A stretch of DNA of 64,000 nucleotides from Microbacterium sorbitolivorans. GTDB taxonomy: Bacteria; Actinomycetota; Actinomycetes; Actinomycetales; Microbacteriaceae. The notes under the pieces were generated by a model, which saw only the letters and a list, made by a program, of their open reading frames with translations, was not told the origin of the DNA and ran no database searches. The stretch is from NCBI RefSeq assembly GCF_003327285.1, contig NZ_KZ848477.1, positions 1-64,000 of the forward strand. The letters are read 5' to 3'. Of the stretch, positions 1 to 64,000 are shown one piece after another. Within the stretch, counting starts at the first letter, position 1. Each line of letters opens with the position of its first letter. The translations under genes were made by a program, and so were the position numbers.

Positions 1-104
1 AGGTCTTTCGGATGGGCGAGTGTAGGAACTTCCATCTTCGGAAGACCTCGACCTCATTGCGGCGACCGCCACGCCGCCCGCGCATCCAGCCTCGCGCTAC
101 ACCC

Positions 105-221
105 TCAAACGCGAAGAGCCGCTTTGACCTGTTTTATGGCCTCGTCCCACGGTAATACGCCGTGATAACTCGCCATCATAGTCTCAACAACCACGCGCAA
201 CGGGTCGGGCTGTTCACTCAT
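105..221 (-). CDS. small hypothetical protein downstream of the restriction genes
   Basis: A 38-codon reading frame starts with ATG, is read in the same direction as the restriction endonuclease gene, and begins about 117 bp after that gene's stop. Its peptide starts MSEQPDPLRVVVETMMASYH and ends WDEAIKQVKAALRV, an amphipathic, protein-like composition. No strong ribosome binding site is visible and I recognise no family. It may be a third, accessory member of the restriction locus or a chance frame. The 104 bp before it to the window edge and the 117 bp after it hold no gene I can support. Confidence 0.35.
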   Translation of the reverse strand: MSEQPDPLRVVVETMMASYHGVLPWDEAIKQVKAALRV

Positions 222-338
222 CTTGCTGACTCACTCTCATTTCAACAGGCGGTTTGCTTGGGCGTGGAGAACTGGTTACACGCTAAGCAGAACCACTGAC
301 ATTCGAAGCGCCACGCTTCGTATGGTGCTCCGTCGCTG

Positions 339-1952
339 CTAGAACAGCCCGCGCTGAGCATGAAGCTCGGCAAACGACGCGGCCTCCTGCGCACGCGCGA
401 TATCGGCGTGCGTGAGCTCGCCATCAAGGCTGAACAACCATCCGAGCTTGTCGCCGCTGAGTTTCCCCGCCTGGCCGAGCTCAATCATCTTCATCCATGC
501 AGATAGACCGATGACGACGCCCTGGCAGCCAATACGCTGCGCAAGCTCACGCGCTCGCGCCCCCGCGTTCTTCGACAGGCTTCCGGCGAGAAAGACCCAA
601 AAGCGCAGGTCATCTCCGCCGTCGCCGGAATACTTCTCGACGTACTCACGCATCGCCCTGTCGTGTCCCGAAGGCAGAGAATACTCGCCACCGTACGCCT
701 TCGTATCGATGATGCCGCGCCATTCCCCCGGCTTACGCACGACGATGTCGGGCTCGCGACCAGTTTGTCCAACGCAGGTTGCCTCAAGTTTGAAGACTCG
801 CCGGATGATTTCGGCGGTTGCCTGTTCGAACTCTCGCGGAGCGTTACGGTCGCTCGATGTGACCAACGATTGGTAGTGCAGAAGGTACGAACTCAGGGTG
901 CGGTCGGTCCCCAGAATCCGGCGCGCGACCTTTTCGACCTCGCCATGACTGAACTGCGTCTCGCCAACAAGCCGATCAACTATCTCGCTAGTCGCGCCGT
1001 CGATCAGTAGCTCGTTCTCGGCCCAACGGGTGAGCACCGTGTTGACCTGTCGATAGACAATCTCGCTCCGCGGCAACGCCTTGCGCGCAGTGGTGAGGTT
1101 GCGCGTGTCCTTCTTCTTCTCATCGGTCAGACCGTACGCCCGTTGGAACTTGTCCACGTTATCGGGGCTCGGGATGAGCTTTGCATCGCCGTACTTCGCG
1201 ACGAGTGCCTCCGCTTCCGTTACGAGGCTGTCGGGGAGCGAGATCTTTCGCTTGCCCCGCTCGATGACTCCAGTAATCTCCAGCCAGTTGAAGGCGGTGT
1301 TGGCGATGTCAAAGAGGCGTTTCTGCAACGCGTCGAACGTGTCGTCGGGCTTTCCATACCTCGCAACGAAGTCGTCTTCGTCAATCCCGTTCCGCGCGTA
1401 CTCGGCGAGAAGGCCAGCGATCCGCTCGGCTTCCTTTGCACTATCACTCACGCCCTCGACCATCACCACGAATGCCATGTCGTCGATCGTCAGCGATCCA
1501 CCCAATCCAGGATGTAGGAGGAGCCGCAGCACAAGAACCATCGGCCGGAGACGGAAACGCTCCTCAATACCGATCTGCAGCGAGTACGGTGACGGGTACT
1601 GAAAACGCATCACCTGATGCTTGAGAACGTCAATCGGACGGCTGCCTTCAGCAAGCGTCTGGCCAGCGATCGTCAGCTCAAGACGCTTGGTCTCCGAACT
1701 GTCGAATGCGAGCCCCAGGCTCCGTACCAGCGCCGCGTGCGTACGTCCGCCGGACCCCGAGGCATCACGGCGAGCGCCCGGGCGCTTAATGCCTTCACGC
1801 TCGAGACGTTCCTCGAAAGCGATGTGTTGCTCGCGCTTGCCGGCCCACTCATCTCCGCCAGCGACCTCGTGGAGAGCCGTGACGGTCAAAGGCAGGCGGT
1901 AGAGCTTTCGCTGGGGGCGAGAGAACATCCAGTACGGCATCGATGTCGGCAC
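339..1952 (-). CDS. type II restriction endonuclease, AlwI/N.BstNBI-like family
   Basis: Predicted DNA endonuclease of a type II restriction-modification pair. The 537-residue protein has an N-terminal half with blocks I recall from the AlwI/MlyI/PleI/N.BstNBI (type IIS) family: an LTIAGQTLAEGSRPIDVL segment followed by RFQYPSPY and then LRPMVLVLRLLL. The C-terminal third carries a PD-(D/E)XK-like nuclease core: EPDIVV with PD at about residues 401-402, and IIDTKAY with D416 and K418. It follows the methyltransferase by 22 bp, so the two are probably co-transcribed. The GTG start is uncertain: an in-frame ATG 12 bp downstream (MPYWMFSRPQ) is equally plausible and neither has a clear ribosome site. 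Characterised relatives cut GGATC or GAGTC; the specificity here cannot be read from sequence. Confidence 0.8.
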   Translation of the reverse strand: MPTSMPYWMFSRPQRKLYRLPLTVTALHEVAGGDEWAGKREQHIAFEERLEREGIKRPGARRDASGSGGRTHAALVRSLGLAFDSSETKRLELTIAGQTLAEGSRPIDVLKHQVMRFQYPSPYSLQIGIEERFRLRPMVLVLRLLLHPGLGGSLTIDDMAFVVMVEGVSDSAKEAERIAGLLAEYARNGIDEDDFVARYGKPDDTFDALQKRLFDIANTAFNWLEITGVIERGKRKISLPDSLVTEAEALVAKYGDAKLIPSPDNVDKFQRAYGLTDEKKKDTRNLTTARKALPRSEIVYRQVNTVLTRWAENELLIDGATSEIVDRLVGETQFSHGEVEKVARRILGTDRTLSSYLLHYQSLVTSSDRNAPREFEQATAEIIRRVFKLEATCVGQTGREPDIVVRKPGEWRGIIDTKAYGGEYSLPSGHDRAMREYVEKYSGDGGDDLRFWVFLAGSLSKNAGARARELAQRIGCQGVVIGLSAWMKMIELGQAGKLSGDKLGWLFSLDGELTHADIARAQEAASFAELHAQRGLF

Positions 1953-1974
1953 GACACCAGCATACCGTCGGAAA

Positions 1975-3108
1975 TCACAGCGAGATTTGGTCGCCCTCCG
2001 GCAGGAATTCCACGAGCGACGGTTCGACCGATTCGTACTCGATTCCTGCGAAGCTCTTCATGACGGCCTCGAAGATAATCTGTGCACCACGCGGCGGAAC
2101 GGCCATGCCGACCTGCTTGCGTACGGACTCTTTGTTTCCCTTGAACTCGAAGTCGTCGGGGAAAGTCTGCAGACGCGCTCGCTCACGATTAGTCAGTGCA
2201 CGCGGCTCAGACCAGTGGTAGATGTGCGTGCCCCCGCCGCCGGAGCCGGTAACGGTGTAGGCGGGCTTCTTCGAGTCGAGTCGACGGTAAATCGAGGAAA
2301 GCTTCGTACGCGTGTTGATTTTCAGATGCTCTGGCATGTTCTCCACCCAGGCGTTGCCGCCTTCGGGGATGTGCTCCAGCCGCTCAATGACACGCGCTGT
2401 CTGCTTCGTAAGTTCCTGGTTTGTGGCCCACTTCGGAATTCCGGAGAGCGCCGTCTTTGTCGTCACATCTGCGTCAGCATACGGAGCTGGGCTCGGGATC
2501 TTGAACTCGACGTCGAGGTCGTTTCGGATACCGATCACGATCATGCGATGACGCGCCTGGGGAACGCCGTACTGCTCAAACTTGTAATAGTGCGGGTACA
2601 GGCGGTAGCCGGCATCGATCATGTCGCGGAAGATCTGACGGAGCTCAGCACCCCCGCCCGAGCGAATCCCGCCAACGTTCTCCGCAAGGAACCAGGAAGG
2701 CTGGAACTGCCGAAGCGCTTCCACGCCGTACGTGTATAGAGGACCGAATGTACCCTCGAACCCGCGACGCTCGCCAACGGCGCTGAAGTCGTTGCATGGG
2801 AAGCCGAAGGACAGTGCGTCGATGCCGCCGAGGTCATGAAGCACCTTGTAATCAAGCTCACGGATGTCTCCGTGGATCACGGACTCAGCCGCTTCGTTGC
2901 CCACAACGTTGGTGGCGTAGGTGTTGCACGTATCGGCGTCGTAGTCAGTCGCCCACTGGTGAACAATCTTCGAACCAGGAACGGCCGCCATCTTCGCGCC
3001 GATGCCGAGGCCACCGGGCCCCGAAAACAGCTCACCCATGCGGAAGATGCGAGTCGTCGATTCGTCGACAGCGGCGCTATCGTGAGTGCCTTCAACCTGC
3101 ATCGTCAT
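1975..3108 (-). CDS. DNA (cytosine-5-)-methyltransferase of the restriction-modification system
   Basis: C5-cytosine methyltransferase of 377 residues that should protect host DNA from the adjacent endonuclease. Ordered family motifs are visible: motif I LFSGPGGLGIG near the N terminus, the catalytic motif IV GFPCNDFS (nucleophilic Cys in PC), motif VI ENVGGI, motif VIII QARHRMIVIG, and motifs IX/X near the C terminus (ERARLQTFPDDF, then GMAVPP). The variable target-recognition region between VIII and IX is short, as in single-specificity type II enzymes. The ATG start is chosen because AAGGAGCG lies just upstream; a longer frame exists but its extra residues look non-coding. The gene lacks the GGATCC word that saturates the rest of the window, which suggests acquisition. 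Asymmetric type IIS sites usually need two methylase activities, so a single C5 enzyme is unusual. Confidence 0.92.
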   Translation of the reverse strand: MTMQVEGTHDSAAVDESTTRIFRMGELFSGPGGLGIGAKMAAVPGSKIVHQWATDYDADTCNTYATNVVGNEAAESVIHGDIRELDYKVLHDLGGIDALSFGFPCNDFSAVGERRGFEGTFGPLYTYGVEALRQFQPSWFLAENVGGIRSGGGAELRQIFRDMIDAGYRLYPHYYKFEQYGVPQARHRMIVIGIRNDLDVEFKIPSPAPYADADVTTKTALSGIPKWATNQELTKQTARVIERLEHIPEGGNAWVENMPEHLKINTRTKLSSIYRRLDSKKPAYTVTGSGGGGTHIYHWSEPRALTNRERARLQTFPDDFEFKGNKESVRKQVGMAVPPRGAQIIFEAVMKSFAGIEYESVEPSLVEFLPEGDQISL

Positions 3109-3327
3109 CGCAACGCTCCTTAACTTCGTGACTGGCGCCCAGCTTGCCGAGCGCCCTCCAACGTACCTTTTTGCACCTGAGATTGCAGCTCGCAGCGCCG
3201 CAGAGGACACAACGCCAACAGATGCGAACTTATGCCCGCACCGAGCAGCTTACACGAACAAAACTACGAGGAACCACTGACAAACGAAGGCGACGAGTCG
3301 AAATCCCGCCAGGACGCGCCGTAGCCC

Positions 3328-4983
3328 CTACATCCCCACCGCATCATGCTCACGCACCCGCGCCAGCTCAATCCCACCATCGCCCAGCCGCCAGTAGTGC
3401 AGCCGCCGGGCACTCGGAGTATTGCGCTCAATAGCGCACCGGTAGGCGTCGGCGCCGTCGGATGCGCGCACGAGGTAGGGCGATCCGCCCGCGTCTGACG
3501 TGCGCAGCCGGTGCACCTCGCGGCTGTCGAGCGAGGCTGCGCGGCCCGTCAGCACGTCGACGATGGCGCGCATCGTCTTGTCGAATTGGTCGTCGGTGAG
3601 GGCCGCGAGGTCCTGCTCGAACGACGGCCCGACGCCAAATGGTCCCAGCGGCAGCGCCGCCTTCTCCCCCGCCGGCACCCGCGCGACCCATGCGAGCCGC
3701 ACCTCGTGGCGGATCCAGTCTTCGAAGGTGCCCCACGCATCCCGGCGCTCGTCGCGCGGCTGGCCGCCGACGCGCGCCTCGAGTGCGCGCACCTTCTTCT
3801 CCGCGTCCACGCGGGCACGATCGGCCTCGACACGGGCGCGCTCCGCCGCGGCCTTCGCCGTGCGGAGCTCCTGCAGCGAACGCTCGACGGCGTGAAGCTC
3901 GCGCTCGAGCTTGGTGACCCTCTCCGGATCCGGTGCCCGCCGCGGCGGCGCCGACGCGGATCCGACCCGGGCCATCGCCGAATGCAGCACGGTGATCCCC
4001 CGCTGCAGCTCGCGGAACTCGACGCGCAGGCGGCGCAGTTCGTCGAGCACGACGTCGTGATCGGGCGCCTGCACGACCACGGGCGTGGTGATCGGCTCGA
4101 CGACCTCTTCTTCCTCATCGACCTCGTCGTCGTCCTCGGGCTCGCTCAGCCACGGCACCCCGCCCGCGACGAGAGCCGGCGGCGGGGTCAGCGTTCCGTC
4201 GACGTCGACGAGCGAGAGGCGCAGGCCCGTCTCCTCCCAGAACACCCCGACGTGCACGACGTCGCCGACGGCGACGATCTCGTCGACGCGGTCATCGTCG
4301 TCGGTCTCGTCGACGAACACGTCGCGCTTGCGCAAGACGACGTCGTCGACGCCGGGGTGGATCCGGATCGATGCGCGCTTCGGCGTCGCCGCCACCACGA
4401 GCCCCAGCGTGACGCACCCGCTCGGCAGGCTCGCCGGGGCGAACTCCGCGCGCGCGACCCGCAATCGGTGGTCGGCGAGCACGCCCGGCACCGTGGATCC
4501 GACCGCGAAGTACTCGTGCGGGTTATCGACACCCTCGACCTCGACGCGCGCATACTCGCCGTCGCTGAGCTGCGCGAGCACGCCCGTGTTCGCGTCGGAG
4601 CGCATGATGCGCCCCGTGACGATCTCCGGATCCTTCGGCCGCGTCGGCAGCGACACCGACATCGGCACGTCGCTGAGCAGGTCGTCGATCGTGTCGCTGC
4701 CCGCGAACCGCAGGCGCCCGACCTCGGTCGCCGAATAAAACACGCGGGCCGCGCCGTCGAAGACGCGCGTGTGAAGCGGATCCGCTTCGAGCCGGCGCGT
4801 GACATCGCCGGTTTCGAGTGTCACGACATCGGCGAAGCGCCCCACGCGGCTCGCGGCGATGTCGGGATCGAACGCGTACGCGCCCCCGAAGGTGTTACTG
4901 ATCGCAACGATAGGGCGCACGAGGCCCCGCAAAATCTCATCGATGAGGGCATCTGCGTCGGTGATCGTTGCGATGTGGCGCAT
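3328..4983 (-). CDS. conserved-looking hypothetical protein, coiled coil with acidic segment
   Basis: A 551-residue cytoplasmic-looking protein of no family I can name. The first 270 residues look like small beta-rich modules: a GDVVHVGVFWEETGLRLSLV stretch is reminiscent of an S1/OB fold, but this is weak. An acidic tract rich in D and E lies near residues 280-292. Heptad-rich helical segments around 305-335 and 350-405 predict a coiled coil. The C-terminal 140 residues form a compact domain ending in SARRLHYWRLGDGGIELARV. No signal peptide or membrane segment is visible. It lies next to the restriction genes but carries GGATCC words like the host genes, so it is probably resident. An RNA- or nucleoprotein-related role is only a guess. 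Confidence 0.7.
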   Translation of the reverse strand: MRHIATITDADALIDEILRGLVRPIVAISNTFGGAYAFDPDIAASRVGRFADVVTLETGDVTRRLEADPLHTRVFDGAARVFYSATEVGRLRFAGSDTIDDLLSDVPMSVSLPTRPKDPEIVTGRIMRSDANTGVLAQLSDGEYARVEVEGVDNPHEYFAVGSTVPGVLADHRLRVARAEFAPASLPSGCVTLGLVVAATPKRASIRIHPGVDDVVLRKRDVFVDETDDDDRVDEIVAVGDVVHVGVFWEETGLRLSLVDVDGTLTPPPALVAGGVPWLSEPEDDDEVDEEEEVVEPITTPVVVQAPDHDVVLDELRRLRVEFRELQRGITVLHSAMARVGSASAPPRRAPDPERVTKLERELHAVERSLQELRTAKAAAERARVEADRARVDAEKKVRALEARVGGQPRDERRDAWGTFEDWIRHEVRLAWVARVPAGEKAALPLGPFGVGPSFEQDLAALTDDQFDKTMRAIVDVLTGRAASLDSREVHRLRTSDAGGSPYLVRASDGADAYRCAIERNTPSARRLHYWRLGDGGIELARVREHDAVGM

Positions 4984-5001
4984 ACCCCTACGCTAGTGGC
5001 G

Positions 5002-5301
5002 CTACTGCTCGGCGAGCGCTCCGGCGCGCTCGGGGTGGTCGGCAAACCAGTCGGCGACGTACCAGCACACGGGCAACGCCTTCTTACCCTCGGCCTCGAT
5101 CGCGTCGACCGCGCGCTCGGTGACGACCGCCGCGTATCCGTGCCCGCGCTTCGCCGGATTCGTGAACGCGCGGGTGAGGGCGACCACGTCACCGTTCACG
5201 CGATACTCGAGCACGCTCACCAACTCGCCGTCCTTGCGCAGCTCGTAGCGCGAGTGGTCGGGGGCATCAGAAAAGCTGAAATTTTCGGTCACATTACCCA
5301 T
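5002..5301 (-). CDS. small GNAT-like N-acetyltransferase (YjdJ/CG family)
   Basis: A 99-residue single-domain acetyltransferase-like protein of the short GNAT group. The order is typical: a beta-strand start (SRYELRKDGELVSVLEYRV), then LTRAFTNPAKRGHGYAAVVT with the acetyl-CoA-binding RGxGYA turn, then a C-terminal VCWYVADWFADHPE segment in which a Cys and the HPE motif are conserved in this family. Members are thought to bind acetyl-CoA, but substrates are mostly unknown. The gene lies 18 bp from the start of the preceding coiled-coil gene on the same strand and could be its operon partner. No ribosome site precedes the ATG, so it may be leaderless. Confidence 0.85.
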   Translation of the reverse strand: MGNVTENFSFSDAPDHSRYELRKDGELVSVLEYRVNGDVVALTRAFTNPAKRGHGYAAVVTERAVDAIEAEGKKALPVCWYVADWFADHPERAGALAEQ

Positions 5302-5541
5302 TGTGCGTCACATACTTTGACACATTGCGAGACGCTAGGCAACAATTGCTCACATGACGACATATTCGCTGATTCTGTCCGCCCGGGAGGCGAACGGAGT
5401 GACCGGTGCGATGATGCACGGTCCCATCAGCGTGTGTCGAATGTGCCGCTGACGCTTCCGGACCCCACCCAAATCCCCTTTTGCGCGGTACTCTCGCTAC
5501 GTGAGTAGCTGGCAGAGCGCGCCCGTCGAAACGGCCACCTT

Positions 5542-6171
5542 GTGAACGACCAGTCCTCCCCTGCCATCCCCACGACCACCGAGCCCCGCGGCTTCGCCCT
5601 CTACGTCGGTCTCGACGAGGCGACCGCGGCCGCCGATGGCGTCAGCCTCAACATCATCGTCGACGCCCTGCGCCGCACGATCTCCGAGCTCTCGCCCCGC
5701 GCCGAAACCTACGCGACCGTGGCGCTCGCGCCGAAGTCGACCGGCGGGCGCGACATCGACGTCGTGCGCCTCGCCCTCAAGGAGCCCGGCGCCGTCGCCC
5801 GCGCGAAGCAGGCCTCGCCGAGCCGCGACACGAACATCGGCGTGAACGTCGACATCTCGCGCAAGCGCGTCGAAATCGACGGCGAGAACGCCGCGCTCAC
5901 CTATAAGGAGTTCGAGCTGCTGCAGTACCTCGTGCTCCGCGAGGGCCGCACCATCGAGCGCACCGAACTCGTCGACGCCCTCTGGCAGGCCGGCGACGAC
6001 GGAGCCCCCGGCGAGCGCACCATCGACGTGCACGTGCGCCGCCTGCGCTCGAAGCTCAGCCGCTACGAAGACATCGTGCGCACGGTGCGCGGCATCGGCT
6101 ACCGCTTCGACCGCCACGCCGACGTCACGATCCGCTACGGCGCCGGAGCCCCCTCGCCCGACCGCTTCTAG
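5542..6171 (+). CDS. winged-helix (OmpR/PhoB-type) DNA-binding regulator without a receiver domain
   Basis: A 209-residue transcriptional regulator. The C-terminal half (about residues 105-195) is an OmpR/PhoB winged helix: LTYKEFELLQYLV, RTELVDALWQAGDD, then a recognition region ERTIDVHVRRLRSKL and the closing wing IVRTVRGIGYRF. The N-terminal 90 residues are not a canonical receiver: no phospho-acceptor Asp motif is visible, and a FALYVGLDEA strand begins a small unrecognised alpha/beta module. It may therefore be phosphorylation-independent. The GTG start (VNDQSSP) has no good ribosome site. The 240 bp upstream hold the divergent promoter region. Target genes cannot be inferred. Confidence 0.82.
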   Translation: MNDQSSPAIPTTTEPRGFALYVGLDEATAAADGVSLNIIVDALRRTISELSPRAETYATVALAPKSTGGRDIDVVRLALKEPGAVARAKQASPSRDTNIGVNVDISRKRVEIDGENAALTYKEFELLQYLVLREGRTIERTELVDALWQAGDDGAPGERTIDVHVRRLRSKLSRYEDIVRTVRGIGYRFDRHADVTIRYGAGAPSPDRF

Positions 6172-6206
6172 TTCGTTTGTCGGAGGTTCCGCCTACCGTT
6201 TTGGGT

Positions 6207-7169
6207 ATGGAACCACTGCAGACCGTCTATCGCCCACGGGCGCGGTTCGACCTGCACGCGACCGTCGGCGGGTTCCAACGCGGCCCGGGCGATCCCACCC
6301 AGCGCAGCTCGGGCGGGGTCATCTGGCGCGCAGTCCGCACGCCCGCGGGCGTCGCGACGCTCGCCCTCTCGCAGCAGAGCGACGGATCCGTTCGCGCGGC
6401 ATCGTGGGGATCCGGCAGCGGGTGGGCGATCGCGCAGGTGCCCGCGCTCTGCGGCGGGCTCGACTCGCTCGACGGGTTCGATGCCTCGCTGCACCCGCTG
6501 ATCGCCGACGCGCATCGCCGCAACGCGGGCCTGCGAATCGGGCGCACCGATCTCGTCTTCGATGCCTTCGCGCAGGCGGTCATCGAGCAGAAGGTCACCG
6601 TGCGCCAGGCGTTCCGCGTGTGGCGGCGCATCGTCACGTGGCACGGTGAGCGCGCGCCGGGGCCGATCGTGCTGTTCGCGCCGCCGGCGTCGTGGCGCGG
6701 GATCCCGTCGTGGTCGTGGCACCGCGCGGGCCTCGAGCCACCGCAGTCGAAAACGCTCGTTCACGCGGCGACGCGGGTCGAAGCGCTCGAGCGCGCGGCG
6801 CGGTGGGCCGGAACTTCGGAGATGACCCCGAAGTGCGTCGATTCCGCGCCTCCGGATCCGCAGTTCGGGACCACCTCCGCAGTTACGGATCCCCTCCTCT
6901 CCTTCCCCGGGGTCGGCCCGTGGACGGCAGCGGAAACGCGGATCCGCGCGCTCGGCGACCCCGACGCCGTCAGCGTCGGCGATTATCACCTCGCGCATCA
7001 CGTGGGCTACGCGCTCACGGGCTCGCGCGTCGACGACGACGGCATGCTCGAGCTACTCGAGCCGTGGCGCGGGCACCGGCAGCGGGTCATTCGGCTCATC
7101 ATGGCGTCGGGCGCGGCCGAGCCGCGGCGAGCGCCGCGTCTACACGAGGAAGACCACACCTCGCGATGA
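6207..7169 (+). CDS. HhH-GPD DNA glycosylase (AlkA/3-methyladenine glycosylase-like)
   Basis: Base-excision repair glycosylase of 320 residues. The helix-hairpin-helix is LLSFPGVGPWTAAETRIRAL near residues 225-245, followed by DAVSVGDYHLAHHV, where the Asp is in the position of the catalytic Asp of AlkA. VIEQKVTVRQAFRVWRRIV fits the first part of the HhH-GPD domain. The annotated ATG is preferred over a TTG ten codons upstream; it lacks a close ribosome site and may be leaderless. Just before the hairpin the protein carries an atypical stretch, SEMTPKCVDSAPPDPQFGTT, whose DNA matches one half-unit of the intergenic repeat at 8.56-9.15 kb: a repeat element has been inserted in frame. A small membrane-protein gene follows. 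Confidence 0.85.
   Translation: MEPLQTVYRPRARFDLHATVGGFQRGPGDPTQRSSGGVIWRAVRTPAGVATLALSQQSDGSVRAASWGSGSGWAIAQVPALCGGLDSLDGFDASLHPLIADAHRRNAGLRIGRTDLVFDAFAQAVIEQKVTVRQAFRVWRRIVTWHGERAPGPIVLFAPPASWRGIPSWSWHRAGLEPPQSKTLVHAATRVEALERAARWAGTSEMTPKCVDSAPPDPQFGTTSAVTDPLLSFPGVGPWTAAETRIRALGDPDAVSVGDYHLAHHVGYALTGSRVDDDGMLELLEPWRGHRQRVIRLIMASGAAEPRRAPRLHEEDHTSR
6811..6893. repeat. in-frame copy of the TGCGGA/TCCGCA repeat element inside the glycosylase gene
   Basis: Contains CTTCGGAGATGACCCCGAAG followed about 20 bp later by TCCGCAGTTCGGGACCACC and TCCGCAGTT. This is the same four-word layout as one half-unit of the array at 8.56-9.15 kb: two words at a 19-bp offset, then two inverted words at a 19-bp offset. 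It is read through in frame. Confidence 0.75.
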
Positions 7170-7191
7170 CAGCAACGGGCAGAATGGAGGC

Positions 7192-7392
7192 ATGTCTCCT
7201 CGGCTGAAGAAGTGGCTCCTCGCGATCGCGCTCTTCGCGCTGAGCGTGCTCGTGGGCTCGATCCTCGGCAGCGCGTGGCTCGGCGTTGCCCTCGGCGTGC
7301 TCGTCGGCATCGGCGTGGTTATCGCGATGTCGTCGAAGGCCGGAGGCAATCAGGGCATCTACGACCGCGACGACGACGGGGCCGAGCTGTAG
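7192..7392 (+). CDS. small membrane protein of unknown function
   Basis: A 66-residue protein with a basic N terminus (MSPRLKKW), two hydrophobic stretches separated by a small-residue turn (LLAIALFALSVLVGSILG, then LGVALGVLVGIGVVIAM), and a short charged tail ending DRDDDGAEL. This predicts an integral membrane protein with two short helices. The ATG has a good ribosome site (ATGGAGGC). It lies 22 bp after the glycosylase gene on the same strand, so co-transcription is likely. No conserved domain is recognised and no function is assigned. Confidence 0.7.
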   Translation: MSPRLKKWLLAIALFALSVLVGSILGSAWLGVALGVLVGIGVVIAMSSKAGGNQGIYDRDDDGAEL

Positions 7393-7448
7393 CCTCCCAG
7401 GCTCCCCACAGAGTAGGTGTCGATATGCTTAACAAGCCTTAAACACAG

Positions 7449-7520
7449 GCGCGATTGGCGCAGCGGTAGCGCACTTCCCTGACACGGAAGGGGTCACTGG
7501 TTCGATCCCAGTATCGCGCA
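7449..7520 (+). tRNA. tRNA-Val (GAC)
   Basis: Complete cloverleaf. Acceptor stem GCGCGAT pairs with ATCGCGC, the D arm is GGCGCAGCGGTAGCGC, and the anticodon stem CTTCC/GGAAG encloses loop CTGACAC with anticodon GAC. The T arm is ACTGG-TTCGATC-CCAGT. The discriminator is A and CCA is not encoded. Confidence 0.96.
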
Positions 7521-7526
7521 CAGACG

Positions 7527-7556
7527 AAAACCCCTCGGAATCCCGAGGGGTTTTCT
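7527..7556 (+). terminator. intrinsic terminator after tRNA-Val
   Basis: CCCCTCGG and CCGAGGGG form an 8-bp GC stem around AATC, flanked by AAAA upstream and TTTTCTTGTT downstream. Confidence 0.85.
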
Positions 7557-7786
7557 TGTTGCGTCCGGGCTTTTACCTGTGCGCGCTCCTGCCTCTGACC
7601 GGCATCGACGACCTGCCGCACGCGGTCGCGGTCGCATCCGTGCCCGACGCACCGCAGCTACGGGATCCGGCGGCCCGCGCATGCGAACGTCGAGCTCGCG
7701 CGGCGATACCCGCTCGAGGAGGGACGACACGCCGCCATAGTCGCTCTCAGGAACGCGTTCCGAGGACGTAGTACGATGGTTCTCAC

Positions 7787-7862
7787 GCGGATGTAGCGCA
7801 GTTGGTAGCGCATAACCTTGCCAAGGTTAGGGTCGCGAGTTCGAGTCTCGTCATCCGCTCCA
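7787..7862 (+). tRNA. tRNA-Gly (GCC)
   Basis: Complete cloverleaf. Acceptor GCGGATG pairs with CATCCGC, and anticodon stem TAACC/GGTTA encloses loop TTGCCAA with anticodon GCC. The T arm contains GTTCGAGTC. The discriminator T is followed by an encoded CCA. Confidence 0.96.
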
Positions 7863-7866
7863 TAAA

Positions 7867-7898
7867 CAAGAGCCCCGGTTTTCGAACCGGGGCTCTTG
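7867..7898. terminator. bidirectional terminator between tRNA-Gly and the ABC ATPase gene
   Basis: A perfect 14-bp stem, CAAGAGCCCCGGTT with AACCGGGGCTCTTG, around a TTCG tetraloop. It lies between convergent genes, so it can end both the tRNA and the importer operon. Confidence 0.85.
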
Positions 7899-7902
7899 TG
7901 GT

Positions 7903-8541
7903 TTACACCCCCAGGTGCCCGAAGAGCACCTCGCGCGGCGTGCCCGCGGGCTCCTCCGCGAGGATCCGCCCGTCGCCGATCACGAGGATCCGGTCGGCGA
8001 GCGCGATCGCCTCGTCGACGTCGTGCGTGACCATGAGGATCGACGGGCGATACTTCTCGTGCAGCTCGCGCAGGAGCGCGTGCATCGCGCGGCGCGTCAG
8101 GGCATCCAGCGCGCCGAAGGGCTCGTCGAGTAGCAACAGTTCGGGCTCGCGCACGAGCGCGCGGGCGAGCGAGACGCGCTGGGCCTCGCCACCCGAGAGC
8201 GTCAGCGGCCACGCGTCCGCGCGACCCGCGAGATGCACGGCGTCGAGGATCCGCTCGGCGCGGGCGCGCTCGCGCGGATCCATGCCGAGCAGCACGTTCT
8301 TCCAAACCGGCATCCAGGGCAGGAGGCTCGCGTCCTGGAACCCGAAGCCGACCTCCCGCGGCACGTCGATCTCGCCTTCGGCGCCTTCGAGGCCGCCGAG
8401 GATCCGCAGAAGGGTCGATTTTCCGGATCCGCTACGCCCCAGCAACGCGACAATCTCGCCGGGTGCGACGTCGAGGTCGACGCCGCGCAGAATCTCACGC
8501 CCGTCGTAGGTTTTGCGCACGTTGCGCACGGTGATGGTCAT
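7903..8541 (-). CDS. ABC transporter ATP-binding protein (SsuB/ThiZ-like), thiamine-precursor importer
   Basis: Cytoplasmic ATPase of an ABC importer, 212 residues, of the nitrate/sulfonate/taurine class. Walker A is GRSGSGKST, the Q-loop lies in GFQDASLLPWM, the signature is LSGGEAQRVSLARAL, Walker B is LLLLDEPFGAL, and the switch His is in MVTHDVDEA. The ATG (MTITVRNVRKTYDG) fits the family N terminus. The frame is open further upstream only because the repeat array there lacks stops. It is the last gene of the thiM operon, but 620 bp of repeats separate it from the substrate-binding gene, so its expression may differ. The TPP riboswitch far upstream points to a thiamine-precursor substrate. 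Confidence 0.88.
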   Translation of the reverse strand: MTITVRNVRKTYDGREILRGVDLDVAPGEIVALLGRSGSGKSTLLRILGGLEGAEGEIDVPREVGFGFQDASLLPWMPVWKNVLLGMDPRERARAERILDAVHLAGRADAWPLTLSGGEAQRVSLARALVREPELLLLDEPFGALDALTRRAMHALLRELHEKYRPSILMVTHDVDEAIALADRILVIGDGRILAEEPAGTPREVLFGHLGV

Positions 8542-8559
8542 GCTGCCCCTGTCGCTAGG

Positions 8560-9150
8560 TGCGGAAATGAGCCCGTACTGCGGAGTTTTTACCCGGATTG
8601 CTCCGCAGTTCGGGGCCAGCTCCGCAGTTCTGGGCCAGGCACCATGGGCGCGAGCCCTATCTGCGGAGATGAACCCAAACTGCGGATCCACATCAAGGTT
8701 TCCTCCGCAGTACGGGGCCACATCCGCAGTTGCTGCCGCGCGGCCCCCCACGCCCGCGAGCCCTAACTGCGGAAGTGAGCCATTACTGCGGAGTTCTCGC
8801 CCGGAATGCTCCGCAATACGGGGCCAGATCCGCAGATTGGGGCCAGGCACCATGCGCGCGAGCCCTACCTGCGGAGATGAACCCAAACTGCGGATCCACA
8901 TCAGGGATCCCTCCGCAGTTCGGGGCCAACTCCGCAGTTGCGGCCACGCGGCCCTCACGCGCCCGAGCCCTAACTGCGGAAGTGGGCCCAAACTGCGGAT
9001 TTCTTGCCCTAATTGCTCCGCACTTCGGGGCCAGATCCGCAGATTGGGGCCAGGCACCACGCGCGCGACCCCTACCTGCGGAGATAAGCCCAAACTGCGG
9101 ATCCACATCGGGGATCCCTCCGCAGTTCGGGGCCAAGTCCGCAGCACAGG
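8560..9150. repeat. tandem array of dyad repeat units (word TGCGGA/TCCGCA), about 207-bp period
   Basis: TGCGGAAATGAGCC, TGCGGAAGTGAGCC and TGCGGAAGTGGGCC recur at 8560, 8768 and 8975, periods of 208 and 207 bp. Each unit splits into two half-units of about 104 bp, each with two TGCGGA words at a 19-bp offset followed by two TCCGCA words at a 19-bp offset (TCCGCAGTTCGGGGCCA is the common form). The third unit is cut short. The array fills the gap between the substrate-binding gene and the ATPase gene. Open frames cross it on both strands, but their peptides only mirror the repeat. Confidence 0.92.
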
Positions 9151-9160
9151 GCCAGGCCCC

Positions 9161-10120
9161 CTACCCCTCAACCCAGGTCCTGACATCGGCAGTGGCCGAA
9201 GACGTGTCGATCACGCCGTCGGTCATGCCCTGCTCGGCGAAGAATGACGCGAGCTCGGCGAACTCGGCGGCGAATTCCTCGTCGGCGGGGGCGATGGTGG
9301 GCACGCGGTGGGAGATGATCGCGTCGGCGACGGCGTCGCTCACTCCGGCGTCGCGGTAGGCGTCGGCGAGGATCGACGGGTCGGCCACCACCTCGTCGGC
9401 GCAGGCGACGAGCCCACGGTAGAGCGCGTTGACACCCGAGGGGTGCGCGTCGGCGAATTCGCGCGAGACCACGTGCACGCTCGGGTTCTGCGCGCCGAAG
9501 TCGCCGGCGTAGGCGACGAGGGTCGCGCCGAGGTCGACCTGGGCGGATACGAGGTACTGATCCCACGTCGCCCACGCATCGACCTGCCCCGACGAGAACG
9601 CCGTCGCGGCGTCGGCGGGCGCGAGGTTCACCGCCTCGACGTCGTCGATCGACATGCCGTGCTCGTCGAGGGCCTTCCGCAGCAGGTAGTCGCCCGTGCC
9701 ACCCTCGTTGATCGCGACCGTGTGGCCGGCGAGATCCTCGATCGAGGCGATGCCGGATCCGGCCGCCGCCACGATTCCCTGCGAATCGTTGTCGTTCTTC
9801 TCGACGGCGACGATGACGAGATCCGGGTTGCCGGCGAGCGCCGTGAGCACGCCCGTCGCGCCGCTGGATCCGACGTCGATGTGCCCGGCGGCGAGCGCCT
9901 CCGCCGCCGGCGCGAACGCGGGGAAGGGATCCGACGCGGTGACGGATCCGCCGACCTCCTCGACCGGCTCGTCGAGGCCGCCCGACGCCTGGCACAGCGT
10001 GAGCACGTTCTGCGTGGTGAGGGCGCCGACGCGCAGGTCGAAATCGTCAGTGGCGGTGTTCGTGGCGGGTGCGCACCCGGCGAGCAAGAGGACGGCGGGA
10101 ACAACAAGAAGGCGCTTCAT
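9161..10120 (-). CDS. ABC transporter substrate-binding lipoprotein (NMT1/ThiY-like)
   Basis: Solute-binding lipoprotein of 319 residues. The N terminus [18 protein letters not shown] is a signal peptide with lipobox LAGC, so the mature protein is anchored outside the membrane by its Cys. The body resembles the nitrate/sulfonate/NMT1-THI5 class: GHIDVGSSGATGVLTALAG, the strand HTVAINEGGTGDYLLRKAL, then VDAWATWDQYL. It follows the permease gene with a 4-nt overlap and belongs to the TPP-riboswitch operon, so a thiamine precursor (pyrimidine or thiazole moiety) is the likely ligand rather than a sulfonate. This rests on context. The ATPase gene comes next after a repeat array. Confidence 0.86.
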   Translation of the reverse strand: MKRLLVVPAVLLLAGCAPATNTATDDFDLRVGALTTQNVLTLCQASGGLDEPVEEVGGSVTASDPFPAFAPAAEALAAGHIDVGSSGATGVLTALAGNPDLVIVAVEKNDNDSQGIVAAAGSGIASIEDLAGHTVAINEGGTGDYLLRKALDEHGMSIDDVEAVNLAPADAATAFSSGQVDAWATWDQYLVSAQVDLGATLVAYAGDFGAQNPSVHVVSREFADAHPSGVNALYRGLVACADEVVADPSILADAYRDAGVSDAVADAIISHRVPTIAPADEEFAAEFAELASFFAEQGMTDGVIDTSSATADVRTWVEG

Positions 10121-10881
10121 GACACTCCTTTATAGGGGCGCAGCACGCGCGACTCGAGCGCGCGCACAGCAAGATCGGTGAGTAGGCCCAGCACGGCGTA
10201 GACGACGATGCACACCATGACGATGTCGGTGCGACCGAAGGTGCGGGCATGGGTGAGCAGATAGCCGACGCCGCTCGCGGCGTTGACGGTTTCGGCGACA
10301 ATGACGGCGACCCAGGCGACGCCCGTCGCGAACCGCAGCCCGACGAGAATCGAGGGCGCGGATCCGGGGAGCAGCACGTCGCGCACCGTGCGCCAGCGGC
10401 CGAGCCGGTAGGCGCGGGCGACGAGCAGGGCCTTGCGGTCGACGCCGCGCACTCCCCCGACGGTGTTGAGGTACATCGGCACGACGACCGCGAGCGCGAC
10501 GAGCACGATCTTCGGCGTCTCGCCGAGCCCGAACCACAGGATGAGCAGCGGGGTCAGCGCCGTGAACGGGATGGTGCGGATCGCCTGCATCGGCCGATCC
10601 ACGACGTCGCGCGCGATCGCCGAGAAGCCCGCCGCGAGCCCGAGCGCGAGCCCCACGACGACGCCGATCGCGGTGCCGACGAGCACGCGGGCGAGGCTCA
10701 CGAGCAGGGCGATCGGCAGGGATCCGTCGGCGATCATCTCTCCCGCCGTCGCGACGAGCGACGCGGGGCCGGGCAGGGTGCGCGGGTCGAGCAGGCCCGC
10801 CGAGGCGAGCGCCTGCCACACGGCGACGAGCGCGATGATCGACAGCCACGGGCGGAGCCCCGCCCACAGCCGCCGCGTCAT
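10117..10881 (-). CDS. ABC transporter permease (SsuC/ThiX-like)
   Basis: Integral membrane permease of 254 residues with about six hydrophobic segments. It carries the family's inner-membrane component signature around [20 protein letters not shown] and an EAA-type loop near [20 protein letters not shown]. It should pair with the neighbouring lipoprotein and ATPase to import the substrate. The ATG start overlaps the thiM stop by 4 nt (ATGA), which indicates translational coupling and supports a shared role in thiamine metabolism. Codon use and GC content match the neighbours. Confidence 0.88.
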
Positions 10882-11675
10882 GCGATCGCGGCGCGGGCGA
10901 GCACGTCGGCGGGCTGGATCCGCGACAGCTCGTCGAGGAAGTGCACCGCGAAGCTGCCCGGGCCCTCGGCGCGGGCGGCGGCATCCTCGGAGGCGATGCA
11001 ATAGGTCGCGGTCGCGGCGACGGCGGCCTCGAACGGATCCGCGACCGCCGCAAACGCCGCCATCACGGCGCCGAGCGCGCAGCCGCCGCCGGTCACGCGC
11101 GTGAGCAGCGCGGATCCGTTATCGATGCGGGCGGTGCGGGATCCGTCAGTGATCAGGTCGATCGGGCCGGAGACGGCGACGACGGATCCGTGATCGCGCG
11201 CGATCGCCTCGGCCGCGCCGGCCGCGGCCTCGACGTCGTCGGTCGAGTCGACGCCGCGCCCGCCGCTACCGGAGCGCGCGAGGGCGAGGATCTCGGACGC
11301 GTTGCCGCGGACGATCGTCGGTCGGCGCGCGACAAGGGTGTGCGCGAGCGGGGTGCGCACGGGCGCGGATCCGATGGCGACCGGATCCAGAACCCACGGC
11401 GTCCCGGCGTCTGCCGCCGCCTCGGTCGCCTCGAGCATGGCGTGGCGCTGCTCGGATCCAGGGGTCCCGAGGTTGACGAGCAGGCCGGAGGCGTGGCGCG
11501 CGAACGGACCCGCCTCGACCGGGATGTCGACCATGGCGCCCGCGGCGCCGAGCGCGAGCAAGACGTTGGCCGTGAACCCGGTCACGACGCGATTGGTGAT
11601 GACCTGCACGAGAGGGGTGCCCTCGCGCAGGGTTGTCAGGGCAGTGGCCGAAGCCGTGGAAAGCGCAGAATTCAT
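10878..11675 (-). CDS. thiM: hydroxyethylthiazole kinase
   Basis: Phosphorylates 4-methyl-5-(2-hydroxyethyl)thiazole in thiamine salvage. The protein has about 265 residues, the usual length. Recognisable blocks are [48 protein letters not shown] and [17 protein letters not shown], which is the nucleotide/anion-binding Gly-rich motif with the catalytic Cys position. Two in-frame ATGs exist. The upstream one abuts GGAGGG with no spacing, so the one four codons downstream (MNSALSTAS), with GGAGGG 12 nt away, is preferred. It is first in an operon with an ABC importer and directly follows a TPP riboswitch, so it should be repressed by thiamine diphosphate. Confidence 0.93.
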
Positions 11676-11689
11676 CGTGCGCGACATCC

Positions 11690-11762
11690 CTCCGCTAGTA
11701 CGAACTAGTTCAGGTTCGACGGGTGTGATCTCAGCCGCGCAGCGGCACCCCGTGTCACGTGG
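11690..11762 (-). promoter_or_regulatory. TPP (thiamine diphosphate) riboswitch
   Basis: On the minus strand the conserved THI-element blocks occur in order: GGGGTGCCG, GCGGCTGAGATCACACCCG, GAACCTGAACTAGTT, then the closing GCGGAGGGATG, which contains the thiM ribosome binding site. The overlap with the ribosome site suggests control at translation initiation. It governs thiM and the downstream importer. Confidence 0.93.
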
Positions 11763-12123
11763 TTTTCACTCAGATGTCTACCAGACTTCACTCCGCACCC
11801 CAAAATTTGGGCGTTCTCACCTCCCTCGGAGGAGATTCACACAACCCCGTCGTTATCAAGTCGTTACCAAGCGGGATTCATTCACGTGGATCCGCTTGCT
11901 GGTGCGGATCGCGGCGGTTTCGGCGCCGTTCCCAGGTTCGCGGCTTGAAAATCCCGATCCGAACCTAATTTCGGGCACCATCACGCGTTCTCTTAGCAAC
12001 CGTAAATAACTGCGGGTGAAGGTCGTATCCGGCGTTCACCCGGTCTAGTCGATGCCGCCTCGGGCCACTCGTTACGAACGACTCCCGTGCGCCGACCCCG
12101 ACCGATTTGGATATCTCCCCCGC
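11763..12123. other. intergenic region between the thiM operon and the transglycosylase-like gene
   Basis: 361 bp with no convincing gene. It should hold the divergent promoters. A small hairpin, CGGGTGAA (12013-12020) with TTCACCCG (12035-12042), lies about 80 bp before the plus-strand gene. Actinobacterial cell-wall hydrolase genes often carry c-di-AMP riboswitches, but I cannot match the full consensus here. Confidence 0.5.
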
Positions 12124-12933
12124 ATGAACCAGCACGAAACCGCCACGAAGTCCCTGCTCTTGAAGTCGCACCGCGAGCGCACCGCGCGCCGCTCGAAGCG
12201 CACCGCGATCATCACCGGATCCGTCGCCGCCGCGCTCGTGATCGCCGGCGCTGTCGCGACCGGCACCACCGCGATCGCCGCCGAGTCGGGCCCGCGCAAC
12301 GCCGTGACGGTCGAGCTAGCGACCGGCCGCGTGGCCGACCAGGCCCAGGCCGCGATCGATGCCGCGCAGAGTGTCATGGAGCGCGCCGCCGACGACAACA
12401 TCGACACGCCCCACCTCGAGGATCGCGTGGCGGAGCTCGCCGAGTACGCAGCCACCCCGTCGACGATCGTCGAGGCCCGCACGGCGCGCGTGATCGAGCT
12501 GACCGAGACCGTGACCGAGAAGGCCACGGCGTACGAGAAGCAGGTCGCCGAGGAAGAGGCGAAGGCAGAGGAGGAGGCCGCGGCCGCCGCCGTTGCCGCC
12601 GCCGAGGCTCAGGCCGAGGCAAACACCCCCGAGGGCGCCAAGGCCACGGCCCGCTCGATCATGTCGTCGACGTACGGCTGGGGCGACGACCAGTTCGCGT
12701 GCCTCGACTCGCTCTGGACGAAGGAGTCGGGCTGGAACTACCAGGCCTCGAACGCCTCGAGCGGTGCGTACGGCATCCCCCAGTCGCTGCCCGGCAGCAA
12801 GATGAGCACGGTCGCCGACGACTGGGAGACCAACGCCACGACGCAGGTCACCTGGGGCCTCGACTACATCTCGCGCGCCTACGGCACCCCCTGCTCGGCC
12901 TGGGCCCACAGCCAGTCGGTCAACTGGTACTGA
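12124..12933 (+). CDS. secreted lytic transglycosylase-like cell-wall protein
   Basis: A 269-residue exported protein. A basic N region (HRERTARRSKRTAI) precedes a hydrophobic segment ending ATGTTAIAAES, consistent with a signal peptide or anchor. Residues 60-180 are Ala/Glu-rich and helical, including an AEEEAKAEEEAAAAAVAAAE coiled coil. The C-terminal 90 residues resemble the transglycosylase/aggregation-promoting-factor domain: DQFACLDSLWTKESGWNYQA with the likely catalytic Glu in KESGW, then SSGAYGIPQSLPGSKM and a final SAWAHSQSVNWY. The role is probably peptidoglycan cleavage during growth or division. The start MNQHETATKS is chosen because the upstream extension lacks coding character. 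The gene is convergent with the siderophore operon. Confidence 0.85.
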   Translation: MNQHETATKSLLLKSHRERTARRSKRTAIITGSVAAALVIAGAVATGTTAIAAESGPRNAVTVELATGRVADQAQAAIDAAQSVMERAADDNIDTPHLEDRVAELAEYAATPSTIVEARTARVIELTETVTEKATAYEKQVAEEEAKAEEEAAAAAVAAAEAQAEANTPEGAKATARSIMSSTYGWGDDQFACLDSLWTKESGWNYQASNASSGAYGIPQSLPGSKMSTVADDWETNATTQVTWGLDYISRAYGTPCSAWAHSQSVNWY

Positions 12934-12939
12934 GCGCCC

Positions 12940-13695
12940 TCAGTAGTAGACCGCGAGGGGGCCGTTCGGGCCGTCGATCACCGTGACCGGGGTCTCGAAG
13001 ACCTCGGTGAGCACCTCGTCGGTCAGGATCTCGTCGGGCGTTCCGAAGCGCGCGATCTGGCCGTTCTTCACGGCGCAGATGCGGTCGGCGTAGTGGCCGG
13101 CGAAGTTGATGTCGTGCAGCACGATGACGATGGTGCGGCCGAGCTCGATGGCGGCGCGCTTCAGCTGCTGCATCATCTGCACGCTGTGCCGCATGTCGAG
13201 GTTGTTGAGCGGCTCGTCGAGCAGCACGTAGTCGGTCTCCTGGCACAGCACCATCGCGACGTAGGCGCGCTGGCGCTGCCCGCCCGACAGCTGGTCGAGG
13301 TATCGCCCCTCGAGCGCGCCGAGGTCGAGGAAGTCGATCGAGCGGCTGATGATCTCCTCGTCCTCCGCCGTCAGGCGCCCCTTCGAGTAGGGGAAGCGCC
13401 CGAAGCCGACGAGCTGGCGCACCGTCAGGCGGGTGACGAAGTGGTTCTCCTGGCGCAGGATCGAGACGACCTTCGCGAGATCCTTCGACGCGGTGGATCC
13501 GACGTCGTACCCGCCGATCTCGATCGTGCCCTCGTCGATGCCGAGCAGGCGCCCGATCATCGTCAGCAGCGTCGACTTGCCGGCGCCGTTGGGCCCGACG
13601 AGCGCGGTGATGCCGCCGCCCGGGATCTGAACGTCGACGGGGCCGATCGCGACCTCGCTGCTGTACTGCTTGCGAACCGCGGTAAGTGAGATCAC
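12940..13695 (-). CDS. iron-siderophore ABC transporter ATP-binding protein (FecE/YclP-like)
   Basis: ATPase of a ferric-siderophore importer, 251 residues. Walker A is GPNGAGKST, the signature is LSGGQRQRAYVAMVL, Walker B is YVLLDEPLNNLDM, and the switch His is in IVLHDINFAGHYADRI. The closing region FGTPDEILTDEVLTEVFETP is typical of the FecE/YclP group. Its start overlaps the upstream permease stop by 4 nt. It is last in a four-gene operon of binding protein, two FecCD permeases and ATPase. It ends 6 bp from the end of the convergent transglycosylase gene and no terminator is evident between them. Confidence 0.92.
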   Translation of the reverse strand: MISLTAVRKQYSSEVAIGPVDVQIPGGGITALVGPNGAGKSTLLTMIGRLLGIDEGTIEIGGYDVGSTASKDLAKVVSILRQENHFVTRLTVRQLVGFGRFPYSKGRLTAEDEEIISRSIDFLDLGALEGRYLDQLSGGQRQRAYVAMVLCQETDYVLLDEPLNNLDMRHSVQMMQQLKRAAIELGRTIVIVLHDINFAGHYADRICAVKNGQIARFGTPDEILTDEVLTEVFETPVTVIDGPNGPLAVYY

Positions 13696-14705
13696 AGCCG
13701 GCCCTTTCTGAGGATGACGATGAGGAAGACCGTGCCGCCGACGAGCTCGATGATGACCGAGACGGCGCCCTGCGCCGCGAAGACGTTCTTGATGATGAAG
13801 TACGCGCCGCCGAGCACGCAGAACCCGGTGAGCACCGCGACCGGGAAGATCTTGCGGTGATCGTAGGTGTCCGCGAACTGGTACGCGAGCGTCGCGACGA
13901 GGAAGCCGAGGAAGGTTATCGGCCCGACGATCGCGGTCGATACGGCCATGAGGATCGACACGAGGAAGAGCGTGAACATCAGCTGGCGCCGGTACGACAG
14001 GCCGAGGCTCGTCGCCGCCTCCTTGCCAAGCGCCATAACGTTGAGGCGGCGGCTACTGATCCAGATCAACACGACGGCGACGAGCATGAGCGGGATCGCG
14101 ATCGGCAGGTAGTCGGCGTCGGCGTTCGAGATGCTGCCGAGCAGGCGCGCGGTGAGGACGTCGAACTCGCTCGGCGTGAGCAGGCGCTGCATGAAGGTGG
14201 CGACGGATCCGAGCCCCGCGCCGATGATGATGCCGACGAGCAGCATGATCTGCAGATTGCCGTACTTGCCCGAGAGCAGCCATCCGTACAGCGCGAGCGA
14301 GAACCCGACCATGAGGCCGATCTGCAGCAGGAATTGCGGGACGCCCTGCAGCAGGACGATGCCCGAGATGCCAAACAGAAAAACGGATCCGGTTTGCACG
14401 ACCCGATAGAGCGATTCGAACCCCATGATCGACGGCGTGATGATGCGGTTGTTCGTCACGGTCTGGAACGCGACGGTCGCGACGGCCTGACAGATCGCGA
14501 CGACGGCGATGACGATGAGGCTCGTGGTGCGGAGCTTGGCGATGCGCCAGAATCCGTCGGTGCCGACGGGCATGGGGTTGTCCCACGCGAGCAGGCCGGC
14601 GACGATGCCGAGGGAGAGCAGGGCCAGGACCCCGATCACGAGCGCGTATCGGCGGCGCGCGTGCGGGGTCGGGAGGGCGCGGGAGCTGCGGATCACGTCA
14701 GCCAT
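13692..14705 (-). CDS. iron-siderophore ABC transporter permease (FecCD family, YclO-like)
   Basis: FecCD-type permease of 337 residues with about nine to ten hydrophobic helices. Family features include VTNNRIITPSIMGFESLYRV, where other members have the NPLADP/TPSIMG-type loop, and FLGFLVATLAYQF near the C terminus. It should form a heterodimer with the product of the preceding permease gene. Its start overlaps that gene by 8 nt and its end overlaps the ATPase gene by 4 nt, so the operon is translationally coupled. Substrate is inferred only as a ferric siderophore. Confidence 0.91.
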   Translation of the reverse strand: MADVIRSSRALPTPHARRRYALVIGVLALLSLGIVAGLLAWDNPMPVGTDGFWRIAKLRTTSLIVIAVVAICQAVATVAFQTVTNNRIITPSIMGFESLYRVVQTGSVFLFGISGIVLLQGVPQFLLQIGLMVGFSLALYGWLLSGKYGNLQIMLLVGIIIGAGLGSVATFMQRLLTPSEFDVLTARLLGSISNADADYLPIAIPLMLVAVVLIWISSRRLNVMALGKEAATSLGLSYRRQLMFTLFLVSILMAVSTAIVGPITFLGFLVATLAYQFADTYDHRKIFPVAVLTGFCVLGGAYFIIKNVFAAQGAVSVIIELVGGTVFLIVILRKGRL

Positions 14706-15666
14706 GTCGGCGCTGCCTCAGGAGCAGGAAGATGAACACGGCGGCGCCCACGACGCCGAGGATGAGCGATACCGGAACCTCGAACGGCATGATGATCGTG
14801 CGGCCGATGAGGTCGCAGACCGTGACGATCGCGATGCCCGTGAGGGCGACCCACGGCAGGTTGCTGCGCAGATCGTCGCCGCGAATCATCGAGACGATGT
14901 TCGGCACGATGAGCCCGAGGAAGGGCAGGTTGCCGATGACGACGGTGACGACGCCGGTCGCGACCGCGATCATGCCGGTGCCGAGCAGGATCACGCGCTC
15001 GTAGTTCATGCCGACGTTCGTCGCGATCTCCTTGCCGAGGCCCGCGACGGTGAAGCGGTCGGCGGCGACGAAGATGGCGATGGCGACGAGGAGCACGATC
15101 CACAGCGGCTCGTACTGCCCGCGGAACACCGACGTGAAGCTTCCCGCGAACCAGACGCCCATGCTCTGCAGCATGTCGGTCTGCAGGGCGACGAACGTCG
15201 AGATGGATCCGACGACCGCGCCGAGCATGATGCCGATGATCGGGACGATGAGCGATGAGCGCAGCGAGACGCGGCGCAGGATCAGGAAGAACACCATCGT
15301 GCCGACGAAGGCGGCGATGCTCGCGCCGGCCATCTTCGTCAGGATCGAGGCCTTCGGCATGAGGATCATGACGGCCAGCAGGCCGAGGCCGGCCCACTCG
15401 GTCGTGCCGGTCGTGGTCGGCTCGACGAAGCGGTTCTGCGTGAGCAGCTGCATGACGAGGCCCGACATGGCCATCGCGCCGCCGGCGAGGACGAGCGCGA
15501 TCGTGCGAGGGATCCGCGTCATCGTGAACATCTCAGCGCCGTCGTCGGCGCCGAAGATGTCGTAGACGCCGGTAAACAGAGAAAGCGCGAGCAACGCTAC
15601 GACGACGAGGATCCCGATGAGGAGCTTCGCGTCGAAGAGTTTCGCGCGCGTGCGTGTGGAGTTCAT
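14698..15666 (-). CDS. iron-siderophore ABC transporter permease (FecCD family, YclN-like)
   Basis: First of two FecCD permeases, about 322 residues with multiple transmembrane helices. It has a typical N-terminal block (RIPRTIALVLAGGAMAMSGL) and the loop TQNRFVEPTTTGTTEWAGLG, which corresponds to the ligand-channel region of BtuC/FecCD proteins; FLGLIVPNIVSMIRG is the conserved cytoplasmic EAA-like loop. Two starts are possible. The ATG used here (MNSTRTRAKL) lies six codons after another ATG that abuts the base of a strong hairpin, so the inner one is preferred. It partners the next permease gene. Confidence 0.9.
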   Translation of the reverse strand: MNSTRTRAKLFDAKLLIGILVVVALLALSLFTGVYDIFGADDGAEMFTMTRIPRTIALVLAGGAMAMSGLVMQLLTQNRFVEPTTTGTTEWAGLGLLAVMILMPKASILTKMAGASIAAFVGTMVFFLILRRVSLRSSLIVPIIGIMLGAVVGSISTFVALQTDMLQSMGVWFAGSFTSVFRGQYEPLWIVLLVAIAIFVAADRFTVAGLGKEIATNVGMNYERVILLGTGMIAVATGVVTVVIGNLPFLGLIVPNIVSMIRGDDLRSNLPWVALTGIAIVTVCDLIGRTIIMPFEVPVSLILGVVGAAVFIFLLLRQRRHG

Positions 15667-15684
15667 GAACCGTTCCAGCACCAT

Positions 15685-15710
15685 AGCGGGGCGCGATGAC
15701 GCGCCCCGCT
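15685..15710 (-). terminator. hairpin between siderophore binding-protein and permease genes
   Basis: AGCGGGGCGCG and CGCGCCCCGCT form a perfect 11-bp GC stem around ATGA, with no U-run. In this position it probably stabilises the upstream mRNA or partly attenuates, giving more binding protein than permease. Confidence 0.7.
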
Positions 15711-15720
15711 ATGAAGGGTC

Positions 15721-16725
15721 TTACTTGGCAGCTTCGAGAGCGTCGGCGAGCTCGTTGAAGAACTCGGTGTAGGTCTGGATGCTCTCGTTCGTGTAGGTGT
15801 CGGCCGGCATGTAGACGACCTGGGCGTCCTTCACGGCGGTCACGTTCGCGAGGGGCTCAGAGGCCTCGATGACGTCGGCGCCCGCAACGTACTCGGGGTC
15901 ATCGGCACTGACTGCGGCGTCGCGGTCCATGACGAGCAGCCAGTCAGGGTTCGAGTCGGCGATCGCCTCGACCGAGATGTCGTCGCCCTGGTGGTCGGTC
16001 GACGAGTCGTCAACCTCGAGGGCCGGGGTGAGGCCCAGCAGGTCGTAGAGCGGGCCGAAGGTGCGGCCGACGCCCGGGGCCGAGTAACCGATCTCGCCAC
16101 CCGAGGTGATGACCGACATGACGCTGTCTTCGCTGTCGTAGGCGGCCTTCACGCGCTCGACGGCGGCGTCGAAGTCTGCCTCGATCTGCTCGGCCTCCGC
16201 CTCCTTGCCGAAGATCTGGCCGAGCACCTCGACCTGGCGCTTGAGCTCGGCGTCGAAGGCCTCGTCGTCGCGCGGGTCGAGCGAGAGCACCGTGGCGTCG
16301 GGAACGAGCTCGGCGATCTGCTCCTCGAACTGCGTGAAGCGCTGGCCGTTGATAACGACGTCGGGGTCGACGGCAACGATCGACTCGAGGTCGGGCTCGC
16401 GGTGCGAACCGAGGTCGATGATCGACTCGTCGTCCTTGTACGAGATGGTCGTCGGCATGAGCGAGCGTGCCGCCGCGGTGAGCTCGATGCCCCAGTCGTC
16501 GAGCGTCTGGAAGGTGCGGTTGTCGGTCGCGACGACCGATTCGACCGGCAGCTCGATGGTGTGCTCGCCGTTGTTGTCGGTGATCGTCACCGACGTGGCA
16601 GCTTCCGTCGTGCTCTCGGCGGCGCTATCTTCGGCGGCGGCCGTGTCGTCGGAGGCGCAGCCCGCGAGAACGAGGGCCGAGGCCGCGACGAGGGAGAGCG
16701 CGGAGAGCGGGCGGATCATGCTCAT
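15721..16725 (-). CDS. iron-siderophore ABC transporter substrate-binding lipoprotein
   Basis: Solute-binding lipoprotein of 334 residues. The signal peptide ends with lipobox LVLAGCASDD, followed by an acidic Ala/Glu/Thr linker typical of Gram-positive binding proteins. The FepB/YclQ-type fold is indicated by GEHTIELPVESVVATDNRT, LGSHREPDLESIVAVDPDVV, then NPDWLLVMDRDAAV. It is first in the importer operon and has a GGAG ribosome site. The divergent gene encodes a siderophore-interacting reductase. An iron box lies between the two starts, so expression should rise when iron is scarce. Confidence 0.9.
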   Translation of the reverse strand: MSMIRPLSALSLVAASALVLAGCASDDTAAAEDSAAESTTEAATSVTITDNNGEHTIELPVESVVATDNRTFQTLDDWGIELTAAARSLMPTTISYKDDESIIDLGSHREPDLESIVAVDPDVVINGQRFTQFEEQIAELVPDATVLSLDPRDDEAFDAELKRQVEVLGQIFGKEAEAEQIEADFDAAVERVKAAYDSEDSVMSVITSGGEIGYSAPGVGRTFGPLYDLLGLTPALEVDDSSTDHQGDDISVEAIADSNPDWLLVMDRDAAVSADDPEYVAGADVIEASEPLANVTAVKDAQVVYMPADTYTNESIQTYTEFFNELADALEAAK

Positions 16726-16848
16726 AGGGGATCACTCCAGGGGTTTTCAGGCGCACAAAAGTCGCCTATATGTGAGAGGGAAACCGGGCGACGCATACGC
16801 TCGTGGGATGCGGTTCGCGCTGAAGATAAGGCCAACCTCACCCGGTGA

Positions 16849-16867
16849 ACATAGGCTAACCTAACTG
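16849..16867. promoter_or_regulatory. DtxR/IdeR-type iron box
   Basis: ACATAGGCTAACCTAACTG closely matches the 19-bp actinobacterial DtxR/IdeR consensus (TTAGGTTAGNCTAACCTAA) in its central and one outer half. It lies directly before the reductase start and within the shared divergent promoter region. A second partial half-site (AAGGCCAACCTCA) lies about 20 bp away. It probably represses both iron operons when iron is sufficient. Confidence 0.82.
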
Positions 16868-16869
16868 TC

Positions 16870-17721
16870 ATGACGTCGTCGAACCCCGTTACCAATTCGT
16901 TCTCTCTCGAGAAGGAAATGGTCGACCTGCACTTCCGAGCCGCGCGCCTCACCAACCGCTACTTCGCGACGGAGAGCTACGTGCGCGTTCGCGTCGAGGG
17001 CGACGCGCTCGCGGGCTTCGGATCCGCCTCCGGAATCGACGACCACGTACGCATCTTCCTGCCGCCCTACGACGCGGCGGAGAGCCCGATCGCCGACCTC
17101 CCCTCGGGCGAGGAACTCCGCGCCTACCCGAGCCGCGAGTTCACCCCGGTCGAGTGGGGCACGACGGAGGACGGCGTGCCGTACCTCGACCTCGAGTTCG
17201 CCCTGCACGGCGACCTCGAGTCGCCGAAGGCCCCCGAAGACGACCACGGGGTGGCAAGCCACTGGGCCGTCCACGCGCCCATCGGATCCGCGATCGGGGT
17301 CGGCGGGCCGCGCGGCACGACCCGCATCGTCGGATCGCCGAACGGCTGGCTGCTCGCGGGCGACGAGACGGCGATCGCGCAGATCCGCCGCTACGCGGCG
17401 GCGATCCCCGAGGACGTCCCGGCCCTGATCCTCATCGAGGTGCGAAACGGCGCCCACCAGGTCGACATCGAGACGACCGCCCCGGTCGCCTACGTGCACC
17501 GCGGATCCGATGGAGTCCCCGGATCCGCGCTCGCGTCGGCACTGCTGGCGCTCGACGAGGACGACAAGCCGGGCGAGGATCCGTTCGTCTTCATCGCCGC
17601 CGAGCAGTCGATCGTGAAGCCGGCGCGCGACCTCGCGGCCCGCTGGAACGTCGACATCGAGCGCGCGGTGATCAAGGGCTACTGGAAGAGTGGCGACACG
17701 GAGTACCACGCAGCCCACTAA
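16870..17721 (+). CDS. siderophore-interacting protein (FAD-dependent ferric-siderophore reductase)
   Basis: A 283-residue cytoplasmic reductase that releases iron from imported ferric siderophores. It has the two-domain SIP architecture: an N-terminal FAD-binding barrel (HVRIFLPPYDA, then a PSREFTPVEW stretch matching the RxYTxR-type FAD motif) and a C-terminal NAD(P)H-binding SIP domain (GSPNGWLLAGDETAIAQIRR, and ending VIKGYWKSGDTEYHAAH). The ATG follows the iron box so closely (-10-like TAGGCT about 13 nt upstream) that the mRNA is probably leaderless and repressor binding would block the promoter. It is divergent from the siderophore importer and functions with it. Confidence 0.93.
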   Translation: MTSSNPVTNSFSLEKEMVDLHFRAARLTNRYFATESYVRVRVEGDALAGFGSASGIDDHVRIFLPPYDAAESPIADLPSGEELRAYPSREFTPVEWGTTEDGVPYLDLEFALHGDLESPKAPEDDHGVASHWAVHAPIGSAIGVGGPRGTTRIVGSPNGWLLAGDETAIAQIRRYAAAIPEDVPALILIEVRNGAHQVDIETTAPVAYVHRGSDGVPGSALASALLALDEDDKPGEDPFVFIAAEQSIVKPARDLAARWNVDIERAVIKGYWKSGDTEYHAAH

Positions 17722-17741
17722 TCACCCGTAACCCAAAAGGA

Positions 17742-17770
17742 GGGACCCGGATCCAAAGGATCCGGGTCCC
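17742..17770 (+). terminator. intrinsic terminator after the siderophore-interacting gene
   Basis: A perfect 13-bp stem, GGGACCCGGATCC with GGATCCGGGTCCC, around AAA and followed by AATCTTTTG. The stem is built from two GGATCC words. Confidence 0.88.
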
Positions 17771-17795
17771 AATCTTTTGTATGGAACGCAGCGAA

Positions 17796-17888
17796 GCGCC
17801 CGTGCGCTCGGCCCCGCTGGCATCGGGCCTGGCGGTGAGGATCCGCCCCGCGGATCCGAGGGGACTGCGGGGCCGAGCGCACGGGCGC
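17796..17888. repeat. 22-bp perfect inverted repeat in a convergent gap
   Basis: A 22-bp arm beginning GCGCCCGTGCGCTCGG (17796-17817) has its exact inverse at 17867-17888, ending CGAGCGCACGGGCGC. The 49-bp centre contains two GGATCC words. It lies just downstream of the sugar isomerase gene and may act as that gene's terminator. Confidence 0.85.
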
Positions 17889-17895
17889 GCAGCGA

Positions 17896-18897
17896 CTAAG
17901 CGCGGTTCGAGAAAGCCGAGTCGAACAGCGCAGAAGGCGGCGTAATAGCGTTCAGAGAACGCACGAACGGAAGCGCCTCGGCAGCGCCCTGGAGGCGGTC
18001 CATTCCGGCGTCTTCCCACTCGACGCTGGTGGGCCCGTCGTACCCGATGTAGTTGAGGGCGCGGAAGATCTTCTCCCACGGAACCTGGCCGTGCCCGGTG
18101 GAGACGAAGGTCCAGCCGCGGCGGGGGTTGTCCCAGGCGAGGTGGGATCCGAGAACGCCGTTGCGGCCGTCGAGCGCCGTGACGGATTCCTTTACGTGCA
18201 CGTGGAAGATCTTGTCGGCGAAGTCGAGCACGAACGGCACGGGGTCGAGCTGCTGCCACATGAAGTGGGAGGGGTCGAAGTTGAGGCCGAACCCGGGGCG
18301 GTCGAGCACCTCGAGGGTCTTCTTCGCGGTCCAATAGTCGTAGGCGATTTCGGACGGGTGCACCTCGAGGGCGAAGCGCACGCCCTCCTCCTCGAACACG
18401 TCGATGATGGGGTTCCAGCGGTCGGCGAAGTCCTGGTAGCCGGCCTCGATGACCTCGTCGGAGACGGGCGGGAACATCGCGACGTACTTCCAGATCGCGG
18501 ATCCGGTGAAGCCGGTGACGGTCTTCACGCCGAGGCGCGCGGCGATGCGGGCGGTGTTCTTGAGTTCCTCGGCGGCGCGCTGGCGCACGCCCTCCGGATC
18601 CCCGTCGCCCCAGACCGCGGAGGTGAGGATGTCGCGGTGGCGGAAGTCGATGGGGTCGTCGCAGACGGCCTGCCCGGTGAGGTGGTTGGAGATCGCCCAC
18701 ACCTTGAGGCCGTTCTTCTCGAGGATGGCGAGGCGGTCGGCGATGTAGGCGTCGTCGTCCCAGCGGGAGGGGTCGAGGTGGTCGCCGCCGCAGGCGATTT
18801 CGAGGCCGTCGTAGCCCCATTCGCCTGCGCGCTGGCAGACTTCCTCGAAGGGCATGTCGCCCCACTGGCCGGTGAAGAGTGTGATCGGACGTGTCAT
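17896..18897 (-). CDS. sugar phosphate isomerase/epimerase (TIM barrel, AP-endonuclease-2 fold)
   Basis: A 333-residue xylose-isomerase-like TIM-barrel protein. Metal-ligand motifs typical of the family are visible: LEIACGGDHLDPSRW early, RFALEVHPSEIAYDY (Glu ligand), GLNFDPSHFMWQQLDPV (Asp/His ligands), FHVHVKES and TSVEWEDAGM near the end. The start has a strong AAAGGAGAAG ribosome site. It follows a Gfo/Idh/MocA oxidoreductase gene by 11 bp and a ribose-type binding-protein gene, so it probably isomerises or epimerises an oxidised sugar or cyclitol imported by that system. The substrate is unknown; an inositol- or keto-sugar pathway is a guess. Confidence 0.9.
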   Translation of the reverse strand: MTRPITLFTGQWGDMPFEEVCQRAGEWGYDGLEIACGGDHLDPSRWDDDAYIADRLAILEKNGLKVWAISNHLTGQAVCDDPIDFRHRDILTSAVWGDGDPEGVRQRAAEELKNTARIAARLGVKTVTGFTGSAIWKYVAMFPPVSDEVIEAGYQDFADRWNPIIDVFEEEGVRFALEVHPSEIAYDYWTAKKTLEVLDRPGFGLNFDPSHFMWQQLDPVPFVLDFADKIFHVHVKESVTALDGRNGVLGSHLAWDNPRRGWTFVSTGHGQVPWEKIFRALNYIGYDGPTSVEWEDAGMDRLQGAAEALPFVRSLNAITPPSALFDSAFSNRA

Positions 18898-18908
18898 GTT
18901 CTTCTCCT

Positions 18909-20063
18909 TTAGATCTGGACCCAGCGCGAGTCGTCGTCGCTGCTCGCCTCGACGGCGTCGAGGACGCGCTGCACCTGCACGCCGTCGTCGAAGGTGGGGG
19001 TGGGGATGGTGTCGTTCGCGATGGCGTCGACGAAGTCCTTCACCTGGTGGCTGAAGGCGTGCTCGTAGCCGAGCATGTGGCCGGTCGGCCACCAGCCCTC
19101 GAGGTAGGGGTGGCCGGGCTCGGTGACGAGCACTCGGGTAAAGCCCTGGCCGAGCTCGTCGGCGGTGAGGTCGTAGACGTGTAGCTCGTTGAGGCTCTCG
19201 AGGTTGAAGGCGATGGCGCCCTTGTCTCCCGAGATCTCGACGGAGAGCTCGTTCTTGCGGCCGGTCGCGAAGCGCGTGGCTTCGAACGCGGCGAGCGCGC
19301 CGTTCTCGAGGCGGCCGGTGAAGATGGCGACGTCGTCGACCGTCACAGGCGCCTTCTCGTCGCCGCCCTTACCGGCGATGCCGACGCGCTCGGTCTCAAC
19401 GGGGCGCTCCTTGACGATGGTGTCGATGACGCCGGAGACCTTCGTGACCGACAGGCCCGTGAGGAACTGGACGAGGTCGATCGCGTGGGCGCCGATGTCG
19501 CCGAGCGCGCCGTGGCCGGCGAGATCCTTCTGCAGGCGCCACGAGAGCGGGGCCTCGGGGTCGACGAGCCAATCCTGGCGGTACGCGGCGCGCACCTGCT
19601 GTACGTTGCCAACTTTGCCCTCGGCGATGAGGTCACGGGCACGGGTGAGGGCGGGCACGCGGCGGTAGGTGAAGCCGAGCATCGCCTTGGCGCTGCTCTC
19701 GCGCGCGGCCTCGGCCATCGCGTCGGCGTCTTCACCGGAGTTTGCGAGGGGCTTCTCGCAGAGCACGTGCTTGCCGGCCTTGAGCGCGGCGATCGCGATC
19801 TCGTGGTGCGAGTGGCCGGGGGTGACGATATCGACGATGTCGATGTCGTCGCGGGTGACGATGTCGCGCCAATCGGTGGCCGATTCCTGCCAGCCCCACT
19901 TCGCGGCGGCGTCGGCGACGGCCTCCTGGTTGCGGCCGACGATGACGGCCATCTCGACGTCGCGCGGCAGATCGAACACGCGCGGCGCCGTGCGCCACGC
20001 CTGTGAGTGCGCGGCACCCATGAATCCGTATCCGATCATTGCTACTCGCAGTGTGCCGGCCAT
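18909..20063 (-). CDS. Gfo/Idh/MocA family NAD(P)-dependent oxidoreductase
   Basis: A 384-residue dehydrogenase with an N-terminal Rossmann fold (VAMIGYGFMGAAHSQAW) and the family EKP motif in HVLCEKPLANSGEDADAMAE, followed by the conserved LGFTYRRVPAL and GHGALGDIGAHAIDL, whose Asp and His are in the usual active-site positions. It probably oxidises a sugar or cyclitol. It has a good AAGGAAGG ribosome site and is operonic with the isomerase gene. A strong hairpin separates it from the preceding binding-protein gene, so expression levels may differ. Confidence 0.91.
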   Translation of the reverse strand: MAGTLRVAMIGYGFMGAAHSQAWRTAPRVFDLPRDVEMAVIVGRNQEAVADAAAKWGWQESATDWRDIVTRDDIDIVDIVTPGHSHHEIAIAALKAGKHVLCEKPLANSGEDADAMAEAARESSAKAMLGFTYRRVPALTRARDLIAEGKVGNVQQVRAAYRQDWLVDPEAPLSWRLQKDLAGHGALGDIGAHAIDLVQFLTGLSVTKVSGVIDTIVKERPVETERVGIAGKGGDEKAPVTVDDVAIFTGRLENGALAAFEATRFATGRKNELSVEISGDKGAIAFNLESLNELHVYDLTADELGQGFTRVLVTEPGHPYLEGWWPTGHMLGYEHAFSHQVKDFVDAIANDTIPTPTFDDGVQVQRVLDAVEASSDDDSRWVQI

Positions 20064-20082
20064 AGGCCTTCCTTCCTGGTTT

Positions 20083-20116
20083 CGTCAGCGGGGCGCCCTC
20101 CGGCACCCCGCTGACG
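20083..20116 (-). terminator. hairpin between sugar-binding-protein and oxidoreductase genes
   Basis: GTCAGCGGGG pairs with CCCCGCTGAC, with inner GCC/GGC pairing and a CTCC loop. No U-run follows, so it is more likely a stabilising or partially terminating intra-operon hairpin. Confidence 0.6.
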
Positions 20117-20133
20117 TGGGGGTGGTACTTCGG

Positions 20134-21204
20134 CTACGACTGAAACGCCAGGTCGTAGAACTCGTCGACGTTCTCGGACGTGACGACGGGGGCGTCGAGC
20201 ACGATGCGCGACGGGACGCTCGGCGTGACGAGGTCAGCCATGACGTTGCCCTGCGCGAGCATGCGGGCGAGCGCGATCCCGTCGGCGGCCTGCGTCGACG
20301 GGTAGATCACGGTGGCCTCCATCGGCGTGCCGCCGGCCTTGATGAGGTCCATCATGTTCTGGCTGCCCGCGCCGCCGACCATGAAGAAGTCATCGCGGCC
20401 CGAGTCGTTGACGGCGGCCATGACGCCCACGCCCTGGTCGTCGTCGTGGTTCCAGATCGCGTCGATGTGCGGGTTCGCCGTCAGCAGCTGCGCCGCGGCC
20501 TCCTGTCCGCCCGCGACCGTGAAGTCGGCGGCCACGCGGGGGCCGACCTCGAGGCCGCACTCTTCGAGCGCGTGGCTGAAGCCCTCGCTGCGGTCCTGCG
20601 TCAGCGGCAACGAGTCGATGCCGGCGATCTCGGCGACGATCGGGTTGTCGACGCCGTCGAGGCGCTCACACATGTACTCCCCCGCGCTCACGCCCATGCC
20701 GTAGTTGTCGCCCAGCACGGTGATGCGCGAGGCGTCGGGGTTGCTGAACTCGCGATCGACGTTGATCACCGGGATCCCCGCTTCCATCGCGGCGAGCGCC
20801 GCCTGCGTCAGCGAGGCGCCGTCGCTCGGCAGAACGACGATCGCGTCGACGCCGTCGTTGACGAACTGCTCGATCGCCGCGATCTGCTGGGTCACGTCGT
20901 TGGTGCCCTCCGCCTGGCGCAGCTCGACGTCGTCGAACTGCGCGGCGGCGTTGATCGCGCCGGTGTTGATGGCGCCAAGCCATCCGTGGTCGGCCGCGGG
21001 GCCCGACCATCCGATGACGACCGTGCCACCGGATCCGGTATCGCTGTTTGTGGTGGTGTCGGTCGAGCCGCCGTCGGTGGTGGTCTCGTTGCCGTCCGTT
21101 GCCTCGGTTCCGTCGCTCGTGCAGGCAGCCAGGAGGCCGATTGCCGCGACAGCTGCAAATCCGGAAAGTAGCGCCCGCTTATGCGTCGCTCGCCATGTCT
21201 GCAT
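20134..21204 (-). CDS. sugar ABC transporter substrate-binding lipoprotein (ribose/RbsB type)
   Basis: Binding lipoprotein of 356 residues. The signal peptide ends in lipobox LLAACTSDG, followed by a Thr/Gly/Asp-rich linker of about 40 residues. The periplasmic-binding-4 fold is indicated by TVVIGWSGPAADHGWLGAIN, IEQFVNDGVDAIVVLPSDG, GIPVINVDREF and an ANPHIDAIWNHDDDQGVGVM stretch. The ATG has a strong AAGGAGGAA site. It is divergent from the genes for an RbsA-like ATPase and an RbsC-like permease and should supply them with ligand. The two downstream enzymes suggest a sugar or cyclitol that is first isomerised or oxidised. Confidence 0.9.
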   Translation of the reverse strand: MQTWRATHKRALLSGFAAVAAIGLLAACTSDGTEATDGNETTTDGGSTDTTTNSDTGSGGTVVIGWSGPAADHGWLGAINTGAINAAAQFDDVELRQAEGTNDVTQQIAAIEQFVNDGVDAIVVLPSDGASLTQAALAAMEAGIPVINVDREFSNPDASRITVLGDNYGMGVSAGEYMCERLDGVDNPIVAEIAGIDSLPLTQDRSEGFSHALEECGLEVGPRVAADFTVAGGQEAAAQLLTANPHIDAIWNHDDDQGVGVMAAVNDSGRDDFFMVGGAGSQNMMDLIKAGGTPMEATVIYPSTQAADGIALARMLAQGNVMADLVTPSVPSRIVLDAPVVTSENVDEFYDLAFQS

Positions 21205-21432
21205 GATTCCTCCTTGAATAGTGCAGGTGACGCCGATCAGGTCCGCGGGCGCCGCGCGCCCCCGGATACTGTCCGTCTCGACGAGGCTGACGCTAACAGA
21301 GCCCGTGCTCAATGTACACCTTTTGCATGAAAGTTGGCAAAAGTATTTTTCGGCTGTGGCGGCGCTTTTCTGCGGGATGGCTTCTCGCGGGCACCCCTTC
21401 CGGGCGTCTCAACCGCATGTTATGTTCATCGC

Positions 21433-22953
21433 GTGATCAAAGACGACCACTCGAATCCGCTGTTGACGATCCACGGCCTCACGAAGAGTTTTGGCCCCGT
21501 GGTCGCGTTGCGCGGCGTCGACCTCGACGTGCTTCCGGGTGAGGTGCACTGCCTCCTCGGCCAGAACGGCGCCGGAAAGTCGACGCTCATCAAGGTGCTC
21601 GCCGGCGTGCACGGCCACGACGAGGGCACCATCACGTGGCACGGCGAAGAGACCCACATCGCGAGCCCGCAGGAGGCGCTCGACCTCGGCATCGCGACGA
21701 TGCACCAGGAACTCGACGTCATCGACGGGCTCACGATCGCCGAGAACATCTTCCTCGGGCACGAGCTCGACAGCGCGGGCTTCACGAAGCGCGCGCAACA
21801 GAACGCGCGCACCCGCGCGATCCTCGAGCGCCTGGGTCACGGATCCCTGTCGCCCAACACCGAGGTCGGCTCGCTGAGCGCCGCCGAGAAGCAGATCGTG
21901 AGCATGGCGCGCGCCCTCTCGCACGACATCGAGCTCATCGTGATGGACGAGCCGTCGGCGGTGCTCGATTCGGAGGAGGTCGAGAACCTCTTCCGCGTCG
22001 TGCACGAGCTCACCTCGCAGGGCGTCGCCGTGATCTACATAACGCACCGCCTCGCCGAGATCCGCGCGATCGGCGACCGCATCACGGTGCTGAAAGACGG
22101 ATCCTCAACCGCGAGCAACCTGCCGGTCGCCGACACCCCCACCGACGAGCTGATCCGCCACATGACGGGCCGCACCGTCGCCAACGTCTTCCCCGAGCGC
22201 CCCGGCGTCTCCCCCGCCGCGCCCGTCATCCTCAACGTCGACGGGCTCCGCCTCGACGGCGTCTTCGACGACATCTCGTTCCAGGTGCGCGCCGGCGAGG
22301 TCGTCGGCCTCGCGGGCCTCGTCGGATCCGGCCGCAGCGAGATTGTCGAAACCGTCTACGGCGCGCGGCGCGCGAGCGGCGGATCCGTCACCGCGCACGG
22401 ATCCGTGCTGCCGCGCGGATCCGTTTCGGCCGCGATCCGCGCCGGCATGGGGCTGAGCCCCGAGGAGCGGAAGTCGCAGGGGCTACTGCTCGGCGAGCCC
22501 ATCTTCAAGAACGTCACGCTGTCGTCGTTCGCGGCGATGGCACACGCCGGCTGGCTCGACGAGAGGGCCGAGAAGGCCGCCGCCGACGAGCAGATCGACG
22601 CGCTCGAGTTGCGGCCCGCCGACTCGACGCGCGCGGCCGGAACGCTGTCTGGCGGCAACCAGCAAAAGATCTTGCTCGCGCGGTGGCTCGTGCACGGCAG
22701 CAGCATCCTCCTGCTCGATGAGCCGACCCGCGGAGTCGACGTCGGGGCCCGAGCCGAGATTTATTCGCTGATCCGCCGCCTCGCCGACGCCGGCAACGCC
22801 ATCGTCGTGATCTCGAGCGAGATCGAGGAGGTCATCGGCCTCGCCGACACCGTGCTCGTCATCGGTGACGGGCGCCTCCTCACCACCATCGCAGCGTCTG
22901 AGATCAACGAGCACGACGTGCTCGATCTCGTCATGAAAGGAACCGCGGCGTGA
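21433..22953 (+). CDS. sugar ABC transporter ATP-binding protein (RbsA-like, two ATPase domains)
   Basis: A 506-residue fused ATPase of the ribose/galactose class. The first domain has Walker A GQNGAGKST and a signature region LSAAEKQIVSMARAL with Walker B LIVMDEPSAVL. The second has a degenerate Walker A (GLVGSGRSE), signature LSGGNQQKILLARWL and LLLDEPTRGVDVGARAEIY. The GTG start (VIKDDHSNPLLTIHG) is chosen because the frame upstream is non-coding; TATGTT seven bases earlier could be the -10 box of a leaderless mRNA. The linker and second domain contain a cluster of four GGATCC words within about 100 bp. The permease start overlaps its stop by 4 nt. Confidence 0.92.
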   Translation: MIKDDHSNPLLTIHGLTKSFGPVVALRGVDLDVLPGEVHCLLGQNGAGKSTLIKVLAGVHGHDEGTITWHGEETHIASPQEALDLGIATMHQELDVIDGLTIAENIFLGHELDSAGFTKRAQQNARTRAILERLGHGSLSPNTEVGSLSAAEKQIVSMARALSHDIELIVMDEPSAVLDSEEVENLFRVVHELTSQGVAVIYITHRLAEIRAIGDRITVLKDGSSTASNLPVADTPTDELIRHMTGRTVANVFPERPGVSPAAPVILNVDGLRLDGVFDDISFQVRAGEVVGLAGLVGSGRSEIVETVYGARRASGGSVTAHGSVLPRGSVSAAIRAGMGLSPEERKSQGLLLGEPIFKNVTLSSFAAMAHAGWLDERAEKAAADEQIDALELRPADSTRAAGTLSGGNQQKILLARWLVHGSSILLLDEPTRGVDVGARAEIYSLIRRLADAGNAIVVISSEIEEVIGLADTVLVIGDGRLLTTIAASEINEHDVLDLVMKGTAA

Positions 22954-23954
22954 GCACGCAGACCATCACCCCCGACGCGGCGCCCTCCGCGCTGCAACGC
23001 TTCTTCTCCGGATCCGCGGCCCGCAACCTAGGCCTCGTGATCGCGATCGTCGTGATCTGGGTCATCGGCGCTATCACCGGCGGCGAGAACTTCGCGAGCT
23101 TCGACAACATGATGGTCGTGCTGCGCCAGGCATCGGTGCTCGGCGTCGTCAGCATCGGCATGACCTTCGTGATCCTCACCGCCGGCATCGACCTCTCGGT
23201 CGGCGCGGTGCTCGGCCTCGCCTCGGTCGTCGCGACGCTCGATTCGGTGAAGGAGATCGTCGCCGAGTCGCACTGGATCGTCATGGTCGTGCTCGCGCTC
23301 CTCACCGGAACCGTCGCCGGCCTCATCAACGGCGTCGTCATCGCCTACGGCAAGGTGGTCGCGTTCATCACGACCCTCGCGATGATGGTCGGCGCGCGCG
23401 GCCTCGCCGAGCTCATCTCCGACAACCGCACCCTCGTGATCTCCGACCAGAGCTTCATCCGCGCGTTCAACATCGACCTGCTCGGCATCGACATGTCGAT
23501 CTGGATATTCGCGGCCGTCGCCGTCGCCGGATGGGTGCTGCTCAACCGCACCACCTTCGGCCGCCGCACCGTCGCGATCGGCGGCAACCTCGAAGCCGCG
23601 CGCCTCAGCGGCATCAAGGTCAAGCGCCACACCATGTGGGTCTACGGACTCGCGGGGCTCTGCACCGGCATCGCGACCGTCATGCTGATCGCCCGCACGA
23701 GCGCCGGGACCTCGGTGCACGGAAGTCTGCTCGAGCTCGACGCCATCGCCGTCGTCGTGGTCGGCGGCACCCTGCTGACCGGCGGCCGCGGCACCATCTT
23801 CGGCACCGTGCTCGGCGTGCTCATCTTCGGCTTGCTGAACAACGTGTTCGTGCAGAACAACCTGCCGTCGTCGACGCAGGCCATCGTGAAGGGCGTCATC
23901 ATCGTCGTCGCCGTGCTGGTGCAGCAGCGCTTCGCGTCGCGCCCGGGTAGGTGA
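22950..23954 (+). CDS. sugar ABC transporter permease (RbsC-like)
   Basis: A 334-residue inner-membrane permease with about ten hydrophobic helices. Family blocks include VLGVVSIGMTFVILTAGIDL near the N terminus, GLINGVVIAYGKVVAFITTL, and the cytoplasmic loop GGNLEAARLSGIKVKRH, which is the EAA-like ATPase contact. GTG overlaps the preceding stop (GTGA), showing coupling with the ATPase gene. Together with the divergent lipoprotein this completes a ribose-type importer. The downstream ROK repressor is probably the local regulator. Confidence 0.92.
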   Translation: MSTQTITPDAAPSALQRFFSGSAARNLGLVIAIVVIWVIGAITGGENFASFDNMMVVLRQASVLGVVSIGMTFVILTAGIDLSVGAVLGLASVVATLDSVKEIVAESHWIVMVVLALLTGTVAGLINGVVIAYGKVVAFITTLAMMVGARGLAELISDNRTLVISDQSFIRAFNIDLLGIDMSIWIFAAVAVAGWVLLNRTTFGRRTVAIGGNLEAARLSGIKVKRHTMWVYGLAGLCTGIATVMLIARTSAGTSVHGSLLELDAIAVVVVGGTLLTGGRGTIFGTVLGVLIFGLLNNVFVQNNLPSSTQAIVKGVIIVVAVLVQQRFASRPGR

Positions 23955-23998
23955 TCCCTCGTGTGGCGGGTAATAATGCCATGTGAGCGGTTGTGTTT

Positions 23999-25162
23999 AT
24001 GAGTGATGTTTCGATCGGCCGCGGTTCGGCCGCAGACCTCTTCCAGCTCCTCCGCGACGGCGCACCGCACACGCGCGCCGAGATCGCGAAGAGCACCGGC
24101 CTCGCCCGCTCGACCGTCGCGTCGCGCGTCGACGCGCTCATGGACATGCAGCTCATCGTGCCCGTCGAATCCGGCGCCTCGACGGGCGGCCGGCCACCGT
24201 CGCAATTCGCCCTCAACCCGCAGGCGAAGGTCGTGGTCGCCGCCGACCTCGGCGCGACCCACGCGACCGTGGCGATCGCCGACCTCGCCGGATCCATCCT
24301 CGCCCAGCACACCGACCCCATCGCGATCGCCGACGGCCCCGAACCGGTGCTCGGCTGGCTCATCGACAGCGCCCGCGCGCTCCTGCGCGACCTGAAGCGC
24401 ACCCGCGCCGACGTCGCCGCCATGGGCATCGGGCTCCCCGGCCCCGTCGAGTTCTCGACCGGGCGCCCCGTCAACCCGCCCATCATGCCCGGGTGGGACA
24501 ACTTCGACGTGCGCGGCTGGATCCGCGACCACTTCGACGTGCGCGTGCTCGTCGACAACGACGTCAACATCTCGGCCCTCGGCGAGCGCGCCGTCGCCTG
24601 GCCCGACGTCGACGACCTCGTCTTCGTCAAGGTCGCGACCGGCATCGGCTGCGGCATCGTCTCCGACGGACACCTCCGCCGCGGTGCGCGCGGCAGCGCC
24701 GGCGACATCGGTCACACGCGGGTGTCCCGCGGATCCGCCGCCGCCTGCTCGTGCGGCAACACAGGCTGCCTCGAGGCGCTCGCCTCCGGATCCGCGATCG
24801 CGCGCGAGCTGGGGGTCGCGAACGGATCCGCCGTGATCGACCTCGTGAAGAGCGGCGACCTCGCCGCGATTCAGGCCGTGCGGCAGGCCGGGCGCGACAT
24901 CGGCGAGATCCTCGCCACCTCGGTGAGCCTGCTGAACCCGTCGGTGATCGCGATCGGCGGATCCATGGCCCGCGTCGGCGAGCACCTCATCGCCGGGGTG
25001 CGGGAGGTCGTCTACTCGCGCTCGATGCCCCTCGCCACGGAGCAGCTCATCATTACCCAATCCGCCGCGGGGGCGCAGGCCGCCGTGCTCGGCGCCGCGA
25101 CGCTTGCGGCCGAGCATGCGCTGTCGCCTACCGGGATTAGCGAGGCTTTTGCGTTGGCTTGA
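23999..25162 (+). CDS. ROK family transcriptional regulator
   Basis: A 387-residue regulator with an N-terminal winged helix (about residues 10-70: LFQLLRDGAPHTRAEIAKST, then LARSTVASRVDALMDMQLIV) and a C-terminal ROK sugar-kinase-like domain. ROK features seen are VVVAADLGATHATVAIADL, VLVDNDVNISALGE, GIGCGIVSDGHL and the zinc motif GHTRVS followed by CSCGNTGCLE. It probably senses a sugar or sugar phosphate and represses the neighbouring importer and catabolic genes. A TAATAAT -10-like box lies about 28 bp before the ATG, indicating its own promoter after the permease gene. Confidence 0.91.
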   Translation: MSDVSIGRGSAADLFQLLRDGAPHTRAEIAKSTGLARSTVASRVDALMDMQLIVPVESGASTGGRPPSQFALNPQAKVVVAADLGATHATVAIADLAGSILAQHTDPIAIADGPEPVLGWLIDSARALLRDLKRTRADVAAMGIGLPGPVEFSTGRPVNPPIMPGWDNFDVRGWIRDHFDVRVLVDNDVNISALGERAVAWPDVDDLVFVKVATGIGCGIVSDGHLRRGARGSAGDIGHTRVSRGSAAACSCGNTGCLEALASGSAIARELGVANGSAVIDLVKSGDLAAIQAVRQAGRDIGEILATSVSLLNPSVIAIGGSMARVGEHLIAGVREVVYSRSMPLATEQLIITQSAAGAQAAVLGAATLAAEHALSPTGISEAFALA

Positions 25163-25264
25163 GTCCCCTGGCTGGGACTCTGACGATCGGGCGAGATTTG
25201 GGCTATACGTGGAAATCGTCAGATCCTCGGCCGATCCTCAGAATCTCAGCGCGCGTATGCCCGG

Positions 25265-26743
25265 CTATCGCGCGAGGATCGCCGTGACAAGGGCCTCGGC
25301 TGTGTCGCGCTTGGATCCCTCGACGTCGGCGACCACGCCGTGCTCGTCGACCACGATGAGGTGGTTGTCGGCGCTCTCGAAGCCCTTGTCCCAGCCGACC
25401 TCGTTTGCGGCGAGCAGGTCACAGCCCTTGCGCTCGCGTTTTGCCGTGGCCCGCTCGGTCAAAGTCATCTCGCCGGGGGTCTCGGCGGCGAAGCCGACGA
25501 TAATCTGGTCGTCGGTGCGGTGTTGCACGAGCCCGGCCAGGATGTCATTCGTCTCAACGAGCGTGAGCGTGAGCGTGCCGTCGGAATTCTCTTTGCGGAG
25601 CTTCTCGTCGGATACCTCGGCGAGGCGATAGTCGCTGACCGCCGCCGCCATGACGACGACATCGTGCGACGGAGTCTCAACTGCCACGGCCTCTTCGAGC
25701 TCCGCGGTCGTCGACGCATGCACGACATGCACCCGCGCGCGGACGGGATCCAGCACCGCCGCCTCGACGTTCACCGCGACGAGCGTGACCTCGGCGCCGC
25801 GCGCGGCCGCGGCGAGCGCGACCTCGACTCCCTGGCGCCCGCTCGACCGATTGCCGATAAACCGCACCGGATCCAGCGGCTCCCGCGTTCCGCCCGCCGT
25901 CACCAGCCAGCGCTGCCCGGCGGCGAAGCCGTCGAGCGCGCCGGGTGCATGTCCCTGCGCCTGCCACTCCCCGAATGGGTGGGGTGTGGATCCGGTACCG
26001 GCCCGGCCGCCCGCGGCGGCGGATCCCGCGCTGGCCGAGCCGGCCGCGGATCCGCTGCTCCCCGCCCCGTCCGCGGATCCGGCGAGTCCCGATCCGCCCG
26101 CGGATCCCGCCGCCGCAGGCGCGAGCGATCCGGCGCCGCCGGCGGATCCGGTTCTCGCCGACCCGACTGCAGATCCCGCGCCCGCGGCGTCCATGGATCC
26201 GGCGCCGCGCGCCAGCTCGCGGACCACCGCGGCGTGGATGTCTTCGGGTTCGGCCATGCGACCGGGGCCCGAGTCTCCGCCGGTGAGCTCGCCCGAGACG
26301 GGTCCGACCATGTGCACGCCGCGCTCGACGAGCGTCGAGGCGTTGGCCTGCGTCGCCGGATGCCGCCACATTTCGGTGTGCATCGCCGGCGCGATGACGA
26401 CGGGCGCGGCCGTGGCGAGCAGGGTGGTGCCGAGGAGGTCGTCGGCGAGGCCCGCGGCCATCTTCGCCATCGTGTTGGCGGTCGCGGGGGCGATGACCAC
26501 GAGGTCGGCGCGCTGGCCGAGGGCCACATGACGCACGCTCGCGACGTCGTCGTGCACGGAGGAGGTTACGGGATTGCGGCTGATCGCCTCCCACGTCGGC
26601 TGCCCCACGAAGCGCAACGCATTCGTGGTCGGAACGACGTGCACATCGTGCCCGTCTTTGACGAGCAGGCGCACGAGTTGCACGGACTTGTACGCGGCGA
26701 TTCCGCCGCTGACGCCGACGACGATGAACATGATCCCCATCAT
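25265..26743 (-). CDS. coaBC: bifunctional phosphopantothenoylcysteine decarboxylase/phosphopantothenate-cysteine ligase
   Basis: Two consecutive steps of coenzyme A biosynthesis. The N-terminal CoaC flavoprotein domain (residues 1 to about 170) shows [19 protein letters not shown], the active-site His region near [20 protein letters not shown], and APAMHTEMW. The C-terminal CoaB domain (from about 255) shows [20 protein letters not shown] and [19 protein letters not shown], then AAAVSDYRL and ending [17 protein letters not shown]. Between them lies an unusual Gly/Ala/Ser-rich linker (about residues 174-253) that makes the protein, at 492 residues, some 70-80 longer than usual; its DNA holds seven GGATCC words in 240 bp. 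Start: the first ATG of three, with GGGGTGG upstream. Confidence 0.93.
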
Positions 26744-26777
26744 GCCACCCCGCCGAACGAACAATTTTTGTACGAAT

Positions 26778-26816
26778 GAACATGAAATAACGTAGTCGTT
26801 CATCGAATTCATGTTC
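26778..26816. promoter_or_regulatory. inverted repeat in the coaBC/NRDE divergent promoter region
   Basis: GAACATGAA and TTCATGTTC are exact 9-bp inverse copies 21 bp apart in an AT-rich divergent gap. A TAGGGT -10-like hexamer lies just before the plus-strand start. This is a candidate operator with no assigned regulator. Confidence 0.5.
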
Positions 26817-26838
26817 TTTCGAGGCTAGGGTTGTGGGA

Positions 26839-27537
26839 ATGTGCACTGTGGTGATCCGCGTTCCCCTCGTCCCCGACGAGCCCATTCAGCTGCTCGCGGT
26901 GAGGGACGAGGATCCGGCGCGTGGATGGGATCCGCTCGGCGCCTCGTGGCCGGATCGGCCCGGGCTCATCGGGGTGCGCGATCGGCGCGCCGGGGGCGCG
27001 TGGCTCGCGGCGGATCCGGGAGCGGGGCGGCTCGCGGTCGTCCTGAACCGCGATGGATCCCCGGACCTGCCCGAGAACGAGATCGTCACGCGCGGCGAGC
27101 TGCCGTTCGAGGCGCTCGGCCGTGAGGCACTGGCGGATGTCGATCGGATGCGCGGCTTCAACCTCGTGAAGATCGTGGGCGGTGTCGGGGCGTCGGTGAC
27201 GTCGTGGGAGGGATCCGGGCAGCTGCGCACGCAGACCCTCGAGCCCGGGACGCACATGCTCGCGCACCACGACGTCGATGATCCGCGCACCGCCCGAATC
27301 ACGCAGTGGCGCGACGCCTTCGCGGCGGCTCCGTTCGAGGAGTGGCCCGAGCTGCTGATCCGGACCGAGAAGGTCGGGCCGGACGACGACCGCGCGATCA
27401 TCCGTGACAATCGCGTGCACGGATGGCCGACGCTCACGACGCTCGCCTGCCTCGCGGAGATCCGGCCGGGCCGCGCCGACGTGCGCTACGCGGAGCTCGC
27501 GGATCCGGGCGTGCCGGGCCCCCTCACGTTCTCGTAG
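26839..27537 (+). CDS. NRDE (TANGO2-like) family protein
   Basis: A 232-residue cytoplasmic protein beginning MCTVVIRVPL. The Cys at position 2 is the hallmark of this family, which has an Ntn-hydrolase-like fold, so the start is set at this ATG rather than the GTG two codons earlier. Other family elements are LLAVRDEDPARGWDPLG (the NRDE/RDE-like segment), GGAWLAADPGAGRLAVVLN and FNLVKIVGG. Human TANGO2 relatives are linked to lipid and haem handling, but bacterial function is unsettled. The gene is divergent from coaBC and probably leaderless. Confidence 0.85.
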   Translation: MCTVVIRVPLVPDEPIQLLAVRDEDPARGWDPLGASWPDRPGLIGVRDRRAGGAWLAADPGAGRLAVVLNRDGSPDLPENEIVTRGELPFEALGREALADVDRMRGFNLVKIVGGVGASVTSWEGSGQLRTQTLEPGTHMLAHHDVDDPRTARITQWRDAFAAAPFEEWPELLIRTEKVGPDDDRAIIRDNRVHGWPTLTTLACLAEIRPGRADVRYAELADPGVPGPLTFS

Positions 27538-27552
27538 TCCCCTCCTCCACCC

Positions 27553-27745
27553 CCGCGAGATCTCACCCTTTTCGCGAGATCTCACCGAATTCAGTGCGAC
27601 CTCGCGAAACCGATGCGATCTCGCGGGCCCTGCGGGCCGCAGGGCCGGGACTCGCGGGGCCGGGGCGGCGCGCTCGCTACGCCACCACCCGTCCACTTCC
27701 CCGCGAGGACGCGCGCACAAAAGAGTGCGACCTCGCGGAAGTGGG
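27553..27745. repeat. dyad repeat element (word CGCGAGATCTCAC / GTGCGACCTCGCG)
   Basis: GCGAGATCTCAC occurs twice at a 19-bp offset, then, after GAATTCA, the inverted words TGCGACCTCGCG and TGCGATCTCGCG follow, also at a 19-bp offset. A further GTGCGACCTCGCGGAAGTGG lies near the end. The 31-bp core at 27579-27609 is identical to 50011-50041. The gap (27538-27835) holds no gene; a GC-rich hairpin (GGCCCTGCGGGCCGCAGGGCC) lies in its middle. Confidence 0.85.
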
Positions 27746-27835
27746 GGCCACCACTGTGCGCCCACACCCTGCGCATCGCGGTCGCCCAGGCGGCGCCCCA
27801 AGACTCACAAGATCCCCACCATAAGGAGACGCACC

Positions 27836-28603
27836 ATGATGGGAACCTCGCACGCGATATCCGGTGCGGCAGCCTGGGGCGCGATCACGCTCATCGCACC
27901 GTCGATGGGGTGGGCGCCGATTGATCCGATCGGTGTCATCACGGGCGCCGCCGTCTGCGCGGGCGCGGCTCTCCTCCCCGATGCCGATCACCCCTCGTCG
28001 ACCGTCGCGGCGGGCCTCCCGGGCGGCCGCATCATCGCGGGCACGATCGGCGGCCTCACCGGCGGCCACCGCAAGGGCATGCACTCACTCGTCGCCGTCC
28101 TCGCCGTCATGCTCGGGGCGATTGCGCTGAGCTTCATCACCTGGACCCCGACCGGTTGGGACACTCCCCTCGCCCTCGGCCCCGCCATCGCGGCCGCCAT
28201 CTGTATCGCGGTCGGCACGAAGTGCGTGCGCCTCGTCAACAGCTGGTTCCTGTCGTGGATCATCGGCATCGCCTCGGCCGCCGCGATGATGTGGTTCTTC
28301 CCCGACGAGTTCGGCTGGCTGCCCGCCTGCATCGGCGTCGGCTACCTCGCGCACCTCGTCGGCGACACGCTCACGACGGGCGGCGTCCCCTGGCTGTGGC
28401 CCATCATGGCGCGACGCCCGCGCGCGTTGCGCAAGGCGCCGATCCTGCGCCAGCTCTGGCCCCGCAAGGGCTGCTTCGCCCTCCCCCTGCTCGGCAACGC
28501 CGGATCCCGTAGGGAGTGGGTCTTCTCGATCGCGCTCGGCGTTTTCGCGCTGTGGCCCATCGGCGGCGCCGGGATCGACCTTCTGACCACGCTAAGCGCG
28601 TAG
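27836..28603 (+). CDS. membrane-bound metal-dependent hydrolase (YdjM/DUF457 family)
   Basis: A 255-residue integral membrane protein of the YdjM-like family. Conserved polar residues lie between helices: SHAISGAAAWG near the N terminus, LLPDADHPSSTVA with the Asp/His metal-binding motif, GGHRKGMHSLVAVLAVMLG with the HR..MHS motif, and GYLAHLVGDTLTTGGVPWLW. Five or so hydrophobic helices surround them. Members are predicted membrane-embedded hydrolases linked in some bacteria to DNA damage or envelope responses. The ATG has an AAGGAGACG site. An alcohol dehydrogenase gene follows on the same strand. Confidence 0.88.
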   Translation: MMGTSHAISGAAAWGAITLIAPSMGWAPIDPIGVITGAAVCAGAALLPDADHPSSTVAAGLPGGRIIAGTIGGLTGGHRKGMHSLVAVLAVMLGAIALSFITWTPTGWDTPLALGPAIAAAICIAVGTKCVRLVNSWFLSWIIGIASAAAMMWFFPDEFGWLPACIGVGYLAHLVGDTLTTGGVPWLWPIMARRPRALRKAPILRQLWPRKGCFALPLLGNAGSRREWVFSIALGVFALWPIGGAGIDLLTTLSA

Positions 28604-28639
28604 ATTTACATCCGCACCCCAAAAACGACAGGAGACCCC

Positions 28640-29680
28640 ATGCTCACCGTCAAGGCATACGGCGCCACGAGTGCCACCGACCCGCTCGCTCCGCTCGAGA
28701 TCGAGCGCCGCGACGTCGGCCCGAACGACGTCCTCATCGCCATCCGCTACGCGGGCATCTGCCACAGCGACATCCACACCGTCCGCGAAGAGTGGGGCCC
28801 GATTACCTTCCCGCAGGTCGTGGGTCACGAGATCGTCGGCGAGGTCGCCGAGATCGGATCCGCTGTCACGAAGCACGCGGTCGGCGACCGCGTCGGAGTG
28901 GGTTGCCTGGTCAACTCGTGCGGAGAGTGCGAGGAGTGCCTCGACGGCGACGAGCACCTGTGCGCGAACGGCAACGTCGGCACCTACAACTCGGTCGACG
29001 TCGACGGCACGATCACGCAGGGCGGCTACTCGACCCACGTCGTCGTGAACGAAGACTTCGTGCTGCGCGTGCCGGAGGCGATCCCCTACGAGAAGGCCGC
29101 TCCCCTGCTCTGCGCGGGCATCACGACCTACTCGCCCCTCGCCACGTGGGGCGCCGGCCCCGGCAAGAAGGTCGCGGTCGTCGGCCTCGGCGGACTCGGC
29201 CACATGGCCGTCAAGATCGCCGTCGCCATGGGCGCCGAGGTCACGGTGCTCTCGCGCACCGACGCGAAGAAGGACGACTCGCTGTCGTTCGGCGCCGTGC
29301 GCCACGTCGCGACCGGTGAAGACGGGGCCCTCGAGTCGCTGAAGCGCTCGTTCGACCTCATCATCAACACGATCAGCGCGCCGTTCTCGATCGACGCGTA
29401 CCTGCGCACCCTGCGCCCGCACGGCGCGCTCGTCAACGTCGGCCTCCCGCCCGAGGCGCTCGAGCTGCACATCGGATCCGTGATCGGCGGCCGCAAGGCC
29501 CTCGCCGGATCCAACATCGGCTCGATCAAGGAAACGCAGGAGATGCTCGACTTCTGCGCCGAGAAGGGCATCGCGCCCGAGACCGAGCTCATCTCGGCCG
29601 ATCAGATCAACGAGGCCTACGACCGCACGGTCGCGGGCGACGTGCGCTACCGCTTCGTCATCGACACGGCGACGCTCTAA
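28640..29680 (+). CDS. zinc-dependent NAD(P) alcohol dehydrogenase (cinnamyl-alcohol/YahK-like)
   Basis: A 346-residue medium-chain dehydrogenase. Catalytic zinc ligands are in YAGICHSDIHTV and VVGHEIVGEV. The structural zinc lobe is CGECEECLDGDEHLC, and the Rossmann cofactor motif is VVGLGGLGHMAVKIA. The STHVVVNEDFVLRVPE block and the spacing match the YahK/AdhC cinnamyl-alcohol dehydrogenase branch, which reduces a range of aldehydes with NADPH. A CAGGAG site precedes the ATG and an intrinsic terminator follows, so it is probably its own transcription unit or a two-gene unit with the DUF457 gene. Confidence 0.93.
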   Translation: MLTVKAYGATSATDPLAPLEIERRDVGPNDVLIAIRYAGICHSDIHTVREEWGPITFPQVVGHEIVGEVAEIGSAVTKHAVGDRVGVGCLVNSCGECEECLDGDEHLCANGNVGTYNSVDVDGTITQGGYSTHVVVNEDFVLRVPEAIPYEKAAPLLCAGITTYSPLATWGAGPGKKVAVVGLGGLGHMAVKIAVAMGAEVTVLSRTDAKKDDSLSFGAVRHVATGEDGALESLKRSFDLIINTISAPFSIDAYLRTLRPHGALVNVGLPPEALELHIGSVIGGRKALAGSNIGSIKETQEMLDFCAEKGIAPETELISADQINEAYDRTVAGDVRYRFVIDTATL

Positions 29681-29689
29681 GCGTGAAAG

Positions 29690-29727
29690 AAGCGGCCGGT
29701 CGTCTTCGTGACGGCCGGCCGCTTTTT
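29690..29727. terminator. intrinsic terminator after the alcohol dehydrogenase gene
   Basis: AAGCGGCCGG and CCGGCCGCTT form a GC stem followed by TTTTTGTT. It lies between convergent genes and may serve both. Confidence 0.85.
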
Positions 29728-29728
29728 G

Positions 29729-30499
29729 TTATTCACCCGCCGCCGCGTTCGCGTATTTCGCGGCGCGGGTCGCGACCTGCGTCTGGTAGTCGAGGGTGTC
29801 GTTGTACGAGCGCACCGCGCGGATCCACGTCTCGTCGCTCGCGAGGGTGCCGTCGATCCGGCAAAGATATCGCGCGGTCGTCGCCGCCGCGTCATCGATG
29901 TTGTGCGGATCCGCGACCCCGTCGCCGGAGGTGTCGACGCCCCAGATGCGCCACGTCTCGGGGATGAACTGCATCGGGCCGACGGCGCGGTCGTAGACGG
30001 TGTCGCCGTCGAAGGATCCGCCGTCGGTGTCGAGGATCTCCATCGTGTTGTTGGTTCCGTCGAGCGGGATCCCGATGATCTGCGGGCGCGCGACGCCGTC
30101 GGCGTCGATGGATCCGCCCTGAAGGGTGCCGTGGTGGCTCTCGACCCAGCCGATCGCGGCGAGCGTGTTCCAGCCGACCTCGCAGCCGTCGGCCGAGGCG
30201 CGGTTCGCCGCCGCCACGTAGGCGGAGAGCGCGCGGCGCGGGATGCCGGTGGTCTCCGCGGTCACCTCGAGCCACGCATCGTCTCCCGCGGCGGCCGGCG
30301 TCGCGGCGGTCTCGATGGGCTCGGGCGTGTAGGGCGCGAGCGCGTCGATGCCCGTGAAATCCGGCGTCTCGATCGACGAGATCAGCCACACGACACCACC
30401 CACGCCGAGCGCGCCGATGCCTCCGAGCACGGCGACTCCCGCGGCCGTCACGCCGATCGTTTTCTTTACCCCCACGGGTCCATTGTGGCGGAGGAACAT
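29729..30499 (-). CDS. membrane-anchored lytic transglycosylase (MltB-like)
   Basis: A 256-residue murein transglycosylase. One N-terminal transmembrane segment (IGVTAAGVAVLGGIGALGVG, then VVWLISSI) precedes a short linker. The catalytic domain shows AIGWVESHHGTLQGGSID, with the catalytic Glu in VESHHG, then GPMQFIPETWRIWGVD and DDAAATTARYLCRIDGTL, the MltB-type signature order, and SYNDTLDYQTQV. It cleaves peptidoglycan glycans, releasing anhydro-muropeptides. The ATG used sits at the edge of a 15-bp perfect hairpin; a GTG eight codons downstream (VGVKKTIGV) would clear it and is a realistic alternative start. Confidence 0.9.
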   Translation of the reverse strand: MFLRHNGPVGVKKTIGVTAAGVAVLGGIGALGVGGVVWLISSIETPDFTGIDALAPYTPEPIETAATPAAAGDDAWLEVTAETTGIPRRALSAYVAAANRASADGCEVGWNTLAAIGWVESHHGTLQGGSIDADGVARPQIIGIPLDGTNNTMEILDTDGGSFDGDTVYDRAVGPMQFIPETWRIWGVDTSGDGVADPHNIDDAAATTARYLCRIDGTLASDETWIRAVRSYNDTLDYQTQVATRAAKYANAAAGE

Positions 30500-30501
30500 A
30501 T

Positions 30502-30539
30502 GACAACAGCCGCCCCGGATCGGTGGGGCGGCTGTTGTC
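30502..30539. repeat. 15-bp perfect hairpin at the 5' end of the transglycosylase gene
   Basis: GACAACAGCCGCCCC and GGGGCGGCTGTTGTC are exact inverse arms around GGATCGGT. On the minus strand it would lie in the leader immediately before the proposed ATG. No U-run adjoins it. Confidence 0.8.
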
Positions 30540-30711
30540 AGCGAGTTCCGGCGTGCGGTCCGGGTGTCGCGTCCGAAGGATCCAAGTGCGGTCGGATAGC
30601 GCTTCGAGAGTCCACTTGAGGTTTACCTCCCTTCAAGAATCACGCACGCAGGAGAACGCTTACCCCGAATCTGGATGATAATTATTCCAATTTTTTCGAT
30701 ATTGTGAAGGA

Positions 30712-32151
30712 ATGACCGCATCGCGAATCGAGCTGACGACGCTCGGCCACCGGATCCGCCATCACCGGCTCGAGAAGCGACTCACGCTCGACGAGCTGGG
30801 AGCGCTCGTCGGCGTCGCCGGCAGCCAGCTCAGCCTCATCGAGAACGGCAAGCGCGAGCCCAAGCTCACGCTGCTACAGGCGATCGCCGAGGCGACCGGC
30901 ACGAGCGTCGGCGACCTCATCTCGCACGAGCCGCCGAACCGCCGCGCGGCCCTCGAGATCGAGCTCGACAAGGCGCAGCAGACGCACTCGTTCCTGCAGC
31001 TCGGCGTTCCGCCGATCAAGGTCACGAAGGGCCTCAGCGACGAGGCCATCGAGACCGTGCTGGGGCTGCACCACGAGCTACAGCGGCGCGACCGCGAGGC
31101 CAACGCGACCCCGGAAGAGGCCCGGCGCGCGAACACCGAGATGCGGATCCGCATGCGCGAGCAGAACAACTACCTGCCGCACATCGAGAAGCTCGCCGAG
31201 GAGCAGCTCGCCGCGGCCGGCCACACGCGCGGCGCGCTGACGCACCGCACCGTGAGCATCATGGCCGAGCGGCTCGGGTTCCAGCTGATCTACGTCAACG
31301 ACCTGCCGACGTCGACCCGCTCGATCACCGATCTCGAGAACGGGCGCATCTACCTGCCGCCGGCGTCGATCCCGGGCGGTCACGGCCTGCGCTCCATGGC
31401 GCTGCAGGCCCTCGCCCACCGCCTACTCGGGCACAAGCCGCCGACCTCCTACGCCGACTTCCTGCAGCAGCGGCTCGAGATCAACTACTTCGCGGCGTGC
31501 TGCCTGATCCCCCAGACCCCCGCCGTCGAGTTCCTCCGCCAGGCGAAGAAGGACCGCAACCTCGCGGTCGAAGACTTCCGCGACGCCTTCGGCGTGACGC
31601 ACGAGTCGGCCGCCATGCGCATGACGAACCTCATGACCGAGCACCTCGACATGCGCCTGCACTTCCTGCGCGTCGGCTCGCAGGGCCAGATCGAGCGCGT
31701 GTACGTCAACGACGGCCTGCCGGTTCCGGAAGACGTCACCGGCGCCGTCGAGGGACAGATCGCGTGCCGCAAGTACTCCGCCCGCCGCGCCTTCGAACGC
31801 CAGAACCGCACGACCGAGCACTACCAGTACACTGACACCCCCGCCGGAACCTTCTGGTGTGCGACCCAGACCGGCACGAGCGACGTCGGAGAGCACTCGA
31901 TCACCGTGGGCGTCCCCTTCGACGACTCGCGCTTCTGGCGCGGACGCGAGACGCCCGCCCGCGAGATGTCGGCCTGCCCCGACGAGAGCTGCTGCCGCAA
32001 GCCCGCCGCCGACGTGCTCGAGCGGTGGGGCGACAAGGCCTGGCCGAGCGCCCGCGTGCACACGCACATCTTCAGCCCCCTCCCCCGCGGACGCTTCCCC
32101 GGCGTCAGCGAGACCGACGTCTTCGAGTTCCTGGAGCGCCACGCGGGGTAG
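30712..32151 (+). CDS. XRE/ScfR family regulator, RamB-like (acetate/short-chain acyl metabolism)
   Basis: A 479-residue transcription factor. The N terminus is a Cro/CI-type helix-turn-helix (about residues 10-65: LGHRIRHHRLEKRLTLDELG, VAGSQLSLIENGKREPKLTL). The middle resembles the IrrE/ImmA-like domain of short-chain fatty-acyl regulators: RLEINYFAACCLIPQTPAVE, and the upstream ALAHRLLGHKPPTSY. The C-terminal DUF2083-type region contains ACRKYSARRAFERQNR and the Cys-rich ACPDESCCRKPAADVL. RamB represses glyoxylate-cycle and acetate genes in corynebacteria; that function is inferred here. The promoter region is AT-rich (GATAATTATTCCAATTTT). GAAGGA abuts the ATG, an unusually short spacing. 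Confidence 0.9.
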   Translation: MTASRIELTTLGHRIRHHRLEKRLTLDELGALVGVAGSQLSLIENGKREPKLTLLQAIAEATGTSVGDLISHEPPNRRAALEIELDKAQQTHSFLQLGVPPIKVTKGLSDEAIETVLGLHHELQRRDREANATPEEARRANTEMRIRMREQNNYLPHIEKLAEEQLAAAGHTRGALTHRTVSIMAERLGFQLIYVNDLPTSTRSITDLENGRIYLPPASIPGGHGLRSMALQALAHRLLGHKPPTSYADFLQQRLEINYFAACCLIPQTPAVEFLRQAKKDRNLAVEDFRDAFGVTHESAAMRMTNLMTEHLDMRLHFLRVGSQGQIERVYVNDGLPVPEDVTGAVEGQIACRKYSARRAFERQNRTTEHYQYTDTPAGTFWCATQTGTSDVGEHSITVGVPFDDSRFWRGRETPAREMSACPDESCCRKPAADVLERWGDKAWPSARVHTHIFSPLPRGRFPGVSETDVFEFLERHAG

Positions 32152-32165
32152 GTGGTGCGCTTCGC

Positions 32166-33060
32166 GCCACCAAACTCGGGGGATCCGGCTAAAGCCTCCG
32201 ATTCCCGTGATTTCTCCGACTTCTGTGTACCGCGGCTAGCCCCGCCGCGCGCACGAGACTCGGAAGAATCACGAGAATCGGACGGATCCACGCAAGACCT
32301 CCGATTCTCGTGACATCTCCGACTTCCGTGCGGTCGGATTCCGGATCCCGCGGCGCGGATCCGCGCGCGCATGCGCGATGCCGTCAGGCTTCCCCGCACC
32401 GGGCGCACCAGACTCGGAGAACTCATCAGACTCGGACGAATCCGGGCAAGACCTCCGGCTTCCGTGATTTCTCCGACTTCTGTGCGGCCGAATCCCGGAT
32501 CCGGCAGCGCGGATCCGCCCCGCACGGTGCGCGACACCGTCGAGCCTCCCCCGCACCGCGCGCACGAGACTCGGAGAAATCACGATAATCGGGAGGATCC
32601 GGGCAAAGCCTCCGACTCCCGTGATTCTTCCGACTTTCGTGCGTCGCGGATCCCGGATCCCGCGGTGCGGATTCAGGCCCGCGCGGGTGCGTGACGCCGT
32701 CGAACTTCCCCGAACCGCGCGCACCTGACTCGGAAGAATCACCAGAATCGGACGAATCTACGCGAGACCTCCGATTCCCGTGATTTCTCCGACTTCTGTG
32801 TACCGCGGCTAGCCCCGCCGCGCGCACGAGACTCGGAAGAATCACGAGAATCGGACGGATCCACGCAAAGCCTCCGATTCTCGTGACATCTCCGACTTCC
32901 GTGCGGCCCGGATCCCGAGGCGCGGATCCACCCCGCGCGCGTGCGCGCGACAGTCAGACTTCCCCGTCCCGCGCACCAGGCTCGGAAGAATCACGAGAAT
33001 CGGAGACTTCCGCACGCAGGATCCGAGACTCGTGTTTTCTCCGAGTCTCGGGATCCCCCG
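32166..33060. repeat. tandem array of dyad repeats (word TCGGA/TCCGA), seven units of about 150 bp
   Basis: Units begin with GACTCGGA or a close variant near 32257, 32411, 32568, 32727, 32830 and 32980, with a partial unit before the first. Each has two TCGGA words at an 18-bp offset (in CTCGGAAGAATCACGAGAAT), then two TCCGA words at an 18-bp offset (TCCGATTCTCGTGACATC), then a variable GC-rich half with GGATCC words. One unit is short (103 bp). A stretch of about 100 bp at 32198-32303 is repeated almost exactly at 32769-32874, indicating recent duplication. The 960-bp gap holds no gene. Confidence 0.92.
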
Positions 33061-33070
33061 GAAACGCGAA

Positions 33071-33103
33071 GCGGCGGGGCGGATCCTGGATCCGCCCCGC
33101 CGC
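33071..33103 (-). terminator. terminator of the glyA-folD operon
   Basis: A perfect 16-bp stem, GCGGCGGGGCGGATCC and GGATCCGCCCCGCCGC, separated by one base. It lies 8 bp after the folD stop and again contains two GGATCC words. Confidence 0.8.
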
Positions 33104-33111
33104 GAGGAGGG

Positions 33112-33993
33112 TTACGCGAGCGAGCGCTCGGCCGCCTCGACCACGTTGGTCATGAGAAGCGCGACGGTCATCGGGCCGACTCCGCCGGGGTTCGGCGAGA
33201 GGTAGCCCGCGACGTCTGCGACGTCGGGGTGAACGTCTCCGTAGACCTTGTTCTTGCCGGTCTCGGGGTCGGTCTCGCGGGTCACGCCCACGTCGAGCAC
33301 CGCGGCGCCAGGCTTCACGTCTTCGGCCTTGATGAGGTGCTTGACCCCGGCGCCGGCGACGATGACGTCGGCCTGGCGGAGGTACGGGGCCATGTCGGGC
33401 GTTCCGGTGTGCACCTGCGTCACGGTCGCGTTGATGTCGCGGCGCGTGAGCAGCAGGCCCATGGGGCGTCCGATCGTGACGCCGCGGCCGACGACGACGA
33501 CGTGCTTGCCGTCCAGGTCATAGCCGTTGCGGACCAGCAGCTCGATCACACCGCGCGGCGTGCAGGGCAGCGGGGTGTTGATGGGCGAGTTGACGTTCAG
33601 CACCAGCTTGCCGAGGTTGGTCGGGTGCAGGCCATCGGCGTCTTTGATGGGGTCGATGCGCTCGAGCACCCGGTCGGTGTCGATGTGCTTCGGCAGCGGA
33701 AGCTGCACGATGTAGCCGTGGCAGGTGGGGTCGGCGTTGAGCTCGTCGATCAGCGCCTCGACCTCTTCCTGCGTGGCGTCGGCCGGAAGCTCGCGCTGGA
33801 TCGAGTTCATGCCGACGGCCTCAGACTGCCGATGCTTCATGCCCACATACAGCTGCGATGCCGGGTCGGCACCGACGAGAACCGTGGCGATTCCGGGGGT
33901 GACGCCCTGCTCCTTCAGCGCCGAGACGCGCTCGGTCAGCTCGGCCTTGATGGCCGCCGAGGCGGCCTTGCCGTCAAGAATCTGTGCCGTCAT
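33112..33993 (-). CDS. folD: bifunctional methylenetetrahydrofolate dehydrogenase/cyclohydrolase
   Basis: Interconverts 5,10-methylene-, methenyl- and 10-formyl-tetrahydrofolate. The protein is 293 residues, the usual size. Signature blocks are [20 protein letters not shown] with the catalytic Lys in [17 protein letters not shown] with the Gln/Leu-Pro motif, [33 protein letters not shown] for NADP binding, and the C-terminal [17 protein letters not shown]. It follows glyA by 2 bp, so both one-carbon enzymes are made from one mRNA that starts with a ZTP riboswitch. Coding sequence contains no GGATCC. Confidence 0.96.
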
Positions 33994-33995
33994 CG

Positions 33996-35294
33996 TCAGA
34001 CGCCAGCGTAGCCCTGGCCGGCGTTCTCGATGCCGGGGTAGAGCGGGAACTTGTCGGCGAGAACCGCGACGCGGGCGCGGAGCGCCTCGATGTCGGGGTT
34101 CGGCAGCAGCACGTTCGCGATGATGTCGGCAACCTCGGTGAACTCCTCGTCGCCGAAGCCGCGGGTCGCGAGCGCCGGCGTACCGATGCGCAGACCCGAG
34201 GTGACCATCGGCGGGCGGGGGTCGTTCGGAACCGAGTTACGGTTCACGGTGATGCGGATCTCGTGCAGGAGGTCTTCCGCTTCCTTGCCGTTGATCGCGG
34301 CGTCGCGCAGGTCGACGAGCACGAGGTGCACGTCGGTGCCGCCCGAGCGCAGCGTGATGCCGGCGCCGGCGACGTCGGCCTGGTTGAGGCGCTCAGCGAG
34401 GATCTGCGCACCGCGCACCGTGCGGCGCTGACGGTCGGCGAAATCCTCGGTCGCGGCAAGCTTGAACGCGGTCGCCTTCGCGGCGATCACGTGCATGAGG
34501 GGGCCGCCCTGCTGGCCCGGGAAGACGGCCGAGTTGATCTTCTTCGCGATCTCGGCGTCGTTCGACAGGATGAAGCCGGAGCGGGGGCCACCGATGGTCT
34601 TGTGCACGGTCGACGACACGACGTGGGCGTGCGGGACGGGGCTGGGGTGGATGCCCGCGGCGACGAGGCCGGCGAAGTGAGCCATGTCGACCCAGAGGTA
34701 GGCGCCCACCTCGTCCGCGATCTCGCGGAACTTCGCGAAGTCGAGCTGACGCGTGTAGGCCGACCAGCCGGCGATGATGACCTTCGGCTTGTGCTCGACG
34801 GCGAGGCGGTGCACCTCGTCCATGTCGACGAGCGAGGTCTCAGGGTCGACGCCGTAGGCGACGATGTCGTAGAGACGACCCGAGAAGTTGATCTTCATGC
34901 CGTGGGTCAGGTGACCACCGTGGTCGAGCGAGAGGCCGAGGACGGTGTCGCCCTGGCGCGCAAGCGCGTGCAGCACCGCGGCGTTGGCCGAGGCACCCGA
35001 GTGCGGCTGGACGTTGGCGAAGTTCGCGCCGAAGAGCGACTTGGCGCGCTCGATGGCGAGGTTCTCGGCGACGTCGACTTCCTCACAACCGCCGTAGTAA
35101 CGACGGCCGGGGTAGCCCTCGGCATACTTGTTGGTGAGAACGGATCCCTGCGACTGGAGGACCGACACGGGAACGAAGTTCTCCGATGCGATCATCTCGA
35201 GGAAGCCGCGCTGGCGGTCGAGTTCGCGCTGCAGAACCTGCGCGATCTCGGGGTCGACCTCGGTGAGGGGGGCGTTGAACAGCGAATCGGTCAT
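33996..35294 (-). CDS. glyA: serine hydroxymethyltransferase
   Basis: PLP enzyme converting serine and tetrahydrofolate to glycine and methylene-tetrahydrofolate, 432 residues. Landmarks are [54 protein letters not shown], the His/Asp region [13 protein letters not shown] and the Schiff-base Lys in [14 protein letters not shown]. The start [10 protein letters not shown] is chosen because GGAGCACGC lies just upstream; a longer frame adds ten residues without a ribosome site. It is first in the operon with folD. The leader carries a ZTP riboswitch, so expression should increase when 10-formyl-folate is low. Confidence 0.97.
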
Positions 35295-35335
35295 GCGTGC
35301 TCCAAGAACGGACTCTGCGGACATCGTGGAAAAAT

Positions 35336-35421
35336 CGCTTCGGCCCAGGCGCGCGGTCGAATGCCGTTCATTGTGCCGCTTCCCGGTGGTGACCCACCTC
35401 GGGCGCCAGTCGCGACGGGTC
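35336..35421 (-). promoter_or_regulatory. ZTP/ZMP riboswitch (pfl motif) of glyA-folD
   Basis: On the minus strand: GACCCGTCGCGACTGGCG, a GGTGGGTCACC hairpin, CCGGGAAGCGG, a spacer, then GCGCCTGGGCC. This is the order and core sequence of the pfl motif (GACUGGCG, GGGGAGCG-like loop, CGCCUGGGCA pseudoknot strand). It lies about 40 nt before the glyA start. Binding ZMP/ZTP should switch on these one-carbon genes. Confidence 0.88.
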
Positions 35422-35422
35422 G

Positions 35423-35450
35423 ATCATACCCTGAGAGCCTGCGGAAAAAC
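35423..35450 (-). promoter_or_regulatory. probable glyA promoter
   Basis: TATGAT (complement of 35423-35428) is a good -10 box directly before the ZTP riboswitch. A weak TTTTTC-type -35 lies upstream, within the U-run of the neighbouring terminator. Confidence 0.6.
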
Positions 35451-35451
35451 G

Positions 35452-35495
35452 CCGCAAGGCGGGACGAGATGCGTTCATCTCGTCCCGCCTTGCGG
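35452..35495 (-). terminator. intrinsic terminator of the serine protease gene
   Basis: A perfect 20-bp stem starting CCGCAAGGCGGGACGAG, four-base loop, and TTTTT after it on the minus strand, 18 bp past the protease stop. Confidence 0.93.
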
Positions 35496-35513
35496 GCTAG
35501 CTAGCGGATCCTC

Positions 35514-37664
35514 TTAGGCGCGGGTCTTGCGACGCACGAGGAGGAGACCGGCACCGGCTGCCATAAGGAGAGCAGCGCCACCCGCGAGGGGCAGAACGGT
35601 CTCGCTCTGGGTTGCGCCGGTCGGGGCAAGGCCGTCATCGTCCTTGTCACCGGGCTGCTCCGACGGGGCCGGAGCCGGGGTGGGCTCCTCCGAGGGAGCC
35701 GGGGTCGGCTCCTCCGAGGGCTCCGGAGCCGGGGTCGGGGTGGGCTCCTCGGTCGGGGCCGGGGTGGGCTCCTCGCCGCCGCCGTTACCCTCAGCCGTAA
35801 CCGAGAAGGTCGACTCGGCTGCGGCGCTGGTCACGCCTGCGATGCTCTGCGTCACCGAGACGGTGTAGTTACCGGCGACGAGCTGGTTCGGGAACTCAAC
35901 CATCCAGTTGCCACCCTCGACGGTGGTCTCACCGGCGACGCCGCTGCCGTCAGCGGTCTCGAGCGAGACGCTGACCTTGGCGCCGTCGATGGGCGAGGTA
36001 CCGATAACGGCGGGGAGCTTGCCCTCGACGTAGCTGTTGCCGTTACCCGGCGTGACGATCGTGGGGGCCCCCGGGACGACCGAGAAGGTCAGCCAGCGGG
36101 TCTCCGACTCGAGGCCGTTGACCGTCTGCGTGACGCCGACGGTGTACTTGCCGAAGCCGAGCTCGGTCGGGATCGAGAACTTGCCGTCCTCGCCAACCGT
36201 GGCGGTACCCTCGGCGTCGCCCGACAGGGTCACGGTCGCGCCGGCAACGCCGGTACCGGTGATCGAGGGGGCAGCCTCGGTCGTCGACGACTCGTTCGCG
36301 GGGCTGGTGACCTCCGGAGCGGCCGGGGCCTCGGGCTTGGGTGCCTCGGTGGTCTTGACCGTGGCGTTCACGGTGTCCGACACGTTGAAGCCCTGCTTCG
36401 CGGTCAGCGTGATGTCGAACGAGCCGACCTTGCTGGGAGCCGCGAACGAGAAGTTGCCGCTCTCGTCGGTCGTAGCCGTCGCCTCGATGTCGCCGGCGAT
36501 CGTCACGGTCGAGTTCGCCGGAGCGGTACCCGTGAACTTCTCACCCTGAACGGCGGTCGCCTTCGCGACGGCCGGCTCATCGATGTCGAGCGCGATCTGG
36601 TAGTCGTAGCCGTTCTCGCTCGCGACGCGGAGCGCGTCGGGGAGGTCGGTCACCCAGATGAAGTTTCCGACGCCACCACCGCTGGCAACGCCAACGGCCT
36701 TGTCGCCAACGAGCACACCGCCGCCGGAGTCACCGGGCATCGCGAAGTCTTCGGAGTTGTTGTTCTCAGCGCTGAAGCCGTAGACGATGTGGCCGCTGAT
36801 GTTCGCGTAACCGATCTCGCGGACCGTGCCCTCGCCCGCACCGGTGGTGCGGCCCGAGGTGGTGATCGTGTCGCCGACCTCCGCCGAACCGTAGCTGCGG
36901 ACCGGGTGGGTCGACGCGGCGTGGTCGTCGCTCGGGGCGCCCGTCCAGTCGGTCACCGCGGGAAGCAGCGTGTACTTGTCGTTGATGTTGCCAAGGAACG
37001 AAATGTCGGTGCCGTTGGCGGTGTTACCGTCGGTCGAGTTACCCGGGCCGCCGAACTGGCCGAACGTGTACTCGCCGAGGATCTCACCGTCGAAAATCTC
37101 GGCGGTGTTCTCGTCGCCGGTGACGGCGGGCTCGGTCGACGGGCGCGACAGCACACCGAAGGTCGAGCCACCGAACTCGGTCATGCAGTGACCGGCCGAG
37201 ACGAGCGCCGGGGCACCCGACGCGTCCCAGGCGCTGAAGCCGAGCGAGCAGGACGAGTTAAGCGTGTCGCCCGAGCCCGAGAGGTAGCCAGCGCCACCCA
37301 CGACCTCGTCGGACGAGATCGCGTCGAACTGCTCGCCCTCGACGACCTCGACGTTCGAGAACTTCGCGGCGATTGCCTCGGCGCTGATGCTCTCGCCGTC
37401 GACGGGCGCGGCAAGAGCGGTGAAACCGCCCTCGCCCGACTCGTCGGCGACCTTGATCTGGATACCGTTGCCATCGGTCACGACGGCAACGACGCCGGGA
37501 ACCTGGAATGCCTCGGCCGCGACCTGGTCGAGCTCGGCCTGAGGCGCAGCTTCGGCGGCGAGCGCGGGTGCTGCGACCACTCCGCTCGCTACGAGGGCGG
37601 CAGCGGCGCCAAAGGCGCTGAGCTTCGCCGCTCGGTTGAAAGTGAAACGCAAGGAACTCCCCAT
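35514..37664 (-). CDS. secreted, sortase-anchored S1-like serine protease with Ig-like repeats
   Basis: Cell-surface protease of about 716 residues. A signal peptide (MGSSLRFTFNRAAK, then a hydrophobic stretch ending AAPALAAEA) leads to a pro-region and a chymotrypsin/streptogrisin-type domain: His in ALVSAGHCMTEFG, Asp in ANGTDISFLG, Ser in FAMPGDSGGGVLVG. Three or so Ig-like/Big repeats follow (for example PSITGTGVAGATVTLSGDAE), then a Pro/Glu/Thr stalk, sortase motif LAPTG, a hydrophobic helix and RRKTRA. The start is uncertain: GAAGGA abuts this ATG, and another ATG eight codons upstream (MAVVPPEG) is possible. It is followed by a strong terminator. Substrate unknown; probably extracellular protein degradation. 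Confidence 0.9.
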   Translation of the reverse strand: MGSSLRFTFNRAAKLSAFGAAAALVASGVVAAPALAAEAAPQAELDQVAAEAFQVPGVVAVVTDGNGIQIKVADESGEGGFTALAAPVDGESISAEAIAAKFSNVEVVEGEQFDAISSDEVVGGAGYLSGSGDTLNSSCSLGFSAWDASGAPALVSAGHCMTEFGGSTFGVLSRPSTEPAVTGDENTAEIFDGEILGEYTFGQFGGPGNSTDGNTANGTDISFLGNINDKYTLLPAVTDWTGAPSDDHAASTHPVRSYGSAEVGDTITTSGRTTGAGEGTVREIGYANISGHIVYGFSAENNNSEDFAMPGDSGGGVLVGDKAVGVASGGGVGNFIWVTDLPDALRVASENGYDYQIALDIDEPAVAKATAVQGEKFTGTAPANSTVTIAGDIEATATTDESGNFSFAAPSKVGSFDITLTAKQGFNVSDTVNATVKTTEAPKPEAPAAPEVTSPANESSTTEAAPSITGTGVAGATVTLSGDAEGTATVGEDGKFSIPTELGFGKYTVGVTQTVNGLESETRWLTFSVVPGAPTIVTPGNGNSYVEGKLPAVIGTSPIDGAKVSVSLETADGSGVAGETTVEGGNWMVEFPNQLVAGNYTVSVTQSIAGVTSAAAESTFSVTAEGNGGGEEPTPAPTEEPTPTPAPEPSEEPTPAPSEEPTPAPAPSEQPGDKDDDGLAPTGATQSETVLPLAGGAALLMAAGAGLLLVRRKTRA

Positions 37665-37926
37665 TCCTTCGGGCGGGACTACCGCCATCTCGCAAGAAAT
37701 TTGCGCTCGTCCCACACTCAGGAAGACCTCAGCTGGAACATAAGCTTTGCCAGCTTACATAACGACCAGGTCACGCACCAGCCCGGAATGATGGTTCACC
37801 CGCCGATCACCCGACAAATATGCTGGCATGCCCATATTGTCCATGGGAACTTGCCGCATGCCCACCGTTCGTGACCCCCACGGGCTACCCTGGGGTCAAC
37901 CAGGATCCGGACGATCGGAGGCCATG

Positions 37927-38316
37927 ATGAACATGCGACGCGCGACCCTCGCCCTCGCCTTCATCGCGCCCGCGGCACTCGCGGCCGGGTGCGCAACTAA
38001 TACTGATGCAGGAGCGACCTCGGTGAACCAGGAAGACTACATCGGTGCGGCCTTCACGAGCACGGCGAAGGGCGAACCCTTCCTCGAGTTTGCCGAGGAC
38101 GGCACCTACAGCGGATCCGACGGCTGCAACAAGCTGAACGGCACTTACGAGGTCGGCGATGACGAGCTGGTGCTGAAGCCCGGCTTCTCCACTCTGATGG
38201 CGTGCGACGGAGTCGACACCTGGGTCCGCGGCGCCAAGGCCGTAAAGGTCGAGACCGACACCCTCGTCGTCTTCGACAAGAGCGGATCCGAGATTGGCAC
38301 CCTCGCGAGGGCGTAA
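37927..38316 (+). CDS. META domain-containing lipoprotein
   Basis: A 129-residue lipoprotein with signal peptide and lipobox ALAAGCATNT. The mature part resembles a META/HslJ-like domain: YIGAAFTSTAKGEPFLEFAE, SDGCNKLNGTYEVGDDELVL, and FSTLMACDGVDTWV, where Gly-Cys-Asn and the later Cys are characteristic. HslJ relatives are envelope proteins associated with stress or inhibitor resistance. Three nearby ATGs exist. The one used has GGAGG five bases upstream; the others are too close or further. A strong terminator follows. The gene is divergent from the protease gene and both act at the cell surface. Confidence 0.86.
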   Translation: MNMRRATLALAFIAPAALAAGCATNTDAGATSVNQEDYIGAAFTSTAKGEPFLEFAEDGTYSGSDGCNKLNGTYEVGDDELVLKPGFSTLMACDGVDTWVRGAKAVKVETDTLVVFDKSGSEIGTLARA

Positions 38317-38330
38317 CCTCCAGAAACATA

Positions 38331-38367
38331 AGTGGCCCGGGACGTACCTGATACGTCCCGGGCTACT
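38331..38367 (+). terminator. intrinsic terminator after the META lipoprotein gene
   Basis: AGTGGCCCGGGACGTA pairs with TACGTCCCGGGCTACT (one wobble) around CCTGA, followed by TCTCTT. Confidence 0.85.
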
Positions 38368-38610
38368 TCTCTTGGTGCGGCCCGCAGGGCCCGCACCCGC
38401 CTCGGTCTTACTCCCCCCGGATGCCGAGCGTTCCTCTCTCACCACACAAGACCCCGTGGCCACCGTTTTATGACGCGGTTTCGCGGAAATTTCGCGATTC
38501 CAACCAAAATGCCGGATGGGGCGGCAAATTTTCTGTGAAGTTTGGCCTGGGCTTGGCATCTTGGCGGTCGGAGGAGGACAATCGAATCCGGTCTTCACTA
38601 CTGGGGGAAC

Positions 38611-41600
38611 ATGTCGGATCAGCTCGAGCCCGGCGCCGGAAACGCCGATGGCGCGTCTGACGTCGACCTTCTGCTGCGCTCGCGGTCTGGTGATACGGAG
38701 GCGTTCGGGGAGCTCTGGAGCCGTCACTACCGCTCCGGCATCGCGGCCGCTCGCGGCATCAGCTCGACGATCGATCCCGACGACCTCGTGCAAGAGGCCT
38801 ACACAAAGATCTTCCAGACGGTGAAGCGCGGCGGCGGCCCGACGGGCTCGTTCCGCGCATACCTCTTTACTGCGATCCGCAACACGGCCGCGAGCTGGGG
38901 GCGCGCGCCCCGCGAGGTCGCGATCGAATCGGCCGAGTTGATCGAGGATCCGGAAACGTCCGAGGAGGCCACCGAGGCCGCCCTCGATCGCGGCATCACA
39001 CACTCCGCCTTCCGTAGGCTGCCCACGCGCTGGCAGGAGGTGCTCTGGTACACCGAGATCGAGCAGATGAAGCCCCGCGAGGTCGCTCCCCTGCTCGACA
39101 TGAAGCCCGTCGCGGTCTCGCAGCTCGCGGCGCGAGCGCGCGAGGGGCTGCGCGAGGCGTGGATCCAGGCGCACCTCGCGAACCTCGCCGACGGATCCGA
39201 GCACCAGTGGGCGATCGAGCACCTCGGTGCGCACACCCGCGGCAACCTCACGGCGCGCGATCGCAAGCGCCTCGGCGTTCATCTCGCCGAATGCGCGCGC
39301 TGCACAATCGTCGCCGAGGAGGCACAGCACGTCGGCAGTCGCCTCGCGATGGTGCTGCTGCCGCTCGCGATCGGGATCCCCGCCGCAGGCGCGTACCTCG
39401 CGACGCTGCAGCGCGGCGAGCACGCGGCGATCGCCCTCATGGCGATGCCCGCCGAGGTCGTCGAGGGCGGCATCGCCGTCGGCGGCGCCGCGGTCGCGGG
39501 TAGCGCGGCCGTCGCGACGAAGGGATCCGGATCCGGCGGATCCGCGGGAACCGCCGCGACGTGGACGCTCGGCAGCCTCATCACCGCCGGCATCGCGACT
39601 GCCGCCGTCGCGATCGCCTTCGCGACGGGCCTGCCCGCGCACGACGGTGGCGCGACGTCGAGCGCGGCCGCGTTCGGATCCGATGCCCCGGGCGGCGCGT
39701 CGATCGAGGCCTCCGACGAGCTCGACGAGACCCAGGACGAGGTCGCGACGCCCGTCACGCCCCCGACGCCCGTGCCGTCGGCGACGCCCTCGGAGCAGCC
39801 CGACGCGCACCAGCTCGGCATCTCGGGTGCTCGCGTTGTGAACGCTTCCAGTGGATCCGTTGCCGTCGATATCACCGGCGCCCCCGGCGCGGTCACGAGC
39901 GTCCACGCGCCCGGATCCGGTGAGCTCGTCGGCGCCGGCGGATCCGCCGATCGCCCCGCGACCTCGGCGATCGCGGCCATCGACGGTGCGCGCCTCGACG
40001 ACACGACGATCGGCGCCGACGGATCCGGCCACCTCGCCTTCACGCTCTCGCCGGCCCAGGTGCGCGCCGACGTGACCCTCACGGTTCTCTACCCGAACTC
40101 GGCGGAGCCGCCGGCGCGCGCGACGCTTTCGGGGCTCGGCATCCGCGACGAGCTTCTCGCGGCCCTCGAACCGGATGAGACCCCATCGGCCGAGCCGACG
40201 ATTCCGGCCTCGCCGGAGCCCACGCAGTCCGCTTCGCCGGAGCCTGTCGAGCCTGGGCTTCCGACCCCCGCGCCCGAGACCCCCGCGCCGCTGCCTGAGC
40301 CTGAGCCTAAGCCTGAGCCTGAGCCGACGGTTCAGCCGGCACCGACTCCGACGGCCGAGCCGACTCCCGAGCCGCTGCCGCTGCCCTCGCCGGAGCCCGT
40401 GCCCACTCCCGAGCCCGTGCCGACTCCGGAACCGGCGCCTACTCCTACCCCGGAACCGACGCCGAGCGACGAGCCTGAGGCGACGCCTACGCCTGAGGCA
40501 ACGCCGACGGCTGAGCCGTCCGCCGAGCCCGAGCCCGAGGAAACGGCAGCCCCGACGCCGAGCACCGAGCCGAAGCCGGAGCCGGAGCCGGAGCCAGAGG
40601 AGACCGCAGCTCCCACGCCGACGCCGAGTCCGACGGCCACGCCGACCGTCAAGCCGACGGTTGTGCCGTCGGAGGATCCGACTGCCAAGCCGACGACTGA
40701 GCCGACCGAGGATCCGACCGTCGAGCCGACGACTGAGCCGACCGAGGATCCGACCGTCGAGCCGACGACTGAGCCCACGGAGGAGCCGCCCGTCGAGCCG
40801 ACGGACAACCCCTCGGTTGATCCGACGGACGACCCCACGCTTGGGCCGACCGACGAACCCACGCTTGGGCCGACCGACGACCCCACGCCGACTCCGACTC
40901 CGACGGACGGACCGACGCCGGAACCAACCGTCGAGCCCTCGCTTGCACCGTCACCGGAACCGACCGTCGAGCCCTCACCGGAACCGACGCCGGAGCCGAC
41001 CGTCGAGCCCTCGCTTGCACCGTCACCGGAACCGACCGTCGAGCCTTCACCTGAACCGACGCCCGAACCTACTGTCGAGCCTTCGCCGGAGCCAACTCCC
41101 GAGCCGACTGAGGATGTTCCGAGTCTCGCTGCTCCGGAGATCACTTCTGTTGAGGTGTCGGAGGATGTCCCGGAGATCACGGTCGTTTGGACTGCGGTGG
41201 GTGGTGCGGAGCAGTACGCGGTCTACATCAATGACACGGATTCGTTCGACGGTGCGCAACCGATCGGGAGTTCGTCCAGCGGCATCGAGCGCATCGTTGT
41301 CGCGGCCCCGGAGACTCCGGGCACCTATTACTACTTCGTCGAAGCGACCGCCGATGGCTTCGAGTCGTCTCCGAGCGCTGGGTTCGATACATACGTGCGA
41401 GATGTGTACCCGCCGTCGGCACCGACGAACGTCCACTTCTCAGAAACGAACAGCCGACTGCTGGAGTGGTCCCCGTCCTACGACAAGGTTGACGGCTACG
41501 ACGTCCGCTACTTCGTCAGACGTGACACCACCACCACGCCAGAGATTACCGGCACCTCATACGAGGCGAACGCCACTCTCCTACCCGGCGAGTACATCTA

Positions 41601-41754
41601 CTACGTCTGGGCTGAAGATGCTGCTGGCAACAAGAGTGAACGGGCCGAAGTAATCCGCACCGTCACGTGGTTCACGTCGTCGAGCGATTCCGCGGATGTC
41701 TCCGTGACGGCCGAAGGCGCGGCCTCGGCATCCGCGACAGACGAGACTAGCTGA
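38611..41754 (+). CDS. ECF-type sigma factor fused to zinc finger, membrane segments, PT-repeat stalk and FN3-like domain
   Basis: A 1047-residue fusion. Residues about 19-95 are sigma region 2 (LLLRSRSGDTEAFGELW, IDPDDLVQEAYTKIFQTV) and 133-180 region 4 (AFRRLPTRWQEVLWYTEIEQ, MKPVAVSQLAARAREGLR). Near 224-231 lies an anti-sigma-like zinc motif, HLAECARC. Hydrophobic segments follow at about 244-265 and 317-340, then a linker, a small Gly/Ala-rich module, and a Pro/Glu/Thr repeat stalk of about 310 residues (524-833). The C terminus has one or two fibronectin-III/Big-like domains (ITVVWTAVGGAEQYAVYIND; RLLEWSPSYDKVDGYDVRYF). Predicted topology: sigma inside, stalk and FN3 outside, so an outside signal could release or expose the sigma part. 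GGGGG precedes the ATG. Confidence 0.88.
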   Translation: MSDQLEPGAGNADGASDVDLLLRSRSGDTEAFGELWSRHYRSGIAAARGISSTIDPDDLVQEAYTKIFQTVKRGGGPTGSFRAYLFTAIRNTAASWGRAPREVAIESAELIEDPETSEEATEAALDRGITHSAFRRLPTRWQEVLWYTEIEQMKPREVAPLLDMKPVAVSQLAARAREGLREAWIQAHLANLADGSEHQWAIEHLGAHTRGNLTARDRKRLGVHLAECARCTIVAEEAQHVGSRLAMVLLPLAIGIPAAGAYLATLQRGEHAAIALMAMPAEVVEGGIAVGGAAVAGSAAVATKGSGSGGSAGTAATWTLGSLITAGIATAAVAIAFATGLPAHDGGATSSAAAFGSDAPGGASIEASDELDETQDEVATPVTPPTPVPSATPSEQPDAHQLGISGARVVNASSGSVAVDITGAPGAVTSVHAPGSGELVGAGGSADRPATSAIAAIDGARLDDTTIGADGSGHLAFTLSPAQVRADVTLTVLYPNSAEPPARATLSGLGIRDELLAALEPDETPSAEPTIPASPEPTQSASPEPVEPGLPTPAPETPAPLPEPEPKPEPEPTVQPAPTPTAEPTPEPLPLPSPEPVPTPEPVPTPEPAPTPTPEPTPSDEPEATPTPEATPTAEPSAEPEPEETAAPTPSTEPKPEPEPEPEETAAPTPTPSPTATPTVKPTVVPSEDPTAKPTTEPTEDPTVEPTTEPTEDPTVEPTTEPTEEPPVEPTDNPSVDPTDDPTLGPTDEPTLGPTDDPTPTPTPTDGPTPEPTVEPSLAPSPEPTVEPSPEPTPEPTVEPSLAPSPEPTVEPSPEPTPEPTVEPSPEPTPEPTEDVPSLAAPEITSVEVSEDVPEITVVWTAVGGAEQYAVYINDTDSFDGAQPIGSSSSGIERIVVAAPETPGTYYYFVEATADGFESSPSAGFDTYVRDVYPPSAPTNVHFSETNSRLLEWSPSYDKVDGYDVRYFVRRDTTTTPEITGTSYEANATLLPGEYIYYVWAEDAAGNKSERAEVIRTVTWFTSSSDSADVSVTAEGAASASATDETS
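40182..41110 (+). repeat. Pro-Glu/Pro-Thr codon repeat tract in the sigma fusion gene
   Basis: Imperfect repeats of GAGCCGAC, CCGACGCC and CCGACCGTCGAG encode EPTVEPSPEPTPEP-like stalk sequence for about 310 residues. Two adjacent 48-bp copies of the TEPTEDPTVEPT type near 40697-40780 show recent expansion. Confidence 0.88.
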
Positions 41755-41909
41755 GTCGCGTCCTCGGTCCTTCGGCCACGCCGCTGGATGAGCCGCGGCT
41801 GTCGATCGCTCATTGGCAACCTCCCCGGGGGCTGATCCACTACGCCGCGGCCGTTCGGCTGAAAATCGAACGCTGGCCCCGCGGATCCGTACCCGCCCCA
41901 GCACACACG

Positions 41910-41949
41910 ACGAAGCCCGCCGCTCCTCGAAAGGAGCGACGGGCTTCGT
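41910..41949 (-). terminator. terminator after rplL
   Basis: ACGAAGCCCGCCGCTCCT pairs with AGGAGCGACGGGCTTCGT (one mismatch) around CGAA, 15 bp past the rplL stop. The 150 bp between here and the sigma fusion gene hold no gene. Confidence 0.85.
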
Positions 41950-41964
41950 GCTGAAAAGCTGTGA

Positions 41965-42348
41965 TTACTTAACGGTAACCGAGGCGCCAGCCTCTTCCAG
42001 CTTCGCCTTCGCGTCGTCAGCAGCGTCCTTGGCAACGCCCTCGAGGACGGCCTTGGGGGCGCCATCGACAACAGCCTTGGCCTCGCCGAGGCCGAGCGAG
42101 GTGAGCTCGCGGACAGCCTTGATGACCTGAATCTTCTTGTCGCCAGCCGACTCGAGGATGACGTCGAACTCGGTCTTCTCCTCGGCAGCCTCACCGGCAG
42201 CGGCGGGGGCACCCGCAGCAGCAACGGCAACGGGGGCAGCAGCGGTGACGTCGAACTTCTCCTCGAACGCCTTAACGAACTCGCTGAGCTCGATGAGCGT
42301 GAGCTCCTCGAACGCGCTGAGCAGCTCTTCGGTGCTGAGCTTCGCCAT
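41965..42348 (-). CDS. rplL: 50S ribosomal protein L7/L12
   Basis: Stalk protein of the large ribosomal subunit that recruits translation factors, 127 residues. The N-terminal dimerisation helix ([20 protein letters not shown]), the Ala/Gly hinge ([20 protein letters not shown]) and the factor-binding C-terminal domain ([40 protein letters not shown]) are all present. It follows rplJ by about 54 bp in the usual order and is released from the shared leader control. No GGATCC occurs in the gene. Confidence 0.98.
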
Positions 42349-42402
42349 GATGTATCTCCTATGAATAGAGGTAGGTAGGTGGTTTTTGTGAACGCGTGGC
42401 TA

Positions 42403-42918
42403 TTAAGCCGCGTTCTCCTGCTTCTCGCGCAGAGCCTCGACCGTGCGGACCGTCTTCGACGGAAGCGCCTGGAAGACGGCAGCAGCCTTCGACATCGAGG
42501 CCTTCATCATGCCCGCGACCTTAGCCAGGAGAACCTCACGGCTCTCGAGGTCAGCAAGCTTGTTGACTTCCTCAGCCGAGAGCGGGGCACCATCGAAGTA
42601 CCCGCCCTTGATCACGAGAAGAGGGTGTGCCTTGGCGAATGCGCGCAGACCCTTCGCGACGGCGACCGGGTCACCGTGCACGAATGCGAGCGCCGACGGA
42701 CCCTTAAGGTTGTCGTCGAGGCCCTCGACTCCTGCCTTAGCGGCAGCGAGCTTGGTCAGCGTGTTCTTCGCCACGGCGTATTCCGCATCCTGACGAATGC
42801 TGTCGCGGAGCTCCTTGAGCTCGGCAACCGTCAGGCCGCGGTATTCGGTGAGCAGAACGGCGGTCGAGCTCTCGAACTTAGTCGTGAGTTCGGCGACCGA
42901 TGCTTCCTTCAGCGCCAT
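42403..42918 (-). CDS. rplJ: 50S ribosomal protein L10
   Basis: Base of the ribosomal stalk that binds L7/L12 dimers, 171 residues. It starts MALKEASVAELTTKFESSTA and contains the typical VLLTEYRGLTVAELKELRDS and AVAKNTLTKLAAAKAG segments, with a C-terminal helix for L12 (ALPSKTVRTVEALREKQE). The ATG has a CAAGGAGTGG site. An L10 leader with an attenuator precedes it, so rplJ-rplL expression should be autoregulated by the L10-L12 complex. Confidence 0.97.
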   Translation of the reverse strand: MALKEASVAELTTKFESSTAVLLTEYRGLTVAELKELRDSIRQDAEYAVAKNTLTKLAAAKAGVEGLDDNLKGPSALAFVHGDPVAVAKGLRAFAKAHPLLVIKGGYFDGAPLSAEEVNKLADLESREVLLAKVAGMMKASMSKAAAVFQALPSKTVRTVEALREKQENAA

Positions 42919-42984
42919 GGCCACTCCTTGATACGTACGAGGCGCCTCACGGAGGTGAGGTGCCAGCCGGATCCGCCCGCTGAA

Positions 42985-43115
42985 ACACAAAAAAGCTCCA
43001 TGCGCAGAGCGCACGGAGCTTCAAAAGATTCTCAGTACACCTGCGCGGGCCCCTGCGTTAGCAGCGCTTCGTTCAAAAACTTGCGTTCTCGACGACCGGC
43101 GGTCTTCGGCTTCAT
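42985..43115 (-). promoter_or_regulatory. ribosomal protein L10 leader with attenuator
   Basis: The rplJ leader ends in a terminator-like hairpin: AAGCTCCGTGCGC pairs with GCGCATGGAGCTT (one mismatch) and is followed by TTTTTT (complement of 42989-42994). Upstream lie paired GC segments around GAAGACCGCCGGTCGTCGAG and CGCAAGTTTTTGAACG as expected for an L10 leader. The element probably terminates transcription when free L10(L12)4 binds. Confidence 0.78.
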
Positions 43116-43170
43116 TAAGCGTACGACACGGGCGTCCGGATCCGCAAACCGATCCCCTGGGGATCCGCTG

Positions 43171-43851
43171 TCAGTCGATCAGCGCGAGCGCGCGGTACGC
43201 GTCCTGCGTTGCGGCGCGGAGCATCGCCTGCTCGCGCGGCGACAGGTTGTCCTGCGGAACGTTCTGTCCGGTGGTGAGGCGGTAGAGCTCGTCGATCAGC
43301 TGCGTCGCCATCGAGACGAGGTTCGCGATCTCTTTGTCGTCGCGGTCGATCCACATGATCCGCGGCTCGTCGTGAAGCGGGCGGAAGTCGCGATGCTCCT
43401 CCCAGGCGAACAGCGTGCGCTCGGCGCCAAGCACGTGCTGCTGCCACCAGACCTGGCGCAGGTAGTGGCGCGGGATCGTGCGCCACGACTTGTTCGTCGT
43501 CTTGATCTCGGCGAGCACGATGCGGCCGTCGGCATCCTGCATCACGCCGTCGGGGGTCGCGAGGTGACGCTTCTCTACCTCGGCGCGGAACAGCGCGCCG
43601 GACGGGTGGATCCCGTGGTTCTCGAGCACCCACGCGGCGATCTCGGGTTCGCGACGGCGGCCGTGATCCGTGTACGCGTTTCCGGAGAAACCGCCGGGCT
43701 GAAGCTTCTGCTTCGCCGCGCGCAGGATCGACGCGGGGGTCGAGAGGTGCGCAACGTCGGTCGCGGTGATCCCCTGCGAGCGCGCACGCAACCAGGCGAC
43801 CCGATCGCTCGAGTCGGCCACAATGCGCGCCTGGAGCTCGGGGGAGATCAT
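43171..43851 (-). CDS. YqaJ-like viral recombinase/exonuclease family protein
   Basis: A 226-residue nuclease of the lambda-exonuclease/YqaJ type, often phage-associated but also chromosomal in actinobacteria. Motifs are RVAWLRARSQGITATDVAHL at the start, GRRREPEIAAWVLENHGIHP (metal-binding Glu), TPDGVMQDADGRIVLAEIKTTN with the PD...EIK catalytic triad, and HYLRQVWWQQHVLGAERTLF (the QV..Q motif). It should degrade DNA ends 5' to 3'. No phage genes surround it. The start MISPELQARI is preferred over a longer frame that lacks a ribosome site. Confidence 0.86.
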   Translation of the reverse strand: MISPELQARIVADSSDRVAWLRARSQGITATDVAHLSTPASILRAAKQKLQPGGFSGNAYTDHGRRREPEIAAWVLENHGIHPSGALFRAEVEKRHLATPDGVMQDADGRIVLAEIKTTNKSWRTIPRHYLRQVWWQQHVLGAERTLFAWEEHRDFRPLHDEPRIMWIDRDDKEIANLVSMATQLIDELYRLTTGQNVPQDNLSPREQAMLRAATQDAYRALALID

Positions 43852-43931
43852 GCTTTCGACCGTACTCCGCGCCCCTGAGGAACTCGGGAAAGACACAGCT
43901 GGAATGGTTGCGAGAAGTCAACATTCGGATT

Positions 43932-43968
43932 TATAGTTGAGTAACTTCAACCTTTGATGTTGGTCAAC
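43932..43968 (+). promoter_or_regulatory. promoter and MarR-type operators of the MFS exporter
   Basis: TATAGT is a good -10 box. It overlaps GTTGAGTAACTTCAAC (43936-43951), a dyad, and a second shorter dyad GTTGGTCAAC lies at 43959-43968. Such GTTGA/TCAAC boxes over the start site fit autoregulation by the two downstream MarR proteins. Confidence 0.68.
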
Positions 43969-44019
43969 GTTCTGCGCCAGTGCCGCCGCGGTTCCCGCCA
44001 CAAATTCGTTAGGAACGCA

Positions 44020-45738
44020 ATGTCAACCACCTCTTCAGCACCGCCGAAGATGTCACAGCGCCGGGTGCTCGAGGCACTCTCGGGCCTGATCCTCGGCATG
44101 TTCGTGTCGATGCTCGCATCGACCGTCGTCTCCAGCTCGCTTCCCGTCATCGTCTCCGACCTCGGCGGCACCCAGACCTCCTACACCTGGGTCGTCACGG
44201 CGACGCTTCTGACCACCGCGATCTCGACCCCGATCTGGGGCAAGCTCGCCGACCTCACGAACCGCAAGTTCCTCTACCAGCTCGCGATCGTCATCTTCGT
44301 CGTGGCGACCGCCATCGCCGGCTTCTCGCAGGACACGCACCTGCTCATCGCGATGCGCGCCGTGCAGGGCATCGGCGCCGGTGGCCTCGCGGCCCTCAGC
44401 CAGGTGCTGATGGCCGACATCATCAGCCCGCGTGAGCGTGGCCGTTACATGGGCCTCTTCGGCGCGGTCATGGCCGTCTCGACCGTCGGCGGCCCGCTGC
44501 TCGGTGGCTTCATCACCGACTCGATCAACTGGCGCTGGAACTTCTTCATCTCGCTCCCCTTCGCGATCGCGGCGCTCATCATGGTGCAGATCACGCTGAA
44601 GCTCCCCGAGCGCGAGCAGAAGAAGACGACGATCGACTACGCCGGCATCGTCTTCCTCTCGGTCGCGGTCTCGTCGCTGCTCATCTGGGTCTCGAACGCC
44701 GGATCCACCACCACCGACGACGCAGGCAACGCGCTCGCCTTCACCGACCTCAGCAACAACGACTGGTGGAGCCTCCTCACCGTGCTCATGGTCGGCGGCG
44801 CCATCGTCGCCACGATCGCGTTCATCATCGTCGAGTTCAAGTCGCGCGAGCCGCTCATCCCGCTCACGCTCTTCCGCAACAAGACCTTCACGCTCTCGGT
44901 CATCGCGTCGATCGCGACCGGCCTTGCGATGTTCGGCTCGTCGGTGTTCCTGAGCCAGTACATGCAGCTCTCGCGCGGCGCGACCCCGACCATGGCGGGC
45001 GTCATGACAATCCCCATGATCGCCGGCCTGCTGCTCTCGTCGATCATCATCGGTGCCTTCATCACGAAGTACGGCAAGTGGAAGGCCTACCTCGTCGTCG
45101 GCGCCGTGCTGCTGATCGCGGGCTCGTACCTGCTCTCGACGATCCACTACGACACGAACTTCGCGCTCGTCTCGCTCTACATGTTCCTGCTCGGCGCCGG
45201 CGTCGGTATGACGATGCAGAACCTCGTGCTCGTCGTTCAGAACGACACCGACCCGCGCGAGATCGGCGTCGCGAGCTCGGGCGTCACGTTCTTCCGCTCG
45301 CTCGGTGGAACCATCGGCGTCTCGGTCATGGGCGCGGCCCTCGCCTCGAAGGTCTCGGGCCTCATGACCTCGTCCGACACGACCGACCGCTTCATGGCGG
45401 CCGTCGCCGAGACCGGTGAGAAGGGCGCTGCCGCGCTGCAGAGCCTCAGCACCGGAACCCTCCCGAAGGTCTCCGAGCTGCCCGACGCCATCGCGCACAT
45501 CGTCGAAGACGTCTACGCGCAGGGCATCTCGCACTCGTTCCTCATCGCGGTTCCGTTCGCCGTGATCAGCCTCATCGCGATCGCGTTCATGCCGAACAAG
45601 TCGCTGACCCGCATGACCACCTCCGAGCGCACCCAGGCCAGCGAGGCCGACCTCGCGACCGTCTCGGTGCCGGAGGGCATGGGTGTGCTCACCGCAACCG
45701 GCAGCGTCAAGGTCATTGACGCCGACGACGAGCGATGA
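44020..45738 (+). CDS. MFS multidrug exporter (DHA2, 14-TM EmrB/QacA type)
   Basis: A 572-residue drug/proton antiporter. Motif C-like and A-like segments of the DHA2 family are visible: IVSDLGGTQTSYTWVVTATL, ISTPIWGKLADLTNRKFLYQ (motif A), MRAVQGIGAGGLAALSQVLM and AVSTVGGPLLGGFITDSINW (motif C), then WRWNFFISLPFAI. About 14 hydrophobic helices are predicted with a polar C-terminal tail. AGGA precedes the ATG. The gene overlaps the first of two MarR genes by 4 nt, and MarR-type operators lie in its promoter. It probably exports toxic compounds on induction. Only one GGATCC is present in the gene. Confidence 0.94.
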   Translation: MSTTSSAPPKMSQRRVLEALSGLILGMFVSMLASTVVSSSLPVIVSDLGGTQTSYTWVVTATLLTTAISTPIWGKLADLTNRKFLYQLAIVIFVVATAIAGFSQDTHLLIAMRAVQGIGAGGLAALSQVLMADIISPRERGRYMGLFGAVMAVSTVGGPLLGGFITDSINWRWNFFISLPFAIAALIMVQITLKLPEREQKKTTIDYAGIVFLSVAVSSLLIWVSNAGSTTTDDAGNALAFTDLSNNDWWSLLTVLMVGGAIVATIAFIIVEFKSREPLIPLTLFRNKTFTLSVIASIATGLAMFGSSVFLSQYMQLSRGATPTMAGVMTIPMIAGLLLSSIIIGAFITKYGKWKAYLVVGAVLLIAGSYLLSTIHYDTNFALVSLYMFLLGAGVGMTMQNLVLVVQNDTDPREIGVASSGVTFFRSLGGTIGVSVMGAALASKVSGLMTSSDTTDRFMAAVAETGEKGAAALQSLSTGTLPKVSELPDAIAHIVEDVYAQGISHSFLIAVPFAVISLIAIAFMPNKSLTRMTTSERTQASEADLATVSVPEGMGVLTATGSVKVIDADDER

Positions 45739-46370
45739 CCATTCAGGCGCCCGCCGATACTGACCCCACGGGGGCGGTAGCGGCGGGCGCCTCCGCGCGG
45801 GAGGTTGCGGATCCGGGATCCGGCGTTGCTGCCGTGCCCGGTTCTGGATCCGGTTCCGGGGCTTCCTCGGGATCCGGTTCGGGATCCGCTTCCGGGCGCG
45901 ATCTCGAAGCCGGATCCGAGCCCGCTTCGGATCGCGCGGAGGCGTTGACGGCGCTCGGCGGATCCTTCGAGGCGCTCATGCGTCAGTGGCGGCGGTCGTA
46001 CTCTGAGGCCGCGGCGTGCGTCTCGCCCGGCATGCTTCCCGGCACCTACAAGGTGCTGACGATGATCGCGCACCAGGGTGCCGCGACCGTCTCGACGCTC
46101 GCCGAGCATCTCGAGTCCGACAAGGGCTTCGTGAGCCGCACGGTTTCCGAGCTCGAGGATCTCTCCCTCGTGACCCGGGTACCGGATCCGAATGACGGGC
46201 GCGTGCGCCTCATCTCGCTCACCGAGCTCGGCAGCGCGCGCCTGCATCACGCGCGGGCGCCGTACCAGCACCTGCTCGCGGAGGTGCTCGACACCTGGCC
46301 CGTCGCGACAATCTCGCAGCTGACGACGCTGATCAACGCCCTCGCGTCGGGCGAGACGCCGCACGAATAG
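45735..46370 (+). CDS. MarR family regulator with Gly/Ser-rich N-terminal extension
   Basis: A 211-residue MarR repressor. Residues 75-205 are the winged-helix core: SFEALMRQWRRSYSEAAACV, LTMIAHQGAATVSTLAEHLE, SDKGFVSRTVSELEDLSLVT and the wing RVPDPNDGRVRLISLTELG. The first 65 residues are low-complexity Gly/Ser/Ala (for example SGSGSGASSGSGSGSASG) and are absent from ordinary MarR proteins; their DNA carries six GGATCC words in about 120 bp. ATG overlaps the exporter stop (ATGA). It probably represses the exporter operon and responds to an exported ligand. Confidence 0.88.
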   Translation: MTIQAPADTDPTGAVAAGASAREVADPGSGVAAVPGSGSGSGASSGSGSGSASGRDLEAGSEPASDRAEALTALGGSFEALMRQWRRSYSEAAACVSPGMLPGTYKVLTMIAHQGAATVSTLAEHLESDKGFVSRTVSELEDLSLVTRVPDPNDGRVRLISLTELGSARLHHARAPYQHLLAEVLDTWPVATISQLTTLINALASGETPHE

Positions 46371-46411
46371 GGGTTTTGCGGTGCGTGAGGTTACCGGGGA
46401 GAATACAGGTG

Positions 46412-46858
46412 ATGAGTAGCTCCTTGCCTTCGCGTGACGACGCGATCCAGGCCGTCGAGGGCGAGTTCATGCAGATGGTGAGCCGCTTTCGACGGCTGAT
46501 CGCCCGCCGTGCCGAGCAGCTCTCCCCCGGTCTGCTGCCGGGCGCCTACAAGGTGTTCACGACGATCCTGCAATCGGGGCCGCTGACCGCGTCGGCGCTC
46601 GTCGACCAGCTCATGCTCGACAAGAGTCAGCTGAGCCGCACGATCACCGACCTCGAGAAGCGCGGCCTCATCGAGCGCACGCCGGATCCGAACGACCGCC
46701 GCTCCCACCTCCTCTCCGCCACGGAGAAGGGCCGGGCCGGCCACGCCGCGTTCCACACGACACCCGAGACCCGCACGCTGCGCGCGAAGCTCGACGACTG
46801 GGACATCGACGACATCCACCGCCTCGCGACGCTCCTCCACGCGCTGAACGCGGACTGA
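46412..46858 (+). CDS. second MarR family regulator
   Basis: A 148-residue MarR protein of normal length. It shares the arrangement of the preceding one: FMQMVSRFRRLIARRAEQLS, GLLPGAYKVFTTILQSGPLT, SALVDQLMLDKSQLSRTITD (recognition helix) and the wing ERTPDPNDRRSHLLSATEKG. The two look like diverged duplicates (compare SPGLLPGAYKV here with SPGMLPGTYKV there). It lies 41 bp after the first and is probably in the same operon. A GTG directly before the ATG is an alternative start. Confidence 0.9.
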   Translation: MSSSLPSRDDAIQAVEGEFMQMVSRFRRLIARRAEQLSPGLLPGAYKVFTTILQSGPLTASALVDQLMLDKSQLSRTITDLEKRGLIERTPDPNDRRSHLLSATEKGRAGHAAFHTTPETRTLRAKLDDWDIDDIHRLATLLHALNAD

Positions 46859-46914
46859 GGGCGGCAGGCGCGCGAGCCCTGTCAGGATCGCGCCTGGCCC
46901 CGTACGATAGGGGC

Positions 46915-47475
46915 GTGCAGGAAGATATCGTTCGCAAGGAGACCGAGGCGCGGCCGGCACGGCCCACCCTGCGCGTCCTTGCGGCGACATTGCTTGTGTG
47001 CGTGGGCATCATCCTCCCCTCGGCCGCGACTTCCTCCGACGCGACCTGGAACGACTCCGAATCCGCGTCCGGCTCGCTCTCGGCAGCGACGATTCCACCT
47101 CCTACTCGTGCCGCAAGCTGCACATACAGCCCCGGCTTGCTCGGACTGGGCGCACGAGTGCAGATCTATTGGTATCTGCCCGCGGGATACAGCCTCGGCA
47201 GCATCGTGACCGAGGCTTCAACGAGCGGCCTCGGCTCAGCTCTGGCGCCGCTGACCGGCTTCTCTCTCAGCGCGAATACCACTCTTCAGTCGAACGGCTC
47301 GTACCGTACAGAAGTCCCCACCAACCTGCTCGGCGGGCTCCTCGGATTGGGAAGCGAGCTGGAGATCTCGCTCTCTGTTGCGGATCCGAGCGGCTGGCGT
47401 TCGCAGCCCCTCCGGGTCGCGACAAACGCGGGCCTCATCGCGGGGCTCGGCGGCAACTGCCGAAACCTGAACTAG
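46915..47475 (+). CDS. secreted protein with SipW-type (TasA/CalY-like) N terminus
   Basis: A 186-residue exported protein starting at GTG. The N terminus (LRVLAATLLVCVGIILPSAA) is a signal-type hydrophobic segment followed by ATWNDSESASGSLSAATI, the same pattern (AxWxDxExxxxSLxAxT) seen in the two precursors of the neighbouring operon. The rest is Leu/Gly/Ser-rich with two Cys (ASCTYSPGLLGLGARVQIYW; ending GLGGNCRNLN), suggesting a small disulphide-bonded beta domain. No enzyme motif is seen. It probably is another substrate of the SipW-like peptidase encoded convergently, or a related surface-fibre subunit. Confidence 0.75.
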   Translation: MQEDIVRKETEARPARPTLRVLAATLLVCVGIILPSAATSSDATWNDSESASGSLSAATIPPPTRAASCTYSPGLLGLGARVQIYWYLPAGYSLGSIVTEASTSGLGSALAPLTGFSLSANTTLQSNGSYRTEVPTNLLGGLLGLGSELEISLSVADPSGWRSQPLRVATNAGLIAGLGGNCRNLN

Positions 47476-47530
47476 GGCACGGGCCGACGTCGCACCGGGC
47501 CGCGAGATTTTTCGGCCAGGGAGAACGAGA

Positions 47531-48106
47531 TCATCGCGCCCGCCTCACCGCGCGCGCGATTGTGATCGCGGCACCGGCGCCCAACGCGCCGATGGCGGCG
47601 CAAGCGAGACCCCAGAGGGTCATGGACCCGGTGGGCTGCAGGGGCGTCTGCGGCCCTTCGGCGTCGTTTGGTTCGCCGACGCCGGAGGCCGTGAGGCGCA
47701 GCGATCCTTGCGCCGATTCGGGCAGGTCCGTCGGCGCCACGACGATAAGGTGCAGGTATGCCGCGTCGGTATCCGGCATGGAGAGCAACTCGGTTCCGTC
47801 CTCGAGCAGGCGCCCCAGAGGGCGCAGGTGTGTCTCCCCCGCCGCGCACGCGCCTCCCTCCCACTCGGTCGCGCACCGAAAGGCCTCCACCTCGAGCCCG
47901 AGGTCGCCCACCTCGGCGAGCGAGACGGTGACCGTTCCGGGCTCCCCCGGCGTCGTGGTCACGTCGACGAACCACTCGACGGTCGTGCCGGGCGAAAGCT
48001 GTGCCGCGGTCTCGGCATCGAGATCCGACGAGATATGGATCCGGTCGCCGTCGTCGCTCGGCGTCGCCGCGAGCCCCACCGCGACGGCGAAAAGCAGCGC
48101 GCTCAT
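47531..48106 (-). CDS. membrane-anchored exported protein of the SipW locus
   Basis: A 191-residue protein with an N-terminal signal segment (MSALLFAVAVGLAATPS), an extracytoplasmic beta-rich region containing two Cys (EAFRCATEWEGGACAAGETH), a short linker and a C-terminal transmembrane helix (MTLWGLACAAIGALGAGAAI) with a basic tail (RAVRRAR). Its ATG overlaps the signal peptidase stop by 4 nt, so it is the last gene of a tightly coupled four-gene operon with two SipW-type precursors. It may anchor or assemble the secreted subunits; I recognise no family. Confidence 0.75.
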   Translation of the reverse strand: MSALLFAVAVGLAATPSDDGDRIHISSDLDAETAAQLSPGTTVEWFVDVTTTPGEPGTVTVSLAEVGDLGLEVEAFRCATEWEGGACAAGETHLRPLGRLLEDGTELLSMPDTDAAYLHLIVVAPTDLPESAQGSLRLTASGVGEPNDAEGPQTPLQPTGSMTLWGLACAAIGALGAGAAITIARAVRRAR

Positions 48107-48651
48107 TCGTCTCTCCGCTCTCGCGGCCAGAACGCCCACCCCACGAGCGCGCCCGCGACGAGCGTCATCGCGCCCATCACGATCGGGTTGCCGAACGAGG
48201 CGAGCGTCGTGGCGATGCCCGGGATCGAGAACATGACCGAGCGCACCGTCGTCACCGTGTACGGGTACGGGTCGTCCTGCTCGTTCGCGTCGCCCCGCAT
48301 CGTGATGACGCACTCGTCGGCGCTGGAACCCGGCTCGACGCTCGTCACGCGGTGCGTGACGGGAAGCTCATCCTCGCCCCGGTCGACCGTGACGACGTTG
48401 CCGACCTCGATCTCGCTCGCCGGAACCTCCTGCACGATCGCGACGGATCCGGTCGGGATCGTCGGCGACATGGATCCGGTGCGGAACATGATCAGCGAGA
48501 TGTTCAGCGTGAACGCGAGCACGAGCAGCACGAGGCACAGGGCGCCGAGCGCGGCGGCGATCCACAGCAGCACGTCGCCGATCACCCGCATGGGGTGCGG
48601 ATGCTTCCTGCGGGCCTCGCGCAGCGACGCCCTGGTCTCGGTGAGGGTCAT
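48103..48651 (-). CDS. sipW: signal peptidase I (SipW-like)
   Basis: A 182-residue membrane protease of the archaeal/ER-like SipW type. Two hydrophobic segments flank the catalytic domain (VLLWIAAALGALCLVLLVLA; MGAMTLVAGALVGWAFWP). The active-site Ser is in FRTGSMSPTIPTGSVAIVQE. The second conserved block is DELPVTHRVTSVEPG, where His replaces the usual Lys, as expected for SipW, followed by CVITMRGDANEQDDPYPY with the Asp motif. It should process the two precursors encoded just upstream, whose genes it overlaps (ATGA). Confidence 0.9.
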   Translation of the reverse strand: MTLTETRASLREARRKHPHPMRVIGDVLLWIAAALGALCLVLLVLAFTLNISLIMFRTGSMSPTIPTGSVAIVQEVPASEIEVGNVVTVDRGEDELPVTHRVTSVEPGSSADECVITMRGDANEQDDPYPYTVTTVRSVMFSIPGIATTLASFGNPIVMGAMTLVAGALVGWAFWPRERRDE

Positions 48652-49247
48652 GTGTTTTGTGCGTTCACGGTCCAGCGCGGCGCCACCGTAAGCCCCTGCG
48701 CGGCGTTGTCCGTGTTCGCGGGCATCGTGATCTCGAAGCAGTAGGTGATCGTGGATCCGCCGTTCGCGTCGAGATTCTGAGTCGCGGTGGGCGCGGTGGT
48801 GAGGACGGATCCGCGAGGCACGAGGACCGTGCCCGCGTCGAACGCGGCCGCGTCGCACGCTCCCGCGGTGCTGCTCACGCCGTATGTCAGGTAGGCGCCG
48901 AGCGCGGATCCGTTCGCCGCGTCCGCGGCGAGGCTCGCGGTGCCGGCGGCGGATCCGGTCGTCGTGCGAACCGAAAACGATGCGTGCACGGTTGTTTCGG
49001 GAATCAGCCCGGCCGCCGGAGCGTCGAACGCGAGTTGCGCGGGGCCCTCCGCGGGATGATCCGTGAAGGTCGCGCCGTCGGTGGATCCGACGATTCCGAA
49101 CGTGCCAGCGGTGAGGCTCGCCGTCGCGGTCTCGTTGTCGGTCCAGGCGGCGAGGGTGGAGGCCGCGCCGATGCCGACGACGACGCCCGCGGCGAGAAGG
49201 GCGCGCACCTTCTGCGATGCGCGCCTCCCCCGCCGACGATCCGTCAT
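48648..49247 (-). CDS. SipW-dependent-type secreted protein (TasA/CalY-like) 2
   Basis: A 199-residue precursor. A basic start (MTDRRRGRRASQKVRALLAA) and hydrophobic segment precede STLAAWTDNETATASLTAGT, the hallmark SipW-type cleavage region in which AxWTDxE follows the hydrophobic core. The mature part is beta-rich and Ala/Thr-rich with two Cys (TAGACDAAAFDAG; STITYCFEITMPAN), resembling camelysin/TasA-type fibre subunits. The start overlaps the preceding gene's TAA (TAATG) and its stop overlaps the signal peptidase start, so subunits and protease are made together. Confidence 0.85.
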   Translation of the reverse strand: MTDRRRGRRASQKVRALLAAGVVVGIGAASTLAAWTDNETATASLTAGTFGIVGSTDGATFTDHPAEGPAQLAFDAPAAGLIPETTVHASFSVRTTTGSAAGTASLAADAANGSALGAYLTYGVSSTAGACDAAAFDAGTVLVPRGSVLTTAPTATQNLDANGGSTITYCFEITMPANTDNAAQGLTVAPRWTVNAQNT

Positions 49248-49855
49248 TAGCTAGCGTCGTTCGACGTTGCCACGAACTCCCACGTTGCCTCGGCTGTCTG
49301 GCCCTGGGCGAGGTCGGGCGATGCCGTCACCTGGATGCAGAGCTGGACGGCGGTGCCGGCCGCGCCATCGCCGGCGACAAGATCGACGGTGTTCGTCGCG
49401 GCGTTTGCGCCGTCGAGTGCGTCGGCGGATCCGAGGAGCGTGCCGGCCGCGAGGGTCGTCGCGTCGCAGGTCGCGGTCGGGTCGATGGCCGCGATCTCGT
49501 ACGCGTAGTCGGCGACGGCGCCCGTCGCGGTGGCCGCGGAGGGCTGCGCCAGGGTTCCGGAGACCGTCGTGGCGGCGTCGAGGCGCACGAAGAACGAGTC
49601 GTAGACGACCTGCTCCGGGACCATGTTGTCGGTCGTGAGCGTGAACACCTCGGCCGCGGCGTCTGCTGTGGCGTGCTCGGTGTACGTGGCGTTGTCGGTG
49701 GATCCCTCGAGGTTGAACGAACCCGACGCAAAGTCGGCCGTCACGAATTCGGAGTCGTTCCACGCGGCAAGCGTGTAGGCGCCGCCGACGCCAACAACGG
49801 CACCGGCAGCCAGAATGGCAAGAACCTTACGACGACGCGAAGCTGTCTGAGACAT
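49247..49855 (-). CDS. SipW-dependent-type secreted protein (TasA/CalY-like) 1
   Basis: A 202-residue precursor, paralogous to the next gene. It starts MSQTASRRRKVLAILAAGAV and then has AYTLAAWNDSEFVTADFASG, the SipW-type cleavage region. The mature domain contains SFNLEGSTDNATYTEHATAD, a PEQVVYDSFFVRLDAA strand and two Cys (DPTATCDATTLAAG; AVQLCIQVTASPD). Cell-surface fibre or biofilm-matrix function is inferred from the TasA/CalY family. It is first in the operon; the promoter should lie in the 130 bp upstream. An AAGGG site precedes the ATG. Confidence 0.86.
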   Translation of the reverse strand: MSQTASRRRKVLAILAAGAVVGVGGAYTLAAWNDSEFVTADFASGSFNLEGSTDNATYTEHATADAAAEVFTLTTDNMVPEQVVYDSFFVRLDAATTVSGTLAQPSAATATGAVADYAYEIAAIDPTATCDATTLAAGTLLGSADALDGANAATNTVDLVAGDGAAGTAVQLCIQVTASPDLAQGQTAEATWEFVATSNDAS

Positions 49856-49985
49856 GTGTGGAGCACCCTTTGCGCTCGCGGGCCGCGCACGGTTGGCGCT
49901 CGAAACCCGCGACTTACCCCCAATTATGGGGGAGTACTGCGCGATTCTCAACTAACTCCCAGGAAAGCGGCCCGACCCCACACCC

Positions 49986-50092
49986 CGCGAGATCGCATAG
50001 TTTTCGCGACATCTCACCGAATTCAGTGCGACCTCGCGAAAAGAGTGCGACCTCGCGGAAGTGGGACCACAAAAGAGTGCGATCTCGCGGAA
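49986..50092. repeat. second copy of the CGCGAGATCTCAC/GTGCGACCTCGCG dyad element
   Basis: GCGAGATCGCATAGTTTTC then GCGACATCTCACC (19-bp offset), GAATTCA, then TGCGACCTCGCGAAAAGAG and TGCGACCTCGCGG (19-bp offset), with a third TGCGATCTCGCGG. It shares an identical 31-bp core with 27579-27609. Confidence 0.85.
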
Positions 50093-50124
50093 AGGTGGGG
50101 CCGACCCGGGAGTCGGCCCCACCT
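50093..50124 (-). terminator. terminator after tctA
   Basis: A perfect 13-bp stem, AGGTGGGGCCGAC with GTCGGCCCCACCT, 13 bp past the permease stop. Confidence 0.8.
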
Positions 50125-50137
50125 GGAGGAGTAGCCC

Positions 50138-51634
50138 CTACGCGCGGCGGGCGCGGAGGCGGCTGACGACCGAGAATCCAAGCACCACGATGAGCACGCC
50201 GTAAAGCGTCAGCGCGATCGGGCCCTGCACCAGCACCGAGAAGTCGCCGTTGGCGCTCATCGCGGCGTCGCGCAGGCTCGTCTCGGCGAGCGGGCCGAGC
50301 ACCATGCCGATGATGAGCGGCGCGAGCGGGAAGTCGAGGGCGCGCATGAGGAAGCCCACGATTCCGACCCCGAGAAGCATCGCGAGGTCGAAGGTCGATC
50401 CCGACGAGGCGTAGATACCCATGGCACAGAACATGGTGATTCCGGCGTACAGGTAGGGGCGCGGGATCAGCAGCAGCTTCGCCCACAGCATCGCGAACGG
50501 CAGGTTCAGGATCAGCAGCACCACCATCGCGATGAAGAAGCTCGCCAGCAGCGACCACACGAGGTCGGGCGCGCGGTCGAATAGCAGCGGGCCCGGTTGC
50601 AGGCCGTACTGCTGGAACGCCGCGAGCATGATCGCCGCCGTCGCCGAGATCGGCAGACCGAGCGAGAGCAGCGCGCCCATCGCCATGCCGGTCGTCGAGT
50701 TACCGGCCGCCTCCGGGGCCGCCAGGCCGCGGATCGCGCCCTTGCCGAACTGCGGATCCTTGCGGCGCGCGTCGAGCCGCTTCTCGACTCCGTAGGCGAG
50801 GAAGGTGGGGATCTCGGATCCGCCGGCCGGCACGACGCCGAACGGGAGGCCGATCGCGGTACCGCGCAGCCACGCGGGCGCCGCCTCGCGCAGCTCGCTC
50901 TTCGACAGCCACGGCCGCCCCTTGGGGCGCACGATCGCCTTGCCGACGATGTGACGCTCCATGCAGGCCACGTAGATGACCTCGCCGAGCGCGAGAATCG
51001 CGACCGTCACGGTGACGAGCGAGATGCCGTCGAACAGGTACGGGGATCCCATCGTGAAGCGCTGGGCGCCCGAGACGCCGTCGATGCCGATGACGGCGAT
51101 GCCGAGGCCGAGGAACAGCGACGCGAGGCCCTTGACGGTGTCGTCGGTGACGACCGTCGAGGTGGCCGCGAAGGCGAACACGGCGAGGGCGAAGAACTCG
51201 GCCGGGCCGAACTGCGTCGAGAAATCGGCGAGCACGGGGGCGAGGAAGACGACGCAGATCGAGGCGATGAATCCACCGATGAACGCTCCGATGGCGGCGG
51301 TCGCGAGCGCCTTCGCCGCGCGCCCGTCGAGCGCCATCTTGTGGCCCTCGAACGTCGACGCGATCGCCGACGCCTGGCCGGGCGTGTTCATGAGGATGCC
51401 CATGGTCGAGTCGCCGAAGAGGCCACCGAAGTAGACGCCCGAGAACATGATGAACGCGGCCGTCGGGTCGAGCGCGAACGTCACGGGCAGGAGCAGCGCG
51501 ACGGCCATCGAGGATCCGAGGCCGGGAAGCACGCCCACGGCGGTTCCGAGCACGCAACCGATGAGCACCCAGAGCAGGTTTTGCAGCGAGAGGGCTCCGA
51601 TGAAGCCGTCGCCAAGAAGCTGAAGAGTATCCAT
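50138..51634 (-). CDS. tctA: tripartite tricarboxylate transporter permease, large subunit
   Basis: Large membrane subunit of a TTT importer, 498 residues with about 12 hydrophobic helices. Family blocks include GTAVGVLPGLGSSMAVALLL, FIMFSGVYFGGLFGDSTMGI, LMNTPGQASAIASTFEGHKM and PAGGSEIPTFLAYGVEKRLD, and ALLSLGLPISATAAIMLAAF. It imports a carboxylate such as citrate with TctB, using a soluble or lipid-linked TctC. The start MDTLQLLGDG has GGGAG upstream and lies 2 bp after the tctB stop. The divergent CitA/CitB-like two-component genes probably control it. Confidence 0.95.
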   Translation of the reverse strand: MDTLQLLGDGFIGALSLQNLLWVLIGCVLGTAVGVLPGLGSSMAVALLLPVTFALDPTAAFIMFSGVYFGGLFGDSTMGILMNTPGQASAIASTFEGHKMALDGRAAKALATAAIGAFIGGFIASICVVFLAPVLADFSTQFGPAEFFALAVFAFAATSTVVTDDTVKGLASLFLGLGIAVIGIDGVSGAQRFTMGSPYLFDGISLVTVTVAILALGEVIYVACMERHIVGKAIVRPKGRPWLSKSELREAAPAWLRGTAIGLPFGVVPAGGSEIPTFLAYGVEKRLDARRKDPQFGKGAIRGLAAPEAAGNSTTGMAMGALLSLGLPISATAAIMLAAFQQYGLQPGPLLFDRAPDLVWSLLASFFIAMVVLLILNLPFAMLWAKLLLIPRPYLYAGITMFCAMGIYASSGSTFDLAMLLGVGIVGFLMRALDFPLAPLIIGMVLGPLAETSLRDAAMSANGDFSVLVQGPIALTLYGVLIVVLGFSVVSRLRARRA

Positions 51635-51636
51635 GC

Positions 51637-52167
51637 TTAGAACTCCCATCCGAGAATGCCCGACGGCAGCGACATGCCGAGGGCCATGTCGAACGCGATG
51701 TAGACGAGTGAGCTGGCCGTGAGGCCGATGATGAGGCTGCGGATGTGGCGGTGCTCGCCGAATCCGCGCGCGATGGCCCAGAAGAGCAGGCCCGCGCCGA
51801 TGATCCAGCCGAGCACGGGAAGCAGCGCGATGAAGCCGCCGAAGCCGACCACGATCCAGGCGAGCGATGCCCAGTCGACCTTCTCACCGGATCCGTCGCC
51901 GGTGGCTTCCGCGAGCGGCGCCCGGAAGGCGCGCACGACGAGCAGGACGGCGAAGATCGCGAGGCCCGCCGCGATGAGGCCGGGGAAGAACCCGGGGCCG
52001 GGGAAGCTCGTGCCGTCCGGAACCGTCATCGTGACGATGCCGATCGCGAGGTAGGCCGCAAACGCCAGCAGCACGGCCGGCATGATGAGGTTCTTCGCGA
52101 GGCCGCCGAAGCGCAGCTTCTGGCCGTAGGTCGCCGACAGCGCCGTCGGGTTGTTCTGACCGCTCAT
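51637..52167 (-). CDS. tctB: tripartite tricarboxylate transporter small permease subunit
   Basis: A 176-residue membrane protein with four hydrophobic helices: IMPAVLLAFAAYLAIGIVTM, FFPGLIAAGLAIFAVLLVVR, then LAWIVVGFGGFIALLPVLGW and a last one after FGEHRHIR. The conserved GPGFFPGLIA segment is typical of TctB. It is poorly conserved in general, so assignment relies partly on its place between tctC and tctA. Its ATG overlaps the tctC stop by 4 nt. Confidence 0.9.
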   Translation of the reverse strand: MSGQNNPTALSATYGQKLRFGGLAKNLIMPAVLLAFAAYLAIGIVTMTVPDGTSFPGPGFFPGLIAAGLAIFAVLLVVRAFRAPLAEATGDGSGEKVDWASLAWIVVGFGGFIALLPVLGWIIGAGLLFWAIARGFGEHRHIRSLIIGLTASSLVYIAFDMALGMSLPSGILGWEF

Positions 52168-53162
52168 CGTCCCATCTCCTTGTAGAGCATCTCGATGCGC
52201 TCCGTCTCCTCCGCGAGGAACTCCTGCAGCTCATCGCCCGTGCGCACGTTGACCGTCCAGTGGTAGCGCTCGACGGCGTCCTGCCACTCGTCGGTCGCGA
52301 GCGACTCGGCGATGAGCTCGTCGAGCGACTCGATCTGCTCGTCGGTGATGCCGGGAGGTGCCGACAGGCTGCGCCAGTTCGACAGCGTGATGTCGTAGCC
52401 CTGCTCGCGGGCCGTCGGGATGTCGATGCCGTCGACGGGCTCCTCCGCCACGAGGGCGAGGGCGCGCAGGCGGCCCGACTCGATCTGGTCGATGTTGTCG
52501 GGGTATCCGCCGGTCGCGGCCGCGGCCGTGCCGTTCAGCAGGGCCTGGATGGCCTCGCCGCCGCCGTCCGACGAGATGTACGTCGTCTCGGTCGGCGTGA
52601 TGCCGGCCTCGAGGGCGAGGTCGGTGACGACGAGCTGGTCGAAGGATCCGCCACCCGTCCACGGCAGGGCGGCCGGATCCTCGCGCCACGCGGTCACGAG
52701 GTCGTCGAGCGTCTCGTACGGCGAGTCGGCGGGCACGACGATGACGTCGTACTCCTCGAACAGCACCGCGAGGTTCGTGACGTCGTCATAGGTCTTGTCG
52801 CTCGAGTACTGCACGCTCGCGGCGAGGAGGCCCGTGCCGCCGACGAGCAGGTTGTTGGCCCGGCCCTCGAGGTTCACGACGTTGCCGAGCGCGATCGTGC
52901 CGCCGGCGCCCGGCATGTTCACGACCTGCACGTTGTTGACGAGCGAGTTGGCCTTCTGCGCCTGCTGCAGCTCGCGCGCGACCGTGTCCCAGCCGCCACC
53001 GGCGGCCGCGGGCGCGACGATCGTGAGGGACGCGTGCACGTCCTGCCCCGCGGCGGCGGAGCTGATGGATCCGTAAGATGCGATACCGATCGAGGCGACG
53101 GCGACGAGACCGCCGATGACCCGACCGACGTTTCGGCGCCCCGATTTCTGGTTCTGTGACAT
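52164..53162 (-). CDS. tctC: tripartite tricarboxylate transporter substrate-binding protein
   Basis: A 332-residue Bug-type extracytoplasmic binding protein. The N-terminal segment (VGRVIGGLVAVASIGIASYG) is a signal peptide or anchor without a lipobox Cys. The Bug fold is indicated by LTIVAPAAAGGGWDTVAREL, QVVNMPGAGGTIALGNVVNL, the VVPADSPYETLDDLVTAWRE segment and ATGGYPDNIDQIESGRLRAL. The ligand is probably a di- or tricarboxylate. AAAGGAG precedes the ATG. It is first in the operon and divergent from a sensor kinase gene. Confidence 0.93.
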   Translation of the reverse strand: MSQNQKSGRRNVGRVIGGLVAVASIGIASYGSISSAAAGQDVHASLTIVAPAAAGGGWDTVARELQQAQKANSLVNNVQVVNMPGAGGTIALGNVVNLEGRANNLLVGGTGLLAASVQYSSDKTYDDVTNLAVLFEEYDVIVVPADSPYETLDDLVTAWREDPAALPWTGGGSFDQLVVTDLALEAGITPTETTYISSDGGGEAIQALLNGTAAAATGGYPDNIDQIESGRLRALALVAEEPVDGIDIPTAREQGYDITLSNWRSLSAPPGITDEQIESLDELIAESLATDEWQDAVERYHWTVNVRTGDELQEFLAEETERIEMLYKEMGR

Positions 53163-53276
53163 GAATTCACTCCTTTGTGCTGTCAGCACAGCCGTCAGCT
53201 ACCTTGCCTCGGGTTCGCGCTTCGCGGCAATCCGCGAAAGACTTATGCTCTTTGATGCTCACGGAGGGAGACCGCA

Positions 53277-54506
53277 ATGAGGCGACGTTTCGCCCGCTTC
53301 GCGCTGCTCGCCCTGCCGACCCTGCTCGTTCTCGCCTGCGTCGGCGGCACGACGGCGATCGCGGTCGCGGTGCAGCGCGACGGGATCCGCGCGACCACGA
53401 CCGAGCGCGTCACCGAGGTCTCGACCGAGTTCGCCGACCTCGATCAGGTACGCACGGTGCTCGAGGATCTCGGATCCACCGAGGGATCCCTCGAGGAGGC
53501 CACCGCCGAGCTCCAGCCGCTCGCGAGCCTCGTCGAGAGCGCCGCGGGCGTCGACTACCTCGTCGTCATCGCGCCCGACGAGCGCCGCATCACCCACCCG
53601 ACGAGCGAGGCGCGCGGCGAGATCGTCTCGACGGATCCGTCCGAGGTGCTCGCGGGCGAGACCGTCGTCAACATCATGGACGGCACGATCGGCCGCACCC
53701 TGCGGGCGAAGGTGCCCGTGATCGGCTCCGATGGATCGGTCATCGGGGCCGTCTCGACCGGCATCCTCGAGAAGCGGATGTCGAAGGACATCGAGGACGC
53801 GCTGTGGCGCCTGCTGCCCTGGAACATCGGCGCCCTCGTCATCGGCATGGCCGCCAGCACGGCGCTCACGACGGCGATGCACCGGCGCATCCGCCTGCAC
53901 GACGAGGCCGCGCGCGAGCTCGAGCACACCTCCGCGACAGCCGGGGCGCTGCGCGAGCAGTCTCACGAGTTCGACACGCGCCTGCACGTGATCCGCGGGC
54001 TCGTCGCGCACGGCGACCGCGCCGAGGCGCTTGACTACATCGACTCGTCGGCGCGCGTGACGACGGTCGCGGATCCGGCACTCGCGTCGATACCTCCCCT
54101 GCTGCGCGCGACCTTCGAGGCGCTGGGCGCCGAGCTCGCCTCCTACGGCGCGCGGCTCGACCTCGACGTCGATATCGAGCGCGACGCCGATGACCAGCTC
54201 GTGCTCGTGCTCGCGAACCTCTGCCGCAACGCGGGCGAGGCGGGCGCCCACGCGGTGCGCTGCGAGCTGCGCGAAGCCGGCGGGCGCTTTCACGGCGTCG
54301 TCTCCGACGACGGCCCCGGGATTCCACCCGCCCACGCCGCGCAGATCTTCGCCCGCGGCTTCTCTACGAAACCGGATCCGACCGGCACGGGCCGCGGGAT
54401 CGGGCTCGACCTCGTACGCCGCACGATCGTCGCGCGCGGCGGATCCATCGAGGTATCGTCGGCGGGCGGCACGCGCTTCGCATTCGATATGGAGGTCCTC
54501 CGATGA
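53277..54506 (+). CDS. sensor histidine kinase (CitA/DcuS/DpiB-like)
   Basis: A 409-residue membrane kinase that should sense an extracellular carboxylate. TM1 is in FALLALPTLLVLACVGGTTA, the extracytoplasmic PAS-like domain covers about residues 40-170 (LVESAAGVDYLVVIAPDERR, IMDGTIGRTLRAKVPVIGSD), and TM2 is near WNIGALVIGMAASTALTTAM. The phospho-acceptor lies in LREQSHEFDTRLHVIRGLVA. ATPase boxes are LVLVLANLCRNAGEAG, VSDDGPGIPP and GTGRGIGLDLVRRTIVARGG. There is a strong GGAGGGAG site. Its stop overlaps the response regulator gene (ATGA), and it is divergent from the transporter it probably controls. Confidence 0.93.
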   Translation: MRRRFARFALLALPTLLVLACVGGTTAIAVAVQRDGIRATTTERVTEVSTEFADLDQVRTVLEDLGSTEGSLEEATAELQPLASLVESAAGVDYLVVIAPDERRITHPTSEARGEIVSTDPSEVLAGETVVNIMDGTIGRTLRAKVPVIGSDGSVIGAVSTGILEKRMSKDIEDALWRLLPWNIGALVIGMAASTALTTAMHRRIRLHDEAARELEHTSATAGALREQSHEFDTRLHVIRGLVAHGDRAEALDYIDSSARVTTVADPALASIPPLLRATFEALGAELASYGARLDLDVDIERDADDQLVLVLANLCRNAGEAGAHAVRCELREAGGRFHGVVSDDGPGIPPAHAAQIFARGFSTKPDPTGTGRGIGLDLVRRTIVARGGSIEVSSAGGTRFAFDMEVLR

Positions 54507-55225
54507 CGCCCTCCCCCATCCGCGTCATGGTCGTCGACGACGACGCCCACGCCCGCGACCTCCACGCGCGCTTCGTCGCCGAGCTGCCGGGCTTCACGGT
54601 CGCGGCGCGCACCGGATCCGGCACCGCGGCGATCGAGCTCAGCCAGCGCGGCGACATCGACCTGATCCTGCTCGACCTGCGCCTGCCGGACGTGAGCGGC
54701 ATCGAAGTCATGCACCGCATCCGCACGGTCGCCGTGCACTCGCCCGACATCATCGTCATCAGCTCGTCGCGCGACCAGATCACCGTACGGCAGGCGCTCG
54801 CGGGCCGCGTCGCCGGCTACCTCGTGAAGCCGTTCAGCCAGGAGGTCTTCGCCGAGCGGCTCACCGCGTACCGCGCGGGCCGCACGGCGCCGGATCCGCT
54901 CGAGCGCGGACTCGATCTCGCCCAGGGCGAGATCGACAGCCTGCTGCAGACCGGCCGGATCCCGATCGCGGTGGCCCCCACGGGGCCGGTCCCCGCGCTC
55001 CCGAAGGGGATCTCCCCCGTGACGCTCGCGCGGGTGCGCGAGGCGCTGGATCCGGTGGTGCCGAGCTCGGCCGCCGAGGTCGCCTCGCGCTGCTCGCTCT
55101 CGCGCGCGAGCACGCGCCGCTACCTCGACCACCTCGTCGGCCGCGGCGAGATCGCCCTCTCACACCGCTACGGGGCGCGCGGGCGGCCCGAGGTGCTCTA
55201 CCGGCTGACGCCGTCGCCGGTCTAA
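54503..55225 (+). CDS. response regulator (CitB/DcuR-like)
   Basis: A 240-residue regulator. The receiver domain (residues 1-120) has the acidic pair in VMVVDDDAHARDLH, the phospho-acceptor Asp in DLILLDLRLPDVSG, and the Lys in GYLVKPFSQEVFAE. A linker leads to a C-terminal helix-turn-helix (LARVREALDPVVPSSAAEVA, SRCSLSRASTRRYLDHLVGR) typical of CitB/DcuR-type regulators. It is coupled to the kinase gene and ends before a bidirectional terminator. Its target is probably the tct operon. Confidence 0.93.
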   Translation: MTPSPIRVMVVDDDAHARDLHARFVAELPGFTVAARTGSGTAAIELSQRGDIDLILLDLRLPDVSGIEVMHRIRTVAVHSPDIIVISSSRDQITVRQALAGRVAGYLVKPFSQEVFAERLTAYRAGRTAPDPLERGLDLAQGEIDSLLQTGRIPIAVAPTGPVPALPKGISPVTLARVREALDPVVPSSAAEVASRCSLSRASTRRYLDHLVGRGEIALSHRYGARGRPEVLYRLTPSPV

Positions 55226-55230
55226 CAACG

Positions 55231-55268
55231 ACAAAACCCCCTGCTCCCGAAGGAGCAGGGGGTTTTGT
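55231..55268. terminator. bidirectional terminator between the response regulator and rplA
   Basis: A perfect 17-bp stem, ACAAAACCCCCTGCTCC and GGAGCAGGGGGTTTTGT, around CGAA. A and T runs at the base suit both convergent genes. Confidence 0.93.
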
Positions 55269-55283
55269 CAGTCAGAACGCGAC

Positions 55284-55976
55284 TTAGGCAGCGAGGCCGT
55301 TCACGTCGAGCGGGATGCCCGGACCGAAGGTCGTCGAAACGGCGCCCTTCTGGATGTAGCGACCCTTCGCCGACGACGGCTTCAGGCGGACGACCTCGTC
55401 GAGGGCGGCCTGGATGTTGTCGCTGAGCTTCTCAGCGTCGAACGAGGCCTTGCCCACGATGAAGTGGAGGTTCGCGTGCTTGTCAACGCGGAACTCGATC
55501 TTTCCGCCCTTGATCTCCTCAACCGCCTTCGCGGGGTTGGGGGTCACGGTGCCGGTCTTCGGGTTCGGCATCAGGCCACGGGGACCAAGAACCTTACCGA
55601 GGCGACCAACCTGGCCCATGAGCTCCGGAACGGCAACGGCCGCGTCGAAGTCGGTCCAGCCGTCGGCGACCTTCTGGATGAGCTCGGCGCCGCCGACCTC
55701 GTCCGCGCCCGCGGCGATGGCAGCCTCAGCGGCCTCACCATTCGCGAACACGATGACCTTGGCGGTCTTACCGGTGCCGTGCGGGAGCATGACGGTGCCG
55801 CGCACCATCTGGTCGGCCTTGCGGGGGTCGACAGCGAGCTTCAGCGCGACCTCAACGGTCGAGTCGAACTTCTTCGAACCCGTCTCCTTCGCGAGGGCAA
55901 CGGCCTCGGCGGGAGTGTAGAACTTGCCCTCAGCAACCTTGGCGGCGGCTGCGGCGTAAACCTTGGACTTAGCCAT
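55284..55976 (-). CDS. rplA: 50S ribosomal protein L1
   Basis: rRNA-binding stalk protein, 230 residues. Typical segments are [60 protein letters not shown] (the L1 signature) and [20 protein letters not shown]. It follows rplK by 12 bp in the standard secE-nusG-rplK-rplA order and ends at a shared terminator. In many bacteria L1 represses its own operon. No GGATCC is present in the gene. Confidence 0.98.
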
Positions 55977-55988
55977 TTTCGTTTCCCC

Positions 55989-56420
55989 TTAGCCCTCGAC
56001 CGTGATGCCCATGGAACGGGCGGTGCCGGCGATGATCTTCGACGCAGCGTCGATGTCGTTCGCGTTCAGGTCGGGCGCCTTCTGCTTGGCGATCTCCTCA
56101 ACCTGAGCCTTCGTGAGCTTGCCGACCTTGACGGTGTGGGGCGTGCCCGAACCGCTCTTGACGCCAGCAGCCTTCTTGATGAGCTCCGCCGCCGGCGGGG
56201 TCTTCAGGACGAAGGTGAAGCTGCGGTCCTCGTAGACGGTGATCTCAACGGGGATGACGTTGCCGCGCTGCGACTCGGTCGCCGCGTTGTACGCCTTGCA
56301 GAACTCCATGATGTTGACGCCGTGCTGACCGAGCGCGGGGCCGATGGGCGGGGCGGGGTTGGCCGCACCAGCCTGGATCTGAAGCTTGATCAGACCCGAG
56401 ACCTTCTTCTTAGGTGCCAT
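55989..56420 (-). CDS. rplK: 50S ribosomal protein L11
   Basis: Protein of the GTPase-associated centre, 143 residues. It begins [20 protein letters not shown] and contains [40 protein letters not shown] and the C-terminal signature [20 protein letters not shown]. The start has AAAGGAAACCC upstream; a longer frame extends into non-coding DNA. It lies between nusG and rplA as usual. The 245 bp before it (to nusG) hold GGATCC-rich tandem words and the nusG terminator. Confidence 0.98.
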
Positions 56421-56626
56421 TGGGTTTCCTTTCGTCGAACACGCACCGAATGCGCATGCTCTCCCACGCCCTGGCGGGGCGTGGTGTCTGCGAGCGCGCC
56501 ACGAGGACGCGCAAACCATGCAAGTCTACCGGATCCATCGGGATCTGTTCCTCAGGATCCGCTGGGTTCCTCTTGCTTCTCCGGATCCTCCGGGTCCTCC
56601 GGAAACTCCGGATCCTCCGGAAACGA

Positions 56627-56652
56627 CGATGCCCCGCCGGAGCGGGGCATCG
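56627..56652 (-). terminator. hairpin after nusG
   Basis: GATGCCCCGC and GCGGGGCATC form a 10-bp stem around CGGA, 13 bp past the nusG stop. Beyond it (56570-56620) lie short tandem TCCGGATCC/TCCTCCGGAAAC words. Confidence 0.7.
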
Positions 56653-56664
56653 TGCGAAAAACTC

Positions 56665-57627
56665 TTAGTTCATCTTGGTGACCTGGTCGAACGCCAGCTC
56701 GACCGGAGTCTCGCGCTCGAAGAGCGACACCAGGACCGTGAGCTTGCCGCTCGCGGCGTTGATCTCGCTGATCGTGCCGGGGAGGCCCGCGAACGAGCCG
56801 TCCTTGATCGTGATCGTCTCGCCGATCTCGTAGTCGACCTCGGCGGCGATGGTGCGCTGCGCGTTGATTTCCTTGGCCTTCGCGTCGCCCGACGCTGCCT
56901 TCTCGGCCTCGCGGATCTCGGCGAGGGGCTTCAGCATGTTGAAGGCCTCTTCGAAACGCAGCGGCGCGGGGTTGTGGGCGTTGCCCACGAAGCCCGTGAC
57001 GCCCGGCGTGTGGCGAACGACCGACCAGGAGTCTTCGTTCAGCTCCATGCGCACGAGCACGTAGCCCGGGACGCGCACGCGGGTGACCATCTTGCGCTGG
57101 CCGTTCTTGATCTCGACGACATCTTCCATCGGAACTTCGATCTGGTAGATGTCTTCTTCGACCTCGAGCGTCGACTTGCGCTGCTCGATGTTGGCCTTGA
57201 CCTTGCGCTCGAAGCCGGCGTAGGTGTGGATGACGTACCACTTACCCTCGAGGATGCGCAGCTCCGCGCGGAACTCGGCGTAGGGGTCTTCGTCTTCCTC
57301 TTCCGCCTCTTCCGCGGTCTCCTCGAGAAGCTCGCCGTTTTCCTCGGCGTCTTCCGTGAGAACCTCAGCGGCGGCCTCGGCCTCGCTGGTCTCGTCGATC
57401 TCGAGTGCGTCGTTCACGATGGCGTCTGCCTCCGGGTCTTCGATGTCGATGTCTTCGTTGTCGGCAAGTCCCGCACCGTCATCATCGACATGCATTGCCC
57501 GATGTTCCGCAGCCTCGCTCGCGCGCTCGTCCTCGGTGAGGACGCTGCCCGTCTGGGCCTCGTCATCCTCGCTGGACTGCTCTGCGGCAGGAGCCCAATC
57601 AGCGTCGTCGAGATGCTTTTCAGACAC
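56665..57627 (-). CDS. nusG: transcription termination/antitermination factor NusG, with acidic N-terminal extension
   Basis: RNA polymerase elongation factor, 320 residues. The NGN domain begins at about residue 125 ([20 protein letters not shown]) and includes [20 protein letters not shown] and [19 protein letters not shown]. The KOW domain is near the end ([20 protein letters not shown]). The first 120 residues are an acidic, Glu/Asp/Ala-rich extension, longer than in E. coli but common in actinobacteria. It starts at GTG ([10 protein letters not shown]) with AGAGGG upstream, 19 bp after secE. Essential core gene. Confidence 0.97.
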
Positions 57628-57646
57628 GACTACACCCTCTTTCGGT

Positions 57647-57895
57647 TTAGGTCGGAATGCCGAAAACGACGTCCACAATCCACGAGAAGAGCGTGTCGAA
57701 TCCGAACACCAGGGCGATCATCACGATGACGAACCCGAGGACAATGCTCGTGAACTTCACGAGCTCCTTGCGCGTCGGCGTGACGACCTTGCGGAGCTCC
57801 GCAATGACCTCGCGGAAGAAGATCACGATACGGCGGAAGAAGTTGACCTTCTCGCCGGAACCCGCGCCTCCCGCGGCGGCTACGTCCTGAGCCAT
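57647..57895 (-). CDS. secE: preprotein translocase subunit SecE
   Basis: Small essential subunit of the SecYEG channel, 82 residues. An N-terminal Ala/Gly-rich part precedes [20 protein letters not shown], the amphipathic helix, with the conserved [15 protein letters not shown] junction, and one transmembrane helix ([20 protein letters not shown]). It lies between tRNA-Trp and nusG, the usual actinobacterial order, and probably shares a transcript with nusG. Confidence 0.97.
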
Positions 57896-57933
57896 TCGTC
57901 ACCTTTCGTGGATCAGCCATGTGCTGAGACGAG

Positions 57934-58006
<73 letters not shown>

Positions 58007-58176
58007 AGAGTCGTGTGACTCTAGAGTTCTCGCCGCACCCCGAAGGATGCAGTGAAGAACTGCTCTAGCGATCATACGGCATGCGCAGGGTGCGCGCGAA
58101 CCGAGCCAGCTTCTCGCGCGTGGCGGATCCGCTCTGCCGCGCCCGCGGATCCGCCCGGGCCAAGTACGCTAAGCGT

Positions 58177-59376
58177 GTGACTGAACGCGCTCCTCTCTCC
58201 CAGAAGATCACCGCCATCGCCGAGTCTGCGACCCTCAAGGTCGACGCCAAGGCCAAGGCCCTCAAGGCCGAGGGACGCCCCGTCATCTCGTATGCCGCGG
58301 GCGAACCCGACTTCTCGACGCCCGCGAACGTCGTCGAGGCGGCGCAGGCCGCGCTCGCGGATCCGGCGAACTACCGCTACTCGCCCGCCGCCGGCCTCCC
58401 GGCGCTCAAGCAGGCGATCGTCGAGAAGACCAAGCGCGACTCGGGCCTCGAGGTCGAGCCGAACCAGGTCGTCGTCACCAACGGCGGCAAGCAGGCCGTC
58501 TACCAGGCCTTCCAGGTGCTGCTGAACCCGGGCGACGAGGTTCTCCTCCCCGCGCCGTACTGGACGACGTACCCCGAGGCGATCCAGCTCGCCGATGGCA
58601 CGCCCGTCGAGGTGTTCGCGGGCGCCGACCAGGAGTACAAGGTCACCGTCGAGCAGCTCGAGGCCGCCCGCACGCCGAAGACGAAGGTGCTCGTCTTCGT
58701 GTCGCCGTCGAACCCGACCGGATCCGTCTACACCCCCGAGGAGACCGCCGCGATCGCGCGCTGGGCGCTCGAGCACGGCGTGTGGATCATCACCGACGAG
58801 ATCTACCAGAACCTCACCTACGACGGCGTGCGCGCCGTGTCGATCGTCGAGGCCGTGCCCGAGGTCGCCCAGCAGACGCTGCTGCTCAACGGCGTCGCGA
58901 AGACCTACGCGATGACCGGATGGCGCGTGGGCTGGATGGTCGGCCCCGTCGACGCCATCAAGGCCGCCGCGAACCTGCAGTCGCACCTGACGAGCAACGT
59001 CAACAACGTCGCCCAGCGCGGCGCAATCGAGGCGCTCACGGGCCAGCAGGACTCGGCCGAGGAGTTCCGCCAGGCGTTCGACCGCCGCCGCAAGCTGATC
59101 GTCGAGGAGCTCTCGAAGATCGAGGGCGTGACGGTGCCGACGCCGCAGGGCGCGTTCTACGTGTACCCCGACGTGCAGGGCCTGCTCGGCCGCGAGTGGG
59201 GCGGACGCCAGATCAACACCTCGCTCGAGCTCGCCGACTACATCCTCGACGAGGCCGAGGTGGCCGTGGTTCCGGGCGAGGCCTTCGGCCCCAGCGGATA
59301 CCTGCGCCTGAGCTACGCCCTCGGCGAGGACCAGCTGCTCGAGGGCGTCCAGCGCCTGCAGCGCCTCTTCGCGTAA
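58177..59376 (+). CDS. PLP-dependent aminotransferase (aspartate aminotransferase-like, class I)
   Basis: A 399-residue fold-type I aminotransferase. Motifs are [91 protein letters not shown] and the PLP Lys in [27 protein letters not shown] contains the substrate-carboxylate Arg. It most likely transfers the amino group of aspartate. The GTG start is set by TACGCT seven bases upstream, a -10 box that implies a leaderless mRNA. It is divergent from tRNA-Trp/secE, a conserved neighbourhood in related actinobacteria. Confidence 0.94.
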
Positions 59377-59385
59377 CCCCTCATT

Positions 59386-59443
59386 TGGGTCGCCAAAAAA
59401 TGCCGCCTCGGGGGACCTCGAGGCGGCATTTTTTGGCGACCCA
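59386..59443. repeat. 25-bp perfect inverted repeat (GGGTCGCC family), copy 1
   Basis: Arm TGGGTCGCCAAAAAATGCCG continuing CCTCG (59386-59410) has an exact inverse at 59419-59443, around GGGGACCT. It lies 10 bp after the aminotransferase stop and could act as its terminator. Confidence 0.92.
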
Positions 59444-59469
59444 TCGCAGGGTTCGACGCCGCTTCTAGT

Positions 59470-59525
59470 GGGTCGCCATAAATCGTCGCCTCCGCACCGC
59501 TCGGGGCGACGATTTATGGCGACCC
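59470..59525. repeat. 21-bp perfect inverted repeat (GGGTCGCC family), copy 2
   Basis: Arm GGGTCGCCATAAATCGTCGC plus C (59470-59490) has an exact inverse at 59505-59525. Each arm carries two GTCGCC words at a 13-bp offset. Compared with copy 1 the arm sequence differs at several positions, with both sides changed together. Confidence 0.92.
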
Positions 59526-59625
59526 CGTGTCGGGAGGGGGGGTCAGCGCGTCCACAGCCCGTTTTTCGCGGATCCGGCTGTGGATAGTGCGGATCCGGCG
59601 CGGCGGGCGGCGCAGGATCGCTCGC

Positions 59626-60517
59626 ATGAACCCCTCGCCCCTGCCAGAATCACTTCCGCCTTCCTTCACGATCGAGCACGCGCGCGGAGGGCGTCACTCC
59701 TCGGCGGCTGCGTGCCTCTGACCTCGTCACGCCGTTTCATGGCACGCGGTCGCGCCTGCCGCTCGATAGCCTCGACGACCGGATGCGCCTGCTCTGCGAG
59801 GCGCTCCCCGAACACGCGTTCATCGCCGGCCCCACGGCCGCGCTCGCCTGGGGCTTCCCGCTCACTTTGCCGCTCCGCGAACGCGCAAGCGGCGTGCTCT
59901 GCGTCGGAGTTCCGGCGAAACAGAACCGGATCCGCCGGCCCGGGGTGCGCGGGCGCGCTCTCCAGCTGGATCCGGAGGACATCGTCGAACGCGATGGCTA
60001 CCGCGTCACGAAGCCCGAGCGCACGTGGGTAGATATCTCCGAGGAAGTCTCGCTTCCGAGGCTCGTCGCGATCACCGATTTCCTCCTTCGCGGCGGGATC
60101 CAGCGATACGAGCTCGAGCGCGCCCAAGAGCGCGCGGGTCGACGCAAGCCCGGTCGCGAACGGCGCGGTCGCGCGCTCTGGTTTGCGGATCCGCGCTCGG
60201 AGTCTCCGAAGGAATCCGAGCTCCGGGTGCTTCTTCACGAAGCAAAAATTCCGCGGCCGGAGCTCAACGTCGACATCTTCAACGGCGATCGCTTCGTGGG
60301 GCGCGTGGACATGCTTATCCGCCATGCGAAGATTGTGATCGAGTATCAGGGCGACTACCACCGCGACGCGAAGCAATGGCGTCGCGATGAACAGCGCCGA
60401 GCCGAGCTCGAGTCGCTCGGATACGTCGTGACCTACGTGACGCAGGAGGATCTCGAGGATCCGGAGCGACTCGCGGAGCGCATCCACCGGCTGATCGCCA
60501 TGCAGCTCGCGCGCTAA
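59626..60517 (+). pseudogene. DUF559 / AbiEi-antitoxin-like protein gene with an apparent frameshift
   Basis: The 3' part encodes at least 244 residues (from MRLLCEALPEHAFIAGPTAA) ending in a Vsr-like DUF559 domain: FVGRVDMLIRHAKIVIEYQG, DYHRDAKQWRRDEQRRAELE, YVVTYVTQEDLEDPERLAER, a PD-(D/E)XK-type fold. The natural N terminus seems split. An ATG frame (MNPSPLPESLPPSFTIEHAR) stops after 31 codons, while the continuing frame upstream of the MRLLCEAL start reads GVTPRRLRASDLVTPFHGTR, as expected for this family. Removing one G near 59685 would join them as IEHAREGVTPRRL. So this is a frameshifted gene, a sequencing error, or a programmed shift. It is flanked on both sides by GGGTCGCC inverted repeats. 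Confidence 0.75.
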
Positions 60518-60520
60518 CGA

Positions 60521-60578
60521 TGGGTCGCCATAAATCGTCGCCTCGGGCGGCGCCGAGGCGACGATTTATGGCGACCCA
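60521..60578. repeat. 26-bp perfect inverted repeat (GGGTCGCC family), copy 3
   Basis: Arm TGGGTCGCCATAAATCGTCG plus CCTCGG (60521-60546) has an exact inverse at 60553-60578 around GCGGCG. It shares its first 21 bases after the initial T with copy 2 and begins 3 bp after the DUF559 stop. Confidence 0.92.
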
Positions 60579-60580
60579 AT

Positions 60581-60660
60581 GTGGGGGCGACACGTTGTGG
60601 GGGCGACCCGTGGGGGCGACCCAACGGGGCGACCCGTGGGGGCGACCCGTGGGGGCGTCC
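60581..60660. repeat. tandem 13-bp repeat GTGGGGGCGACCC
   Basis: Six near-identical units (GTGGGGGCGACCC with variants CGACAC, AACGGGGCGACCC and GCGTCCC) follow copy 3 of the inverted repeat. The unit ends with the GGCGACCC word found at the edge of those repeats. Confidence 0.88.
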
Positions 60661-60667
60661 CGGCGCG

Positions 60668-61780
60668 CTACAGCTCGACGCCCACGAACACCGGCTCGGG
60701 GTTCAGCGTGATGCCGTATTCCGATGCCACCCGCGTGCGCACGTAGCGGGCGAGCGCGGCGACCTCGTCGGCCGTCGCTCCCCCGCGGTTCGTGATCGCG
60801 AGGGTGTGCTTCGTCGAGAGCGAGGCGCGGGATCCGTGCAGCGCGAAGCCCTTCGGCAGCCCCGAGTTCTCGATCAGCCACGCCGCGCTCACCTTCACGC
60901 GCGAGGCGGGGGCCGCGACGCGCGGCACCTGGCCGTCCCACGTCGCGAGGTCGAACACCTGCACCGCCTCGACGACCTCGTCGACGGGCCAGCGCGGGCA
61001 CTCCGCCGGCAGGCGTCGCGCGTCGGCCTCCGCGATGATCGGGTTGTTGAAGAAGCTTCCAGCGCTGCGCGTATCGGCGTCCGACGGATCCAGGACCATG
61101 CCCTTCGACGCGCGGATCGCGAGCACGCGATCGCGGATCTCCGCGAGCGAGAGCGCGTCGGTTTCCAACAGCGAGAGCGCTCCGCGGATCCGCTCGTCGG
61201 CGACCGGGGTCGGATCCGTGCCGACGACGCGGAGATCAAGCGTGATGCCCGCGATGACGGCGTTACGGATCGGTTCCTCGCCATAGTGGCGCTTGAGGTC
61301 GGAGGTGCGCGGACCGAGGCCCAGCTCGGCGGCGGGAACCTCGACGATCTCGGAGGATCCCTCGTCGATCAGGTCGACCGAGACGAGCGTCTGCACGATC
61401 TCCTGCCCGTAGGCGCCGACGTTCTGGATGGGTGCGGCGCCCGCGGTTCCGGGGATCCCACTCATCGCCTCGACGCCCTGCAGCCCCTCGGCGACCGTCC
61501 ACGCGACGAACTCATCCCAGTTCTGACCGGCCTCGACCGACACGCGCTGGAACCCCTCCGGCGCGCCGTCGATCGGCGCGAAACCGCTGGTGAGGATCCG
61601 GATCACGGTGCCATCGAAGGGCTCGTCGGCGGCGAGTAGATTGGATCCGCCGCCGAGCACGAACCAGTCGTCGTCGGCCGCGTCGACGAGCGCCGCGACG
61701 AGCTGCTCCCGCGAGTAGGCGTCGACGATCAGCGACGGCTCGCCGCCGACGCCCATCGTGGTGAGGTCGGCAAGCCTCAC
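60668..61780 (-). CDS. murB: UDP-N-acetylmuramate dehydrogenase
   Basis: FAD enzyme reducing UDP-GlcNAc-enolpyruvate in peptidoglycan synthesis, 370 residues. Motifs are LTTMGVGGEPSLIVDAYSRE, WFVLGGGSNLLAADEPFDGT, GLQGVEAMSGIPGTAGAAPI and NVGAYGQEIVQTLVSVDLID for FAD/substrate binding, then SAGSFFNNPIIAEADARRLP with the catalytic Ser, and SAAWLIENSGLPKGFALHGS with the later Glu region. The GTG start overlaps the MaoC gene stop (GTGA). The MaoC-MaoC-murB order is common in related actinobacteria. Confidence 0.96.
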   Translation of the reverse strand: MRLADLTTMGVGGEPSLIVDAYSREQLVAALVDAADDDWFVLGGGSNLLAADEPFDGTVIRILTSGFAPIDGAPEGFQRVSVEAGQNWDEFVAWTVAEGLQGVEAMSGIPGTAGAAPIQNVGAYGQEIVQTLVSVDLIDEGSSEIVEVPAAELGLGPRTSDLKRHYGEEPIRNAVIAGITLDLRVVGTDPTPVADERIRGALSLLETDALSLAEIRDRVLAIRASKGMVLDPSDADTRSAGSFFNNPIIAEADARRLPAECPRWPVDEVVEAVQVFDLATWDGQVPRVAAPASRVKVSAAWLIENSGLPKGFALHGSRASLSTKHTLAITNRGGATADEVAALARYVRTRVASEYGITLNPEPVFVGVEL

Positions 61781-62181
61781 GCGGCCGTCACCAGAGCCTG
61801 GGCCTTGCCGAAGACCTTGTCGTCCCCGAAGGTGACGGTGAGGTCGACGCGGGCGGATCCGTCGTCCTTCACCAGCCCGACGGTCGCGACATACGTGACG
61901 TCGGCGCCCTCGTCGGCGGCGACGAGCACCGGCTTCGTGAAGCGCACGACGTACGACTGCAGGCGCGCGGCGTCGCCGAGCGCGCCGACGAGGATCGAGG
62001 ATCCGATGCCCATCGTGAGCATGCCGTGCGCGAGCACGCCGGGGAGCCCGACGCGCTGCGCGATATCGTCGCGGTAGTGGATCGGGTTGAAGTCACCCGA
62101 GGCGCCCGCGTAGCGCACCAGGTCTTCGCGGGTGAGGTGCACCGTCTGCTCGGTGAGGATCTGGCCCTTTTCGAACGACAT
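61777..62181 (-). CDS. MaoC-like hotdog dehydratase (HadB-like)
   Basis: A 134-residue hotdog-fold dehydratase subunit. The MaoC signature is clear: LVRYAGASGDFNPIHYRDDI with the catalytic Asp and His, then VGLPGVLAHGMLTMGIGSSI. It should pair with the product of the next gene upstream to form a (3R)-hydroxyacyl-ACP dehydratase, as mycobacterial HadA/HadB do. The start is the ATG in TGATG overlapping the previous stop; a GTG one codon earlier is also possible. The gene is coupled to murB by a 4-nt overlap. Confidence 0.9.
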   Translation of the reverse strand: MSFEKGQILTEQTVHLTREDLVRYAGASGDFNPIHYRDDIAQRVGLPGVLAHGMLTMGIGSSILVGALGDAARLQSYVVRFTKPVLVAADEGADVTYVATVGLVKDDGSARVDLTVTFGDDKVFGKAQALVTAA

Positions 62182-62630
62182 CACTCGTCCTCCGATCCGA
62201 TGAGAAGCGTCGAGGTGGCGGTGACGACGTGCTCGCCCGCGGCGTCGGTGATGACGGTCTCGCTCGTGACCATCGCGCCGGATCCCATGGCGCGCACGCG
62301 CGTCACGTTCAGCTGGCCAGTGAGCTCGTCGCCCGCGACGATCGGCCGCGTGTAGGTGAACTGCTGGTCGGTGTGCAGGGCGCGCTCGAGCACGATGCCG
62401 GTCGACTCGTCGTTCAGCAGCAGCTGCAGGGTCTGGTCGGCGATGACCATCGCGAACGTCGGCGGCGCGACGACGTCGGAGTATCCCTCTGCGCGAGCGG
62501 CCTCCGCGTCGGTGTGCTGGGGCGCGGTCGCGAAGACTGCGCGAGCGAACTCGCGCACCTTCTCTCGACCGACCAGATACGAGGGCGTCGGCGGGAAAGT
62601 CCGCTCTACGAGATCGGGGTTCACAGTCAC
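62181..62630 (-). CDS. MaoC-like N-terminal dehydratase subunit (HadA-like, FAS1-type)
   Basis: A 149-residue hotdog-fold protein lacking the full catalytic Asp-His motif, as expected for the non-catalytic partner. It shows PSYLVGREKVREFARAVF, VVAPPTFAMVIADQTLQLLL and LERALHTDQQFTYTRPIVAG, typical of the MaoC N-terminal family. It probably forms a heterodimer with the next gene's product and takes part in fatty-acid elongation. The genes are translationally coupled (TGATG). It is first in a three-gene unit with murB. Confidence 0.9.
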   Translation of the reverse strand: MTVNPDLVERTFPPTPSYLVGREKVREFARAVFATAPQHTDAEAARAEGYSDVVAPPTFAMVIADQTLQLLLNDESTGIVLERALHTDQQFTYTRPIVAGDELTGQLNVTRVRAMGSGAMVTSETVITDAAGEHVVTATSTLLIGSEDE

Positions 62631-62639
62631 CCCACGAGT

Positions 62640-63428
62640 CTACTTGCGGCGACCGCGCAGAGCCTTGATCGTCATCTGCACGCCGATGACCAGCAGGAAG
62701 GCGGCGAACAGGATGTTCGCGGTGAACGGATCCAGCTTCGCGGCGACGATCACGCCGAGCGGCGTCGTGATGAGCGTCGCGAGCCCGACCACGCCGGCCG
62801 CGACGAAGTCGATGTTCTTGTTGCGGGCGTTGCGGAAGGCCCCGGAGACCGTCGTCGGGATCATCATGAGCAGCGACGTGCCCTTCGCGACGAGGTCGTT
62901 GGATCCGAAGAGGAACATCATCGCCGGGACGACGATGATGCCGCCGCCAACGCCGATAAGGCCCGAGAGGATCCCGGTCACGATGCCGAGCGCGACGAGC
63001 GCGAGGGCCGTGCCGACGTGCATGTCGACGGTCGCGCCGCGCTCCGGGACGACGATGAACATCATCACGACCATGCAGGCGAGGAAGACGATGAAGATCC
63101 AGCGCACGATGTTCTCGCGGATCACGTGGAGCAGGTGCGCCCCCAGCTGCGCCCCGATGATGCCGCCGATGGCGAGCAGGACGCCGGCGATCCAGTCGAC
63201 CTCGCCGTGCAGCGCGTAGGTGATGACGCCGATCGACGCCGTGATGATGATCGAGGCGCCGGAGGTGCCCGAGGCCAGCTTCTGCGAGAACAGCGCGATG
63301 CCGACGAGGAGCGGAACGATGACGGTGCCGCCGCCGACACCGAAGAGGCCCGACATGAAGCCGGACACGAGCCCGATCGCCACAAAGGTGAAAAGTGCCT
63401 TGGGGCCACGGTCGCGTAGATATTTCAT
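62640..63428 (-). CDS. TauE/SafE family sulfite/sulfonate exporter-like permease
   Basis: A 262-residue membrane protein with about eight helices and the internal duplication typical of the family: VSGFMSGLFGVGGGTVIVPL in the first half and VTGILSGLIGVGGGIIVVPA in the second. These GVGGG(T/I) motifs are diagnostic. TauE/SafE members export or import sulfoacetate, sulfite or related anions; the substrate here is unknown. The start MKYLRDRGPK has GGGGGCG upstream. It ends 9 bp before the MaoC gene and may be in the same operon. Confidence 0.92.
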   Translation of the reverse strand: MKYLRDRGPKALFTFVAIGLVSGFMSGLFGVGGGTVIVPLLVGIALFSQKLASGTSGASIIITASIGVITYALHGEVDWIAGVLLAIGGIIGAQLGAHLLHVIRENIVRWIFIVFLACMVVMMFIVVPERGATVDMHVGTALALVALGIVTGILSGLIGVGGGIIVVPAMMFLFGSNDLVAKGTSLLMMIPTTVSGAFRNARNKNIDFVAAGVVGLATLITTPLGVIVAAKLDPFTANILFAAFLLVIGVQMTIKALRGRRK

Positions 63429-63469
63429 CGCCCCCAGTTTAATCCCGGCGGTTCCCCCGCCCCGCCCGC

Positions 63470-63555
63470 GTACACAACGACGCAAATTTTGGGCCGAGGT
63501 GGGGTAGAAACCGGTTCATACCGTCATTCAGCCGAAAATTTGCGTCGTTGTGTAC
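63470..63555. repeat. 21-bp perfect inverted repeat (ACAACGACGCAAATTTT)
   Basis: Arm GTACACAACGACGCAAATTT plus T (63470-63490) has an exact inverse at 63535-63555, separated by 44 bp. It sits between the TauE/SafE start and the end of the DUF4097 gene. Confidence 0.9.
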
Positions 63556-63567
63556 GGGGGGCAGGAA

Positions 63568-64000
63568 TCAGCCGGCCGTCAGGGTCACATCCCCGGCGGC
63601 CAGTTCCACGCTGATCGTGCGGGTGGCGCGGGCCGACTCGTCGAGGTTCGAGCTGATGTCGCCGAACACGCTCTCGCGGGTCATGGCGTAGGGCACGTCG
63701 GGCAGCTGAAGCTCGACGGATCCGGCAGACACGTCGATGTCGATCTCGTCGGGGGCTCCCTCTCCTCTGAGGTCGCCCCACAGGTCGCCCGCGGCCACCT
63801 CGAACGAGGCGGTCTGAAGCCCCGACAGCTCGATCATGCTGCTGCCGGCCGACATGTCGGCGTCGAGCGAGCGGGCCGAACCCGAGATCGAGAAGTCGCC
63901 GGCGCTCAGCCCGTACGAGACGTCGCCGAACTCGCCCTCGGCGCCGAAGCTTCCGGCCGAGATCGAGACGTCGAGGTCGACGCCGTCGAGCGAGCGGGGC
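63568..64000 (-). CDS. DUF4097 family beta-strand repeat (adhesin-like) protein, partial
   Basis: The 3' end of a gene that runs off the right edge of the window; about 143 codons are visible. The protein is built of short beta-repeats: VSISAGSFGAEGEFGDVSYG, LSAGDFSISGSARSLDADMS, AGSSMIELSGLQTASFEVAA, with recurring SAGxF and RSLD words and ending ISVELAAGDVTLTAG. This matches the DUF4097/toastrack right-handed beta architecture found in regulators and surface proteins. No membrane segment is visible in this part. Function unknown; DUF4097 genes often sit next to PspC or LiaF-like envelope-stress genes, which would lie outside the window. Confidence 0.85.
   Translation of the reverse strand, partial: PRSLDGVDLDVSISAGSFGAEGEFGDVSYGLSAGDFSISGSARSLDADMSAGSSMIELSGLQTASFEVAAGDLWGDLRGEGAPDEIDIDVSAGSVELQLPDVPYAMTRESVFGDISSNLDESARATRTISVELAAGDVTLTAG

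Follow-up and report, generated by a model that had tools for sequence, protein, structure and literature searches.

Membrane-tied transcriptional switches of the type considered here are already known among the actinobacterial ECF52/53-like sigma factors, for example SCO4117 of Streptomyces coelicolor. According to PMC5826349 and PMC8999054 (excerpts), ECF52 proteins are confined to Actinobacteria and unite zinc finger, membrane region, proline-rich extension and outer domain in one chain. SCO4117, presented in the excerpted literature as the best understood of these receptor-sigma fusions, has a promoter that is called unsettled there, and its truncated form retains part of the effect (PMC5826349, excerpt). 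The ECF53 and ECF48 groups, which we compared by description, likewise carry, as a C-terminal fusion, a zinc finger with one or two transmembrane helices, and their activation is expected to be proteolytic (PMC8999054, excerpt). IutY of Pseudomonas putida (ECF243) also has a sigma factor fused to a membrane anti-sigma domain and is freed by regulated proteolysis; unlike the protein studied here, it serves iron-starvation cell-surface signalling in a Gram-negative organism; the comparison is one of described architecture (PMC8999054, excerpt). Receptor-sigma fusions were frequent among the Actinobacteria sampled in our analysis, and a literature search, judged from listings, showed nothing matching on Microbacterium with such sigma factors.

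The window, a stretch of 64,000 nt from Microbacterium sorbitolivorans (GCF_003327285.1, NZ_KZ848477.1, positions 1-64,000, forward strand), contains a complete gene for a fusion protein of 1047 amino acids (38611..41754, plus strand). The frame is open and unbroken, with an ATG start after a GGGGGA stretch; a longer version starting from TTG at 38542 is mechanically possible. From the N- to the C-terminus, the ECF sigma factor is followed by a ZAS-type zinc motif, a pair of hydrophobic segments, a beta domain, a stalk and two FN3-type domains, and the single-frame union of sigma factor, zinc motif, hydrophobic segments and Pro-rich outer part is kept in relatives. ECF sigma regions 2 and 4, read from the sequence in the initial annotation, were recovered at residues 30-183 (38698..39159, plus strand) by the ECF superfamily model TIGR02937 (E 2.1e-20, above cut-off) and by Pfam Sigma70_r2 (E 3.1e-6, above cut-off), with region 4 weak in Pfam (20.7 bits, below the cut-off of 25.7). 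In Foldseek, the matches of the sigma part were ECF sigma factors (best 1or7_A, E 1.2e-4), and region 2 was superimposed on 4lup_A with a TMt of 0.85 and an rmsd of 1.8 (E 0.048).

Class I (ZAS) anti-sigma domains are marked by the zinc motif H/C-x25-H-x3-C-x2-C. The window protein fits this pattern with H198, H224, C228 and C231 (39202..39303, plus strand), which bears out the anti-sigma-like motif (HLAECARC) noted previously. Pfam zf-HC2 matched residues 200-231 (E 2.1e-5, above cut-off), and H224, C228 and C231 are invariant in alignments of 19 and of 63 sequences, the latter comprising 62 of 77 usable loci plus the window and serving for the AlphaFold model; at the column of H198, many relatives have Cys. 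With a pTM of 0.48, the arrangement of the sigma part and the zinc domain in that model is not interpretable. Consistent with the earlier remark on the neighborhood, no separate anti-sigma gene was seen beside the sigma gene among the open frames, of which four neighbors were scanned with Pfam and the rest judged by eye.

The outer part begins with a juxtamembrane beta domain (residues ~403-506; 39817..40128, plus strand), which the initial annotation had overlooked. This domain is conserved in an alignment with five close relatives and was modeled by AlphaFold as strands with pLDDT mostly 70-88 and one low loop; no Pfam name was found for it. The 310-residue Pro/Glu/Thr stalk (~531-840; 40201..41130, plus strand) stood as first described: residues 531-858 contain 34% Pro, 4 Lys and no Arg, and the stretch carries tandem DNA repeats. 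Both fibronectin-type domains were also recovered, the first (residues ~844-930; 41140..41400, plus strand) by AlphaFold and Foldseek only, with no Pfam fn3 match. The second (residues 936-1012; 41416..41646, plus strand) matched Pfam fn3 exactly at the cut-off (E 2.3e-5) when the last 189 amino acids were scanned alone; the scan of the whole protein gave no fn3 match, and AlphaFold pLDDT is below 50 over this domain.

The window protein shares with SCO4117 and the ECF52 group the ECF sigma factor with its fused zinc finger, the membrane region, the proline-rich C-terminal extension and the presence of an outer domain (PMC5826349, excerpt). The suggestion that fused anti-sigma-like ECF factors are known in actinobacteria is correct, and the architecture is not unprecedented, since ECF52 proteins already combine these parts (PMC5826349 and PMC8999054, excerpts). 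Some relatives also have FN3 or Ig-like outer domains, namely fn3 (L066) and Big_13 (L060). Unlike SCO4117 and ECF52, the window protein has FN3 domains, a conserved beta domain and a 310-residue stalk, and no carbohydrate-binding module (no Pfam match at E<=1). We did not file it as ECF52 because this terminal carbohydrate-binding domain is missing. At eight loci of one family with large, Streptomyces-like genomes (5.8-11 Mb), the relatives are 33-39% identical to it over the first 250 residues; of two scanned for their outer domain, one has NPCBM, as in SCO4117, and the other DUF642.

We describe here a newly recognized, conserved ECF-type promoter-like site, GTAAT-N16-CGTC, which is predicted upstream of this sigma family and precedes surface genes in some relatives. 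In the window it lies divergent from the sigma gene (38445..38482, minus strand), differs from the SCO4117 motif CSGYN-17-SRHA (PMC5826349, excerpt) and faces a META gene in antisense orientation. It is the sole match in the genome, where one of the searches used strict filters. Of the 81 upstream regions, 77 (those of 76 relatives and the window) contain the site with at least 13 of the 18 core positions, and 67 have 15 or more; shuffled regions reached 13 or more in only 3 of 81 cases (maximum 14), and gene interiors did not exceed 12. With a promoter alignment built from 58 of the 77 sites, the motif was detected at E<=1e-5 in 31 of the 34 genomes that carry a close ortholog and in 0 of the 25 that lack one, a figure that partly restates the origin of the motif because many sites went into building the model. 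Among held-out genomes, at E<=1e-4, the motif was present in 25 of the 27 that carry a close ortholog and in 1 of the 13 others; in the exception (G091) the ortholog is present, split into two frames.

Eight sites at E<=1e-6 lie away from the sigma gene. On the promoter strand, seven of these have a gene start no more than 300 bp away, five of the genes encoding surface-type proteins, as against two of the eight on the opposite strand. Adhesin-like genes (Big_8, SpaA, collagen-like) lie downstream of the motif in some other Microbacterium genomes. In 40 held-out genomes (E<=1e-4), 12 sites lie away from the sigma gene; a gene begins no more than 300 bp from just six of them, and only two of those six genes are adhesin-like. 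Start codons near sites were taken as the first Met/Val of the frame or placed by eye. The conserved site and its recurring neighbors name candidate targets for direct tests in cultured Microbacterium. A promoter reading toward the sigma gene was also considered and set aside, as the spacing, the A-rich upstream stretch and the gene starts at the other sites favor the opposite strand. The window lacks a forward copy of the motif; such a copy reaches 10 bits or more in 36 of the 81 upstream regions and often stands some 72 bp ahead of the sigma start.

A different sigma factor might use the motif, or a repressor might bind it; this seems to us a possible but lesser explanation. One copy lies near another sigma-like gene (L288 in G097, judged by eye), and at E<=0.01 a weak match also appears in 6 of the 25 genomes without an ortholog. 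Against this stand the held-out co-occurrence with close orthologs, the ECF-like spacing and A-rich upstream stretch of the minus-strand site, and the forward copy so often found before the sigma start. We infer that the sigma factor of the window would itself read the site, and it may have targets in its own strain beyond this single one.

Two hydrophobic segments, as initially proposed, are present at residues ~244-266 (39340..39408, plus strand) and 316-338 (39556..39624, plus strand), separated by a low-charge Gly/Ala/Ser-rich spacer (residues 267-315; 39409..39555, plus strand). The one-protein device drawn from them, with sigma inside and the stalk outside, is still the best reading, but it clashes with two membrane spans: if both segments crossed with sigma inside, the stalk would be cytoplasmic. 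This conflict, missed at first, opens a clear experiment on the membrane placement of such proteins. Topology counts were made on 80 named loci without L086 (378 amino acids), L099 (gene cut by the contig end) and L106 (29 amino acids as extracted). In 71 full-length proteins, the number of Cys after the second segment is 0 in 44, 2 in 25, 1 in 1 and 6 in 1, and the pairs are spaced 10-11, 35-41 or 89-98 residues apart; the window protein itself has no outer Cys. At class level, the number is even in 29 of 29 non-truncated proteins (L154 and L192 being one gene, and the truncated L169 having one Cys). Lys+Arg make up 2.9% after the second segment versus 11.7% in the first 230 residues of the 71 proteins. 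Proteins were extracted from 41 of 48 class- and phylum-level loci and three duplicates removed; among 38 class-level proteins, net charge falls across the second segment in 31, stays equal in 5 and rises in 2, and hydropathy reaches at least 1.6 in 18 for the first segment and 36 for the second. Paired Cys and charge asymmetry thus support an extracytoplasmic C-terminal part in the relatives, and because these patterns place the C-terminus outside, only the second segment probably crosses. The non-crossing one is likely the first, in which R244, P251 and G255 are invariant (P251 and G255 in both the 19- and 63-sequence alignments) and the AlphaFold helix breaks at residue 255.

An outside stalk would also result from three spans, if two strong flanking helices, each N-in/C-out, pushed a weak middle segment (~270-300) into the membrane. 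The two strong segments share one preferred orientation, and the middle one shows mild hydrophobicity in the window (Kyte-Doolittle 1.6) and recurs across many relatives. We regard this arrangement as unlikely: the apparent insertion energy of the middle segment is at least 2.08 kcal/mol in 78 of 78 proteins (median 3.29), versus -0.72 and -0.42 kcal/mol for the other two, and some relatives have Asp or Pro inside it.

Starting from the parts that the sequences support (the domains, the zinc motif, the outer C-terminus of relatives and the conserved promoter-like site), we favor, with some confidence, a model of a membrane-tethered ECF sigma factor with its own ZAS domain, freed by proteolysis and driving GTAAT-N16-CGTC promoters. 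At rest, the zinc domain would dock on sigma regions 2 and 4 and keep them at the membrane; the second segment would cross, and the stalk would pass the wall to show the beta and FN3 domains outside. A surface or wall signal would bring about a first cut outside and a second one in the membrane; the freed sigma part would then guide RNA polymerase to such promoters. One of these lies divergent from the sigma gene itself; others, in some further Microbacterium species, stand before adhesin-like surface proteins. The genome has one M50 protease gene, which shows only that such release is possible, and a wall-anchored serine-protease-like protein is encoded next to the sigma gene. Activation by conformational change or ligand binding, as with ECF41 (conformational change) and ECF42 (protein interaction) (PMC8999054, excerpt), appears rather improbable here, where a hydrophobic anchor holds sigma and fused zinc-finger/transmembrane groups are expected to be activated by proteolysis (PMC8999054, excerpt). 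Two real spans forming a hairpin, with the stalk as a cytoplasmic interaction arm, would be the plain reading of two predicted spans with a cytoplasmic sigma, and can be considered very improbable against the even Cys numbers and low Lys/Arg of the C-terminal part, the positive charges preceding the second segment, and a Pro/Glu/Thr stalk with FN3, Big_13 and NPCBM outer domains within the family.

Beyond the membrane-tethered model, a short structured RNA with G-rich hairpin loops is predicted to follow the promoter-like site (38304..38443, minus strand), including a hairpin with a GGGGGG loop at 38401-38428. The RNA alignment held 66 of 74 distinct sequences; RNAalifold on the full, gappy upstream alignment gave no pairs, and sequences were folded singly instead. 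All-C loops carry an energy penalty, which bears on the plus-strand version of hairpin 2; for this hairpin the minus strand is lower in energy in 54 of 61 sequences (GU pairs 120 vs 55). Hairpin 1 has no clear strand preference (31 vs 17 of 50; GU pairs 48 vs 56). The Rfam 6C RNA was not matched in window positions 38300-38620 (E<=10) or in a relative (L126, 5300-6000; E<=5), and this identity was set aside; a literature search, judged from listings, showed nothing matching on ECF-driven small RNAs in Actinobacteria. We advance only tentatively the extension that the wall-spanning sensor, once cut, activates both adhesin genes and a divergent small RNA with two G-rich hairpin loops. If true, a single locus would unite receptor, sigma factor and RNA output, and sigmaE with its envelope small RNAs would have a Gram-positive counterpart. 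As for the wider neighborhood, nagA occurs at 62 and nagB at 52 of the 80 named loci; GlcNAc sensing as a function was set aside as a mere note, with both genes on other contigs in the genome of the window.

The gene at 38611-41754 (+) is a single intact frame of 1047 residues, as the initial annotation had it, and the reading of its inner part as an ECF sigma factor joined to an anti-sigma-like zinc motif also held: the sigma part matched the ECF superfamily model TIGR02937 (E 2.1e-20) and the zinc part matched zf-HC2. Five region-2 sigma matches, this one included, occur in the genome. AlphaFold, run on residues 1-360, modeled most of the sigma and zinc parts confidently, with pLDDT below 50 from about residue 291. 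Foldseek ranked E. coli sigmaE (1or7_A, E 1.2e-4) first for the inner part; overall TM-scores were low (TMq ~0.2), so that the domain arrangement is not interpretable from this match. Region 2 alone gave a good fit to 4lup_A (TMt 0.85, rmsd 1.8, E 0.048). The gene does encode an intact, membrane-tied sigma factor, whose kind is already known and whose outer part is a variant.

Matches to the first 271 residues (E<=0.001) were found in 91/99 genomes of the genus, with 90% identity in the closely related M. nanhaiense, and in 80/120 genomes of the family, the weaker of these matches resembling other ECF factors. Profile searches matched 105/296 genomes of a class sample at E<=1e-25 and 10/198 genomes of a phylum sample at E<=1e-35. 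The outer domains of relatives include fn3 (locus L066), Big_13 (L060), NPCBM (L173) and DUF642 (L175), while scans of the outer parts at L036 and L062 found no named domain. The Streptomyces coelicolor ECF52 protein SCO4117 likewise carries NPCBM (smart00776; PMC5826349). The relative's frame was short as extracted at L086 and L106 and split in two in genome G091. Genome G101, of the same family, holds a large expansion of such receptors, with 21 matches to the sigma/zinc-finger query, many within long frames.

The initial annotation had proposed two membrane spans with the stalk outside. If the sigma part is inside, two spans would leave the stalk inside as well, yet the features of the outer part look extracytoplasmic, and we have corrected the topology. 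On an insertion-energy scale, the median values were -0.72 and -0.42 kcal/mol for the first (residues 244-266) and second (316-338) segments, and at least 2.08 for the stretch between them in all 78 proteins. Behind the second segment, 71 full-length proteins had no cysteine (44), two (25), one (1) or six (1); at class level the number was even in 29/29 non-truncated proteins (L154 and L192 being one gene, and truncated L169, with one cysteine, standing outside the 29), counts that are not independent because the proteins are related. Pairs were spaced by 10-11, 35-41 or 89-98 residues, three classes that suggest several separate disulfides, and the part behind the second segment appears, from its sequence, to be extracytoplasmic. 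Ahead of this segment, charge was more positive than behind it in 31/38 class-level proteins, the same in 5 and lower in 2. Within the first segment P251 and G255 are invariant, its modeled helix breaks at 255, and hydropathy reached at least 1.6 in 18/38 class-level proteins, compared with 36/38 for the second. Based on the cysteines, the charge, P251/G255, the helix break and the weaker hydropathy, we therefore assign only one crossing, at residues 316-338. The first segment might enter the membrane without crossing it; a third, weak span is less likely.

With this single crossing, a conserved beta domain (residues ~403-506), the stalk (~531-840) and two FN3-type domains C-terminal of it would all lie outside the membrane. 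The second of these FN3-type domains reached the Pfam cut-off exactly (E 2.3e-5, 25 bits) with the C-terminus scanned alone, and the first was assigned by its predicted fold, whose top PDB matches were FN3 domains and part of an Arthrobacter endo-N-acetylglucosaminidase. The stalk DNA is made up of tandem repeats, and stalk length and outer domains vary among close relatives.

A newly read promoter-like site, GTAAT-N16-CGTC at 38445-38482 (-), lies upstream of the gene and points away from it, and it makes the function of the sigma factor testable. In the upstream regions of 80 named relatives and the window, a block of fixed spacing matched at least 13 of 18 core positions in 77/81 (67 of these at least 15). 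Shuffled regions reached at least 13 in 3/81 (maximum 14) and gene interiors reached at most 12; on their reverse strand, 42/81 of the upstream regions also reached 13, because many contain an additional copy in inverted orientation. In the minus-strand direction the block consists of an A-rich stretch, TCGCGTAATGAA, 13 bases and CGTCTC, which resembles the layout of an ECF promoter. The copy pointing to the sigma gene, often ~72 bases ahead of its start, scored at least 10 bits in 36/81 regions and is absent from the window. The divergent site scored 32.4 bits in the 64-kb window (next best 8.8), and genome searches, one of them with strict filters, found no further site in this genome.

Behind this site, in the window (38304-38443, minus strand) and in relatives, we predict a small structured RNA with G-rich hairpin loops. 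A G5 run occurred within 150 bases behind the motif on the minus strand in 75/76 sequences (shuffles, average 51, maximum 63), and at least two within 260 bases in 65/76 (average 33, maximum 41). Hairpin 2 folded better than shuffles (mean z -3.0; 52/61 under -2), with the minus strand giving the better fold in 54/61; hairpin 1 was weaker (mean z -1.4, n 50). By eye, only the first G-loop hairpin is clearly kept in the window, and a G-loop hairpin is likewise seen behind the motif at L288 and L294, neither of which is the site at the sigma gene. No Rfam family reached its cut-off in this region.

Among 59 genomes, the motif (E<=1e-5) was present in 31/34 with a close ortholog (E<1e-90) and 0/25 without (Fisher test), a contrast that in part restates how the motif was found; at E<=0.01, 6/25 genomes without a close ortholog also had a match. 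In 40 held-out genomes (E<=1e-4), the motif occurred in 25/27 with a close ortholog and 1/13 without, the exception being G091, with its split ortholog.

All eight discovery-set matches away from the sigma gene (E<=1e-6) fell in ortholog-bearing genomes. With starts set at the frame's first Met or Val, or chosen by eye, a gene on the promoter strand began within 300 bp at 7/8 (none in G038) and on the opposite strand at 2/8 (G034, G038). Behind these sites are Big_8/DUF5979 proteins (G002, G040), a SpaA protein with weak pilin-tip similarity (G034), collagen-like membrane proteins (G049, G052) and a menC-like enzyme (G010, G011); the surface proteins are of three kinds, not five independent cases. 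Weaker sites included those preceding a DUF5979/SpaA_4 protein (G011), an alpha/beta hydrolase (G019) and an isochorismatase-type protein (G008). The 12 held-out sites away from the sigma gene were likewise all in ortholog-bearing genomes; a gene start was found within 300 bp at six and not at the other six. The genes at the first six encode a collagen-like protein (G095), a Big_8/DUF5979 protein (G088), an alpha/beta hydrolase (G074), an isochorismatase-type protein and an aldo/keto reductase (G097), and a GGDEF protein (G061). Four of these kinds had been seen in the first set as well: collagen-like, Big_8, alpha/beta hydrolase and isochorismatase-type. With only 2/12 of the held-out sites adhesin-like, the association with surface proteins holds as a trend but not as a rule.

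Upstream of the sigma gene, past a META-domain gene, 35517-37739 (-) encodes a secreted protein that resembles serine proteases (E 2.1e-5 to 7.9e-4, the lowest value against a solved structure) and has SAGHC and GDSGG motifs (by eye), Big_13 repeats and an LPXTG-type anchor barely over the cut-off (E 0.0099); Pfam shows no protease family in it at E<=0.001. Its relatives lie within 6 kb of the sigma gene in 4/5 closest named loci (~3 kb in L066). This protein is a candidate target, or a candidate site-1 protease. In the fetched flanks of 80 named loci (L064-L143), glyA (69/80), folD (67/80), nagA (62/80) and nagB (52/80) are near the sigma gene, a possible link to amino-sugar metabolism; the window has glyA and folD nearby, and nagA and nagB are on other contigs. 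A ZMP/ZTP riboswitch (35336-35423, minus strand) precedes glyA/folD and was also found in 7/8 related loci searched. A TPP riboswitch is located at 11670-11762 (-) (Rfam, 68.9 bits).
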